Source: Marchantia polymorpha subsp. ruderalis (lineage: Eukaryota > Streptophyta > Marchantiopsida > Marchantiales > Marchantiaceae). Taken from it: a DNA stretch of 64,000 bases. Both the position numbers and the translations under genes were made by a program. The DNA lies in assembly GCA_037833965.1 (NCBI GenBank), contig AP031357.1, positions 19,612,001 through 19,676,000 on the forward strand, in the 5' to 3' direction. Below are positions 1-64,000 of the stretch, one piece after another (position 1 is the stretch's first letter; each line of letters begins with the position of its first letter). Under the pieces are notes generated by a model. The model had not been told where the DNA came from, ran no database searches, and saw only the letters and a program-made list of their open reading frames with translations.

Positions 1-3000
1 AGTTCTGCCAGCGAAACGTAGCGTGAGGAGACGATTTTCGCCTATATCCGTCTTTTGTTAGTCTTTAAAGGAAGAACAATAATGACGTAGTGCGATCATT
101 ATTTTGTCAGCATCTACGCTAATGGTGAGAACTGTCTAAGCGTATGCGATTATAACAACGAAGATGTCAAGGCAACGAGAGTACACATTTTATGTTTGTT
201 GTTTTTATGGTGATTATTATGTGTGCAGATTATTGTCGATTGGGCTAAATGAGAAATATTTCATTCTTCTGAGATGAGTGGAAGTGCAAGAGATGTCTGT
301 TCACAGAATAGGTTCCAGGGTTAGGAGTGGAAGAAGAGACATGAGACGTCTCACTTAACGTGGGAGAGATTGTATTCATGCATACACGCACGAACTATAT
401 CAAAGATGAGTTGTGCTATTTTTATGAGGAGATCGAGCAGGGAAAAAGATTGTGGACCGAATTCACGAAGAACCTTGAGACAAGAAGGTGGCTAACCACC
501 ATCTTATTCATGGTTGTTCGTAGCATCGATAATGAAAATTCGCCGGAAAGATGACTGGAAAGATACAGATTTGACTCTACATTGACAATGGAATTTTCAG
601 TAGAAATTCTGACAGGTGCAACCCAAACGGCAATGCTACGTATCACGCCCAAGCTGCAGTCAGATCTGAAATACACGTCAAACATCGACCTCATCTGATT
701 GATGTGCAAGTGGCAAGTGCCTTCACTGATGCTAGCTTGTAAAGATCGAAGACAGTGTGTACGCCGAAAGGCATTGCAATTTGATAGACTAGTCCATCCT
801 TTAGCTCCCAACTACCAGAATGAAAGACCCTTGCCTATGGAAACTTCGTGCCTCTGATGTTTCCCACATCGAAAATTATCAGTAGGCAGCAATAATTTGT
901 CTAGTAGATAATCATGTAATCTTAGTGAAGTGATAACTGCTCAAAAGTGAAAATTTTCAAGTGATGTGTAAGGCCTCCACTGATCGCTGGTCTAATGCGA
1001 GGAAGGGCAAGTCAAATATATGGTCTGGTTGTCACGGAAGATGGAAAAATCTCGTTAAGAGTACACAACACTCTGTCCTAAAACTGAATGTCAACACATC
1101 AAATTTGTAACAATCTTTCGGTTTCGAGATTCGTACTTAACATTCATATCAGAATGCATGTCCACCCTCCAATGTAAACTTTTTCAAAACTATTTACATT
1201 TCTTGTGCCTTACACATACCTTGCAATCCCAGCTCATCAGGCTACTACTTTCTGCTTCAAGAGTCCAGTTTCGTGGATGGTGATCGGAGCTTGTTCCCCA
1301 TAAGAATCTTAATTCTGTCTCTGGTCAAAACGCCACGAGCTGCGGATTGGAGTGTTTCGACGTAATACAGCGGCTGCATGTCATGAAAGGCGACAGGTGT
1401 AGGCACCGTGGAGAACACACGTTTGCGGAAAAGCCAGGTGATGCTTGTTCGGCACACCAAACCTCCGAGTGAAACCGTGAGTGCTACCGTTGGAGCTTCT
1501 TGTCACGATCCCATGGTGGCATGTTCCATGTTTTCCACTCGGGTTGAACAAGGGGCTCATCTCTTAAGATTCATTCTACTGCCGATTGTAGACTCACGAC
1601 GATGCTTAGTTCAGACGAGCATAATCACAATGCACTGTCTCTTGATCCCAGTTGATTTACTGTAACAACTGAAGGCCGATCTCTTCAACTACAACTTTCA
1701 GAATGTGAACACATCAAATGAACATATATCTCTGAGTGATCTCGTAAATGTGGATATAGCTGACTGCAAAGTCGAGACCCTCTGGTTCATAAGCGCATCA
1801 GTAGATCGATTATTTCATTTCTGCTCAGTACTTCACGGCTTCATCTAAAACAAAGTCCTGTCAGCCACCCACTTTCACGAGAGAGCTTGCTGTGGTTGGA
1901 GAATGCACATCCATCTCCACACCATGTAAAAGTCAAAGAAGTTGTGAAGTGCATAAGTGCGACGATAGCAGCATACTTATTGTGTTTCACGACTAATGTA
2001 TCCGAATCCCAGGTACATGCATTTATGAATAGCATAAACATAATTTGCATTGGGTCTTAAGTTAGAGCCAGCAATTCCTTCAGGATATAAAGATTTCAAG
2101 TGGTATTCGTTTTCTTTCGAATGCAAATTTTGAAGTCTGGAACCGGAACTACCTTGAGAATATCTAGTGCATGACTCTGGAGTTTTTAGATCAGATAATG
2201 AATTTGGCTCACCTCCAATCTATCCATTAGGTTGTGGTCACGAGAGAAAACTATTTTCATGTGTGTTAAAAAACCATTCAAAATTTCATTCTGGATTCTA
2301 CGGTGAGAACTTGATCGTTAGAGGTGTTTTAGGCACTTGTGAGTCATGCTAGGTTTGATATGGATGTTGTAGAGTGTGCAGGGAGGGAGTTGATGAAATG
2401 AAGCACCGTGGTGGCGATATAAAAGTAGGATTTCGAAGTTCGACGGTTAGATTTCGAAGTTCTGTAATTTAATGGTTGAAGCGAAATTGGCAAAGTGGCG
2501 GAAGATTAAAGCTATATTCAGGCTTAATATTGAGACCACGAAAAGAGTATATCAAACAAAAGTGATGGAAGTCCAAAATTTTATGTTTCGTTGTTTTTTG
2601 ATGAAAGTTAAAGGCAATAGTCTATAATCATATCTTTTATCTTGTATCAAATCAATTGAAAAATTATCCTAGATAAAGGGTAGGAACCTCGAGCGCAAAG
2701 CCACCAGTGTGAAAATTAGATAATTTCAAAGACATGAAGGTATGTAGATTTTTGAAATAGTTTGGTTGAAAGAAGAGTGGGTTTGATAAAAAAACATAAG
2801 AGAAGATAATACTTTATCCGGATTAGCGATGTAATTAATTTGTCTGGAGGTTATAAAGATTCCACGTTTAAATGTACTATTAATCCTATGATGATTTAGC
2901 TTGGATTAATTTCATCTCTTTGATAAAAATCATAATTTTGGATTGAAATATTTTTATATCGTACTTTGTGATTGATATTCCATGTTGGTCTTCTTCTTCG

Positions 3001-3418
3001 CGCATATTGTTTGATGTGTATCGATAGTTTGTTAATTAGAATATTATTATTATGTTCGTTGCCAATCATGAGGCTAGATTACGGATCGATCACACTTTTT
3101 ATGTTTCTCTTCGAAACAACATATAACAGCCTTTAGATTAGAAGATTATTATTTAACCAATGCAAATCTTTTCATTAGATGAGGTTTTTTTCCTATATGG
3201 ATTGGGAGCTGATACATTCTAGTTTTCTAGAGATTATGGAAGAGAATAAATGGTGTTAGTGATGGGTGCACACACATAGTGTACATATATGTAAGTGCAT
3301 AACCATGTGCAATTGTTGTGACTTGTATCATTTCACATATTATTGAATTATAAATTAGGTTATGTTTATGGAGTTGGATCCACAAGGAAGAGACCCAGCC
3401 GACACGTTACAATCCGTC
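1..3418. other. Intergenic, no gene recognised
   Basis: Mixed-composition sequence with only short open frames (85 codons or fewer) on either strand and none with a recognisable motif. From about 2.4 kb the sequence becomes AT-rich. I see no RNA gene or clear repeat here. Confidence 0.6.
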
Positions 3419-3625
3419 CTTATGACTCATAGGTTTTGACGCGGTCCGGACTAGCGGTTAACCAGTTAACCATCGGTCCCGTTAAACCGTTCCCTGAGAA
3501 AATTCGTCACCCTAATTGTAATGTAGTTCATAGGCTTGGTCACGATCCGGTCCGGACCGGCGGTTAACCGGTCCACCTTTTTTTCTGAACCCGTTAACCG
3601 GACCGTGGCCAAGCCTGCTTATGAG
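3419..3625. mobile_element. Small inverted-repeat element, hAT/MULE-like
   Basis: The left end near 3430 (aggttttgacgcggtccgg) and the reverse complement of the right end at 3598-3617 (aggcttggccacggtccgg) are imperfect inverted repeats. Flanks cttatgactca (3419-3429) and cttatgagtga (3618-3628) match at 9 of 11 positions, as expected for an old target-site duplication. A second copy of the left end starts near 3531, and the motif ggttaacc recurs. There is no coding capacity, so this would be a non-autonomous element. Superfamily is uncertain: an 8-bp duplication would mean hAT, 9-11 bp Mutator-like. Confidence 0.45.
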
Positions 3626-3636
3626 TGACTGCGGTA

Positions 3637-4360
3637 TGTGTCTGAGTCAGACACTATAAGCCTCGACAAGGTAACGTAAAAGACACTAGAAGTCTCGGCA
3701 AGGTAACGTAAAAGGTAACCGGGCACAGGCCTCTACCTTTATGGATAATTACTCGGTTGACTCGTAAAGATATAAAAATTGTAAGAGTATTTCTTATCGT
3801 TAACCTATTAGGGTTACCTTGTAAATCTACCTTTACTAGTTTGGTAGTCATAGCTTAATAGGGGATGTGACAGGTTGGATGTGGAGGAAATGTCAGACTT
3901 TTTCGATAGCATGGCATGAGCACCGGACTACGGGACTCCATCTGTCCTCAAGGGAAACATCAATCTCTCGCAATGTTCACGATCCGCAGACATGGCAGCA
4001 GTAGTTACCGAAAGTTGGCATTTTCGTTTACAAAAATTACAACTTTTCAACTGCAGTCTAACTTTACTTTGGCAAGAACTCTCTCTCGATTGTGGATTGG
4101 TTCTTGTATCGCTCATTGCCACGGAGTTTCACGTAGCTCATTGTGATAGACATAAACAGGTGGGGAGTTTCGAACTCTCGACTAAGTTTTTGCTTTTCGC
4201 CGGTACGAGGTTCGTCGTAAGAAGGGTTTAGTCTGTGCAAAAGAATATCCACAATTGCCCGGTAATTACCGGGTAACCCGCGAGGCTATACCTTTACGTT
4301 ACCCTATGGCCTTTACAGGGTAACCCTAAAGAGTTACCAAAAATGTCCGACTCTGACAGG
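3637..4360. repeat. Possible 0.7-kb inverted-repeat element with tandem 32-mers
   Basis: The left end (tgtctgagtcagacac, 3639-3654) is inverted relative to the right end (gtccgactctgaca, 4345-4358). Inside are two adjacent 32-bp copies (3651-3682 and 3683-3714) ending in caaggtaacgtaaaag. The same motif occurs in inverted orientation near 4290 (acctttacgttaccc). Short gggttacc/gggtaacc words recur throughout. No convincing coding frame is present. It could be a non-autonomous DNA transposon or a patch of satellite-like repeats. Confidence 0.3.
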
Positions 4361-4365
4361 TACGA

Positions 4366-5580
4366 AGATTAAGATTCAGGTGGACGATGGTGTTCCGAGC
4401 ATCACAGGCAACGCATTGAAGGAATAATGCTCTCTCGGAAAATTATATAGTCTATTTTGACTGCCATCAAAATTTTCTACAGCTCAAGACATTTCTGCTG
4501 AAGTAGAGATTGGAGTTTGAGCGTCCCTGTACGTGAGACCGGGAAATCTGAGAAGGAATGTGAGCTGCGAGCCTCTGAACTCATCTCTACTACTCTCAGT
4601 CTCGTTCTTGATTAGACGAGAGACTGAGAGTACATGAGGCCTCCGCACTTGAGCCGCACAGAAGCAATCTCATCTTCGAATCGAAACTAGGTGCAGAACT
4701 TGTAAAGCAAGTGTTCAAAATCTTGACCATTGTCCAATGATTGAACCTCTGGCGGAGGTCAGATCAGAGAATTGCAGAGTACGAAACCACACAATTCGGT
4801 TGGGTCCAGTCGGGTACTAACTATCTGTCGAAATTCGGGTGGCTTGAAGAAAGTTTGAACGGCCACGAAATTCGGCAGAAGGGCGACGAGATGGACCTCG
4901 TGAGAGCGCTTCTACAACCACATCATACAACTTCAGTGTCAGATCGAGTGGTGGATGTCACCAGCGACGGAAGTTGAAGACTTACTGTCCCCTCGAGTCA
5001 ACCAACTGCTGCGAGGAAGCATCTGGCGCATACTCTTCTACATTTCATGAACGGAGCAGAGACCTGGGAAACACCGTGAATTCACTCACTGCTACATTTC
5101 ACAGAACGAGGGCAGGGCAGTCCCAGCTCTCGAAAATGAACAATCAGAGTTCTGAATTCATCGGACGCAAACACGCCTCAAACATTTGCATCGGTGCAGT
5201 GCAGAGCAGAGCAGAGCAGAGCTTTGAGCATGGCATCCAAATCGAGCAATAGTCCAAATCTTATCGAGCACGGGCTCTCGTCGATGTCATCGGACGAAAC
5301 TAAATGCCCATGACATTGTGTCAAGTCCTGCGATCCAGTCCAAACCCTCCAAAACGTAAATGGAAGATTCTCGGAAACCGAGAGAGCGCCATCTCTGCTG
5401 GAGTAATGACGCAAATGACACTAAACGCAAAAATAAACCGAGATCAGAAAGCGTGTTATGGCATCGGGGCATCCGACGTTCTCTTCGGTTCCCATGGACC
5501 CCAGGGAGGGCCCCTTGTCGACTCCCGGATCCAGACGGTGGTCCCATGTGGTCCCGAGGTCCCCTCCCTCGCTCCAGTTC
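4366..5580. other. Intergenic upstream of membrane-protein gene
   Basis: No gene recognised. A stem-loop lies at about 4591-4632 (arms actctcagtctcgt and acgagagactgagagt). Iterated gcagagcaga units lie at about 5198-5221. Several overlapping frames of 80-114 codons on both strands from 5.2 to 5.8 kb have no family features and are taken as chance frames in GC-rich DNA. Confidence 0.5.
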
Positions 5581-6132
5581 CATTCATTCATTCATTCAAA
5601 GGGGGGCCCTTTTCTAAACTGGGCACAAGAAAAGGGCTCGCAGAGTAATCCGAATTTAGTGCTCCTCCCTGGCAATTATCCGATCCGCGGGAGTGGCCCA
5701 GAAGGCCCACGAACGCTTTCAAACTCGACTCGCGCACAGCAGAGCATCCATGAGTCAAGAGGGGGAGCCCGAGGGGGATGGCAGTAGTAGAGGAGGGCTC
5801 GCCCGAGCAAACGAGCGATTGAGCTCGATCATGGAATGGCGCGAGAGAGCCGCACTCGTCTGGTCGGGTTGCGACAAGACGGAGATTCGGTCGCTGGAAA
5901 TGAGATCTTCGAGTGCCACTCTTCTTGCATGGATGCTGAGCCTCGTGAGCGACTGCGCTCGTTACGGAGCGCAGAGTGGATGCTCCTGGTGCCTACTCTA
6001 GGCCAGTCATCACTGTCATTATCACCATCTGCTGTGCGCAAGTGTGCCCTCCTTCTCTAGCAGCACCAGGAGGAATGAAACCTGTCAAATCTTTGTCAGG
6101 GCGGACTTGATTGATTCTATCGAAGATCGAAG
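5577..6132 (+). promoter_or_regulatory. Probable promoter/5' leader of the 6133 gene
   Basis: GC-rich stretch directly upstream of the membrane-protein start codon. It begins with a (CATT)n microsatellite at 5581-5597. No TATA motif at a standard position could be assigned. Similar 4-5 bp microsatellites precede other genes in the window. Assignment as promoter is by position only. Confidence 0.35.
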
Positions 6133-7197
6133 ATGGAGAGCGTTCATGCATCGGAGCCGTCGGAAGGGCGTCCGTCTCCGCCGTCCGAGGACGATGAGGA
6201 ATTGCCCACCGACGAGGAGTCGACCACGAATCGGTCGAGGATGGCTCACACGTCCACTTGCTCCAACCGGGAGCAGTTCATCGCCGAGCAGGAAATTCTG
6301 ATCGGCAAATTGGAGAATTTGCGCGAGAGCCTGGTGAAGCCGGTCATTGGGTACGCTGTCGTGTTGATGCTGCTGTCGCAGCAGACATTTCGCAGCTACA
6401 CGCAACCGCCCGCGGGATTGGATGAGCACGGGCGCATGCAGACCGGGGTGCCGATAATGCTGTACTCAATTTTCTCGTCCATGTCGTTCTACACTTCTGT
6501 GTCAGCTCTGGTGTTGTGCGTCGGATGCTTCGTGCCGAAAAGGCTCAGAGTTCTGTCGAAGCTCGGCAACAATGCATTGAGGGCGCACAGAACGATGTCG
6601 CAGGAGAAAATGACGGAAGTGACAGTGCTGCTCATGAAGGTCGTGGGAGTGAACGCAATGCTCGTCGTCTCGGTGTGCTTCTGCGTGGGTGCGCACGCAG
6701 CTGCAGGATTCGCCGTGACTCCCTCGCAGTCGATCAACCGATTGACAGTTCTGATCACCACCATCGTGGGCGGCTGGATGTTCTCGAGCTGCGCCCTGTC
6801 GCTGCTGCAAGACGCATTGCAGTACGCGAGATACGATCGAGAGTCGCGCATCGGCCAGATTCTTCACATTCTCGTCGCCATGGTGTTCGCTCTTCTGTCG
6901 AGCTTACCATTCACGGGGCTGTTCCTCTCGTACGCGGGCGGATGCTGCCAGAGCTTCTTTCCGAACCTCGAGGATCGCTTCTCCGACACGTTTCTGCGCC
7001 ACAAGTTCGAGTTCTGGCGGGAGCTCGTCGAGGAGATGACCGAAAAGCGACCATGGTGCAGCAGCAGCAGCAGCAGCTCGCACCGCCGCGAGTCGGCCGT
7101 GTACCAGAATCCCACTTTCCATCCCTTCATGCAGCAGCAATCGTCCTACTCCGAGCGGGTCCCATCTCTTCTGAAACCTGAGCTCAGCGGATTGTAG
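6133..7197 (+). CDS. Hypothetical multi-pass membrane protein (354 aa)
   Basis: Uninterrupted 354-codon frame of coding-like composition. The N-terminus (about 1-65) is acidic, hydrophilic and Ser/Glu-rich. Five hydrophobic segments follow at about residues 68-84, 106-133, 163-192, 204-226 and 242-266, several with Cys and small residues (FSSMSFYTSVSALVLCVG; VSVCFCVGAHAAAGFAV). The hydrophilic C-terminus contains a seven-Ser run at about 329-335. The layout loosely resembles small plant membrane proteins such as PGG-domain proteins, but I cannot name a family. No intron is needed. The start is the first Met of the frame. I infer an integral membrane protein of unknown function; the gene call is fairly safe, the function is not known. 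Confidence 0.7.
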   Translation: MESVHASEPSEGRPSPPSEDDEELPTDEESTTNRSRMAHTSTCSNREQFIAEQEILIGKLENLRESLVKPVIGYAVVLMLLSQQTFRSYTQPPAGLDEHGRMQTGVPIMLYSIFSSMSFYTSVSALVLCVGCFVPKRLRVLSKLGNNALRAHRTMSQEKMTEVTVLLMKVVGVNAMLVVSVCFCVGAHAAAGFAVTPSQSINRLTVLITTIVGGWMFSSCALSLLQDALQYARYDRESRIGQILHILVAMVFALLSSLPFTGLFLSYAGGCCQSFFPNLEDRFSDTFLRHKFEFWRELVEEMTEKRPWCSSSSSSSHRRESAVYQNPTFHPFMQQQSSYSERVPSLLKPELSGL

Positions 7198-7945
7198 TCG
7201 GTGTCATCACTCCACTCTGAAGACTCGAGCTCTGTGGTCCGCCCTCCACTCGGCGTTGTTGGAGACCACGGACTGGCTGTGGGGGATGAGCTCCTCCATG
7301 ACCCCCATTGGAGTCGCCTCCGTCTTTCCCGTAATGCTGCTCGCAGTGCAGTGCAGTGCAGTGCAAGCAGAACGAAGATTCCGAGCTCATAAACCTCGGC
7401 AGAGTAGAAGCGTTTCTTTCCTTCAGAGCTGGAATTGCAGTAGTTGTATAGTCAGTTAGAAAGCCTCTGTGAAGGATATGGTTCTGTGAAAAAACATTTC
7501 CACCATTGAGCAGAAACTGCTCTGTTGTCAAGCAGGCTGTGCTGTGGTGGCGATCAGGCCCAACAAAGCTGCTAACTCGATCGCAGTCCTACTGCTACAT
7601 TGAAGACATTGGAGCAGTTTTCTCGTCAAATCTTATTAGATGTTACTTCTTGCGAGAGTAGTTTATGCTTGCAGATTCTCTCTCTGCGACGTACTCACGA
7701 GCTGAGTGCACTACGCGACCCTGTGACCGGATAAATTGTTCCCAGGTATGGGTTATAGATTGACCTCGAACGAAATTGTGCCTTCTGGTGGGTACATTTT
7801 CCAAATCTTCCAGATTCAATTGTGATTTCGCTCACTCAGGTGTCGTGCTCTTGAATGGATTTCTGCTCTACACTTTAACTCAAATGTCGGTACATCTTGC
7901 TTGCTTGTACGAGAATGTCACAACGCGGAAGTCAGATTTGAGCTG
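7198..7945. other. 3' flank of membrane-protein gene
   Basis: No gene recognised. A short (gcagt)n repeat is present at about 7347-7365. The overlapping frames on both strands show no motif. Confidence 0.45.
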
Positions 7946-9560
7946 AAATCAGGGGCAGGCACATTTGCAGCGTCCCGCAGCTCCGCGCCTTGAAATCCAA
8001 CGTCGATCCGCCGGGTCAACTGTATCCAGCCCTGGTACGGTGCTGCTAAAGAGTCCATGCGACCTCGAGCCTTGATGGCCCGAGATTCGTCCCCAGGAGC
8101 TCACCGCGAGCTCGGCGATGGCAGCAGCAGCAGCTGCAGCACCCCTGCTGAAACCAAAACTCGAGAGTACCGGCTCCTCTGCACCCCTCCAGTCGTCTTC
8201 TTGTCGGGCACCATGGAGTCGAGTTCTAACTCGCGCCGGAGGCGGTCGCCGTCCGGGTCCTGCCGGTGAGGAGCTTGCATCCCCATGCAAGACCGTCGTC
8301 GGAATGGTAGGAGATCCAGGCGGGCGTGGGTCTGACCGGCGCCGAGCGCGGGCTGCAAGCGGTCGGGCCCCACGAGGCTGCCGATGACCGAATGGTAGAT
8401 CCGGAAATTAGGAATCGTCAGATCGGAGAGGCCCTCGAGCACCGGGCCAGCGAACGATCGTCGGCCAGCTGGCGAGAGAGCGTCCTGACGAGCATGTGCT
8501 CCCGCAGAGGTGACGTCGCGGCTTCTGAGCCATGACGACAGACACATCGGAAAGAAAGCCGAGGCAGAATCCGGATCTTGCGACGGGACGGCATCTGACA
8601 GTTCCATCGTTTCGCGATATCTGACATCCGGTGAGGATCGTGGGCCCGCAGAGCTTGCAAAGAGGCGACAGGGTAGTGGCGGCGAATGGAAATTGGATTT
8701 CTCGATGGCCTCCAGCTCCGCATTCCATTCCGATTCGCACCGGGATCCCGGCACTGTGCCGTCGTATGCCGGCAGCTGCTCACCTTCCTCGCTTTGCCTC
8801 CACGGACCCCGCCACCTCATCGGCCGGCCAGCTCATCGTCGGGAGGCCCGCGTCAGCGTGGGCAAAACTTTTTCCGGCAAACCTCCTTCCCCTCGAGCAT
8901 CCGGTCCGTCACGGCGAGCTTCCCTTCCGGTCCATCGCGAGCTCTGCCCGAAGGCCGCAGCATTGATCGAGAGCACCACCAAACTCCGTTCACATATCCG
9001 GATCGACAGTCCGGATTGCTGCGATTTCTCGCGACGTCACGTACTTCCCCTCCGTGCTAGACGTGAGCGGAATTTAGTACGACGTCAGCATCGAGGAGCA
9101 CAGTCACACCATGTCTCCGAGTAGTAAGCAGAGAGTGTGGCCAAATGCTGATGTGGACATGTACAGAGCTGGGCCCTCGAAGAAAATCTCTCTGCGCCCT
9201 GAAGATCGCGTCCAAGCGATTGGTGATCGGACGGTGCTCGAGTCGTGACACTGTGAATTGTGTTCCTTACTTGGCTGCGTAAGGACCGACCGACCCGAGT
9301 ACCTGGGCCGATTCGCCGGTGCACTACGTCGTACTTGACCGGGACCTCCGGTGGGCCATGCAGGGAGGGCTGGGCTGCGTCTTCTCCGGCGTGACATTCG
9401 GCAAAGCAGCGTGGTTCGAGGGAGGAGGGTTTGGACTCGTTAGCGCCCGGAGCATTCTGGCCATCTGAGCCTGCCAGTCGCAGGAGGACCCTGGGGTGAC
9501 GTTGTGGACCCGATCTGACCTCGGCTGAGGACCCTGCCACCTGAAAGTCGCCCAACTGAA
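7946..9560. other. Unresolved GC-rich block, possible decayed gene
   Basis: About 1.6 kb of clearly GC-rich DNA with long overlapping frames on both strands (239 codons at 8101-8820 minus; 204 codons at 8510-9124 plus; 156 codons at 9085-9555 minus). None has a domain I recognise, and frames change often. The composition resembles that of the window's genuine coding exons. It may be a diverged or decayed single-exon gene, or a GC island with chance frames. I do not assign a product. Confidence 0.3.
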
Positions 9561-12500
9561 AGTCTTGCCATGTTCTCCATTCAGGCCATCGTCAACCCCA
9601 AGGGTCCCATCGAGAACTTGTGCGACCACTTCTTGTACTTTTGTACTCCCAGAGTACAAAAGAGCAAAAAGCACTTTCCTGCACAAACGACCGAGTGAGG
9701 TTGATTTTCAGTATTCTGGTTGGAGGGTGAGGAAATTTGCATTGGGTTTCTAGTTCTCCAATTTTATTGAATAACATGGAAAACGAGGCTCGAGTACCTT
9801 CTGCTGTTCATCGATGCTGGAGAATGGTGCGGTTCAGTTCCAAGTTTCATCGCTCCCGTCGTTGATTGGGAGTGTATAATGTGATCCACTGACGACCTTA
9901 ATCATTGGTATGGCATGGATGTCATAAACCATCGAGGATAAGTCATTAACTGCCTGGTCTGATACATACAGTCAAAAAACAACAGAACTTCGAATGGAAA
10001 ACAAACTACGAAGATTGATAAATTTCCTGACAGTAAATTGTATAAATGAACCACGTATCCAAGACATGAAGCATGCAAACAACAGCAAAATAATGAGGGA
10101 AAAAGCATTTAAGAACAGTAATAGATCGAAAGTGAATCCTACGTAACGAATTAAACTTAAAGCAGCCAAATCTGAGGCAAGGTGAAATTTGCGGCAGAAT
10201 TATAATGTATACAGAGCATACTACATATATAATAAATACACTTCGCTGAAACCACAGCTACGTTGCTAGGATGTTGTGCAAACACCATGACACACAGCTG
10301 AGGAGAATATCTAACGTATTCAATTTCAGTGACGATGTGCAATTTACATCTGCGGTTAAACTCTGAGGTCATGGAGCTGTAGCTGAGTCGTAAGTCCTTG
10401 AGAGTCAGCAGCTTATGGACTGTAGCGTCTTCGCAGTAACTACGCTACCCAGGGCCAGACTCGTATTTCCAGTTGCGTTGCTGAGGACTAACTGTACTGA
10501 TTCATATGTTTTAGTCATACCTTCAGGAAGAAGACCGCAGCCATTGCAAAGTCCAATCTCGATCTCTGCATATTCTCGTTAGAACACGAATTCAAACTGC
10601 AAGGAATGTTCGGACTCCTGATCTAGCAATTTCACCTTCTTATGTAAAAATCGATCAGTAATAAGTGCTCAGTAGCTTATCCCTTTGACTTTTCGTCTAA
10701 AACACGTTTATGATACATGTAGCTGACATTTGAGCCATAAAATCAATTTCCTTTGAAATATAAGTTACACTTGGTTGCAGAAATTTGACCTTCTGGCCGA
10801 GACCCTGAGCTGAGCCAGAAGTAGTACTTGCAATCATTAGCAGTATATTTGGACTTGGTTCTCTCAGGAATTTCTATTTCTTATCCTATTCTATTGCCTT
10901 GATGGATAGTATCTTCAGTCGTGCTTTCCAATAGATTTTTTTAATATTTGGATGTCCTGGACTTTTGAAAGTTCATATTGAAATGTTTTACTTTGAATTA
11001 AAATTTCATTAGATAGTTCGTATTTTTTGTGTTGATACTTTATTCAGGGCTTTTGGTAACTCAGGTTGGCTCAACCCTAGTTAATGAAGCTCATACGCTG
11101 TCACTATACAAGAAAGTTTGCGAAAGTCATCGATTACACTTAAAGGTTTTTTCAGCACAATCTTTTGTGCCTCTGTGGACTTAGTCTGCGGTGGCAAACC
11201 ATGTATTTCCGTTGTGTCTGTGTCTTTGCATATATCTGTGTTCATTAGTTGTATTTGTTATTTCATCAATTCAATCAAGAATTTATATTTATTTATGTAT
11301 TTGAAATATAAATAGAAAAATAAAATAATTTTAAATATCTTTTATTTTCATTTTTCATTTTTAAATAAAATTTCCATGTTAAACCCTTATGTTGCATTAA
11401 TTATCGTATTTATTACTAAATTTCTTACTTTTCATAAATGATACAAATATTTTGCTATATATGTAAATTAATCTATATATGGTTAGCCCATAGCTTTCTT
11501 CTTTGGAAATTGATTATTTCTTACGATAGATTTTGCTATTCGACCCTTCTAATCTAATTTACCGAAATCAGACACACAGTCCTAGCCCCGTCCTATGATA
11601 ACCATGTAAGACTTCGCGTGATATTTAATGCACTGCTGAAGGAAACGGAATTGTATTAAAACGTGGGGACGATGGTACGAATGGCAACACACGCACGTGG
11701 CATGCTGACGTGGGGGCGCGAGGGGTCTTCCAGAAGAAAGCAGAGTACGGAAGCTGAGACGGTGAAGCCTCAGGAAGAAGAAACAATCGGCACGCAGCAA
11801 TCGATCGATCCATTGCTGCAATTTTTGCCCAAGAAAAAATGGGAAGCTCGATGGCTGCTGGCAGCCCGCGACGCCATAGATTGCATCAGTCGGAAATTGA
11901 AGTTGCTCTGATAGTGGGATAGAAGAAAGCCTTCAGGAATCTCGTTTCTCGTGAAAGTTCCGGAAGGTCGTTGCAGCATGAGTTTAGAAAAGCACTCTTG
12001 CAGGAAATTGATGATTACGTCCGAGTTTTGAAGTCTTTCTCTCTCGGTCTGAGGCACCCGATCGTATGAATATCTTCTGAGATCACAGGGTTTTGAATGC
12101 TAGAGCTTTGTCGAGGAATCAAGTATTGGAGGTGACATCCGGTGGAGGCTTTCTGATAGGGTGACGAACGTCGGGAGCCGGTGACCTGCAAGACGAGGTT
12201 GGTGAGTCTTTGTTTGAAAGTCCGAATTCCATGGCTGTGTGAGGCGTTGTTGGTGTATTTTATAGATTGCTGTGACTGCGAGGAGTTCGCGGTTTTTCAT
12301 GATGAATCACGTAAATCAAGCTCCAAGCTGAGAGGAGGTCCGATGATCATGTGGAGATAGAAATTTCAGAATCCTGCATAAAAATGCAGAATTTCAGATT
12401 TTGTATGAATCGATGAAATCCAGACTCTGGCTCATCCAGCATGCTAGGCCTGCTGGCAACAATTCAATGGAGTAATTGCGTTCGTTCCACCCCTAAAATT

Positions 12501-12564
12501 CTGCTATCGCCTCTACTACTGCAGAGCACCCTGATACACACGGTAAGATCCAACGAACTGGAAG
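9561..12564. other. Intergenic, no gene recognised
   Basis: Declining GC to about 11.5 kb, then mixed. A perfect small hairpin (cttttgtact / agtacaaaag) lies near 9638-9665. No frame above about 95 codons has coding character. Confidence 0.5.
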
Positions 12565-13107
12565 ATGAGGAAATGGAGAACAAACTTCGAGGAAGAGAAG
12601 GGAGGAATTTTTAGCCTATCTAAGGTGCCAATCAGGATTGCTGTTTGTAAGTGCTCGTGGATGGTCTGGTGTACAGTACTTTATGGAGGAATGCTCTTTT
12701 GGGCTTTGTTTCTCGTCTTTCAGATCACTCCTCCCTGGATGTCTAGCTTTAAGCCCCTATCGAGAGGTGCAAGTGAGTGGACTCTGCTACACAATTCTGT
12801 TATTCTAGGAACAGAAGTTGGGCTGCTGGCAATGGTTGCATTGATCACGTTCTTAGTGCCAGCACTGATAATGACTTGGATTACAGCCCTGGTCTTCGAG
12901 TACATGTTTGGGAGAGGACTTTTTGGCCGTCCCCAACGGCTGATCGAGGATGGAAGTATGATCGCACGAGATATTTCCTGGATGGCTTTCAAAAGTGTGG
13001 TGAAGGAGGGCAATGTTGTTGCTGTTATAGTTGTGATTATATGCATGCTGACTTGTGGAAGCATGAGGGGATATGGAGATTCAGAGGTAATAAAGGCTAC
13101 TTTCTGA
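12565..13107 (+). CDS. Hypothetical small membrane protein (180 aa)
   Basis: A 180-codon frame starting with a charged N-terminus (MRKWRTNFEEEKGG). Hydrophobic segments follow at about residues 29-53 (Trp/Cys-rich), 80-115 (long, probably two passes) and 148-165 (VVAVIVVIICMLTCG). A hydrophilic loop at about 116-147 (FGRGLFGRPQRLIEDG) lies between the second and third. I do not recognise the family. The clean alternation of hydrophobic and charged blocks supports a real coding exon. It could be one exon of a longer gene, since splice sites at either end cannot be excluded. No link to the 6133 gene beyond both being membrane proteins. Confidence 0.5.
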   Translation: MRKWRTNFEEEKGGIFSLSKVPIRIAVCKCSWMVWCTVLYGGMLFWALFLVFQITPPWMSSFKPLSRGASEWTLLHNSVILGTEVGLLAMVALITFLVPALIMTWITALVFEYMFGRGLFGRPQRLIEDGSMIARDISWMAFKSVVKEGNVVAVIVVIICMLTCGSMRGYGDSEVIKATF

Positions 13108-13883
13108 TATCCGAGAACAATAATCATGGCTGTTTGGTACTTCGGACCGATATCGAGAAGTTTGTAGCGCTCATCTATAGTCTCTTTGATTTCTTCTTTT
13201 CTTCACATTTTTCCCCCACAAAGCTTTCACGAAATGACTTCACGTCACCCGCGATCATGCTATTTGATGCTGCTCCTGTAGATGCCGTGTCATTGTAGAC
13301 TAAGAATTATGTGATGACGCTTTAAAGTGAGGTAGTCAAACCTCGAAAATTATCAAACGCATTTTTCTTACATCGTTCAAACTTTTCCTCACTGTGTCAC
13401 CCACATAATATTTTTCCTGTTCTCCAGCCAGTGTGAATCTAGTTTTGTCAGATGATACAAGAGCTGTAGTAGACAATGTAGAGTTGTGTCTAAGAAGAGG
13501 TCCAAAGTAGGAACTCTGTAGAGTGGTCAGTAGTGCGATTTTTATCGCTAACAGATGCGGCACATGTGCATACAATTGGTGTGTTCGGAAGGCACCTAGG
13601 TTCTTTCTATTTGTAAATTTGTAATTCGTCTTCTATTTTTTTTTTATCAAGAAGGCTAAAAGGCAGACAGTGGTGCTTTGGAGCTTTGGGCGAGGTTTCA
13701 ATACATCACTGCAAGAGTGAAAGTCATTTTGCTCTAACTTGTGGTTGTAAATACGATGGATGTTTCCATGCCCATCAGTGAAACGCACTAGTAAGACTCT
13801 TCTCTGATATTTCCTTACCCAGCCGTCTTTGCTGCAATTAAGTCGTGAGGATCAAGTTATTCCTGTGCAGGAAAGTCAAATTG
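13108..13883. other. Intergenic, no gene recognised
   Basis: No frame with coding character, RNA gene or clear repeat was seen. Confidence 0.45.
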
Positions 13884-14371
13884 TCAAGTTGATGGCAAGA
13901 AGGCTATCATTTGGAAGAATATAATCATATTGCCCTCCTTCCATTTCACAACACGAATCTCAGAGGCTTCATAACCTAGAGCAGGATTACGCAGTTTTGT
14001 ACAAAGCAGAGAGAACACAGCACAGGGTACGCCGGACTTTAGGTTGCTACCTTGCTGTGAGTGCTCCACTGTAGAGTTCAGGTACGGGAGACTTTCCTTT
14101 TCCCACACTGTCAAAAGTTTATCACAGAAGTCGCCTGTATCATGGTACACAGCTTCTGTTGGATGGAGGATACGAGTTATAAACCTCGGCATAGGTTTTC
14201 AAGAAGTCTTCTTCTACCATCTACCACAGAAAGTCTGGTAGGCTTGGCCTGGCTCTCTTCTTCCAAAGAGATGTGAATATCTGACAACTGCACAGAATAT
14301 CCGAAATGACGTTGCAATACTTGTTCTACACCTCTTTCATGCATAGTCCGCACCGCCTGGTATCTTCTCAT
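13884..14371 (-). pseudogene. Possible host coding remnant, unknown family
   Basis: Two overlapping minus frames look protein-like: 14177-14371 (GVEQVLQRHFGYSVQLSDIH) and 13884-14192 (YHDTGDFCDKLLTVWEKESL, continuing to about 13930). They overlap by about 15 bp in different frames with no room for a normal intron. This would fit a decayed gene copy with a frameshift near 14.18 kb, or parts of two exons with unseen splicing. No family recognised. Confidence 0.3.
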
Positions 14372-15839
14372 AGTTCTCAGACTGCCACATGATAATGCTC
14401 AGCAATGCATACTCGCGCTTTAAGCAGGGACCAGCTCTTTGCAGATGTCAGGTTCTCGCAGAAAAAAATTAGCCACCAAAATTATAAGGAAACGGCTCAT
14501 TCGATCGCTGCGCTTATTAACGATACTCACTCCTATCTAAGATGGTAGACTGTACGGAATACGACATCCACTATAACCAGATTTGGATGCTTTCACATAA
14601 AACTCTACGTAAAACTGACTCAGGCGCAACTAACACTTTACTCAGTCAGAAGTTGGACTTACAATTTTGGTGGCTCGTACTACATTCGCAGATTAATCAG
14701 CACAGCGTCATTAAGGGGGAGGAGCCAAAGGCCAAGTAGCCTATTCGAGCACAAACTGCCTCATGGCTCCAAGAACAGACGTTTCCACCACCATCAATGG
14801 AATCAACCCTCTCAAGAAAGTTAACTAAAGATGTGCTTCACTGGAGACTCCCAAGGCACATGAAATGATGGCCTCAAAATGCTTGACTTTCGGCAGAGGT
14901 TTGTAATAGGAATGCAGTGTACATGACCATGTTATAATAGCCCAGAAAGCTTGACTTTAGTAAGCTCTTTTCTTCATAAAAGGTCCGAAAAAGAAAAGCA
15001 CGAAAGATAACTATACTGCAATTAACCGAGAAAGTGACTATCACACTCTAATAGTTCCAAGCTACAAGAAATCTACAACAGGCAAAGCGTCCTCAGCCTC
15101 TTAGTCCCAAGCGTTATCCTAGTACAAATGTCAGAAGTTGGTTTGTTCACTCATATCTACTTACAGTGCACTACTTCAGCAGACAGCCAGCTATTTATAC
15201 ATGGTACTGCCATCAAATTGCCATCACACTCTCTAGAGAAAATTTGAATTCCGAAAATGAAATTGAATTTGTATCACGAAGGCACGCACTCCGAATTCAC
15301 TATGCCCACATACTCTGGAGTGTAAGCCATGTGCCTCATCAAAGATCCCGGTCTGAACAATTAAGGTTCACCCAATCCATTGAGAGCCAGGGGAGTGGCA
15401 CTGAACTGCCTTTATAGAGGATAAACAAGAGGTAAACTGACTTCACTAGAGAAAGTACTGGAACCTGTCCTGTTGCTGACGTTATTATGATCTAGCAAAT
15501 CATGCGCTTGCAAAGCCAAAACTTATAGCTCCACATAGGCAAAATGCGCCTTAAAAACCTGTTCCAAGTAAAGGTCCAGTGGGACAGAACAAGTAACTAA
15601 GAGTCCCTATGCCTGTTAAATACACAATTTACATTGGGCAGACTCTAAATACATCTCATAATACCGTCATGCCAGGTTGGTTTAGGTGTGAATGCAGATG
15701 ACCTCCTATTTAAAATAAATAATAAATAACAGGATTCAAAGCTTGAAGAACTTGCTTTGTCGATATCATGATCAACGGAACAAGTAATTGTAATCTGCTT
15801 GTAGTTTTCCAAGTCACTTATTTTGGCAGAATGAATTGA
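14372..15839. other. Intergenic / 3' flank of NDUFA5
   Basis: No gene, RNA or repeat recognised. Frames are at most 83 codons with no family features. Confidence 0.5.
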
Positions 15840-16495
15840 CTACCGATGGAGGGGAACATGGCTAGGAACATCATTCTCCTCGATCATAATTTGAACCTTA
15901 TAACCTTCTGGTGCCTCCCATGGTTTCCATTCTGGATCAACGATCAATGATCAATCAGAAATGACATACCAACTACCAGCAGATCCACAGTGGAAGGTCG
16001 TACTCGTATGAATTCCATGACACGTCAGCATTCGGGACCCAAAACAAGTTGCAAACAATCCGGGAGAACAAGTGCAAGCTTCAATCTACAAAATGCATTG
16101 ATAATTTGTGCACACACACAGTAATTTTGATCACGATGGTAGCTGCATGCGCCATTGACTCGAGAAACGATAAGAAACACACCAGCCATTTTGGGGATCA
16201 ATGTCAGCTCATCCTTGGCCTGCTGAATCAACTGCTCCACTTGTCCGTTTCCAACACGCTTCTCGATCTCCTTCCAGTCTTCCTCCTCATTACAGATTGC
16301 CAACCGATGCTGTGTAATTTCCTCCACTGTTTTTCGGTACTGCGCTGACTCAGGAATCGGCTGCACTGCGTCCAGCGTTTTCCGATACAGACCAATTAAC
16401 ACCTCTCTCGCATTCGGTACCACGGGCAGGCCCACAATTCCCGTCGTTTCCTTGACTCCGCCCAACAGCGGGCCTGCGATGCGTCGGAGAAACAT
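15840..16495 (-). CDS. NDUFA5: NADH dehydrogenase 1 alpha subcomplex subunit 5 (complex I B13)
   Basis: Accessory subunit of mitochondrial respiratory complex I (peripheral arm). Two exons: 16183-16495 and 15840-15931, with intron 15932-16182 (donor CTG|GTGTGT, acceptor CCAG|AATGG). The joined frame is 134 aa. It opens MFLRRIAGPLLGGVKETTG and contains VVPNAREVLIGLYRKTLDA, CNEEEDWKEIEKRVGNGQ and DELTLIPKMAEWKPWEAPEG. These match the plant B13 pattern (TTGIVGL-VVPNAR, EEEDW-IEKR-G-GQVE, DELTLI-KM-EW-PW) recalled from the family. The downstream exon ends NDVPSHVPLHR. The C-terminus is shorter than the about 169 residues I recall for Arabidopsis, closer to animal B13. Without splicing the frame would run into non-homologous intron sequence. 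Confidence 0.93.
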
Positions 16496-16750
16496 GGCTA
16501 CTCGCCTCCCCTGTCACGGATCCCGCGATCGATCGAAAGTGTGTAATCCGTGTAATTCGCTCGAGGCTGTCGTCTGCACCTCTTCCCTCTATTTACACTG
16601 ACAGACTCCACCACCGATCCGCTCTTCGTTCCCCCCTGCTGCCAACTTTGCCTTCCCTGGCAAACCCTAGCAGAGCTCCTGCTCCGGTCTCGACATTCAT
16701 TCATTCATTCCTTCCTTCCTTCCTTCCTTCCTTCGATCGTTCCGTTCGAT
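16496..16750 (-). promoter_or_regulatory. Probable 5' leader/promoter of NDUFA5 with (CATT)n and (CCTT)n
   Basis: Pyrimidine-rich stretch upstream of the NDUFA5 start. It holds adjacent (CATT)n at about 16694-16709 and (CCTT)n at about 16710-16734, read as purine-rich (AAGG)n on the gene strand. A regulatory role is inferred from position only. Confidence 0.35.
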
Positions 16751-18988
16751 GTGCCTCCCCCACCGGGTACTCACCTTCTCCCCAGCATTTTCCAAGCTCT
16801 TTCCGAATTATTGCATGCACCCGAAAGCTCTGCCAAAATTAAGTTTACTGTCTCGATCACAATACTTTCAGATGTAATGAAACGAGACAAACTGTGTAGA
16901 TCAGATACATTGTATTGTGTGAGTTTATTGCATAAACTTGATTTTGTAGTCAATGTGGATGTTAGTTATTATATATTTTGATTTTGCATTAGCTATTCCT
17001 GGAGTCCAACTTTTAAAATCTCCAATTTTTCCAAGAATTGAACATTTCACTCCATAGTCATTAAATAGTCAACTTGCCTCAAACCATGATCTATTTTGTA
17101 TTCAAATTTTTATCAAGATCAAAATAACAACACCACATAATCTAAGAAAATATGAAAACTAAGACGGATTTATGACTTTGGTCTATTTATGATATCACCT
17201 AGTTGATTAATGCACAATGATGGTTTGTTTGTGTATTTTCAATATATTACTAAATTGAACTATCTATCTTGCTTTAAAAATCTTATATAATCAGATCATA
17301 AATCTGATATGTAGTTGATAAAATAAATTTACATTTGGTTAATAAATCTTAGATTATTTCATCAAGTACATATATCTGATATGTAATTGATGAAATAATT
17401 TCACATTTGCTTAGTAAATTTTAAACATGTCAATGAAGTACTATACATAATTTTTTCATGATCATAACAGTAAAAATTGTATTATGCATAATGATATCAT
17501 GCATGAGTGATTGATTGATTTATATATACACTTGAGGGTCTAATGTTCTTCAAAAAACTAACATTTTGGAAAAAAATGACTTAATAAAAATTATGAAAAT
17601 GATTGTGAAACTTTCAAAAATTAGCTAGATTACAAAAATTAACAACAATTCAAGACTAATTAGAAATTCTTAAAATAATAGATAGCAAAAAAATAATCTA
17701 CAAGTAAGCTTAAAATACGTGAAAAAAATGGCAAAAAAATTATATGTGATGATGAGATAAAATTTGAGAAATAAAATGGAAGAACTCATAAAATCAAATA
17801 AAAGTATATAGTGGGACATATTGGAAATTAAAAAATGAAATAAGTTAAAAAAAATTTCCTTTTGTTTTACAATTATATTTTATTAAAAAATTAATGGGAA
17901 TAATTCTAATATATATTTATATTGAAATTTTTTTTATGAGCATATATAAAAAAATAAAAATTGAGTGATTTAACTTAAATATAAAAATTATTAGTTTGAC
18001 GATAAAATCAAAATTCAAGTGCGTATGTTCAAATTTTGTGAGTGTTCAAATATAAAATTTGATAAATAATGTGATTTTTAGAAGTTTTTTCAAATAATAT
18101 TAAAAAAAATTATTTAATCTATAAAATAAAATTTAAAATTTGCAACAACTTTTTGAATGTCATAAAATAATCATAATTATTGCCATAAAATATTTATCTT
18201 ATAAAAATTCTATGAAAATCTATTCGATATCAATACATTTTTGCAAAAGTTTTAGTAGAAAAAATTAACAAATCATCAAATGACAATTCATTTGATGATT
18301 TTTAAACATTTGGTTTTGATACATATGAATTTTTTCATATTTTATGAAATTAAAAATAATTTTTTTTCCAAATATATTTATAAATAAAATATATGATTTT
18401 TTAAAATGAAAAAAACTAAACATAATCGTTTAATTGTAAAATTTGATTGAAATGTAGATATATAGTTCATATTTATTTCATTTTAAATCAAAGATAAGTT
18501 GAATCATATGTATCCCGTCAGTTTTGAACACATTTGGAAAGAAAATGAAAAAAAAATCTAGAAATTAAGCTAAAGACGAACTAAAAATTTGATCAAATAG
18601 TAAAATCTCACACGCAGTCATTACCTACAATTTTCTTATTCTAAGTCATGAGTAATAAGTGGTTGAAATTGAGATATTCAAACTTCAGTAGAAACAAATA
18701 CTGAACAACATGATAGTAAGACTTAAGGTACAATTATCTGTGGATGATACTATTTATATTGGTCATAACATACAGTTCGATTAAAACATAGTATTATCCA
18801 TGTAGTACTTCAAATGGATTTATTGATGGATTTATCGGCTGAAAAAAGTAAGATGTTGACAAATTGATGAAGATAATGATATACCAAGCTAAGTTGGAAA
18901 TAAACTATCGCCTTGTACAATACATTATTTCTCATATGGACTGAATCTAATAAAATTTTGTGCATTACTCAATTACCTATTTTCGGAT
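16751..18988. other. Strongly AT-rich spacer
   Basis: About 2.2 kb of mostly very AT-rich DNA with A/T homopolymer runs and no coding frame. A perfect 14-bp inverted repeat with a 4-nt loop lies at 18270-18301 (aaatcatcaaatga / tcatttgatgattt). No recognisable transposon domain. Confidence 0.6.
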
Positions 18989-19265
18989 CTCTTGAAGAAA
19001 CAAACCCCTCCACGGGGGCTCGGGCACGCAACAACCGATGCGGGGGTACGACCCGCCGTTACAAGGGTCAGCCGAGAGGGAGCGACAGAGAAACGGCCAA
19101 TCCGGCCCTCTGGGCCCGAGAGGCCACTATCCATGTCTGTCAGTCATTCCTAGTGCTTACATATATTTGAAGAAGAATCCGTAGCCCATAACTGGGACTG
19201 CTGACTATGAAGGACTGGGGCTACATAGCCCCCATAGCCCCCAGGGTCCATGTTAGACAGATATC
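18989..19265. other. Short GC-rich island at edge of AT spacer
   Basis: An abrupt switch to GC-rich sequence (cctccacgggggctcgggca at about 19007 onward) containing ggccctctgggcccgagaggcc and repeated catagcccc words near 19225-19245. The open frame across it (18913-19170) carries no known motif. It could be a fragment of a mobile element or inserted foreign DNA. Confidence 0.35.
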
Positions 19266-19728
19266 TTCGTAGACACTTCGTGGAATCTATGTTTGTGAAC
19301 AATGATGTCATTTTGAAGAAAGATCCATTAAAACTACTCGTTCTAGTGATTAGGAAAGTTACTACTCTGGTTCCATTACTTTTCGCCGAATAGATCTCTC
19401 GGTTGGATTGGTCGAGTCCAATTCAGTGGTTCTATTGATAGTTGGAGAACTGAGTGTAATCTTGAGAGGTCAAGAAATGAAATGGCATCCCTTGAAATTT
19501 TCATCGTTTCACTATTCCAATACACTTATAACACGATGGATAGCCAAGTGCATTGATAGATAGTTTCCAGTCTTATGGATCGATTGCATACACCAATACT
19601 GTATACGGGTATCTGTAGGATCTGATTCTCTGCCTGAGCGCTAACAGGGACTGAAATTCTGAATGCGAGTAAGCGGAAGTGATGAGGTGATGCGCACATT
19701 TTGTTGGTGGTACCAGGAAAGAGAAAGA

Positions 19729-22700
19729 TCAGCGGTACACGAGAAAAATACGCAATCTTTGCTCACCACTGTCCAGTGATCTCGAGTCTATAAGTTCAGC
19801 TACAGATTTTACGGTCTCGACTTCTTTGACCAGATGTGACATCATATCTTGCAAGCGCTGTTCATTTTGCTTCTGAATAGTCAGCGCCTGTTCCATTCGT
19901 TGGATCTTCGAGCTGCTGTCAGTCTTCTCCTGCTCACAGCCACGAATCGCACTCATTTTCTGTTGAATCTGCTCGCCAACATCGTTCCGCCTCTTCAGGC
20001 TCTTGAAGGCCTCACAAGCTGGTGGTAGCAAGCTGCACTGCGATCTCTCCTCGAACGGCACAGCAGGGAAGCATATTGTGGGACACCTGCTCACAACCAT
20101 TTACATCCACATCAAGCATGACATTGCAAGACATCCTGAACTTGCCTTCGTCACTCACGTCACTGGAAAGGTCAGCATAATATTGTCCTGGAGCTTGTCC
20201 CCATGAAAGTCTCTCGACATAAGAAGAAGAACACCAACATAAGCAATAGCACATTTGATTTCTTTCCGATGATAAAAGCGCAAGGTCGTGGTAATACATT
20301 ACCCTTGCTTAGATATAATTACATATTTATTATTTCGAGAGTGCTAGGAGAATACTATGCTTAGGTTTGAATTACTCAGATAAATATGTAAAAGCAGGTG
20401 TGAATTTGATCTACTTTGTCAATACGAAAGCCTAACGTACTGTTAATATCTGAATTTAGTTCAAAAAAATAAATATTTTCCTCTCTTTTTGAGAGCCTTC
20501 CACTAGGCCAATGTTATGAGTATGATTCCAGTGCATATATATATTTAAGAAGGTGAGATTTGATATACTTTTAGAATATGAAAGAGGAAGGTCCTGGCAA
20601 TAAAATCTCACCCTCGGCCGAGAGGGTGCCGGAGACGATCTTTGACGAAAGCTCCATCCAAAGACATGGCTCCCGGTGGGCACGGCAGATCATTGAGGGC
20701 TTGGTTCATATTCTCCTCCGAGTCGTAAACATGACACTCGCCCAGGAGGTGGAAAAACAGCGTTCTTCTCGTGTGCATGTGCTCTGGCTGGAGGTGAATC
20801 AAGTTCACTGCAAAGCCCAGAAAGCCCCTCGGGACCTGGCCATTCCTGCCCACAGGCTCAGGAAGGCAGAGGAGTTTCTGCGGGTGCTCGACATCTGTTG
20901 GCACAGTACACTCACTTCACAGCGATGACAACATTGTTCAACATCCTGTCACGATCAGCATCGCATCTGACACCATAAACCATTCTCTGGAAAGCAATTC
21001 ATGCCTAGGAACCGACTTGTCCACAAGGCTGCGGTCGATGGATTAGCGAGTACCTGAGTTCTTCTAGGCAGATGACTTCACATCGTCCATTCCAAAGCTT
21101 AGACGCGTATGATTGCCGCAGCTGTTCACGAGTCTCGCATGCGATCAGTAACAAGCTACTGCGACCCAGGTACACAGAAAGAATCCTGTTTTGAGAGCAA
21201 AAATCACCACTTCAGCGCTTCACATGCACACGGAAAACCAGCTCCAAGAATCTGGTTGTCGTATCAAACGTAGTACGAACTGAATGTGTGTGTCTATAAT
21301 CAGATCACGGAATCGGAGCATGCCTGTTCAGCCGCTCATCCTCCACTCCAGCTAACATGACAACCAAGTCAAGAAGTGCATTGGACTTGGCTGCAAGGCC
21401 CCTGCCAAATTTCTCACAAAAGTCTAGAGGAGATGAATCTGGGCCCGGGAGCTTCTTAATTGCCTCGTGCACGTCCTCGCGAGTCTGTAACAGTTTGTCT
21501 CTCTCCTTCTCTGCTTCCAACATCTCTTTATTTTGTTCGTAACACGCGTCGAATACATCTAGCTCCTCCCTCAGCTGTTTTATGTTTTCTGTCAATCAGA
21601 AGATTTGAAGGACGTGAACCAAGCGCTGCGTCCGGCAGAGGAACTCGAGCATCTATCAGCAAATGACTAAATCCTTTGCAGTACGCGTTCTACAATTACT
21701 AAGTATTATAGCTGAATAAATTTGAGAAAGGGTAGAAAGCATCTGATGGTCTAAAGCTTACCTTCGAACAAGTCAATCTTCCTGTCCAGTATCTCCAGAC
21801 GATTCTTTTCAGTTTCAAGCTCTTGACATAGGCGAGATATCTCGTGCGTCATTGCTTTCAGATCCTGATATTACATATTTTCTTCTATCAGATGGAAGAC
21901 ATGCACAAAGTGAAGACTGCTGTGGCTTGCATCTGATGCTTTCCATGATTCCCCATACTCAGAAGAAACTCTTACTAGTACAAACTCTTGCTCGATATGG
22001 ACAATCCTATGTACTAATCACGGACGTTCATGCTGCCTGTTCTCACAAAAAAATATTTTTGTACAAAATGTCGACGATGGTAACCTGCGTTAGCGACTGT
22101 AAGTTGTTCAAGCGATCCAAAACGGATTGAACGATTTTGCCGCTGGTGATGAGAACTCGTACTGCTTCCGACTTGACCGGAAGCTCAGCAGGGCCTTCAT
22201 AGAACAAGTGCATCTGATACATTCCCTCGAGTCCAGAGCCGAACTCCAACTTGTCGAATTTGCAAACACCGGCGATGAGTTCTGCGGTCGATTTACTCAG
22301 CAGCGGACAAGGTTGACTGATGCCTTCGCTGGGAAACAGTGCGCTCGTGTCGATGGTGAAGCTCAAGCGGAGCTCTCCAAAGCTTTCAGAGCAGATGTTG
22401 TCGTGGGCATCCACTAGCTTGACTTCCAGTTGCTGCAACTCCTCGCCTATCGTGGCGTGACAGATTTCAAGTCTATGAGGTGGACCATGCTTCACGGAGA
22501 TGAGTCTCCAGATGGGATCGACTGGAAACTCAGGCAGATGAATCTTGAGGCGATAGTTTCCAGCTCTACGAGGAACTGGCAGCTGATCGAAGACGTACTT
22601 CGAATCGCCACAGTGCCTTTTTCTCTTATTTGCAGTCTCATCGTAAAGCACGAGCTCATTGTTGCTCACCGATGAAGCCATCCCACTCTCGGAATCGGGA

Positions 22701-25700
22701 AGCGTCAGAAGTGGTGTTGATTCGGCACACTCTGTGTTCCTGAGGGATGCTCTAACCTGCACCTTGTTCTTGAGCCTCCGGCCGTCTGCGGAATCTAAGG
22801 TGATGACCAGTTCGGGTAAAAACTGCTGTGTTTCGCCCGACAGACATATTTCTGTGGCAGTCTCTGTGTCCACCTTGATTTGTGAAGGATAGTTGCCATG
22901 TATGACTCGCAGGTCTATTGAACAGCCGCACGAGACTTCCGGGTCATCCAGTTCAGCGTACAATTCATACTCTCCTTTATCTAAATACATGACCAAACTC
23001 TCGAACTCAGCTGCACCGTTTGCAATTTCCGCACTCAGAACCTTCCACTGGGGACACTTCCTGCATTGGAGTTCGAGAGCTCTGCCATCGTAGCGAGTGC
23101 AGAAGTTTTTCTCAGAGTCCAACAACAGTATCTCCAGAGCTGGCAATAAGTCTCCTACAGCTACTTGACATGAGGAGAGAGGGGCTCTGCTCTGCTTGGG
23201 CATGATGCCTCTGACATCCCTCGCTAGTGGCAGAAGCTCGGTCAGCTTGCCATGACGGAGCAGAATTTTCCAGCGAACCATGCCGATCATCTTCGATTCC
23301 AGATGCGTCAATTCAAGGAAGTAAGTCCCAGTTGTCCGGGACAAACTGACGACAGCTTCGTACACTCCTTCCTCTACTTTCAGAAGAACGAAGTCCCAGA
23401 AGACTTTGTCAGGATGTAGAGCTCTGGGTCGTTCACAAGCTACGCTCAAAACAAGCTGCATATTGAAACACGAATCCACTTGCTGATCAGTTCGTCTCCT
23501 GATCCTTGTAATGATCGGTCAGATTTCATGAATCTTCTATACCATTCAACCGGTGAAAAAAATGATTCGCCTATCCACACTTCATCGATTCGTCTGTGTC
23601 ACAGTTGAAAACCAGATTCATTGTACGCCTGCTTGCTTTCTGCCTTGTACTAGGATCTTAATGTCAAGATAGGAAACTGAAGAATGACGTTCATCGATCG
23701 AATGAAAATCATGAAAGCAGAGAAGATATCATCCAGTCCTGCAAGCAGGTGTACCATGAATCAGCTACTCAACTATGACACACGTGACTCATGTCTCTTC
23801 TCGATTTTAGCGGAAGTGAAGGTAACTTACTCCTGATTGCAGCTCATCCGTCAAGACACCAGGTTCACCTAATGTGTCAACCAGCGCTCTGAAACGTAGT
23901 CTGAAGGGCTCTCCGCTCTTGGTCTCGATGACTTCAGGACCAGAGGTGGCATGGGCTAAAATATTTGCATCGGCCATTCTGACTTCCACCTACAGGAATG
24001 GAGTTACAGCAGTGCACAGGATATGCAAGGGCGTTGACAGGAAACAACAATCGGAGTACATGACGCGTATTCAGCCATAATGCTTGGGTTACTTCTGCGG
24101 TATGGCATACCTCAAAGCCCAGACTAATTTGATGCCTGTTGGAGATGTAACAGGTACCAGCCCAGACTCCAGGAGTGCGTGGAAGCTGTATTGTGGGTAG
24201 TGTACACACGCCTTCGGTGAACTTGAATGCTGCGTTGGGGATCCAGCTCACTTCCAGTTCAACGCTGTCTGGTTTCGCGGCATCAACTGAAGTATCGCGT
24301 TCTCCTCTTTCGTCGACGATCTCCACGTCAACTCCCGCAAGTTGCATCCCACACCATGCCTCGCTTGGTAGCTGCGCACATTATCAGATCTATGTACGAT
24401 GACATGCACACAATGCCCAACCATGATAATGTGATCTACTATGTTGACCACCCAGCAGAGCACACTTTGGGATACATGACCAGAATGTCCATCACAGTGA
24501 GCAACTGATAAAACGAAGATTGGAACACGAGAGTACAAGAATATGGCCTTCTTCATTTCTTCATTTGTATGTCCTATCCCCTGAAACCACTCGAAGAATT
24601 TTACTTGCGATGGAGGTTGTGGCATTCACGCGGGACGAGGAACATGGCGGGTTCATCGGACCAGCTCTTAGACGAGCAGACCATTTAGACGACATTCTGT
24701 GTCGGGTCTTCTGATCGACTTGTTACCTCTCCAAGTTTTTGCAGAAACCTGTCGACGACTTTGACTGGAACCTCGAGAAGATCAACGTTAGATTCTGATA
24801 CGAATTTGATAGAACCTGCACATCAGCATGCACCACATGCAATTCATAGCTGCTCGAAATTGTGTGCCCGGCTTGAATCAGATCTAGTGCCTCTCAGAAA
24901 TCAAGCTGGATACTGCTGTTTCACTTAATAGCAGAAAGCCTTAACCCGATGATTCTATACTCATGTATCTCTTCATGAGCTTTGGTTTCCTTATCTAGAG
25001 GGATGAATTCCATATCAATATGCTTATGAACAGAAGTCACCGTCGAGCCAAGACAAGTTCAAGACATTTTCTAATTTGCTTCTATTTATCAGGTCTCGGC
25101 TTACCTGTTGTGCTGAAAGGGCCGGTGATTTTCAGCAATCCTCCCAACTGCAGCTGACCAGTTTCATCGACCTGTACGAGAAATCCTCAAGATTGAGTCC
25201 GTGAAATGAAGGACGAGGGCCTTAGATCAAGTTGAAATAACTTCTGTGGTCCTGAATATTTCGATTGTGTTTTTAGCCTCAGACTAACAGACTGCTTAAA
25301 CGTAAGGAATTCCACGGAAGATAAAGACGTCGACCTCCCATCTTATAAAATAGTGGGACCACAGTGGAGTGGACAAGTGTGAATATGACGAACATCAGCA
25401 GTAAAAATTGCTCGCAAGAACCAGCTCCTTGTATTACCTCCCACAAGGAAGATTCGTTGAAGAAACTCAGTCCATCCAAGACGACTTTCAGTTTCTGACC
25501 TTGTGCTGCTTGGTTCCCGAACTTGTCTCGGGCCTTTAGAAACAAAGAAAAGAGCTAGTTGACAATGGTGATAATTTATTTATGTCCAATCCACTGACAG
25601 GGTTAGACCAATCGAGGAAAGCATAAATATATATATATGCCGAGTTCAACTGTCAAGCGCAAGAAATGATGAATATACTGTTTTTGGACCGATGGATTGA

Positions 25701-28328
25701 CCTGTATTGTCAATTGCTGGATAATCTCTTCGGGATAAAAGCTCTTCAAGGCAAGCGTAGTGTCTGATTTTAATTCGACCAGTGCAATGTCTCCCGGAAA
25801 AACTGCCCAACAAAAGGTAAGATAAGTGTCTTACGCATTACCGTGTTAGTTATGGCCACACTTAAGAGCTAGTCAATGTCTTCAATGTATAATATTGGAC
25901 GGGATTGATCTCCAAACGCACCAGAGCAGGAGGTTTCTGCAAGTTTCTTGCCCTCACTGTGGAGCTGTAGAAGTCCCTCGCGATGTGGTTGAATTGATGC
26001 CAAATTCCCTTTGTCGAATTGGATGTCCTGCGAGGTGTACACTGCGAATTTTATGTCCTGTCGAGCAGCTTTTTGAGAACACAGTTGAGTGAATGATCTT
26101 TTTTCTTTTTATTTTATGTTTTGTAGAGATGAAAATAGAAATTTATCATTACGAAATTTCGCGATTAGCTCATGCAAATTCGGTGCAGCATCTCTACGTA
26201 AAGAAGTCGGACAGAAGAGGTAACCTCCAGAAGAAGTGTGTCTCGCTTTGAGTTCAGTTGCATCTCTGGATCCGTTAAGGTTACGGTGGTGGACATTCCA
26301 AGCCACTGACCGTCCTTGCCAACTGTAACCAGTGTGACTTCTTTCAGATCCCCAAGCGGCATAGTGTTGCCAAACTCGTCACGTCTCTCGATAAACAAAG
26401 GGTACTTGAGTTTTTCGTCTAGCCTGTACACTTGATTAGGCATATTGTTCAGAAATGTCTCCAAGACGGAGTTGAACGTGAAACTTGTACTCAGTAAAAC
26501 CCAAAGTATCACGCCCATCAACAATATCAAGCGCAAATTCAAAACGTGAATGTTTTGAAGAATTCAGATTCGAAGACATTGTTACTTAGAACCAACCCAT
26601 CGTGATAGATAGCAGTAGATGAGACAGTATAACATGCTAATAAGGCTTGAAGTGAAGGTCAGAATATGATACGAGTCTTATACAAAACGTATCAGACTAT
26701 TGTATTTCTACAAGACAAGTGACCGCGCGGAGCTAAAGATGGGAATTCATTGCTGTCGATATGGGATTCAAGTAAGCACCTGATGGTCAAGCTATCTTGT
26801 GTGTCACATGTGAAAATCGTCCAGTCTGATTTCCCGTCAGCTGCTTCGACAATAAGAGTACGTATTGCTGGTTGCACAAACCTATAATCGTCACTTATCT
26901 GCACATATGAATTCTTGTTTTATAATAGCACGCTGTACTAAACAAGGAACTGGGTGACACGTTCAGTACTTCATCCTCAGGAAGCATCCTCAAGACAGAA
27001 GGTCACACAAGAGAGTTTGAAAGGATCAAAGCATGCAAACAATTTTCATCTGGCGTGGATACGTAATACATCTCTTTGCAGTGTCAATCTAAATGGCAGA
27101 CATCTTCTAACTGACAACTACTAAGACTCGGAATATATTCTCTAAAATATCTCCTCATCAATTTTATTAAAAAGCGAACAGCCTAGGTGGAATTCACTCA
27201 CTTGTCTTTTAGTAACAAAAACCTCTTAATTTGCATCGATGCTATCAACTGCGAATCTATCAGGGGGATTTCCTGCTTACCAGTTCGAATTGGAAGGTGT
27301 ATTCCCCTCTTCGCGTCAATGTGCTAAAGTTTGTGCCTTTGGTACTGAAGCTGTAGAGTCCTTTGACCCCGCTTGGGTGAATAATACATTGAGAAGTTGT
27401 TTCGTGTAGCAGTTCCAGCTGTTCAGTTTCATCCTCCGCCTTGATTTTCCTTCTCGTCAGCGATCCACCATCCTGAGACTTGAACATTACCTTCATTGAA
27501 ACCTTCATAGGCTCAGAAATTATCCTCCCCTTTTTGAAGGAAGGACCATGGCCTTTCCGGGGACGAACAACCACCAGCAAATCCTCTGGAAGGCCGTAAC
27601 CCGCTCTTACTGTTGTGCCGCTTCTTGGTAGAGCCTGCAGCCGAGCAAACATGCTCCTGATCAAATGCTCATTTATCTCATACGGATGAATCTAAACAAC
27701 GAAATAGTATCGTTCAAAACCATCATACGAAACGTGATCAGAAAGCTAGAATGGGCGTGTATTCATAACCAGAGTTCGTTCAACGAGGATCAACCAGGGA
27801 CAGTGACATATGGGGAGAATTCTAGCCTTTCGGGATAGATAATCCCCAATCCAAATGGGAAAACACGACAAATCTAGGCTGTGATTCTTGTAGCACGGTG
27901 TCCACCATCGAAAATACTCATTTGGTTCATTTGCACTGAGTATTACTGTTGGCAAGGTCAGATCGGCTGAGCCTCTAATCAGCATGAATGGAGGATTTTC
28001 CAGCAATAAATAAGATGAGATGTAGAACTGTCTGAGACTTTCCTCTTTTCAGCTGAGGGTGTGCGATGACAAGCAAATACTAATAAATACAGATGACTCT
28101 GATAGGGACATCTGAACTTACGAACTGAAGACCAAAGCGCTCAGAGTCTTCTTGACTTAAAACCTCAACAAAAGAAGGTGAGGTTCCTCCGTATCTCTTG
28201 ACTTGATTACTCCATTCACTTTCATCAACTTTGTGGCACTGCATCAGAATAAACGAAAGAGATTTAGGGTGAACGATTTGGTCGTCGGGTTGATAAATCA
28301 TTCCAGCCAGGTCCTGACTGAGCATTTA

Positions 28329-28372
<44 letters not shown>

Positions 28373-31300
28373 AATTCATCATGACTCAGATGCTGTTCAC
28401 AAGTTTTAGAGGGATCAGAAGAACTTGAGTTATTTCTCTAGATCTATGGCGTCGTTTTCCAATTGCAGAGATGTACTGTAGGCAATAGACTCCATCTACT
28501 CATGAGTACGAGACGCTCCAAACTTCCGTCAAATTTCGACATGTGTCGCGTGCTCCGGCATTGTAAGGAGTGTCTCTGATTTCTTTGCTGGTTGCACAAC
28601 AACTACATGCAGTATCAGGAAGGTATGTTTTATGCACTTACTACCTTTTCAGACAAGAGGGTCAAGAACGGAAAGCACAAGGACTTGTTCAGACGAAAAG
28701 TCAACTGTCCTTCCGAATATTCCAGCTTACTCCCATCTTCATCTGCTGCTTCAATGGGTCTGGGCAAGAAGTTCAGAACGATTGACATAAAATTCGGCTT
28801 CTGATTAAATTGTCACTGAGCATTTGGCATGTCCAAGACATCACCACGTACGTACACAAGATCAAGGAATCATACTCTCCGATTATAAATTTATTCTTCT
28901 AGGAGATATAAATTACGTGCTGGGCACCGTTCTTGTGAAACTTGAAAGGACGGGAGACGAAACCAGTACCTACAAATCATGTTCACTTCGCCTGCAAAGG
29001 TTGCAACAGGGAAAATGTGCGTTTCGGTAAATAACGTGCCAGACTCCGTAAACCAGGGCTAAGCTAGCACGACTGCAGTAAAGACTGTGCAAGATTCCAA
29101 AACGGTATGAAATCATGAAACAAATGACTTGACAATCTAAACATCTACGAATCGATAATACAAACCCAACGCCTGAATTTTCTATTGTTGTCGACTTATA
29201 CCTCTTTCGTCATCTGTGCCGGCACAGTAAAAGAACTCCAGTGTGACCCAAACTGCACCTTTGGTTCCTAAGCAGCCTCTACCAAGCTTTAGCCGTATAG
29301 GATTTTCGTCGTTAATCTCCCATGTGTATAATTCGTTGAGCTTTATCTTCTTGTGGAGGATAGCCACTGCAATGAAGTCATTGTGTCACTTGTTCTACAT
29401 ATTAATTATAGAACAGGATACCTCTAGATACGACCGATTGCAAGATTTGCATGAGAAGAATCATCCAATGAGCAGACAGTGTTCCTTATGTACCGACAGG
29501 TGAAGACGAAATACTTCTTCATGATAATCACCTGGCTTATTTACTTTCAGCTCTTTGAGGCTTTCCTGGTGAAAAATGAATGTCGGAGGATCCAGAAAGG
29601 TAACTTCTTGATCAAATTCTTCATGCATTTTTTGAAGCCACCTCATGTACACTTTTGATAATTCCTCCAATGGGAGAAGCTTGTCCATATATCTAATTCG
29701 GATTTTCACTCCTACATCAGCGTAGAAAATCCGCAATCGAAAAGTTATACTTTGGAAACAACGCCATCGAAATGCCCTCGATATATAGTGATTGGAAATA
29801 ATCATATTATTTAACAGGAATATATAGGATTCCTTACCATACATGTAGACGTGTATCTAACGGAATACACTAATAACTTCAATTTATTACCTTCAGCTGA
29901 TATGCCATCATGGGAGCCTCCCAATGTCCTCAGGGCAGTTGTGAATGGATGGTCTTTCTCTAAATCCGTCTGCAAAGGCAAAGCCACAAACATTTCACTG
30001 TTCAGTCTATCACCATCTTTAGTATAATTTTGAAACATTTCGAGAAACCGAAAGCAACATTTTCTTACTTGAAATTTAAAGGTTACACGGCGACATCATC
30101 ATGGCCAGAAGTTGCCTAACCTTGCTCTGTGTCGGATGGAAACCAGCATCCGTGTCTGGGACGAGAAGGCGAAACTTAGAAGCTTAGACAAAAAATATAA
30201 CAATCAAGACGAGAGAGAGCTGATAAAGTTTCATGCCGAAAGAACACAAGCAAGAATTAGAATACAGTCCCTTGAGGATTCAATCCGACGAAGAAGAAAC
30301 AAATGAACTACTATTAGATATAATGCTAGAGAGGTCCTGCTGAAGTGTGCTCACCAACAAACGCCTTCACTCTCTTTGTCCAGATGCGATGAACTTCTCC
30401 CTGCTTCTTGTGGGCAAGAGCAACATCCATGAAGGGGAGATTTGGCTGCAAAATTTCACGTAGGTACCAGCTTATGTATATGAATTATCATTTTCCTTAA
30501 AAAATTCGAATTTCGTGGAGTTTGTTCACACAAATGCCTACGTCGTCCTACAGCAGGAGGCGTTGGGAGTGTTAAACAAGGTACCCATTTAGCGTCAGGA
30601 AGCAACCTTCCAAGCCATCTCACACCGACTCTGGGCATGGTATCGAAATTGTATTGATAATCCTTGTCAAGTTCCCTGAGCTTGTCTATTACTTCTTGCA
30701 GCATCTCTCTTCCCTGCATATACAGCCAGGACAAATCAACACTAACACTCCGATATCCATCATGAGTACAGAAGTCTGTGAGACCAGCTGTTCAGCTTGA
30801 CCTTGCGTCTTGAAGAAGGTAAGCAGCTCTCACTCTGATGTTTGGAAAATAGTCGCACTTGATTCGGATATGAGCCCTTTCGACGTTGATATCCCGATTG
30901 TGAGAACCTGGTAGCAAAGCCACTGTCACCATGCCAACTCTTTGTAAAGCGGGTCATGATAGAGAAACTTTCATCATGCGCCAAACTCAGCCTTCCATGT
31001 TACATGGTGTATTAGTCAGCTTTGTACCCTCAACAGGCTTTGTGAACTCCATATCGCAAACAAAAGGCTCCCCGTTACAGGTGTGCATGTTGACAATGCT
31101 GATCTCGCAGTCAGTTACCTCGAGCAAATCTTGATTGTTGACCTGATGCAATTGACCTCATGCATAAAAAATCAGCAGATTCTTCAAAATACTTTTTTCT
31201 TTGACTATTAACAGTTAGTTTTCCAAGTTGATGGAGAGCCCTGATCTATCAGGCACTTGATCAAAACACGTGTAGGAGGTTCTATGGAAATTATGAGAGT

Positions 31301-34300
31301 AATGAAATAGATTCGATTCATCTCGGTGTTGCATCTCTCCATATGTAGTTCATCGTAAGTAGCATCTCACGGGGTCCACAGCTTTAATAAGTTCGAATCA
31401 TGGAAAATGCAGCTTACCCGAAAATTCACGGGACATGTCACTTTAGATGAGACACCATCATCACTCTGCTTTCAATAACGCAGATAGGAAAATATCTTCA
31501 TCAAAGTGTGTCGAGTGAAATTTTGACGAATTATTTATGAAACACCATAAACTGCCAACGTCAGAGGACTCTGAATTCCAGATCTACAAGATATCCCGAT
31601 TCATGAGGAACTCCGATACCAGACCCCTCACTACGTGCTTCTGATGGCATGTGCTTGTTTCATAAAGCTTCTTCTTTAGCTAATTAGGTTTTTTCAATAC
31701 AGTGATAGAGCCCGCGTTAACGTTTTTGAGGCCGTGAGCATGCACATCACCTGTATGTAGAGAAAGTATATGTCTTTCAATTGACGCTTCAGCTGTGCAA
31801 CTTTCCAGTAGTTTCTGCCATCCGCTTGCTTGCTTATGCAGTACTGTTCTTTCAACCGGGTTATCTCCACCTGTTCCATTGGAGAATATAATTCGGTCTT
31901 AGAGTAGCTCATGAAGATCTATCATCACAAGATGGATAGGTGTTACTAGACAGCACAACAGGCGATGTCTTCAAGTTCAAGTTCTTGCCTTTGTGAAAGA
32001 TCCATGAGGAGATTTTTCACGTTCTTCTTGTGTCATTTCTCTCAAGGATCCTCGAGTCTGCGAGAAGTGAATGCGATAGTGAAAAGTTCTGCGGACGGAG
32101 TCTATTCACTGTCGGACAGCATACATCAATATAGAAGGTAAAATTTTCATTTGCGAAAAATTCAACGACCTTATACTACGGGTGGATCTGACTACAGAAG
32201 AGTTGAGTCTGCAAATTTGATTCGATGACTGGCATGAATGTGTTTCCTGTGTTAGTGTTTTAGAACTAACCTTCCACAAGTTTTCGCTACTGTTACTTCT
32301 TTCTTCAAGGCCTTGCAGGTCTAAGACAAGCGTTACAACCCTCTTGGAGGCCAACGTCTTGGATGAGACTTTTACACATCTGAAGGCGATGTTGCGACCA
32401 AATTAGTACCTACTTCGTGTCAAATGCAGATCTAGATGTTGTTAATGAGGTTCACGAGCACTTACCCTCCTAAGTGCAAAGCAGCCGCTACTCCTCCGGC
32501 ACCATATTTTCCCAAATATGGCTGCAAGGTTATGAGACATCGTAGAAGGTCAGTTACAGGTCATTTTATCCAGTGGACGAAAACTGATTGAAGAATGATG
32601 TATTTAAAGTAGCCGTGGAGAATTAATTTGAAAAGATAGAGGACAAGAGTCAGAGATTATCCTCTAAAAGAGCCTCCTGCTCTTCAGAGATTTCGTCAAC
32701 TTACCTTCAGAAAAGGAGGGTGTCCTCCTATTGCTTCTATATTTTTTGCCCTGTGTTTGGTCCTTCCCAAAGTTCCCCTGTACAGGAGATTTATTCTTTT
32801 AGTGTTCAGGCTGCAAGCATTGACACGACACTACTCAGCCATAAGTGCTTCAATGGACTCAAATGAAGAGATCTGCTCACCAGAACTCTATTGAGTTATC
32901 CATAGTAGAATCCATTCCTGGTCCAGAGTCAAAGATGGTTATGCAATCTGGAGCCAAATCCACACTGACCACATCTGAGATTAGACTTTTGAGCTCATGA
33001 ACGGTGCAAACACTTCGTTATCCGGATAATCTATCCAAATCTGAACACAATGCTGAAATGTAGACGCCATATAAATGAGGTAAGAAATATGAGCAGATGA
33101 CCTGAAGGAACCACGAAGCTACTTCACAGCAAGTTGCAACAAAAGTATATCTCCCAAAGGGACTTAATGACTCCAACAACAAACACTGCATATACAGGTG
33201 CTCAAAGAAAATAGCGTCGTCAGGCGTTCTGATACGTATATAAGTAACGTACACTAACATTGTATGCTAGAACAGTCAGGCGATGGACCGATAGTGGAAG
33301 GGGTAGAGATAGAAGTGTAGTACGTGAAATGGACATTCTCGATGAACTCAATAAGAACATTTCAACCAACAGACAGAAAAACTTGAGAAATCTAAATTTG
33401 GAAGGACCATCGTGTCTCTTCTTTCAATTCTGAGGAAGAAACGGGATTCTGAACCTGATCAGTCTCTTGTGACCAGTAGTTTCCCAGACAGCTTGGAGTG
33501 CATTATCCTGCAATGTTGTTCACATATTCAGGACATGTGACATTATCAAAAATGAACAAAGTCAATACGAGCTAGCTAACAATTGAAGTAGTCTTACGTA
33601 CCACCTCGTCTGCAAGGGCTGTGAGCAGACTGTATCCCTGAGGCAATCGTCCCAGCATTTGTGGTTGCGGTGTCAAGTCCCACAAATGCTGCATCACCAA
33701 ATCAGTACCACGAAAGAGATTGTTAAAGATGTTTTAAGGGTACAAGTATCTATCTGCTAAGCCTATTTTCTGCTATGGAAACTGAAGCAGCAGCAGCAAC
33801 AGCAGCAGTCACAATCATCTCCAAAAAGGCACATCTTTGCTGAGGGTCAGATTGCATGTCTATGGTTAAAAGTTGCGATGAGTTGGTGGGAGTCGTTAGT
33901 AACCTCGTGAGAGTGCACGGAGTTCGGCTGACCATCCTGCACGGATCATCCCATGAGCGTTAGTAGAAGCGACTTTCCTTACATTGGACAAGGTTTTCTA
34001 GAGCCTTATGGATCCAACATAGAACTTGAAGTACTCTTCGTGATCTGTTAAATGCTTCAGCCTGCACTACATTTTCTTTCGATGATGGAAGATTGAGTTC
34101 CAGCATGTCATGAAGCCTACTTGGAGCACAACCGTCGCGGAAGGTTGATTCTTCATCTTAATCAAATGCTCTTTGATCAAGGGCTCTCCGGTTACACTCT
34201 CAAGCCAACTGCTCTTCCAGTCGATCTCCCTATCAGACTGTATCGTCAAGCTGTGAGACGCAGACTTTTGACTTTCGATGAAGATAGCATGGATAATGTG

Positions 34301-34729
34301 CTGGATTTCAGTCTGCTCGTTCAGCACCATCGAGACAGAAAGTGCGATGTTATTCGGAAGTAGCACTTGCAATGTTGTCGATTGTTGCATGACAAGCGCT
34401 AGCTGTCCGTGGTCCTGGGGTAAAGTCAGTCGAATAGGAGACAGGAGCTCACGAAAGTTCCATGGTATCACTGCTTTCATCTCGCACTCAGACTCTTCAA
34501 CGAGAACGCTAGCACATTCCGCGGAAGAGCTTGCACCTTTGATCGACGAGCTGGAAGATGCAGATCTAGGCTGCTGCTGATTTTTCATACAAACATCGAG
34601 AGAAGGATACGTCGAATGATCTGCTTGGCTTCCTTGGAGAGGTTTTGAGCCTGCTTGGAAGTCTGTATCCTCGGATGAGGATATAGATGAAGTGAGAGGC
34701 AATCCCATCCGTCTCACTATTTCTTCCAT
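19729..34729 (-). CDS. GMI1: GMI1/SMCHD1-like GHKL ATPase with SMC hinge (about 2,226 aa)
   Basis: Chromatin-associated ATPase of the SMCHD1/GMI1 family. The family acts in DNA-damage response and recombination (Arabidopsis GMI1) or gene silencing (animal SMCHD1). Exons, 5' to 3' on the minus strand: 34121-34729, about 33990-34061, about 33904-33936, 33602-33688, 33455-33507, 32881-32985, 32705-32777, 32466-32521, 32271-32379, 31989-32057, 31751-31870, 31418-31465, 31028-31142, 30834-30907, 30585-30713, 30355-30445, 30121-30155, 29891-29969, 29532-29711, 29202-29366, 28970-28991, 28645-28759, 28122-28238, 27281-27634, 26780-26898, 26225-26423, 25922-26027, 25702-25802, 25438-25533, 25105-25171, 24727-24815, 24111-24371, 23831-23989, 22085-23482, 21762-21864, 21309-21588, 21054-21185, 20612-20914, 19729-20086. 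All phases agree. GHKL motifs: ALADEVDNALQAVW (about 262-275), FDSGPGM (about 303-309), KYGAGG (about 349-354). Downstream family blocks include GVRWLGRLLPDAKW. Hinge at about 1930-2110 (RGFLGFAVNLI, GAMSLDGAFVK), then a C-terminal coiled coil. Exons 2-3, the last stop and the start Met are the least certain parts. Confidence 0.88.
28332..28370. repeat. (TA)n microsatellite in GMI1-like intron
   Basis: About 39 bp of uninterrupted TA dinucleotide in the intron between the exons at 28645-28759 and 28122-28238. Confidence 0.95.
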
Positions 34730-35530
34730 TCGCTAGAAATTCACAGCGTGCGTTTTTCAGTCGACTCAGTAGGAAGAACAAGTAACCTTCTACAAAGAGA
34801 CTTTAATTTGATGAAGTAACTAAGTACATCTTTGGAGCTTAAAAACCATGGCTGTAATGAACTTCAAGTTGCCGTAAGACAAAAGTTAAAGGATTCTACC
34901 CAGTGCTGTGAACGTGATCTACACGCTTGATCTTATGTACACAGCGCTCTGCTCGTTTCCAAGGACTTCACAGACAATTGAAGATTCTGACTCCTACCCG
35001 TGGATCACAATGCTCTTCTATCGAGACACGCTACAAGTACACAGACAATTTCACTGATATGGTTTCCTACAAATGCGCATGGAGTTAGGACTCGAGCAAT
35101 GACGCTGAAGGGGTCACGGATTTGACATCGGCTTTGTCAGGACTGTCAGTGGGAGGCCAGTTTCCCTTTCTCATGTATTGCCTGATTTCTAAAACTCAGG
35201 TGATGTAAAGACTGTACCAGCGCAAACGTTTTGATGAGAATTTCACGACTGCTAGAGTTCCATGACGAAACGAAGGGCCATTCGCTCGAAAGTCGATGCG
35301 ATGTGCAAACTCGTAACATAACGTTCCTAACCGTCCCCGTTCAGCTTTTCGTTTTCTTTCGTCCAGAAGCCACCAGTTGCTGTGTTATATCAGATCAGAT
35401 CAGCTCAGCTCAGCTGGCAATTCCTTGCTGCTGCAAATCGAGAACGCGACGTGAGCTGCCTCCTCCACCGAGCGCCTGAACTGAACTGAACTGAACTGAA
35501 CTGACGGTGCTCAAGCTCAATCATGTTGCT
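34730..35530 (-). promoter_or_regulatory. Probable 5' region of the GMI1-like gene
   Basis: Upstream of the first recognised exon. It carries (ATCAG/CTCAG)n at about 35390-35415 and (CTGAA)n at 35476-35503. The codon two before the assigned Met is a stop (TAG in tttctag), which could instead be a splice acceptor, so a further upstream exon is possible. Confidence 0.35.
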
Positions 35531-38500
35531 GATCATGCATGGTGTGTAAGCATTGTAAGGCTAAGCGAGCACTTAAAGAAAAGGCGATGCAAATTCGGTG
35601 CATTCGAACAGCTCGAGTACTATGAGCTATTTGTTAAGCCTTTTGCTGCTTGCTTGCTCCTCCTTCTCTTGCACTTGTGCTTGGAAGATTCAGGCTCTGA
35701 ATCAAAAAACTCTCCACCTTTGAATCGCTCGTAGAATTAAATTCACAACTGCAGAGTCAGAGTTTGTTCATATGAGATTAGTAGCGGTTAACGTGAAAAT
35801 CTGTTCGTATGTTCATATAAACAACTTCTGAAACACCATAAGATCTTTACGAGTGGTGACTGGACATGCGACTCAGCTTGAAATGGGGGCTTCTCATATT
35901 CTGATGCAGGTGAAATCTAAAGCAAGGGGGGTTGAGCATGCTGTGTACTAGTACATGACAATCGACTGTCTTGTTCAAAACAGCCGGCACTGCTGTAAGC
36001 TTTAATAAATTTCCTGAGTAATTTATGGAGATGAATACGCATTCAAGTTTTTTAGGATTAGGATGCAATATTATAACTTTAACCTTCGAGATTTTTCAGA
36101 GTATTGCCTTTAAAGACAATAGCAGGAAATCAACATCACCGGTCAAAGCCGAATTTGATCATTCTTCTGATTTTCTGTCTCTCGTCTGTTCCCAAACGTC
36201 CGTGATCTATAGATGGAAGACTGACTCGGTTGTAACATCAAATGCCAGATGCTCGTGATGTCAAAATCAGCTTTTCGCTTCAAGTCAGCGAAAAATTTGT
36301 CTGGAAACATCGGTACGAATTGCATACACCCAAGTCTTAAGAACCATCACGAGCTGCACAAGAACCTGATCACGTACGCGTTCTTTGGATCTGGCATGCA
36401 TGCAGCCATTGGTTGGAATCATGCGTGGCGTGTGGCCTTTCGGATCTTAAGGGATACATTTTTTAATATGGGCATCTTATCAATGATTGTAAGATCATTG
36501 ATAAGAAGCCCGCAGTTGCAAAGAGAACGGCATTCATAGAGAATGAAATTCTTTTGAGTTCAGTTGAAACCAATAGATTCAACCATGCCACAAAGTCCAT
36601 CTCCATACATAGGTTCTAAACTAAATGAATATATATATATATATATATGGGAATGTTCAAAAGATCACATAAATTGTTAAAACAATCACAAACGTATGTT
36701 TACATTACCTGTCAAAAACGAATGAACTTCACACATAAATCTAAGTATCAACTGCTAGCTAGTTTTTGGTTTCCCTCTCCTTCTTGTGCAAAACAACACT
36801 GTTATTAGAGTTGATATTTCTATGGACCCAATCGACCTGCAAAGAATATTCACTTGAAAAAATTTTATTTTTTTTAAGTATGTACATAGAAGTATCATGT
36901 TTGATTGTGTTTTCTAAATATATAGAACAATATGTAAAAAAATAAATTGAAAATGATACTTGGGTTCTTGTGCAAAAAATTAATTTTTTGACAAGAGGCT
37001 TATTCGATGGTTTTAACATTGAATGTGATAGTTTTAACATTACCTTATTTATATATAGAGAGAGATACACAAGGAAACTGTAAGGACTTCAAGTCACATT
37101 AAATGTGTGATGGTAACCTTTATGATATGATCTTGACTTGAATTTGGACTTTGACATCTCTATATGTATGTAAACTTTATTGCGTTTGACTAGTGACCGT
37201 GATATCATGATGTTGACCGATAGACAGTAAATTGAGAAGTTTGAAAAGTTTTGCTTACACTACTGCAATCTTGTACTTGAGAAGATACATCTTGTATATG
37301 GACTGAAGACCTTTGTCTCTGAACAAGATCAGATTATTCAAGTTCCCACACTAAATCCTAAGAATACACAAAGTCAAACATCCCTTGATTTTGAGATTCT
37401 ATGATCTATCTTGTGTTATAACAATATTTACTCATTGAATGAAATGCACTTAAATTATGTTGCAACTAATTCATGTATCAATTGTACATCAAGGACTACA
37501 TTTAACACTTTAAAAAAGTAACATCTAGTTATATCTCAATTTATGCTAATTATATCTCATACTACAAAAATTATATAATTTGCTTAAGAAGGGAGGTATG
37601 CAATTGGTTAGAGTTATCTCATTTCAAAATGAACACGCTTGCTCCAACGCCAAATATCTTATACTCAACATTGGAAGCTATGTTATAGGCAATGCAAGTT
37701 TTTGCGTTGAGTCAGAGCTACTCCATTGTGATTAAGTGTTTTCCTCTTACCAATCATAAACTTCATTTCTTAAGCAATTTAAATAATTCTTGAAGGGTGT
37801 GGGATAATTAGCATAAACTGAAAGATAACTAACCGTTACCTTACAAAAATATGTTTTTTGATTATGATGATGGGTCTAAAAGATCCCTAGTCCACATGTC
37901 TCTACAAAGTTGTAAGACCCTATATGGGGGCTAACTCCTGCACAATGCCCAACGTATAATGACGATGGTGACAGAAGCCATCGACTGAGACCTTGGTAAT
38001 TACATTTGTTGGAATGTTACATACACACATTGCAACGCAATGGTTTGTTTCAGTTGATGTGATGTTTTTTTTCATGGTTGTAGAGTTTTGATATATATAT
38101 AATATATATATTATATATAATTTAACTCTATAACATTTTGAAATTAAAAAATAAAAATGTACACTTTTTTCATTGATTATCAAGGAGGGATATTAATTTC
38201 TAAAATATTTGTATACAATAGATTATTCAGCTTCTTTAGTGGTCTAAAGATATTATTGTATATATTGACTAACTTTCATGGTTTATGGATACTTTGATCA
38301 AGGTATTTTACAACTAAGTAATTGAGAAACATGCTGGAGCTATATAAACTTAAAGTTGTCATATAGAAAAATTCATATCATTTTTAACTCTAGTGTAACG
38401 CGCTTTTAAGAAAGCACCAAGAATATGAAAATCACAAGCATACAAGCAATGAAGTACGTGATTTGACTATGTGGGCTACCTACATGAATAAAGATTTTTT

Positions 38501-39250
38501 TACTTATGAAAATCTAAAATAATCGTCTACAATTTTGTCCGTTTTCTTATGATCATAGAATCCAAACCTAACTAGGATAAAACTAAATTGAGTTCACTAT
38601 TAAGAATCTCTTTATCAACTCATGTCTTGTGGACAATAAATTCCATAACCTATGTAATTTTTAAAAAAAAACCAAACATATGTCTATCTTTAAACTAAAA
38701 CTAAGTTCTAGCCAAAATAGCATAGAATAAAAGTATAGATAGAGGTGAAAAATTTATTGATGAACTTTCCTTGTGCGCTTCACGCAAAATTTACAAAGAA
38801 GCAATATGTCTCCTAAAACCCTGCAAACTAATAATTTTAATGATCACATTAGAAGGGTGAAGTTATCATTAATCTTATTTAGTTCAAAACTTTTATCATT
38901 AGCCTCATGTTTGATTTTAATATACATACTTTGATCTGCAGCAAGATTTAACGCAAATAAATTATCATGGTGAAATTCTCACCATCTCATATCAGTTGTA
39001 GATTTTCTCTTGTTTGTAATCACCATCAACAAAGCCTAGCAAGGATTTGACATTGTCTTATAAATAATCAAAAATTTACCTTAGTACTTGATATTCTTCA
39101 CGTACTTAGATTCTATTTCAATTTTTTTCAATACAACTTTTTTGAAATTAATTTGTACTTATTTATCTCGTGCATAACATTAAATACATGAGGTTGTACA
39201 CAGTTTTATTGTAGAAAATTGATAACATGCTTTACTTCTCAATGGTTACG
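35531..39250. other. Intergenic, mostly AT-rich
   Basis: No host gene recognised. It contains (TA)n runs near 36630-36648 and 38090-38118. A perfect 13-bp inverted repeat with a 6-nt loop lies at 36475-36506 (tcttatcaatgat / atcattgataaga). Confidence 0.5.
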
Positions 39251-39780
39251 ATTGAACATTGAGTTGCATAATGTTTGAAATGTGTTGCCAAAGATTTTCA
39301 TACTCTTTGAAGGTTACAAAGTCAAACTTGTCAAACACCTTGAATGTATTTGTTTTAATATAAACAAATCATCTCTTTTCTAAATTACTAGAAATATTTA
39401 TCATTTTTATCTTTTCTGAATTACTCAAATACTTCAACTACAATGTAGACTTCAATTCATTTTTGCATTTGTCGATATTGAATTGATTCTTTGCCAAAAT
39501 GAACATGTCATTCACATATACTTAAATAATAAGAAGATTGAAGATTCACACGGTTCATACACATTCCGTAAAAATCATTATGCTTTCATGAATTTATCAA
39601 ATTTTTCATTCCACTCTCTAGAAGTTTGAATCATTATATATAACGATTTTAAGCAATCTACTAATCAGCTTTCTTTGATAATTGTTTCTTAAAGCCAACT
39701 AGTTATCTTATGTAAATTTAATCCTTTTAGTATTCACTCAAATATCAAATTAAACTTAGATTAGAATAGCATTTAGGCTT
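39250..39780 (-). mobile_element. Ty1/copia pol fossil (reverse transcriptase part)
   Basis: On the minus strand around 39470-39530 the peptide VYVNDMFILAKNQFNIDKC matches the region of the copia reverse-transcriptase Y-V-D-D motif and what follows it. A weaker RT-like peptide lies near 39690. The element is heavily broken with many breaks, no LTRs were identified, and it is embedded in AT-rich DNA, so it appears old. True limits are not visible. Confidence 0.5.
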
Positions 39781-40791
39781 AATTTGAATTAGATTAAAAT
39801 AAATAATTCTTGCTATCTTGTATAAATAAGAATGCATGCCATAATTCTCACCAAACACTTTGTAAGTTATTTTTCTCCATGGATGTAATCCAAGAATGTT
39901 AAATCACATGGTTTCTTGTCAATGTTGTGTATGATTGTTTCTTTGACTTTTTCATGTGCATTTATTGTACAATTAGTTATGAAGTGATTGGCAAGCATTG
40001 AAGATAGGTTTGGTGAGCATCAAAGGAGTTCAAGAAAGATTTATTTTTAAATTCATTTGCTACTTGTTCATTTTCTGTTGTTTTTTATTTAATAAGGTAT
40101 GAAAAAAAGTTGGCATAAGAGTTTTTTTTCATTCTCTCAAAGTCTAATAGCAAAGCGTCATCAAAAGAAGATTTTTCAATCACTCAAATCTCATAAATAG
40201 AATCAGAAGTTTTCATCAAAGACAAACGGTTTAACCTTTTTGATCTTCACGAAGTTCATGACTTACTCATTGGGCATGAAAGCTTGAGCAGAAAGGAAGA
40301 AGCTTGTGATGGAGTTGGAGATAAATATAACACTAGGAATCACAAGATTATGTCATTAAAAGATGAAACACTACTCTCAAGATGAAAGATACCCAAAATG
40401 ATTCTCTTTTTTCTTACATAGATCATATCAACAATTACAAAGAGATAAGATTTGACCTTCATCATCCGTTTCAATTTAAATGAATTGAAGACTTGGCGGA
40501 CTGCACTTGACAATCATTTGATGGATTATCCAACCCTGATCAATATAAGTTATTGGTGGGGTTTTGGTTCGTTGTTTGGTCTTTGTTTTGTTAACGCTAA
40601 CAAACACAAGGATTGTTCACATGTCAATGCCAACTAGCACATTCATTCTTGTTTTATCAAGCATAAGGACATGTGTTTAGTATCATGTGGACATAGTATT
40701 ATACATGTGTTTAGAATTATCTAATTCAAATTATAACTTTGTTATAATGATCATAGTCTTTCAAAAAAAAATATCACAACATGAATTTAGT

Positions 40792-41013
40792 TTTGAAAAG
40801 GGAGAGGCTAGTTTTCCTCACCTAGACACCGGGCACTTAGCCCTCACTCTACTCCAGGCTCTTCTCTAATTAGTAGATGCAAGGTTATAGGTTACCCTGA
40901 TAAGTAGCAATCAGGTTAGGATGTAGGGTATTCGACCAATCAGAGAATCGCATATACTATAGTGAGGGCTAATTAGCCCTAAGCGAGTGATAACTAGCTC
41001 TCCCCTTTGAAAA
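40792..41013. mobile_element. MITE (206 bp) with 8-bp target-site duplication
   Basis: The element occupies 40800-41005. It is flanked by identical tttgaaaa at 40792-40799 and 41006-41013. Its ends are inverted: gggagaggctagtt on the left, and ggggagagctagtt when the right end is reverse-complemented. Similarity continues inward for about 55 bp (both arms contain tagccctcact). There is no coding capacity. The 8-bp duplication suggests a hAT-type non-autonomous element. Confidence 0.8.
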
Positions 41014-41218
41014 TCGACTACTCAAATAGAGTCTGAACTTGCTCAAGATCAAACGATATAAATATAAGAATCTAAGTTTAAATGCAACTACATGTTGAAC
41101 GTTTTTACCCAAATGATGTTTATTCAAATTTATTTTAAAACAAATATCAAGATCTTCTTCACTAGATTTTTTTAATGAAAACTTAAACAAAATTGCAAAT
41201 GAAAATGGATTGAATTAA

Positions 41219-41220
<2 letters not shown>

Positions 41221-41252
<32 letters not shown>
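41221..41252. repeat. (AT)n microsatellite
   Basis: About 32 bp of AT dinucleotide repeat, running into (TATG)n. Confidence 0.95.
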
Positions 41253-41261
<9 letters not shown>

Positions 41262-41955
41262 ACAGCAAGTTATGATTCAAAACCATTGTTCAAGAAAGAT
41301 ATTTAATATTAGATATACCAAGGAGTTATTTATATATCTTCTATGAGAGATAGATTAAAGATTAATTTCTTCTTCAAATGTAATAATTTATTAGCTTTTT
41401 GGTATATTTCAATACATTGAAGAATTTTCACATAATTTGAAAAGATAATTTATCAATTCATTGAATTTTATTATCTTGTGGAAAAAAAGTATTTGAAATT
41501 TTGATGAATTATATCAGATTTCGAAACAAATTTCTAAGAACATGAATACATGGATTATATTAATTTTAAAAAGGAGCAACCATATTGACGTGAAAAAATA
41601 TTTAGATTTTGAAAGTTTATATAACTGTATAATTAGTTCTCTGTCATCGAAAAGTTGGATAAAAAATTTCTAGTGATATTATTTAAATATAATGGTTAGG
41701 GTATTGTTACTGGATATCAGTACATTAAAAAACAACTTTCTGTACTGAATAGCAGCAAATTTGGTATGAAAATATAGGTCATCACTAGATGTAAAGATAT
41801 GTAGACATAGTACCTTTTCTATAACATCATGAAATAGATTAGGAGTGATTTCCAGTTGCGAGAAAATTCATGAGATTGCCGTGTGTATTTGCTAGGTTTG
41901 AAAAAATTTATAAGTATAATGTTTTACTGATAAAAATCACCGTTACATTTTAAAG

Positions 41956-42620
41956 TTAAGAAATTATTGCTAGTGACAAGTGTGACAAGCATTGGCTTTT
42001 CCCATGGAGATGGTTTTCCACTTCACAAATGTTGCTCCGAATCCAATCCCACAGAACTTTGGCCTCCGGAGACCAGCGTAGGAACCGAGGCTCGTTATCC
42101 TTTTCCGGATGTGAGTCCACGACAGTCACCGACTTCTGGGCTTCTGAGGAGCTGTACACCGAACCTCTGCTGGCCGGCGTCCTGCCATAGATTGTTCTAG
42201 GCTTCAAGCCCTGATTAGTCTGAAATCTATTGTATATAATCTGGGTCCCTTTTCAAAGCCTCGATGCGGTTTACGGCATCGAATCAGACATGTCACTCCC
42301 CGGATACTAGAACTTTCTAATGCCATCGTCACGACAACGTGCTCTCTTCCAGATTTCAGGACTTGTTTTTGCAGCCTCTTTCCCAGAGGTCATACAGAAT
42401 TTCGCTTGCACGCGGTGCGGATTGACGAAGGGATTAAGGGACTCGAGAGTGCAAGTGAACGGGAAGACGAGTTTGTCGACTCTACAATCTCGAGCAAGGA
42501 CTGAAACATGTGCTCCCAGTGCTCACGGAGATGGTACTTCATATCAAATTCATCTCCTGTGAGATCCTGGAGTGGGGAGGATTTGACTGGAATCTGCAAA
42601 CAGTGAATCACGTCCAGGAG
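41956..42620 (-). CDS. Hypothetical protein, possibly two exons
   Basis: Two minus-strand frames look coding compared with the AT-rich neighbourhood: 42390-42692, with the best part at about 42440-42600 (DLTGDEFDMKYHLREHWEHM, FQSLLEIVES), and 41956-42207 (EPRFLRWSPEAKVLWDWIRS, ending HLSLAIIS). They may be successive exons of one gene read from right to left. I could not fix the splice junction or a start codon. No family recognised. A gene remnant is equally possible. Confidence 0.35.
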
Positions 42621-43452
42621 ATGCAACAATTTGAGGGTTGACAGACACTGAGTTTGACCGCTTCCAACCCCTCCATAAACCCTCGGGAACAATGTATATC
42701 ATCCTCGCTCTCATGCTCTGCAGTGAGTAGAATGCATGAATCTAGCACTCAGTCGAAGAGTACAAGTGAAGAGTGGGAATGAAGGTGAGCACAGGTTGAC
42801 GACCTTGGTGTGCACCCACCCACGCGGCAGGCATGTGCCATCAGGCACAGAGGTTTTGACTAGTGCCAACTGCTCGAAAAACTAAGTCTCAGTGCTAGTC
42901 AGTAGCTCGACCAGGTGCCGCCGTTCCAGACAAGCTTACTTTTGAACGAGTAGGAACGAGGTGGAAACATAGTACACTGAGAATCCAGAAAAGATAAATT
43001 CAATTTAAAATGCAAAAGCAAGCACATTCGGTGCAGAGGTAATCTTCTAAGCGGAGATGGCTGGCGACGAAAACGGTGCAGAGCTGAGGCCAGCAAAACT
43101 TGGCTCACCGCAAGGTTGTCGACAGAGTGAGGCCAATGTAAGGATTTTATTAGGATGAAAACTTTGTGGACAATTTGGCCAACCACAGGCTCGACAGGCC
43201 CAAAAGCGAGAGCAGCACTCACTCAACAGCGACCACTCAAAGAAGCAGATGCGAACTCTAACATCCTGGGCTGATTCCACTTTCTCTGCGCTTTTATTCA
43301 AAGAATTTCTCCGAGGACAAAATTGGTCACTGTCGAAGGCACAGAGCAGCCCAAGCCTCGATGCCATGAAACGAGTGACAGCAACTGCGATTACAACTTC
43401 TTGCTCTATCTAGCTCTACATGAGTGTATGTTTAAAGGAATATCTCTCCAGC
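42621..43452. other. 3' flank of cyclophilin gene
   Basis: No gene recognised. Minus frames at 42899-43367 lack family features and probably reflect the cyclophilin 3' region. Confidence 0.45.
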
Positions 43453-43687
43453 TCAAACAACTTCACCACAGTCAGCAATGACGACGTTCTTCGCTGGCCT
43501 GTCCATGCGATCAGTCGGCTGGTTCTCAATGTTGGAGACGATGTCCAGGCCCTCGATGACCTGACCGAAAACAACGTGACGTCCATCGAGCCATTGAGTC
43601 TTCACCGTGCAGATGAAAAACTGGCTTCCGTTCGTGTTGGGACCGGCATTCGCCATACTCAAGATTCCTGGTCCGGTGTGGGTCAAT

Positions 43688-43722
<35 letters not shown>

Positions 43723-44211
43723 ACTCTTGCCGCCGGTGCCATTGCCCGCGGTGAAATCACCACCCTGGATCATGAAGTCCTTGATAACACGGTGGAAAGC
43801 TGAACCCTTGAAGCCAAAACCCTTCTCGCCCGTGCACAGAGCGCGGAAGTTCTCGGCTGTCTTGGGCACCACGTCGCCGAACAATCCCAAAATGATCTTT
43901 CCCGCAGGCTTTCCGCCAATTTCGATGTCGAAGTACACCTTGTTCGTCACCTTCGCCTGGTACTCCTTCTCCGAGGCCATAGCCCGCACGCCGGTCCTCC
44001 TCCAGCTCACAGCGCCCGAGGGCGCAACGGAAGCAGCCCCGGCCAATCTCTGCACACCTGCGCCGAGGAAGGTCGACGAGGAGCGAGCAATCGCGCCGGC
44101 GACGGGCGCCAGAGGTCTGATGGACGACGAGCTCCGCGCGATGCAGCGCGAGGCCGTCACCTTGGAGGCGATGCTGCCGATGCTCATGCTGGAGGCGGCC
44201 ATGGTGTTCAT
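43453..44211 (-). CDS. CYP20-3: Plastid peptidyl-prolyl cis-trans isomerase (cyclophilin, CYP20-3-like)
   Basis: Single uninterrupted 252-codon frame. Residues 1 to about 79 form a Ser/Ala/Arg-rich, acid-poor leader typical of a plastid transit peptide, ending near [10 protein letters not shown]. The mature part begins [19 protein letters not shown], as in stromal CYP20-3/ROC4. The cyclophilin fold is complete: [10 protein letters not shown], the active-site stretch [20 protein letters not shown] (catalytic Arg141), [18 protein letters not shown], and [15 protein letters not shown] with the ligand-binding Trp207 and His212. It would catalyse proline isomerisation in the stroma; in Arabidopsis this enzyme also binds the cysteine synthase complex. 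Cys126, Cys201 and Cys248 are present, but one redox-pair cysteine of the Arabidopsis protein is missing in the tail. No introns, unlike the Arabidopsis gene as I recall it. Confidence 0.95.
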
Positions 44212-44640
44212 GCTGGGCCCGAATGCGGCTTCAGTCGATCAATCGACGAATGGATGCAACGCACCGATCCACTCTCTGCAATGCAACAGAACCAAATGGG
44301 CTTCGGATTCGTCCCGCGAGCGAGTTTTGAGTCTCGGAGAGCAGATCAGAGCAGAGCAGTCGAGCAGCGAGAGCGCGAGGTGCCAATCCGGATGATCGAA
44401 GGATCGATCGACGGAGCGATCGTCGCCTCTGGTTGCCTCGAGATGTGCTCCGGCAGAGCAGCCACATGGAGCCGTTGCATGCGTCGATGCTCCTCGGTCC
44501 TCGCACTCCTCCCTTGCGATGCCCACAACGGATGCTCCGGCCGCTGCTGCCCCCGCTCTACCTCGTACCGTCCTGTCCTGTCCTGTCCTGTCCTACTGCG
44601 TTCGCCCTTCACGTCGTTCGCTCGCGCTGTCATTTTGTCT
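44212..44640 (-). promoter_or_regulatory. Probable 5' leader/promoter of cyclophilin
   Basis: GC-rich sequence upstream of the cyclophilin start, with agcagatcagagcagagcag at about 44340 and (CCTGT)n at about 44570-44594. Read-through frames on both strands here have no family features. Confidence 0.4.
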
Positions 44641-47600
44641 CCTGTATTTATTAATTGTGCAACCCTTCCGATTGCTTTGTTGCATCTGCGATTTCAGATG
44701 TGTTGTCCTTCTATCTATTTCAACATGAGGATTGGTACATACTACTACTCCGTATTCCGACCTAGTGCTTTGATTAGTTTGATTCAAAATGAAGAATATC
44801 ACGAGATATAAGATGATTATCTACTATCAAGATGATTCACATCAAGAATTTGGATTCATTTTATGACATGATATAATGTGTAAAAGATATTTATTTTTCC
44901 CATGCGCAAATTATGAGAGAATATGAACATTGGAGTGAATCAGTCATGTGTAATTAATCCTTTCTTTTACAGTGTATGTGAGGGTGCATTGATAAACCAC
45001 TCACAACTTTATTTATGCAAGATTGTATATCATTGAGATAACTTTAATATCACAGAACTGGTTTTAGATCAATAATATATTGGAAAATTTAATTTTGAGT
45101 CAATACTTTCAATATGTTTATCTTCTGGATTTTTTACCTTTTTATGGATTCTTGAAATTCCATCAAGTAAAGTTCGTCACATCTAATAGATTAATTGTAC
45201 ACTTTCAGTAAAAAATTAATAGATTAGTTGCAATCAAATCATTTTTGAGCAAATTGTGAAAAAAAAAATTAAATATTTTTGTATCAGTAAAAATATTTAA
45301 AATATTTTAATTTTTACATTCAGTAAAATTAAGTATTTCATATTTGAAAAAAATATTCTTCAAATAAATCAAATTTTCAATTTTTAAAAAATAATTTGTA
45401 AAATTACCACAACTATATACAATATTTCAAAATTTTTAAAAACTCTGACAATAACTCACAATGTGATATTCGCATTTTAATTTTAGTCTTCAACCTTAAA
45501 TCATCAACACATAAGTTTCAAATTAAAAAAGATTTTAAAATTTCTATGCTGATGAATGATTTTTATTGGACAATGAAAATATCCATTTCTTTTCAACTTA
45601 TCAATACTATTTGATTATTTTTTGGTTCAAATTATGTTTATTGTTGGTAAAAACAATCTTCTCATATATTGTCACTGATTTTTTATGCTTTTAAGCTATT
45701 GCTTTTTCGAGTTGTAAAAGATGTACGATTTTCTGAATCTTTAAAACTAGATTTTTATTTTGAATCACTTCTCTCATTCAATCTAATTCTTTTTCAAAAT
45801 TTTTTTTCTTCATTGCTATATTTATCATCATGATGAATAAATTTGATATTATTTAATTTTCATTGTTTCTGTTTCTTGATATTTTGAAACTTTTGTTTGA
45901 GTATTTTGATTTTTTTGGCAATTTTGAATTATTTAGTGTACTTGCAATTTGAAACTTCAGCTTTTTGGCACTGTTGCAGTTTTCCACTTCAATTTTCACA
46001 TGTTGATATTTTGACTCTGATATTTTTTATTTTTGAGTTATTTAATTTTTTAATATCATTAAATCAAAATATTAACAGCATATATTTTTGGCATTTTCCA
46101 TCTCTGATAATTAATTTTTCTAGCACTTCTACTACACTATTTTAATTCTTTGGGATCTTTTACACTATCAATCCTACTGTTTCAGCTTTTTTCATGTTTG
46201 TTCTTTTGAATTTTGCATTCTCATATCAATTTTTGAGCAAGATCTTTAAATTTTCAAAAGTTTTGAGTTTTGATTTTTTGATACATTCAACTATCATCCA
46301 TGCCATTATATGATATTCATCCATTAATTCATAACCTAGCCAAACTATAGAAAATTAATTCTACAAAAGTTTAAACATCATGTAATTGGATTAAAACAAT
46401 CTCTACATAACAATTGTAAATTTTGAAGAGATTTGTATTTATTGTATATCTTATTGGATTCAATATCTGATCAAATTGTATTCTGAGGATGAGATTGATA
46501 ATTGTGCATGCAAACTTGAGATAAATTTTTATTAAAATCAATTTGCGTAAGTATTAGCATGTTGATTTGTGATTTATGGTAAAGATTATCACATGTTTTG
46601 AATAATGTTGAATATTCTAGGATGTCTCTTCTACGCGATTAGCAAACAAAATGATTTGACTGTCGCCTGTCATATGTTACAAATATACAATCAACAATGC
46701 CAGGTAGTAATTTTAAAAGTTTGTTTTCCTTGACTATTCAGTTATTAACATTATGCTGATGTGAACTTGGTCACAATGAAAATTGTTACCTAAAGTTCTC
46801 TTTTTAAGTCATGATCATATTACATATTATGCTGTTACATACCGAAGTAGTGATTGTTCCAAAGCTAACTGTATATGCACCACAGAATAAATAAACGTTC
46901 ACTGTGAATTGGATTTCTCACATTTCATTTCAACTTTTGTAATTCTCGGAATTTATTGTAGTTCTAATCATTAATTTTTTTACTGGCCTGCCTTCGTGTT
47001 CTGGTCAAGATCATAATAAAGTGGGTGACAACATGGGATGTTTACTCTGCTTCTCTTTACTTGGTCTTCATAGAACTTGGGTCAGTGTAGAGCAACGTCT
47101 ACAGTGTGGATGGGTTGTCCAAGACCCCCTGGACACCATGAAGAGAAGATGCTCGGAGTAATACAATCACGACGGACTGGACATGGGATCAGCACTCCCG
47201 AACGATGGGCACTGACATGATCTAGAACATGGGGCCGGAGCGCAGATCTATCCAGAAGACTGTTCTGGTGACACGGTTCGTTGCGGTGAAGCTCAAAAAT
47301 GCTTATGACAACCGTGTAGCACGCGTTTACTGAGACACAGTGAGCACTGTCCCTACATTTTGAAAGATGTATGAAACAACTAATCGCACCCTGGACATTT
47401 TCTTCTTTTCCAGGAAGAAAATGTCGAGGAGATTCGTACTACAAGTTCAAACTGATGCAGTCTAAACGTATGATGTACGCTAGAGTTAGTATCTTAAGCT
47501 CTCAATCTATCATTTCATCTTGCTATACTCATTTCGGTGGTGACAGAAATTGTAAGTCGAAAATAAAACAATGTGGATGGCATCACCGCTGTCGGCTGAG

Positions 47601-47901
47601 ACTTAACTAAAAGAGCAAACAAAATAACCAGTATCCCATCAAACATTATAGAAGGGGGCCTCCAACTCGTTGGTGCCCTGTTTATATATGCAAAACGCGG
47701 CTCACTTCGCTAGGATATGAGCCATTGTACTGCATTGATATCTAAATCCTACTCCGTTGACATAGATCTGTTAAGTCCTTCCGTCCTTCACCTTCGAACG
47801 CTAATTTCAATAAGTGGTCAGAACTGCCTCTTTGAGCATGCAAGAAGATGCTCAAGACTGACCAAAAGGATTCCTGTATCTGCCATGGATGGATATACTT
47901 T
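44641..47901. other. AT-rich spacer and calreticulin 3' flank
   Basis: From 44.8 to about 46.9 kb the sequence is strongly AT-rich with no coding frame. 47.0-47.9 kb is of mixed composition and lies directly 3' of calreticulin. No RNA gene or mobile element recognised. Confidence 0.55.
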
Positions 47902-50900
47902 CTACAGCTCATCGTGTCCGTGATCCTGCACACAAAACCAGAACCATCAACTTCACAGTTAAGATGTAGTACAGAGTCATGAAGTCTAAAAGTTGATGGA
48001 TCAAGAAGACATATTTCCCATCGTGATACAATGGGGGCCTATCTTCGGTACGGCTTGATTGTGTCTTCCCATCCTTGTTATCCATTCGGCCCCTAATCCC
48101 CCCATCAACAGGGGAAGAACTACAGAATGACACAAAGCTCACATCATTTTCTAGAGAAAACGAGACCTACCGGATAGTAATCATCATCATCGTCGTCATC
48201 GTCGTCTTCATCATCGTAACCCTGCAAAGCATATGAAGAGTGTTCATTAGGTATCAATGACCCAAATGTCTGCTTGCGTGACTTGAGGCTAACCCGATGA
48301 TGCTGAATTCGATCCTCGCGCCGAGGTGAATCGACGAGGGTCACAACATAATAGGGTTTCAGAGTAAAATCTTTTTATGTTGCAATCTATCTTGGAAGTG
48401 ACTGGGTCTAAACCAAGTTACTTCCAAGATTTGAAAGCAAAGGAGAAAGCCGTAAAGCCTCCTCTACAGAAGCACACGCTTGAAGCAGACACCCAATTTG
48501 AGGATGATTGTTGCTCTTGAATCTTTAAGCATACACCGTCAACTGAAGGCCGTGTATTCAACTGAGCTACAGAAGGTGAAAATTGAAACAAAGACCTTGG
48601 AAAAGACAAGCACCTTGGCTTTTAGGCTTTAGGAATACACCAGGTATTGCAAGGATGGGCGAGGTAAACAGGCTTCCCTTTAGTAACTTGGTCTAGACCA
48701 AGTTACTTTCAAGATCAGAAAGCAAAGGAGAAAGCCGTAAAGCCTCCTCTAGAGAAGCAAACGCTTGAAGCAGAAACCCAATTTGAGGATGTTTGTTGCA
48801 AGGATGGGCGAGCTAAACGGGCTTCCCTTTAGCACAGGGAAACACCATAAAGCATACACTCTACAGATTGCCTTGGAAAATACATTCCACCTTTATATGA
48901 CAATCTTTATTGAAGAAAAAGTGTCACATACCCGGCTATACTTGCTTTTCATGTCCTCCCTAAGTCGAGCAGACTTTGATCTTGCTCTACGATCGTAATC
49001 TCTTGCTCTATCTCTTGATCGCAATTTTGAGTGAGAGTCCCTTCGACGGTCTCTCGATCGCCTCCTCCTCTCTCCTTCCTCCCTTGCTGCTTGTGCCTCC
49101 CTCTATAAAGTCAGGAGAGAAGGTAAGAAGATATTAAAAAAAGGTGGAACGTCACCACAGGTCTCACTTGAGAAGTGCTGCCTGTCCCGGTTGGGGTCCT
49201 TCGTACTTCCTTCGTACTAGGACAAACTTATTCGTAAAAAGTTAAAGAGGTTACGGAACTGTTCTGCGGGTGGAGCACAAGTCTTGCTCCACCGATGTTC
49301 GTTATGGGTGGAAAAGAACAAAAGATCACAAAGTGTTCGCTGATAGACTCTTCTTCGCTCATATATTTTTGAGAAGTCAACCGCTAGAGTTATCCCAAGC
49401 TACAACAGGTGAAGAATAATCCCGGACGTAGAGTGCAGTCATTGAAGAACGTAATGCAAGAACTTTTATCACTTGAAAGTTGGTCATTCCATCCATTGAC
49501 TGATAGGAAACCTGGGGCTTTTGAACTGACAATCGAGGTGACAATCCAATGAAACTGTACCCAGGACTGACGCCTTAGTCACCCTCGCCTCCTAGACAAG
49601 GTTGAGACCAAACTAGGAAGGCAGCGAAAAAGACATAAACCATAAAAGACAAAAGAACAATACCTCCTCATCCGCTTCCCTTTTCTTCTCTGCTTCTTCA
49701 AAAGACTCCAGTTCGGCCTGCACAGATTCAAAGCAAAACGACATAAAATATAGCATGAAGAGTAGAATAGATTGGATCCTACCAGGAAGTTGAAATTCGG
49801 AAAATTGAACACCCCTTGAGTGCGGTTCCAAATTGCTGTCATGTCCATCTATGGCAACCCTTGCAGAATGGATTTCAGGAATTTCCTGAGTCCCATTCTG
49901 CAAGGAAAGAGTATCCTGAGTTCCCTTCAGCTTTAGAACTACTCTTTGTGTCTGCAGCTGTCTAATTATATAGACCAAACCGTACATGGATCTATCGTTT
50001 TGACTTCTTCTCCAAAACAGCTTTTAGATGTCAAGTCTCGCAATTCTATCTTAAGAGTTGAGCAGAAAACACAGCACCGAAAGAGAAACTCACATCTTTG
50101 TTCTTCAGAGTAGTTTCCTCTGCAACTTGTTTAGCATAATCAGGATCGTCAGTGATGAGGATGTTGTCAAAAAGTGAGCCTGCTTTAACCTGCACGTTGG
50201 GTATATCAATTAGTAAACATTCACTTCATGAGAGTTGCAGTAAGAAACTTGTGCTTTCGAGAGGTATAGTAAGAGGGCTAACGCATACTTAAGGAGCTAT
50301 GGAGTCATGTTAGCGGAAAACCTAAAGTAGAAAATAAAACTAAAATAATGATTGCAAAAGCTTGTTTAGTTCGTTTAAATACATGTTCATCATACCTGCC
50401 AAAGTTCAATACCAAAGTACTGCAATGGCGCAAACACGTAAAGATCTGGATCATCTTCGAACTCTGCAGCAGGCAAGTAAATTAATCGTTAACCCTAGCA
50501 GTATCAAAGAGTCTAACTCCGAGTCTACATATAAATTTTAAAAAGACATGTAAATTTCTGCTTGTATCAGAGCTGGCTTGTAATGTACCTGGGTTGTCAA
50601 CCCAGGGGATCTTCCACTTTCCTTTGTAAGCTGGATTCTTTATTTTCTGCAAAAGTCAGACGTAGCAACCGGCGATTAGGCGAAGAGTTACCTACATATG
50701 TGCAAAATTTTCAAATGAAAGTAAAAATATCAATGTAGCACCCAAGATTTAAGGTTCAAAACCTTACCTTGGGCTTCCATGGTCCCTTGTACTTGGGGTT
50801 TGGTATTGTTGAAGGATACCATTCTCCGTCGTCCTCCTCGTCCCAATCATCCGGCTTCGCAAACAGGAAACAACAGTGCACAAACTTGTGAATCCAGGTA

Positions 50901-53842
50901 TATATGTCTTCAAAGCCGTATTCATTCAAAGAGCCCAGCTGACTAAGGTAGATAGGTGCTCACAGGGAAACTCACCTTCTTAGATTTGGGGTCTGGAATT
51001 TCGGAAGGGATAGAATCCCAATCCTGCATGAACGAAAGGACATATCAAGTTGGTATCAAGAATCGGAATAACATATGGGATAACATGAAGGTGGTTGGCG
51101 ATATTAATTCCTAGGGTTGGGACAACGATTGCAAAGCAAGCTTAGGGAGAGAAAAGGAAACTTCTACGCTAGCGTGAGGAATAATCTACATGAGAGCTTA
51201 CCTCGGGCTTCTTATCATCTGGATCGGGGATGTATTCTCTGTCATCCCAGTCTTCCGGCTGTAATTCCCAAGAAAACAACACGACCGCACATTATGTCAG
51301 TTCTAACAATAATCCTTACCATAGACAAGATGAAAATCGAACACTCAGAGCCTTCAATCAGAATAATTCTTCTCAAAAAGCAGACGTGGACACCAGCCAC
51401 CATAAACTCGACAGCAAACTCATGATACCTTCTTCGCTTTGTTATCTTTCAGTTTTCTTGGTGGGAGAATTTCCCAATCGTTGTACAGACTTCCAGACTC
51501 TCTTTCTCTGTTGTCGACGAGAATGCTATAAGAGGCATCCGGTCTTATAATAAAAGTGTAGACGTGCGTGAGCTGGTCTGTTTCACAGGCAACCGTCTTC
51601 TTGATTGGATAGTTCTGGCCCTTATACTGGATAATTGCATGGAGTTTCTTTGTTTGTGTACCACATATATCTGGTCCGAACATGATACTGCACCACGTAC
51701 AAACACCCCCAAGCTCAGTTGCAAACTCTTAGAAGTTCACCGAGGAAAATAGATCCTGCCGAAACATACAAAACACATAGGGATTCCCTTATAACAATGA
51801 AAATCACGATACCTGTATGGTGTGTCTCCACTAAACTTCCTCTGATTCACATAACCGCTCATGAGTTTTACATATCCACCGCCACATTCAATCTTTTGCT
51901 CGTGTTTAACCGAGTACTGCAGCACAAGAGTCCTGCCTTTGTTGCTGAATTCCTGCGGGAACTTTGTTGAGATCGCAAAGAACCTTGCATCTGGACTAGT
52001 CTGAATACCTGCAATACAAGCCGTCCAAGTCAGTACTGTGTCCTGTACACGGTTCCGAGTATAAGATTCAAGATCCACAACGAAATCGATGGACAAGTTA
52101 CGCCACCTACCTTTGTCCGCGTCATCTCCGTACCACTTCCCAGCTGTGTGGATCCAATTTCCAGCAAGCCCTTCGCTTCTCTTCCAGTCCGATCTCACCC
52201 AGCGACTCTCCCATCCATCTACACAAAGTCGGACGAAGTAGACTTAGGATGCTCCGCAAATGTATTCCCGTACCGCGCTACGACTCTAGCACCAAAAATA
52301 CTACGGAGCTGCAAATTTATCCATCCCAATATACATCCATAGAAGAAACGGTGACAGCATCCAACAAGAAAGAAGACAAGAGAAAGAAAGAAACCCAGGT
52401 ATACCCAAGGAAGCCTGACCATGCTTCTTCACCCAGTGCTTATTCACAAACGAAAACTGCCCAAAGTTTTGCACTAAGTTCAAACTTAGGAACATTCAAA
52501 ACTCTTCGGATATCAGGAAGCTTGAGTTTTCACATTTCAGCTAAAGATAAAGTTGGTAACGACTCGCGCGACTAAGCTAAAACAGTGAGATCCCAAATCG
52601 TACGAATCTCTCTCCGAAAAATTATTTCCTGAATAAATTCCTTGAGAAGGAAAGGCGAGGTGTCCAGGCCCTGACATTGAGAGGGTGTTTGGAACCTCCA
52701 AGCAGTAACTCCGAATTGAGTGCGACATGTGAAAAACAAGAAAGAGCAGATTTCTCTAATCGTCCAGGTAAAAAGAAGGAACAACTGAACCACTGCAGAA
52801 TTACGTCATCTCGCAAATGTATGTGATTAAGAAGCATCTGAGACTTAGAGAAGCCCTCAGAGAGAAAGCGATAATCACTAATTAACGTTCGGCTTGGAAT
52901 ATATGCTCACTTCACCCGACTGACGAGTAAAACCCCAGGTGGGGTTTTACTCGTAAGGTTTATCTATATTACGAGTGGCTCCGTAATGGAGAAACCCTGC
53001 ACAGAGCTCAGTATGAACTTGACTCGAATGGACAACGTAACTGCTCTAAGATCGTTGAAATAAGGTGCGTCAGGTCCAAGAGAGGGCTCAATACAATTCA
53101 CCTTCCAGTCTCTCAAACTTATGCTTGATAGATATAGCTTATGCTCACATCGACAGGTGAGGAGGCCCTCAAAAAAGTCCCAAATGAAGCCAAGGAGGCA
53201 TAGACCGTAATCGTGAGAAAATAGGACGTCAGGTTCAGTAGATAACATATGATAGCAAGCACAATTGAGCTGAACTGACGATCTGTTTGTCTGGCAAAGA
53301 AGTCGATAGGAACAGTATGCGAGGGCCTGCACGGTGCAGCGATAAGGAATGCTTGCATCCAGCGGCAGGTGCAGGTTGATTCACACGCGGACCAGGTTGC
53401 CAGTTATACCGCCTTTCAAAGTGAAACACTTATAATGAGTATAAAAGTTTAGCAAAGAAGGTAGCGATATGCCCCCGACAAGAGGAGATACATTCTTTCT
53501 CAATGCGTCAGCTCCGGAGTGCTGTCAAGAATCTAGGGACGGGCTCCAGACCCAACAATGCACGCGACAAAGATTTACGAGATGCAGACAAAGCCTCAAG
53601 CAATTGTGGCATGTTACCACACTTCTCACCCACAAATCCATAACGTCACAGCACCGAGCACAAGTACGAAGAAATCCACATCCAGCATTCGGATGACAAA
53701 ACATTTCAACAATCAAAGCAAAGCGCAATCCAATCCGCCGACTCTCACCTTCGAAACGCTCTTCGAAAATGACCTCGCACGCTGCCCGCGCCGAGAACAA
53801 GGCGAGCGCGAGCGCGAGCGGCAGCAGCGCCGGAGCGCTCAT
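47902..53842 (-). CDS. CRT: Calreticulin, basic-tailed (CRT3-like), HDEL-terminated (456 aa)
   Basis: ER-lumenal, Ca2+-binding lectin chaperone for N-glycoproteins. Fourteen exons join in frame: 53749-53842, 52111-52218, 51813-52008, 51429-51687, 51202-51258, 50976-51023, 50768-50854, 50589-50646, 50396-50463, 50094-50189, 49664-49717, 48932-49102, 48171-48221, 47902-47925. The protein starts with a signal peptide ([20 protein letters not shown]), then [16 protein letters not shown]. Both calreticulin signatures are present: [14 protein letters not shown] and IMFGPDICG. The P-domain has the usual repeats ([37 protein letters not shown], then [22 protein letters not shown]). The C-domain is unusual: an exon rich in Arg/Ser/Asp ([15 protein letters not shown]), a tiny Asp-rich exon with nine Asp in a row, and a 24-nt last exon encoding DHGHDEL. 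An alternative start 15 codons upstream (53887) exists, but Met at 53842 gives the proper signal peptide. Confidence 0.95.
48404..48832. repeat. Direct duplication inside a calreticulin intron
   Basis: A block of about 100 bp at 48405-48506 recurs at 48690-48791 (shared gcaaaggagaaagccgtaaa). A block at 48647-48683 (tgcaaggatgggcgag) recurs at about 48796-48832. The second copy lacks the about 140 bp that separates the two blocks in the first. It lies between exons 12 and 13. Confidence 0.85.
52923..52954. repeat. Perfect 15-bp-arm palindrome in calreticulin intron 1
   Basis: Arms acgagtaaaacccca (52923-52937) and tggggttttactcgt (52940-52954) are exact reverse complements around a 2-bp centre. 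No function is assigned; it could form a cruciform or an RNA hairpin in the intron. Confidence 0.9.
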
Positions 53843-54350
53843 CTTGGTGACGCCCAGAAGAGCAGAACAAGCAAACCGATCGAGCAACGAGCAACGACGG
53901 GAGCAGCTCGCGCTGGCCGATCCCGAGCAACAAGAATGCGAACCTACGCCAGCTCAGGCGCGCAATCGGGTCACCATGTCGCGCCCATCGATCGAAAGAT
54001 GGAAGGGAATGGCAGCACGAGCGGATTCATGAGGGCTCTTGTTCTGCTGCTGGGCGAGCTCCGGCAGACCGGACGACGCATCCAGACGGCGGCTGAGGCC
54101 GCGTGCCGCATTCCAAGGCGACCAAATTGTCAGAGGAGCGCGACAGTCGTATTCGGTCGTCAACTTCCGGCATTTTCGTCAAAGCTCCAGTTTGCGGCAC
54201 TCTCCGACGCAATCCTCGGACCGCATTCTGCGATCGTGTTCCCTCACGACACTGGCTTGCGTTCCGGCCGACCGCCTCATTCCTAGGCCAGGAAGGACTT
54301 CGTCCCCTGCTCAGATTCGCTCCCCTGCTCTGGGAGTCTAATTCGAGATT
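53843..54350 (-). promoter_or_regulatory. Probable promoter region of calreticulin
   Basis: GC-rich sequence immediately upstream of the calreticulin start. A 242-codon plus-strand frame (53558-54286) runs antisense across exon 1 and this region but has no family features. Promoter assignment is positional only. Confidence 0.3.
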
Positions 54351-57300
54351 ATTAATTTTAGCAACGGGGAGGTACTGGCGTCAGGAAGGCAAACAGCACA
54401 CCTTTGTTGCGGAGATGTGGACGACTTTGCATTCTCTACGTATCATGAGTCTTCTAGAATGGAGAATTTCAGTAGGAAGCCTGAGGCGAACTCTATTGCA
54501 TGTAGCCTCTTTTTCACGTTAACAAAATCGAATTCGAAGTGAAGGAGGTCGTGTTGTGTCTGATTTTTCCCAGCCGGATGTCCCCACGGAAAGTGCTGGA
54601 ACTTGGCTCGATTAATTGAGGCTCTCGATTATTATTCTCTTGGCCACTTGGACAAATGTGCTGATAAAGGATGTGACCTACTTATGCCCAGATTTGCGGT
54701 GGATCAACTTGCCCTGCATATTCTGGTTGAAGGTGCAACAGATACACAAGGAGATGTTTCACACTTGCACATTCAACCAGATTTTGAAATTATCTCCTGA
54801 GATCTAATAATGTTGGGACATGACTGTCATGTGTGCCAAGTATTGTGACTGGTCCTGATCCAATTAAAATGTCGAGAATGTGTGTCCAGTTGTGTATTAC
54901 TTGGTCCCACAAAGGTGAGGTAGTGATCGCTCATACATTATCCCTCAAAAATAATAAGGGATAGATATAGTGCTAGGTTGATAAGAACTCGCTAGCCAGC
55001 AAAATACCCTCCTAGTGGCTTTGTAGAATACAATCTCCTAGTTTGGGCTTGACGATAAAAATTGGTCAGAATGTCAATGAAACTCAAGAAAATGATAAGA
55101 AAGAACAACATATTAACAAAACTGTCACCCCGTTCGCAAATATCCAAGCCAACTTCGAAGTGAAGGAAGTCTTTGTTTCTGCAATCTTTTGGGCCAGCAA
55201 TGACAAGATGGTGACGGGTATTCAAAGTATTGATAAAGTATAAAGTTGAAGCAATATCACAAGAACGGAAGTGTTTCGAACAAGTCGAGGGAAAACAATA
55301 GTACTGACATGCTGGAATCTGAAACATCGACCTCCTCACTTATGTATGTAATCTTGTACCTTACCACACATTATCAGTTTATTCTTCGCGTAAGCCAGCA
55401 CCATCGTGATACGTGTTTGTTTCCTGAAGAGATGTAAGCAAGAGGCAAGACCTATATAACCATTCCAAAGGAACCTCGAACTTTGATACTGAACAAGTTG
55501 TGGCATCGCGATACAGTAACGGCAAGGGCAGGGTAGTGTATGCCAGGATAGTAGGTGGCTATGCGTCTCCAAAAAGTGTGTAGAAGATTATACGATATCC
55601 CGTCCTTCCATGCATTTCGAATCGAATCATTATTGTTCCACAAAAGACTTATCAAGTTGAAGTGATCAGAAGTCAAAAGGTAGCTATGAGTAGAAACCTG
55701 TGTTCCATGCTCCGTCACTCGGTTACTGGACCCAACGTGAACCGTGAAACCATCCATACAATGAAAGACAAAGCTGTACATCTGATATCCAGATGGCAGA
55801 TCCTTTCGAAGAAGACATATTCTCGAGTTTTTCCAATTTGTTGGGAGCCTCGATGCAACAAAATCCGGTACTGTATTCCACGTCCCAAACTGTTGTCAAG
55901 TACCCCAAAGGACGACTCTGACCATAGAAACCTCGAGACTTGAGAATCCTCGAGTTAAAGTAGTTCACTATGTCAGCCCTCACTTGTTCCAAAGTCACAG
56001 TCAAAGGAGCAACGCGCTGATCCGACGGCTTCCACGAATAGATCTCCACTTACACAAAGTATTTGCTGCAGACAGCCAATGACACCAGCACGGCCACGTC
56101 ACTCCCTGAAAGCTTCGCTAATCACGTGGATGGAAGGGGTGAGTTGGTCTACGTGACTTCACTTTTCAGCTTTTGTTGTATTCGCAAACCCGAAGGACCG
56201 TCGGCTCCCGGTCAAGACACAGTTGGTCCCTTTGGAATCATATAAGTCCTACATACTTCTATCTTATGCTTTAATGAATTTGAATCTTCACCATATACTG
56301 CTCATGAGTGACTTGAGATTTTTCTAGGTTTTTACTAAAGTATGCCATTTGTAATTGCATCTAGTTACATGTTTGATGTGGATGAGGTCAATTGTTTCAC
56401 AACACTAAGATTCGTTGTACATGGAAGTAAAATAGCCCATATATTTTATAGGCTGCAAGTCCAATTGAGCATGGGAGATAGAAAAAGCATCCATGAGTTT
56501 CCAGGGCATAGACGTAAGAAGAGAGTTTGTACATTTTTGTCTCTATGTATGTATATGAAGCTGTATGAAATTACTTATGTAAGTTTATAATAGGCCGCAA
56601 CACAATAAGGTGTTCATTCGTTTAATTCATGGGTTTCATCTCGGATCTTTTGTTTGTAGTAGGAGCATTAATTTAAGATAATGTATCAGGCATACATTCA
56701 AATTGAATTTATTCTATTTGAATATATTCAATCCAAATCATGTTGCATGGACTTTCAAATCATAAGATCTCAATATTTTAAGTTTTATACATGATTAGTA
56801 TATTTCAGCAAATAAGTGAAGTAAATGTAGACTTTAAATTGAAAAATCAATAATGTGATTTTTTTCCTCAAATCTTTACATTTAAATAATAATTAAATTT
56901 TTTAAGCTAATTAAGATCTTGATTAAACTATGGTTTGTTTAATCCTGATTAATTTGCTCCTTTATGAAAACATTTAGCAAAACTCTCAATGAAACTTTCA
57001 ATGTATGATGACCAAAAAGGATAGATATATTTATCATAAAATAGATATTATTAAAATATTTAATCTGAGATTGAGAGTCTCTAATTAATATTAATTTTGG
57101 ATTTATTACAATAAGGTCACAAGGTTTTCAAGCAATCCCTTTTAATCAAAAAATTGAAAACTGCGTTTTGTTTTGTGATAGTTTTAAGTTTCAAGTCAAT
57201 GGTGTTTGTTTGGAAAAAATTAGGATGTACGAAAAGATTAAATATATCACTGAAGAATATATATACGTTCAACGTGCGTTTTATATTAAATTTAAAATTT

Positions 57301-58870
57301 GTTTAGATTGGATCAGTTTTGAGCAAGTTTCAGAGGCTAAAATTTCTTTGATAAAAAAAAAAAGCAGAACCCAGTGTAAGTGAGTTAATATAAAGACAAT
57401 TTTTCTTCTTATAGAAAGTTCTATTCAATAAAAAATTTCAACATTAATTTTATATTCAGCTTTTATATTCATGAAGTTTTGGTTTGAATGAAACAATAGG
57501 TTGGGACTTGCATTAGATCTTGTGAAAAAGAATCAGCATAATACCATGTGATACAAGTAAACGATTAATTTGAGAAAGAAATAATTTTAGTCATCAAAAG
57601 AGTGAAGACATAAATTGAAGACAATATTTTGGGTTAAGAGCTAAGAAAAATACTCTACAGCCAGACGCTCGGACATTATTGCTCTCCATAGCCAGATGCT
57701 CGGATTTTACCACAGCAATCTTATGTGATAAACCACAATTTTCTTTGAACCATATAATTACTTGTATGCTTTTGTGTATGTACTTCTCTCTCTTGGTTGA
57801 GTTCGGATGCATGTCTCCTTTTATTTTTGTGTTATGTAAATAGAGTTATGATTATGCATTGTGAATCATGACTAGATACATACAATTCATAAACCTAATA
57901 AATTTTTATAATAATTCAAATAATCATTCATGAAGTCTATCATAGTTAAGATAGAAAATTTCTAAGACCTGAATACAACCAATGTGTAAAATATCTTCAT
58001 GATTTGATCATGTTGATTTGATTTGTAATCTATTTTTTATGAAATCATACACTTGAAATGCATGCCATGTTAAATGCAAGAATGATATTTTCTTCTTATA
58101 ATTTGAATATTTTTTATCATACTGTCACAAATGGATATTGAAGCAAGATTGCAGAAGATGTTGGTTGCAACTTGTCTTCGGAGAGTATTTCTCACATCAT
58201 CTACGGTCACACTCAACCTGTTCTCCCTCTTTCTAGGTAATTTTCCGATTTTATTCACGACTTATGTGAACTATGCAATCGTTTCTGAGATGAATGCATC
58301 TTTTCAATTTAATGAAAACTATCAGTTTCATTATGTTTTTTGGGAGATCAAATCACTTAAAACTTTCAACGAGAGGTTTTATGAATTGGAAAACTTGAGA
58401 TAAAAAAAGCACACAACTACTTCATAAACTTTACTCAATGAAGGAAAATATATGGAAATTTAGAACTACTTTTTCGTAAAATAATCTCACAACTGTATTA
58501 CCGCACGCCTCATAGTGCTAAATTATGCTAACTTATGACTTTGTGTTAATGTTTTTGCATTTTGTATGCAAAGAATACTGACTAAAACAATGTCAACAAG
58601 AATACATTCGAAAAAGAGACGTTAATATATTCAAAGTGTGAGAATTCAACACGTAAAAGGAAGTTGAGTAAATCCAGTCTTGTTTTTTCCCTCTAGTAAG
58701 TTGAACCCTACGTCATGTTAGCCGGTAGAAAGTTCAAGTCCCAGGAGATTCCTCGTTGTTGTGTACACCAGAGTGATTAATTCTAGTTCACAAATCTAGG
58801 GACAGTGAGTAGGACAACTCGGATGTGAGAACAGCATCCCATAACTGGAAAATACTGAACACTAGAGATG
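54351..58870. other. Intergenic, no gene recognised
   Basis: Mixed composition to about 56.3 kb, then AT-rich. Two overlapping minus frames at 55723-56049 and 55452-55781 look mildly protein-like (VRADIVNYFNSRILKSRGFY) but belong to no family I know. A 90-codon plus frame at 58131-58403 is likewise unassigned. A short direct repeat (agccagaygctcggay) occurs at about 57658 and 57692. Confidence 0.45.
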
Positions 58871-58881
58871 GTCATACCCAT

Positions 58882-59195
58882 ACTAGGGTCACACCAGTTT
58901 TTGCTACGGCCACACCCGTTACATACAAACAACTGATTGCGCGTCAAAGCATGCATACCCTCAAACCCAGCTGCTAACTCGAGCTCGTCCGCGAGGCAGA
59001 GGAGAGCGTAGTCGAGAGGCTTCGAGGGGCGCGGAGCCTCTCGAAACCGTCGCTGTCTCCCACGCTGCTGCCGCTTGTTCCGCTTTGCGCGTACTCTGTA
59101 GTGGCAAAAGTGCGCTTGGGTAGTAGCTAAAACGAGCACGGGCATGGTAATTAGCGGGCGGGTGTGGCCCTAGCAAAAACAGGTGTGGCCCTAGT
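58882..59195. mobile_element. Inverted-repeat element (about 314 bp), MITE-like
   Basis: The 37-bp ends at 58882-58918 (actagggtcacaccagtttt...) and 59159-59195 are inverted repeats matching at 34 of 37 positions. Each arm holds two spaced copies of a ggtgtggccctag-type word. The interior is GC-rich and includes an internal hairpin near 59012-59042 (cgagaggctt / agcctctcg). No clear target-site duplication was found, so it may be a foldback repeat or a non-autonomous DNA transposon. Confidence 0.6.
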
Positions 59196-62150
59196 CTGCC
59201 CTACCCAGAACCCTTGATTTTGCTTTCTCGTACCTCAAACAATACAAGATACAAAGTACTTCATTAGAAGGTCACTGCAGGAAACTTTGGTTTGGGACAG
59301 GAGGCCTGGCTAGAACATTAAAAACACAGTTCGAAGGCTCTACTGTGTTCCAAGCCTCCAGCACAAGAGAATCGCTTCTAAAAATTCAAATCGAAATTGT
59401 ATTGAAAATATAAGGAAATTTTGTAACAACAAAATTTGATGTTTTTTTCTTAAAAAGAAGAAGAGGGGTGCATTAGGAAGTAATGTTCTGACAGCAGGTG
59501 GTCCACGATGTGGTTACGTTATGTCCGTCGAAGTATGTTTGTCTTTCATTCATCAGAGGAGAAAGAAGCTCTCACGACGGAAATTTGTCCTGGTCTTTTA
59601 TTTCTTCTGAAATCTCCTGTAGACCTCGGGGTTTTAAATCTTGGCCGTGAATGAAATCCATATCTTCATTTTTCTAAATTTCCCATAACAGCAAAATTGG
59701 AATATCCGCTTGCTCTGTTCAAGGCGAAAATGCTCGGTGGACTACCAACAGCTTTAATTTTGATTGAATCAGAATCACCCCAGAAGCAGCTAGTCATGTG
59801 CCGTCGTCGTTTTTGCCTCTCCCACAAAACAACGCAGGTCCAGAACTTCCTCTACTGCCGGAAGGTCAACCGACGATTGGGATGCATTGGAGATTTCCCA
59901 CGGGACTGAGATTTCCAGGTCTGCTCTCATAGCTTTGCTTGCAGGACATGTGTGTAATCTTTCCCAGTGTCTTTTCGGTGCACCTTTGGCGCACGTTATG
60001 CATACATGACGGCGGTAATAAACCAATCGACTTCGTGGTTCTCAAGCGGCTATACTCAGAAGTGTGCGTCCAATATCCGTGTATATCCTGCTACTCTGTT
60101 CCGGACATCCGCTCGAATCATCGCTCACCATTTATGTGGATGTTTCACAAAACCGTCTGACGCAATTCACAATAGATGAGATATTGCAAAGAAACGTAAA
60201 ACTTGACTCTGCACGCGTAAAGTGATTCAGACAGCATGTCACCCGTCTCGCCTCATGAGGGTGTGCACATCTTGAGAGGGCATATCTGAGACTGACAACC
60301 TAATAAGTTTCTAGTTCAGACGGGAGACACTGCAACTCGAATTCCTGTCAGGAGTTTCGTCGAGTTGACAGCTCGAGATGTCGCTGGAATTTAAGCTGTC
60401 AAATAAAAGTGGAAATCCAATGCCACAAGCTCTACTCCCGAACCTGTTCGTCATCGCTCGGTCGAACAATGTTAACAGTGATACAGGAACATAAATGACT
60501 GGCAAGCACTTCTGCATGTTCAGATCTGATTTGACGAACTCGCTGTCAATGGGAGTGTAGATCTGGTGAAATCAGCACGTCCAGCGACCGGCTCGAGAGT
60601 TGGGCGAGAATCAAGAACAAGACGGACAATCGGCATGGAAGTGGACAACACCTCCTCTATCGCTGGCCAAACGCGGAGTCAAGGCCTGTCTGTCATGACG
60701 TCTTGACTCACTCCCTCCCTTCGCGGTGATCGTGCATAACGTATTGAAAAATATTCACAGACGAGTGCACACTTCCTTCCAGCAGCAGCCTTGCCATTTA
60801 CTTTCGTTAAAGCGTTTGCCCCACCCACCTGAAGCAGAAGGCAATTCATTGAAGATGTTGACCATCGGTGATGCAATCAAGAGCCTTCGGCAGCTCGCAG
60901 CACTCGTAAATCAGCTCACTTGAGTTCGGATCTCTGACCCCGTGAGTAATTTAATCCTCGTGTCTGCTCGAGGACTTAAAGTATGAGAAACTTAGCATGA
61001 GGTGAACTGTAATGGGTGGATGCATGTGTTGGCTTTTATTGCAGGAGCAGGCTTTAACAGAAGTACTGTCAGCTTCACTGATCTGTCCATTGTGAACTCC
61101 AGCATTAGTAGAGGGGATAGCAGATCTCACTCTGCTGTCCCGAAGGACCGCAGGAGTTTTGTGTCAACTAGCTCCTGTTTGCACGAAGTGGTGAAGGAGC
61201 GCCAATGACTTCCAGAAGCGAGTCGTGCTCGCCCGAGAATCGAGCTTAAGTTTCTGGTCATTTTGCAGCGACTGTCTCGTCTCCATTCTTGAAGGCAGAA
61301 TTTGCAGCTACTCTTCAGGTGCCAGCGAAATTCCAAAAGAAGTCAAAAACCTGGGGAACGGCAGATCGTTCCATGCAGATGCACAGAACCTTTCTGCGTG
61401 TTGACCCGTCATCAGTGGGTAATGCATAAGAGTCCAAATCCAGGGCAGATTCGCTAAGACTGATCTCTTTGTACAACAGTTCATTTCTCATAGCTTTTCG
61501 ATCGTCAACATCGACTTTGTTGAATGTTGTTGGACTTTGGTGTGATTTCTTGGTGCCCAGGTGCTTAATCTGCTAATGCTCATAAAGGATACCACAGTAT
61601 CATGTATTATCATCTGATAGTCTCTTTTTATAGCATGGCTATTTATAACATCATAACTTGCAAGTAATCTGCAATGAAATGATCTTAAGTCACCATGTTT
61701 CATTAAACAGATATCATGTTATTTGTTTTGGTTCCAGATTATTTTTTTGTATGATATGCAAAAAATCGTACCGTGCCGATTACCAGAAGTCTTTGATTGA
61801 AACACCACTAGTGGTTCAACTGTTTTATTATTTGGATATTACTTCTATTGTGTTTGTAAATTTATCATCTTAATATCATGAATATTTTCGATATTTCATT
61901 TTGTCATTTAAGTTTAGATTCTTTGTTAATTATATGTGAGGTAAAGTTTATTATTGATTGATTGAATTTCAAATATATCATTTTGGGTTAATCGACACTC
62001 TAAGAACCTTTCTTTGTTTATCAATATTTGAATGTACAAAGATGTATACTTGGAATGTGTGTTTGGACGTAAATAATCAGGATTCGCCCTCTATGTTTTC
62101 ATATATCTATGGGATATGGCTGTTACATTCTCTAGATGTAACAACCCTTT
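59196..62150. other. Intergenic, unresolved short frames
   Basis: Frames of 60-78 codons at 59.7-60.2 kb on both strands and at 60.7-61.3 kb are partly protein-like but carry no family motif. I cannot separate a small gene or non-coding transcript from chance. From 61.6 kb it becomes AT-rich. Confidence 0.45.
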
Positions 62151-63078
62151 GAGTAAATTACTTGATGGGACCCTATAGTAAAACAATTTATATTTTGATA
62201 CCCATCAACTTTTGTTTTATCCGAAGGGACACCAACGAATGGCCACGTCATCCATATTTATCTATCAATCCAACGTTGGCAATGAGTATGACCAAGTAGC
62301 TATGTGTTTAGGAGGAATTTTGAAATTTTGCGATTGATATCGTGACAATGAGTATGACCAAGTAGCAGCGTGCATAGGAGGAATTGGAGCATGCAGCATC
62401 TAGAGTGGAGGCTGCAGATCAAAAAAACTTTTATTTTAGTGAAACCTTATGGAAGTTTAAAAGAAACATCAAATTTTCACGCACAAATCAGATCTATAAA
62501 AAATAAACGGAACCGAAAGACTTATTATCCACTTTTTTTTATCTTCCAAATTCTGAATTGTGATGTTTATGTAGGCGGTCCTAGATCGAGCAGAGTAGCT
62601 GATGGCCAAGCTCGCGAACTTCTCCTCAGTGCTGGCAATCAGTCCCAAGGCCATGACCTTGTTCTTGGCCTTCAACCCTTTGCACAGACTCAACTTCCTT
62701 GCTTCGACCTTGCCGATGTGCTCTTCGCTACTTGCGAGATCTCAGTAGCTCCCGCGCTGGTAACCAACGAGCATGAAGCTTTGGCTGCAATGTCTGTCAT
62801 TTTTCACACTCTATTACGCAACAAATCTAAACCATTTGTGTCATTCTTTTTGAATGATGTCACTCTCGACATAAAATCTAGCTCATCAAACCTACAACAC
62901 ATACCAATGATGAGAAATCAATACTCATTGTTTCTTGTTTATACTCATTGTCAACATTGGATTGATAAAAAAACATGGGTGACGTGGTTTTCGTTGGAAT
63001 CTCATCGGATAAAACGAAACTTGATGAATCCTAGTAAATAGATTGTTTTATGATGGGCTCCCATCAAATACTTTACTC
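62151..63078. mobile_element. Mutator-like element with captured gene fragment (Pack-MULE type)
   Basis: The left end begins gagtaaattacttgatggga. The right end, reverse-complemented, begins gagtaaagtatttgatggga. The similarity continues for about 150 bp (shared aaaacaat, gttttatccga, ccaacgaa, ccacgtca, atcaatccaa, caatgagtat). Such long terminal inverted repeats typify Mutator-like elements. Flanks caacccttt and cagccaatt match at 6 of 9, a weak old target duplication. There is no transposase; the interior holds GC-richer, host-like sequence at about 62571-62741. A 36-bp direct repeat (aatgagtatgaccaagtagc) lies at 62281 and 62347. Confidence 0.72.
62571..62745 (-). pseudogene. Captured host coding fragment inside the MULE
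   Basis: On the minus strand this GC-richer stretch reads EEHIGKVEARKLSLCKGLKA followed by KNKVMALGLIASTEEKFASL. Codon use and charge pattern resemble the window's genuine exons and differ from the AT-rich element ends. It has no start codon or terminus of its own and is bounded by element sequence, as expected for transduplicated DNA. The parent gene is not recognised and is not elsewhere in this window. The plus-strand 223-codon frame across the same region (62370-63041) is probably fortuitous. Confidence 0.45.
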
Positions 63079-63538
63079 CAGCCAATTATACATTCACTTT
63101 TGATGTATACATCACTCTCAATAGATCTGGCCTTTCCTAGTATCATCAAGATTAATTTTGCTTAGAGCTTCATGGCTTGAGTGTGTAATTGAAGCATTTT
63201 GACAATCAACAGGGAGCTTATTTGAATGACAAAGCATAGGAACCAAAGATAATGAATATGCGTTTGTAATGATGGCTTGCAAGTGTATACTTAACATGTA
63301 GTGATCGTTGGTCATGACGAGATCTATTGTAAGACGCGGTTAGTATCTCAGTGAGACTAACTTTAGCATTAGAATTAAGATGCTGACCTTATACTCTTTA
63401 CATTTCAATTGGTTCTTGTTGTTCATTCAAGCCATACGTTTTAGGTTGAATGCATCACTTCACTCAGGATGTGTCCGTGAGCAGCTATTTAAATGTTACC
63501 ATCTCTTCAGAAAAGCATAATGTATGTAACTCACAACA
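63079..63538 (+). other. Probable 5' LTR of copia element (left limit unknown)
   Basis: Sequence directly before the primer-binding-site-like tggtatcata. It should contain a 5' LTR ending at about 63538. A TATA-like ctatttaaat lies near 63485. The left LTR border and target duplication cannot be fixed because the 3' LTR is outside the window. Confidence 0.4.
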
Positions 63539-64000
63539 TGGTATCATAGTTTTTTTTTATCCTCTAGCGGCTGATGATTTGTGATAGTAATCACAAATTT
63601 TCTTCGTACTTCACGAGCAGTTGCTCTGCAATATTTCACTAGATAGTGCGTACTTCCAACCACCATGGAACAAGCTCAATACAATTCTACTTTCACATTA
63701 CATCCCGAGAAGAAACTCATTAGGCGATTCAACTACATGAATTGGTCAATCCGTTTGAAGATGATGCTAAGAGACAAAGGAGTATACGAAGACACTATTT
63801 TAGATCCGAGTACCCTTGGTAGTGCTGACGATGTTGCTATTCAACGCTGACAAATTAAGATCATTGCAATGATCCAAGCTAATGTATCACTTGATATACT
63901 TCCGTCTATTGCTGAATATAAGGACAATCTCTCTGAGTTGTGGATTTATCTGCGCACTCTCTATCAATCTAATAATGCTCAGCAACGTCTTATGCTAAAT
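63539..64000 (+). mobile_element. Ty1/copia retrotransposon fossil, 5' internal part (gag)
   Basis: tggtatcata at 63539 resembles the initiator-tRNA primer-binding site usual for plant copia elements. A gag-like region of the UBN2 type follows: NYMNWSIRLKMMLRDKGVYE and LSELWIYLRTLYQSNNAQQR. The element continues beyond the window. The visible gag part appears broken (about one break). Peptide motifs remain easy to read, suggesting moderate rather than great age; LTR comparison outside the window would date it. Confidence 0.75.

Follow-up and report, generated by a model that had tools for sequence, protein, structure and literature searches.

The element at positions 62151-63078 of the window, by which we mean the whole 64,000-nucleotide stretch of Marchantia polymorpha DNA analyzed here (C8:19612001-19676000), is read as a Pack-MULE, that is, a non-autonomous Mutator-like transposon bearing part of petM, a nuclear gene of the host, with a probability that we put at about 0.94. 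This reading, put forward in a first-pass annotation made from the letters alone, is upheld by the many copies of the element's ends, by an intact donor gene lacking the terminal repeats, and by a related transposase-bearing MULE, all found in the 241-Mb genome of nine contigs that was searched. The petM fragment lies in nine elements at different sites, eight of them sharing its right junction and seven its left, from which it follows that element and fragment have transposed as a unit.

Architecture of the element and its petM cargo

The element, located on contig C8, is 928 bp long and non-autonomous, and the features assigned to it and to its flanks are as follows.

62142-62150, no strand: putative left target-site duplication, caacccttt
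62151-62307, + strand: left terminal inverted repeat, starting GAGTAAATTACTTGATGGGA
62277-62385, + strand: subterminal direct repeat of two 43-nt copies (62277-62319 and 62343-62385; 86%), with AATGAGTAT in each
62358-63041, + strand: 227-codon stop-to-stop open frame, antisense through the petM fragment, in this copy only
62570-62851, - strand: captured petM fragment, comprising 5' leader, the start codon at 62798-62800, and codons of the transit peptide, the frame being broken
62923-63078, - strand: right terminal inverted repeat, ending TCCCATCAAATACTTTACTC
63079-63087, no strand: putative right target-site duplication, cagccaatt

The two terminal inverted repeats align over 157 columns at 77% identity with a score of 118 bits, as compared with a best of 37.4 bits among 300 first-order Markov shuffles, and the coordinates previously proposed for the element proved to be exact. 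Both arms start with GAGTAAA and have TTGATGGGA in common, and the terminus pattern, allowing up to three mismatches, matches the window at two places, 62151-62170 (+) and 63059-63078 (-), the mean for 100 shuffles being 0.02. The motif AATGAGTAT occurs seven times in the window (shuffle mean, 1.21), four times within the element at 62281 and 62347 (+) and at 62921 and 62941 (-), in agreement with the earlier observation of such subterminal repeats in both arms. The GC content in 50-bp bins is 0.52-0.56 mid-element and 0.22-0.46 in the rest of the element, and the GC-rich interior, formerly described as coding-like, is indeed coding-derived, as judged from the petM alignment. A Pfam search with the longest open frame of each strand of the 928 bp gave no match, and thus no transposase, and neither tRNA genes nor Rfam families at the gathering score were found in the window.

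The captured fragment shows 81.5% identity to intact petM over 287 columns. A search of the genome with the interior of the element returned other elements and a single repeat-free place, C2:7279695-7279979 (82%); the interior thus matches an intact host gene without terminal repeats, and not only transposon sequence. This donor gene (C2:7279748-7280092), the one intact petM locus found, encodes an uninterrupted protein of 115 amino acids that scores 26.0 bits against Pfam PF08041 (PetM; cut-off, 25.1) and matches the solved cytochrome b6f subunit 7 (best, 1.6e-14), and its 3.3-kb locus contains no element sequence or terminal repeats outside the captured fragment. The donor segment represented in the elements extends from about L011:1464, approximately 90 bp 5' of the start codon, to about L011:1781-1785, a length of approximately 320 bp. 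By the alignment of residue 3 of 6rqf_N with residue 80 of PetM, the mature PetM chain starts at about residue 78. At the nucleotide level, the window copy ceases to match at about residue 77; at the protein level, the longest match among the copies, that of C9, stops at residue 84. With the match ending so near the start of the mature chain, the cargo corresponds, within a few codons, to the leader and the transit peptide, and the coincidence of the capture boundary with the boundary between transit peptide and mature chain may be accidental. The segment 62571-62745 singled out in the first-pass annotation is of petM origin, but the fragment reaches farther than had been supposed; the minus-strand peptide read from it, EEHIGKVEARKLSLCKGLKA, lies inside the fragment but runs across a frame break and is not one continuous donor frame, KVEARKLSLCKGLKA being in the donor frame and EEHIG off-frame. 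The host fragment was correctly recognized, and its description as antisense holds only relative to the strand of the window.

Superfamily and a related transposase-bearing element

Target-site duplications were checked by eye in nine two-ended elements, a tenth (L037) being omitted because its left end is unfixed. Perfect duplications of 9 bp in the petM-bearing C7a (TCCTTGCCG) and of 10 bp in L031 and L048, relatives without a petM match, were accompanied by one of 8/9 in the petM-bearing C6a and by partial duplications in three of the nine elements (6/9 in the window copy, 6/8, and 7/10), and duplications were absent in the other two. The flanks of the window copy carry little weight alone, since six or more identical positions out of nine at the same spacing would arise by chance in about 1.5% of cases for one offset. 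Duplications of 9-10 bp are consistent with Mutator-like elements, for which a range of 7-12 bp is given in the cited part of PMC10741241, and we firmly assign the family to the Mutator-like superfamily.

A MULE of 8,325 bp with related ends was found at C4:26459915-26468239, having terminal inverted repeats of 92 bp at 95% identity, a duplication of 9/10 (GAGTAACACC/GAGTTACACC), and a transposase (row C4:26463842) that matches PF10551 (9.2e-15) and PF00872 (3.2e-8). Its terminal inverted repeat was unseen in the first 8-kb stretch and became visible once L048 pointed to the right end. L048 itself (contig C3, 1,407 bp) is an internal-deletion derivative of this MULE with 93-95% identity, and another segment, C4:3673590-3674180, is 96% identical to L048 and located 4.0 kb from a transposase match at C4:3678141, the equivalent distance in C4:26459915-26468239 being 3.2 kb. 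The ends of the C4 MULE show 74-82% identity to those of the window element over 49-82 columns. Thus, the C4 MULE and L048, with their 10-bp duplications, are related to the window element by their ends, whereas the C4 MULE encodes a PF10551 transposase and contains no petM match.

The search for a parent compared 142 termini, drawn from the searches with the two ends and from 100 of the 665 genome-wide terminus matches, with 137 of the 140 rows returned by a MULE-transposase search of the genome, three rows that adjoin others being left out. Three termini face a transposase match within 25 kb, as against about two estimated by chance, and among these only the C4 case was confirmed by matching ends. 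In 30 MULE loci with 1.5-kb flanks, no close terminus was detected, the best being one match with five mismatches. A transposase-bearing relative, of the kind to be sought according to the first-pass annotation, exists, but with ends only 74-82% identical it may not be the direct parent; no direct autonomous parent was identified among the termini compared, and a closer one may exist.

Dispersal and decay of the petM-bearing family

The 20-base terminus, searched genome-wide with up to two mismatches, gave 665 matches, as compared with 2 for the reversed control pattern, and searches with the left and right ends returned at least 31 and at least 29 genomic matches, respectively, the query itself being counted; further copies of the terminal repeats, on which the original reading depended, are thus plentiful. 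A search of the genome with the PetM protein yielded 13 rows, namely the intact gene and 12 rows inside nine elements, which are C2, C3, C5, C6a, C6b, C7a, C7b, the window copy on C8, and C9. A clear family end is present in eight of these, that of C3 being a weak 30-nt match only, and both ends are uninterrupted in five (the window copy, C5, C6a, C7a, and C9). In C6b (L004 and L034; C6:13390291-13397280), the petM half begins at C6:13390291, and the remainder lies with the other end at C6:13396945-13397280 in the same orientation; C6b is apparently one element, interrupted at its right capture junction by a later insertion of approximately 6.1 kb, and five of nine positions agree, by eye, between its outer flanks.

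Several members of the wider family have peculiarities of their own. The petM-bearing copy at C5:16146424-16147374 (L005) has an inverted repeat of approximately 191 columns at 83% and, beyond its inner right end, an extra exact terminus, in the manner of the multiple-TIR MULEs described in the cited part of PMC3310237. In the petM-bearing copy at C7:3205163-3206180 (L003), part of the transit-peptide fragment is present twice, in tandem. A second captured gene was sought in the interiors of three relatives, none of which indicated a single-copy donor: the 8 rows for the interior of L048, itself included, belong to its own MULE lineage, the 25 rows for that of L007, itself included, form a repeat family, and the 67 rows for that of L035 represent other elements and arrays. 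A 230-bp piece of L035 gives series of matches spaced approximately 23.5-23.8 kb apart at C9:12.65-12.99 Mb and C5:18.08-18.12 Mb, and also a cluster of matches at C7:2.59-3.05 Mb.

The right capture junction and the adjoining non-petM sequence are common to eight of the nine petM-bearing elements, C6b being interrupted there, and the left junction, which differs from the donor by a 12-bp insertion, is clear in seven, partial in C3, and missing in C7b. In the coding columns, identity is 0.71-0.84 between copies and donor and 0.64-0.80 among the copies; the donor is the nearest sequence for six copies, C2, C6a, and C6b being slightly nearer to C3. Seven columns have a base that is common to 75% or more of the copies but differs from the donor's, and six of these are third codon positions. 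The tree is star-like, with none of seven inner branches supported and a branch of 0.058 for the donor as compared with 0.11-0.41 for the copies (IQ-TREE flags the base composition of the donor as unlike that of the other sequences). A star tree with a short donor branch is expected from a slowly evolving gene and the neutrally decaying copies of one founder; repeated captures, which the star tree alone would also fit, are argued against by the shared junctions. So a single old capture, followed by amplification and star-like decay, is the history to which the sequences point, and the capture attributed earlier to the window element is real but not private to it, being common to nine. Stops or frame breaks occur within the targeting peptide in all nine copies, and differences from the donor, summed over the copies, are 0.162, 0.239, and 0.274 at codon positions 1, 2, and 3, respectively. 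We read the fragments as having no sign of protein constraint, position 2 being almost as free as position 3, though position 1 is lower.

We infer the mechanism of capture, the moving transposase, the timing, and the lack of present function as follows. A small MULE with these ends would have taken up a petM segment of approximately 320 bp, beginning some 90 bp ahead of the start codon and reaching about as far as the last transit-peptide codon. A MULE transposase acting in trans would then have moved the composite to nine or more sites, with target-site duplications of 9-10 bp arising on insertion. After movement had ceased, the copies would have decayed independently, leaving the window copy as a fossil without an intact petM frame and, most likely, without any present function. 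If substitutions accumulated at 7e-9 per site per year, an angiosperm-like rate, a divergence of 0.2 changes per site would correspond to an uncalibrated age near 30 million years.

The 227-codon antisense frame, although no shuffle in sets of 1000 and 2000 reached a length of 226 codons, is regarded as a curiosity noticed post hoc. Of 305 slices taken from the window, 16 attain that length, the longest open frames on the matching strand of the eight other copies comprise 72-104 codons, a stop at codon 34 of the frame is present in seven of the eight aligned copies, and a Pfam search of the frame gave no match.

The same observations bear on rival readings, among them two that would add a function to the Pack-MULE. 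That the start codon and nearly the whole transit peptide were spread as a module, with a copy or a lost relative giving plastid targeting to a neighboring gene and the 227-codon frame being a nascent chimeric gene, is improbable in view of the broken transit-peptide frame in all nine copies and of an antisense frame open in only one. An ongoing action on petM in trans, through antisense transcripts or small RNAs of the element, is also quite improbable, though exact donor stretches of at least 21 nt survive in two of the nine copies (27 nt in the window copy and 29 nt in C7a), so that effects at the RNA level may be conceivable from the sequence; promoters can reside in MULE terminal inverted repeats, as stated in the cited part of PMC3310237, and in maize, siRNAs from captured sequence silence donor genes, according to the cited part of PMC13317346. 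However, no exact 21-mer survives in seven of the nine copies, and the fragments have decayed without sign of protein constraint.

Far less credible is the view that petM gave rise to the fragments independently, as processed pseudogenes or segmental copies, in or beside which transposons landed by chance. The stops and frameshifts of the fragments would suit pseudogenes, but the 12 petM rows other than the donor are all confined to nine elements of a single family, most with identical junctions, and the presence of sequence preceding the start codon together with the loss of the 3' part of the gene is unlike a processed copy; the shared junctions have largely refuted this explanation. Equally hard to sustain is an assignment to another superfamily with terminal inverted repeats (hAT, CACTA, or PIF/Harbinger): the best alignment at C6_848 (L035) is an 8-bp duplication with 6/8 identity, as such an assignment might lead one to expect, but it is opposed by the perfect 9- or 10-bp duplications of three elements, the 8/9 and 9/10 duplications of two, the long terminal inverted repeats, and the presence of related ends around a PF10551 transposase.

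Comparison with known Pack-MULEs and other features of the window

The Pack-MULEs of rice and maize, reportedly the subject of Jiang et al. (2004, 2011), are said to be biased toward the 5' ends of genes. The element that we read as a Pack-MULE is worth comparing with them: it likewise has non-autonomous MULE ends around a host gene fragment with the intact parent elsewhere, but it differs in its non-flowering host and in carrying a single fragment of one gene, old and decayed. Pack-MULEs are well documented in rice, maize, Arabidopsis, and tomato (PMC3310237, PMC8903248, and PMC13317346), and those of rice and maize prefer GC-rich sequence (PMC3310237). In the PM-ZIBP family of tomato, as presented in the cited part of PMC3310237, one gene fragment was amplified to 14 copies, 13 with tandem terminal inverted repeats and 1 without. 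The petM family resembles PM-ZIBP in the amplification of one captured fragment and in the extra terminus outside the inner ends of the C5 copy, but the gene and the host are different, and C5 is the sole member of the nine in which such a terminus was noticed. MULEs as such have been annotated in Marchantia polymorpha (PMC5784723, cited part). Bryophyte, moss, and gymnosperm are absent from the main text, at least, of a 2026 review of gene capture (PMC13317346), and no earlier report of a Pack-MULE from a liverwort or moss was found among the papers listed in searches of the open-licence literature; the element is thus of a known type in an apparently little-studied lineage.

Pack-MULEs shape grass genes, and their role across land plants is little documented in the literature searched. 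The present liverwort case comprises one donor, probably one capture, and nine dispersed copies, and the captured piece is GC-rich and from a 5' end, as in grasses, though only one event is represented. The case suggests that MULEs as a superfamily have long had the habit of capturing genes, which would then be no peculiarity of grasses. It is also a warning for annotation, since the petM-like fragments identified in this genome belong to the cargo of transposons and are not genes.

Elsewhere in the window, an NDUFA5-like frame is located at 16025-16513 (-) (PF04716, 9.6e-27), and an open frame at 43453-44238 (-) has an N-terminal extension followed by a cyclophilin domain (PF00160, 7.1e-52). 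Beyond the element, the segment 63665-64000 (+) resembles by eye the start of a Copia-type gag (ATGGAACAAGCTCAATAC...).
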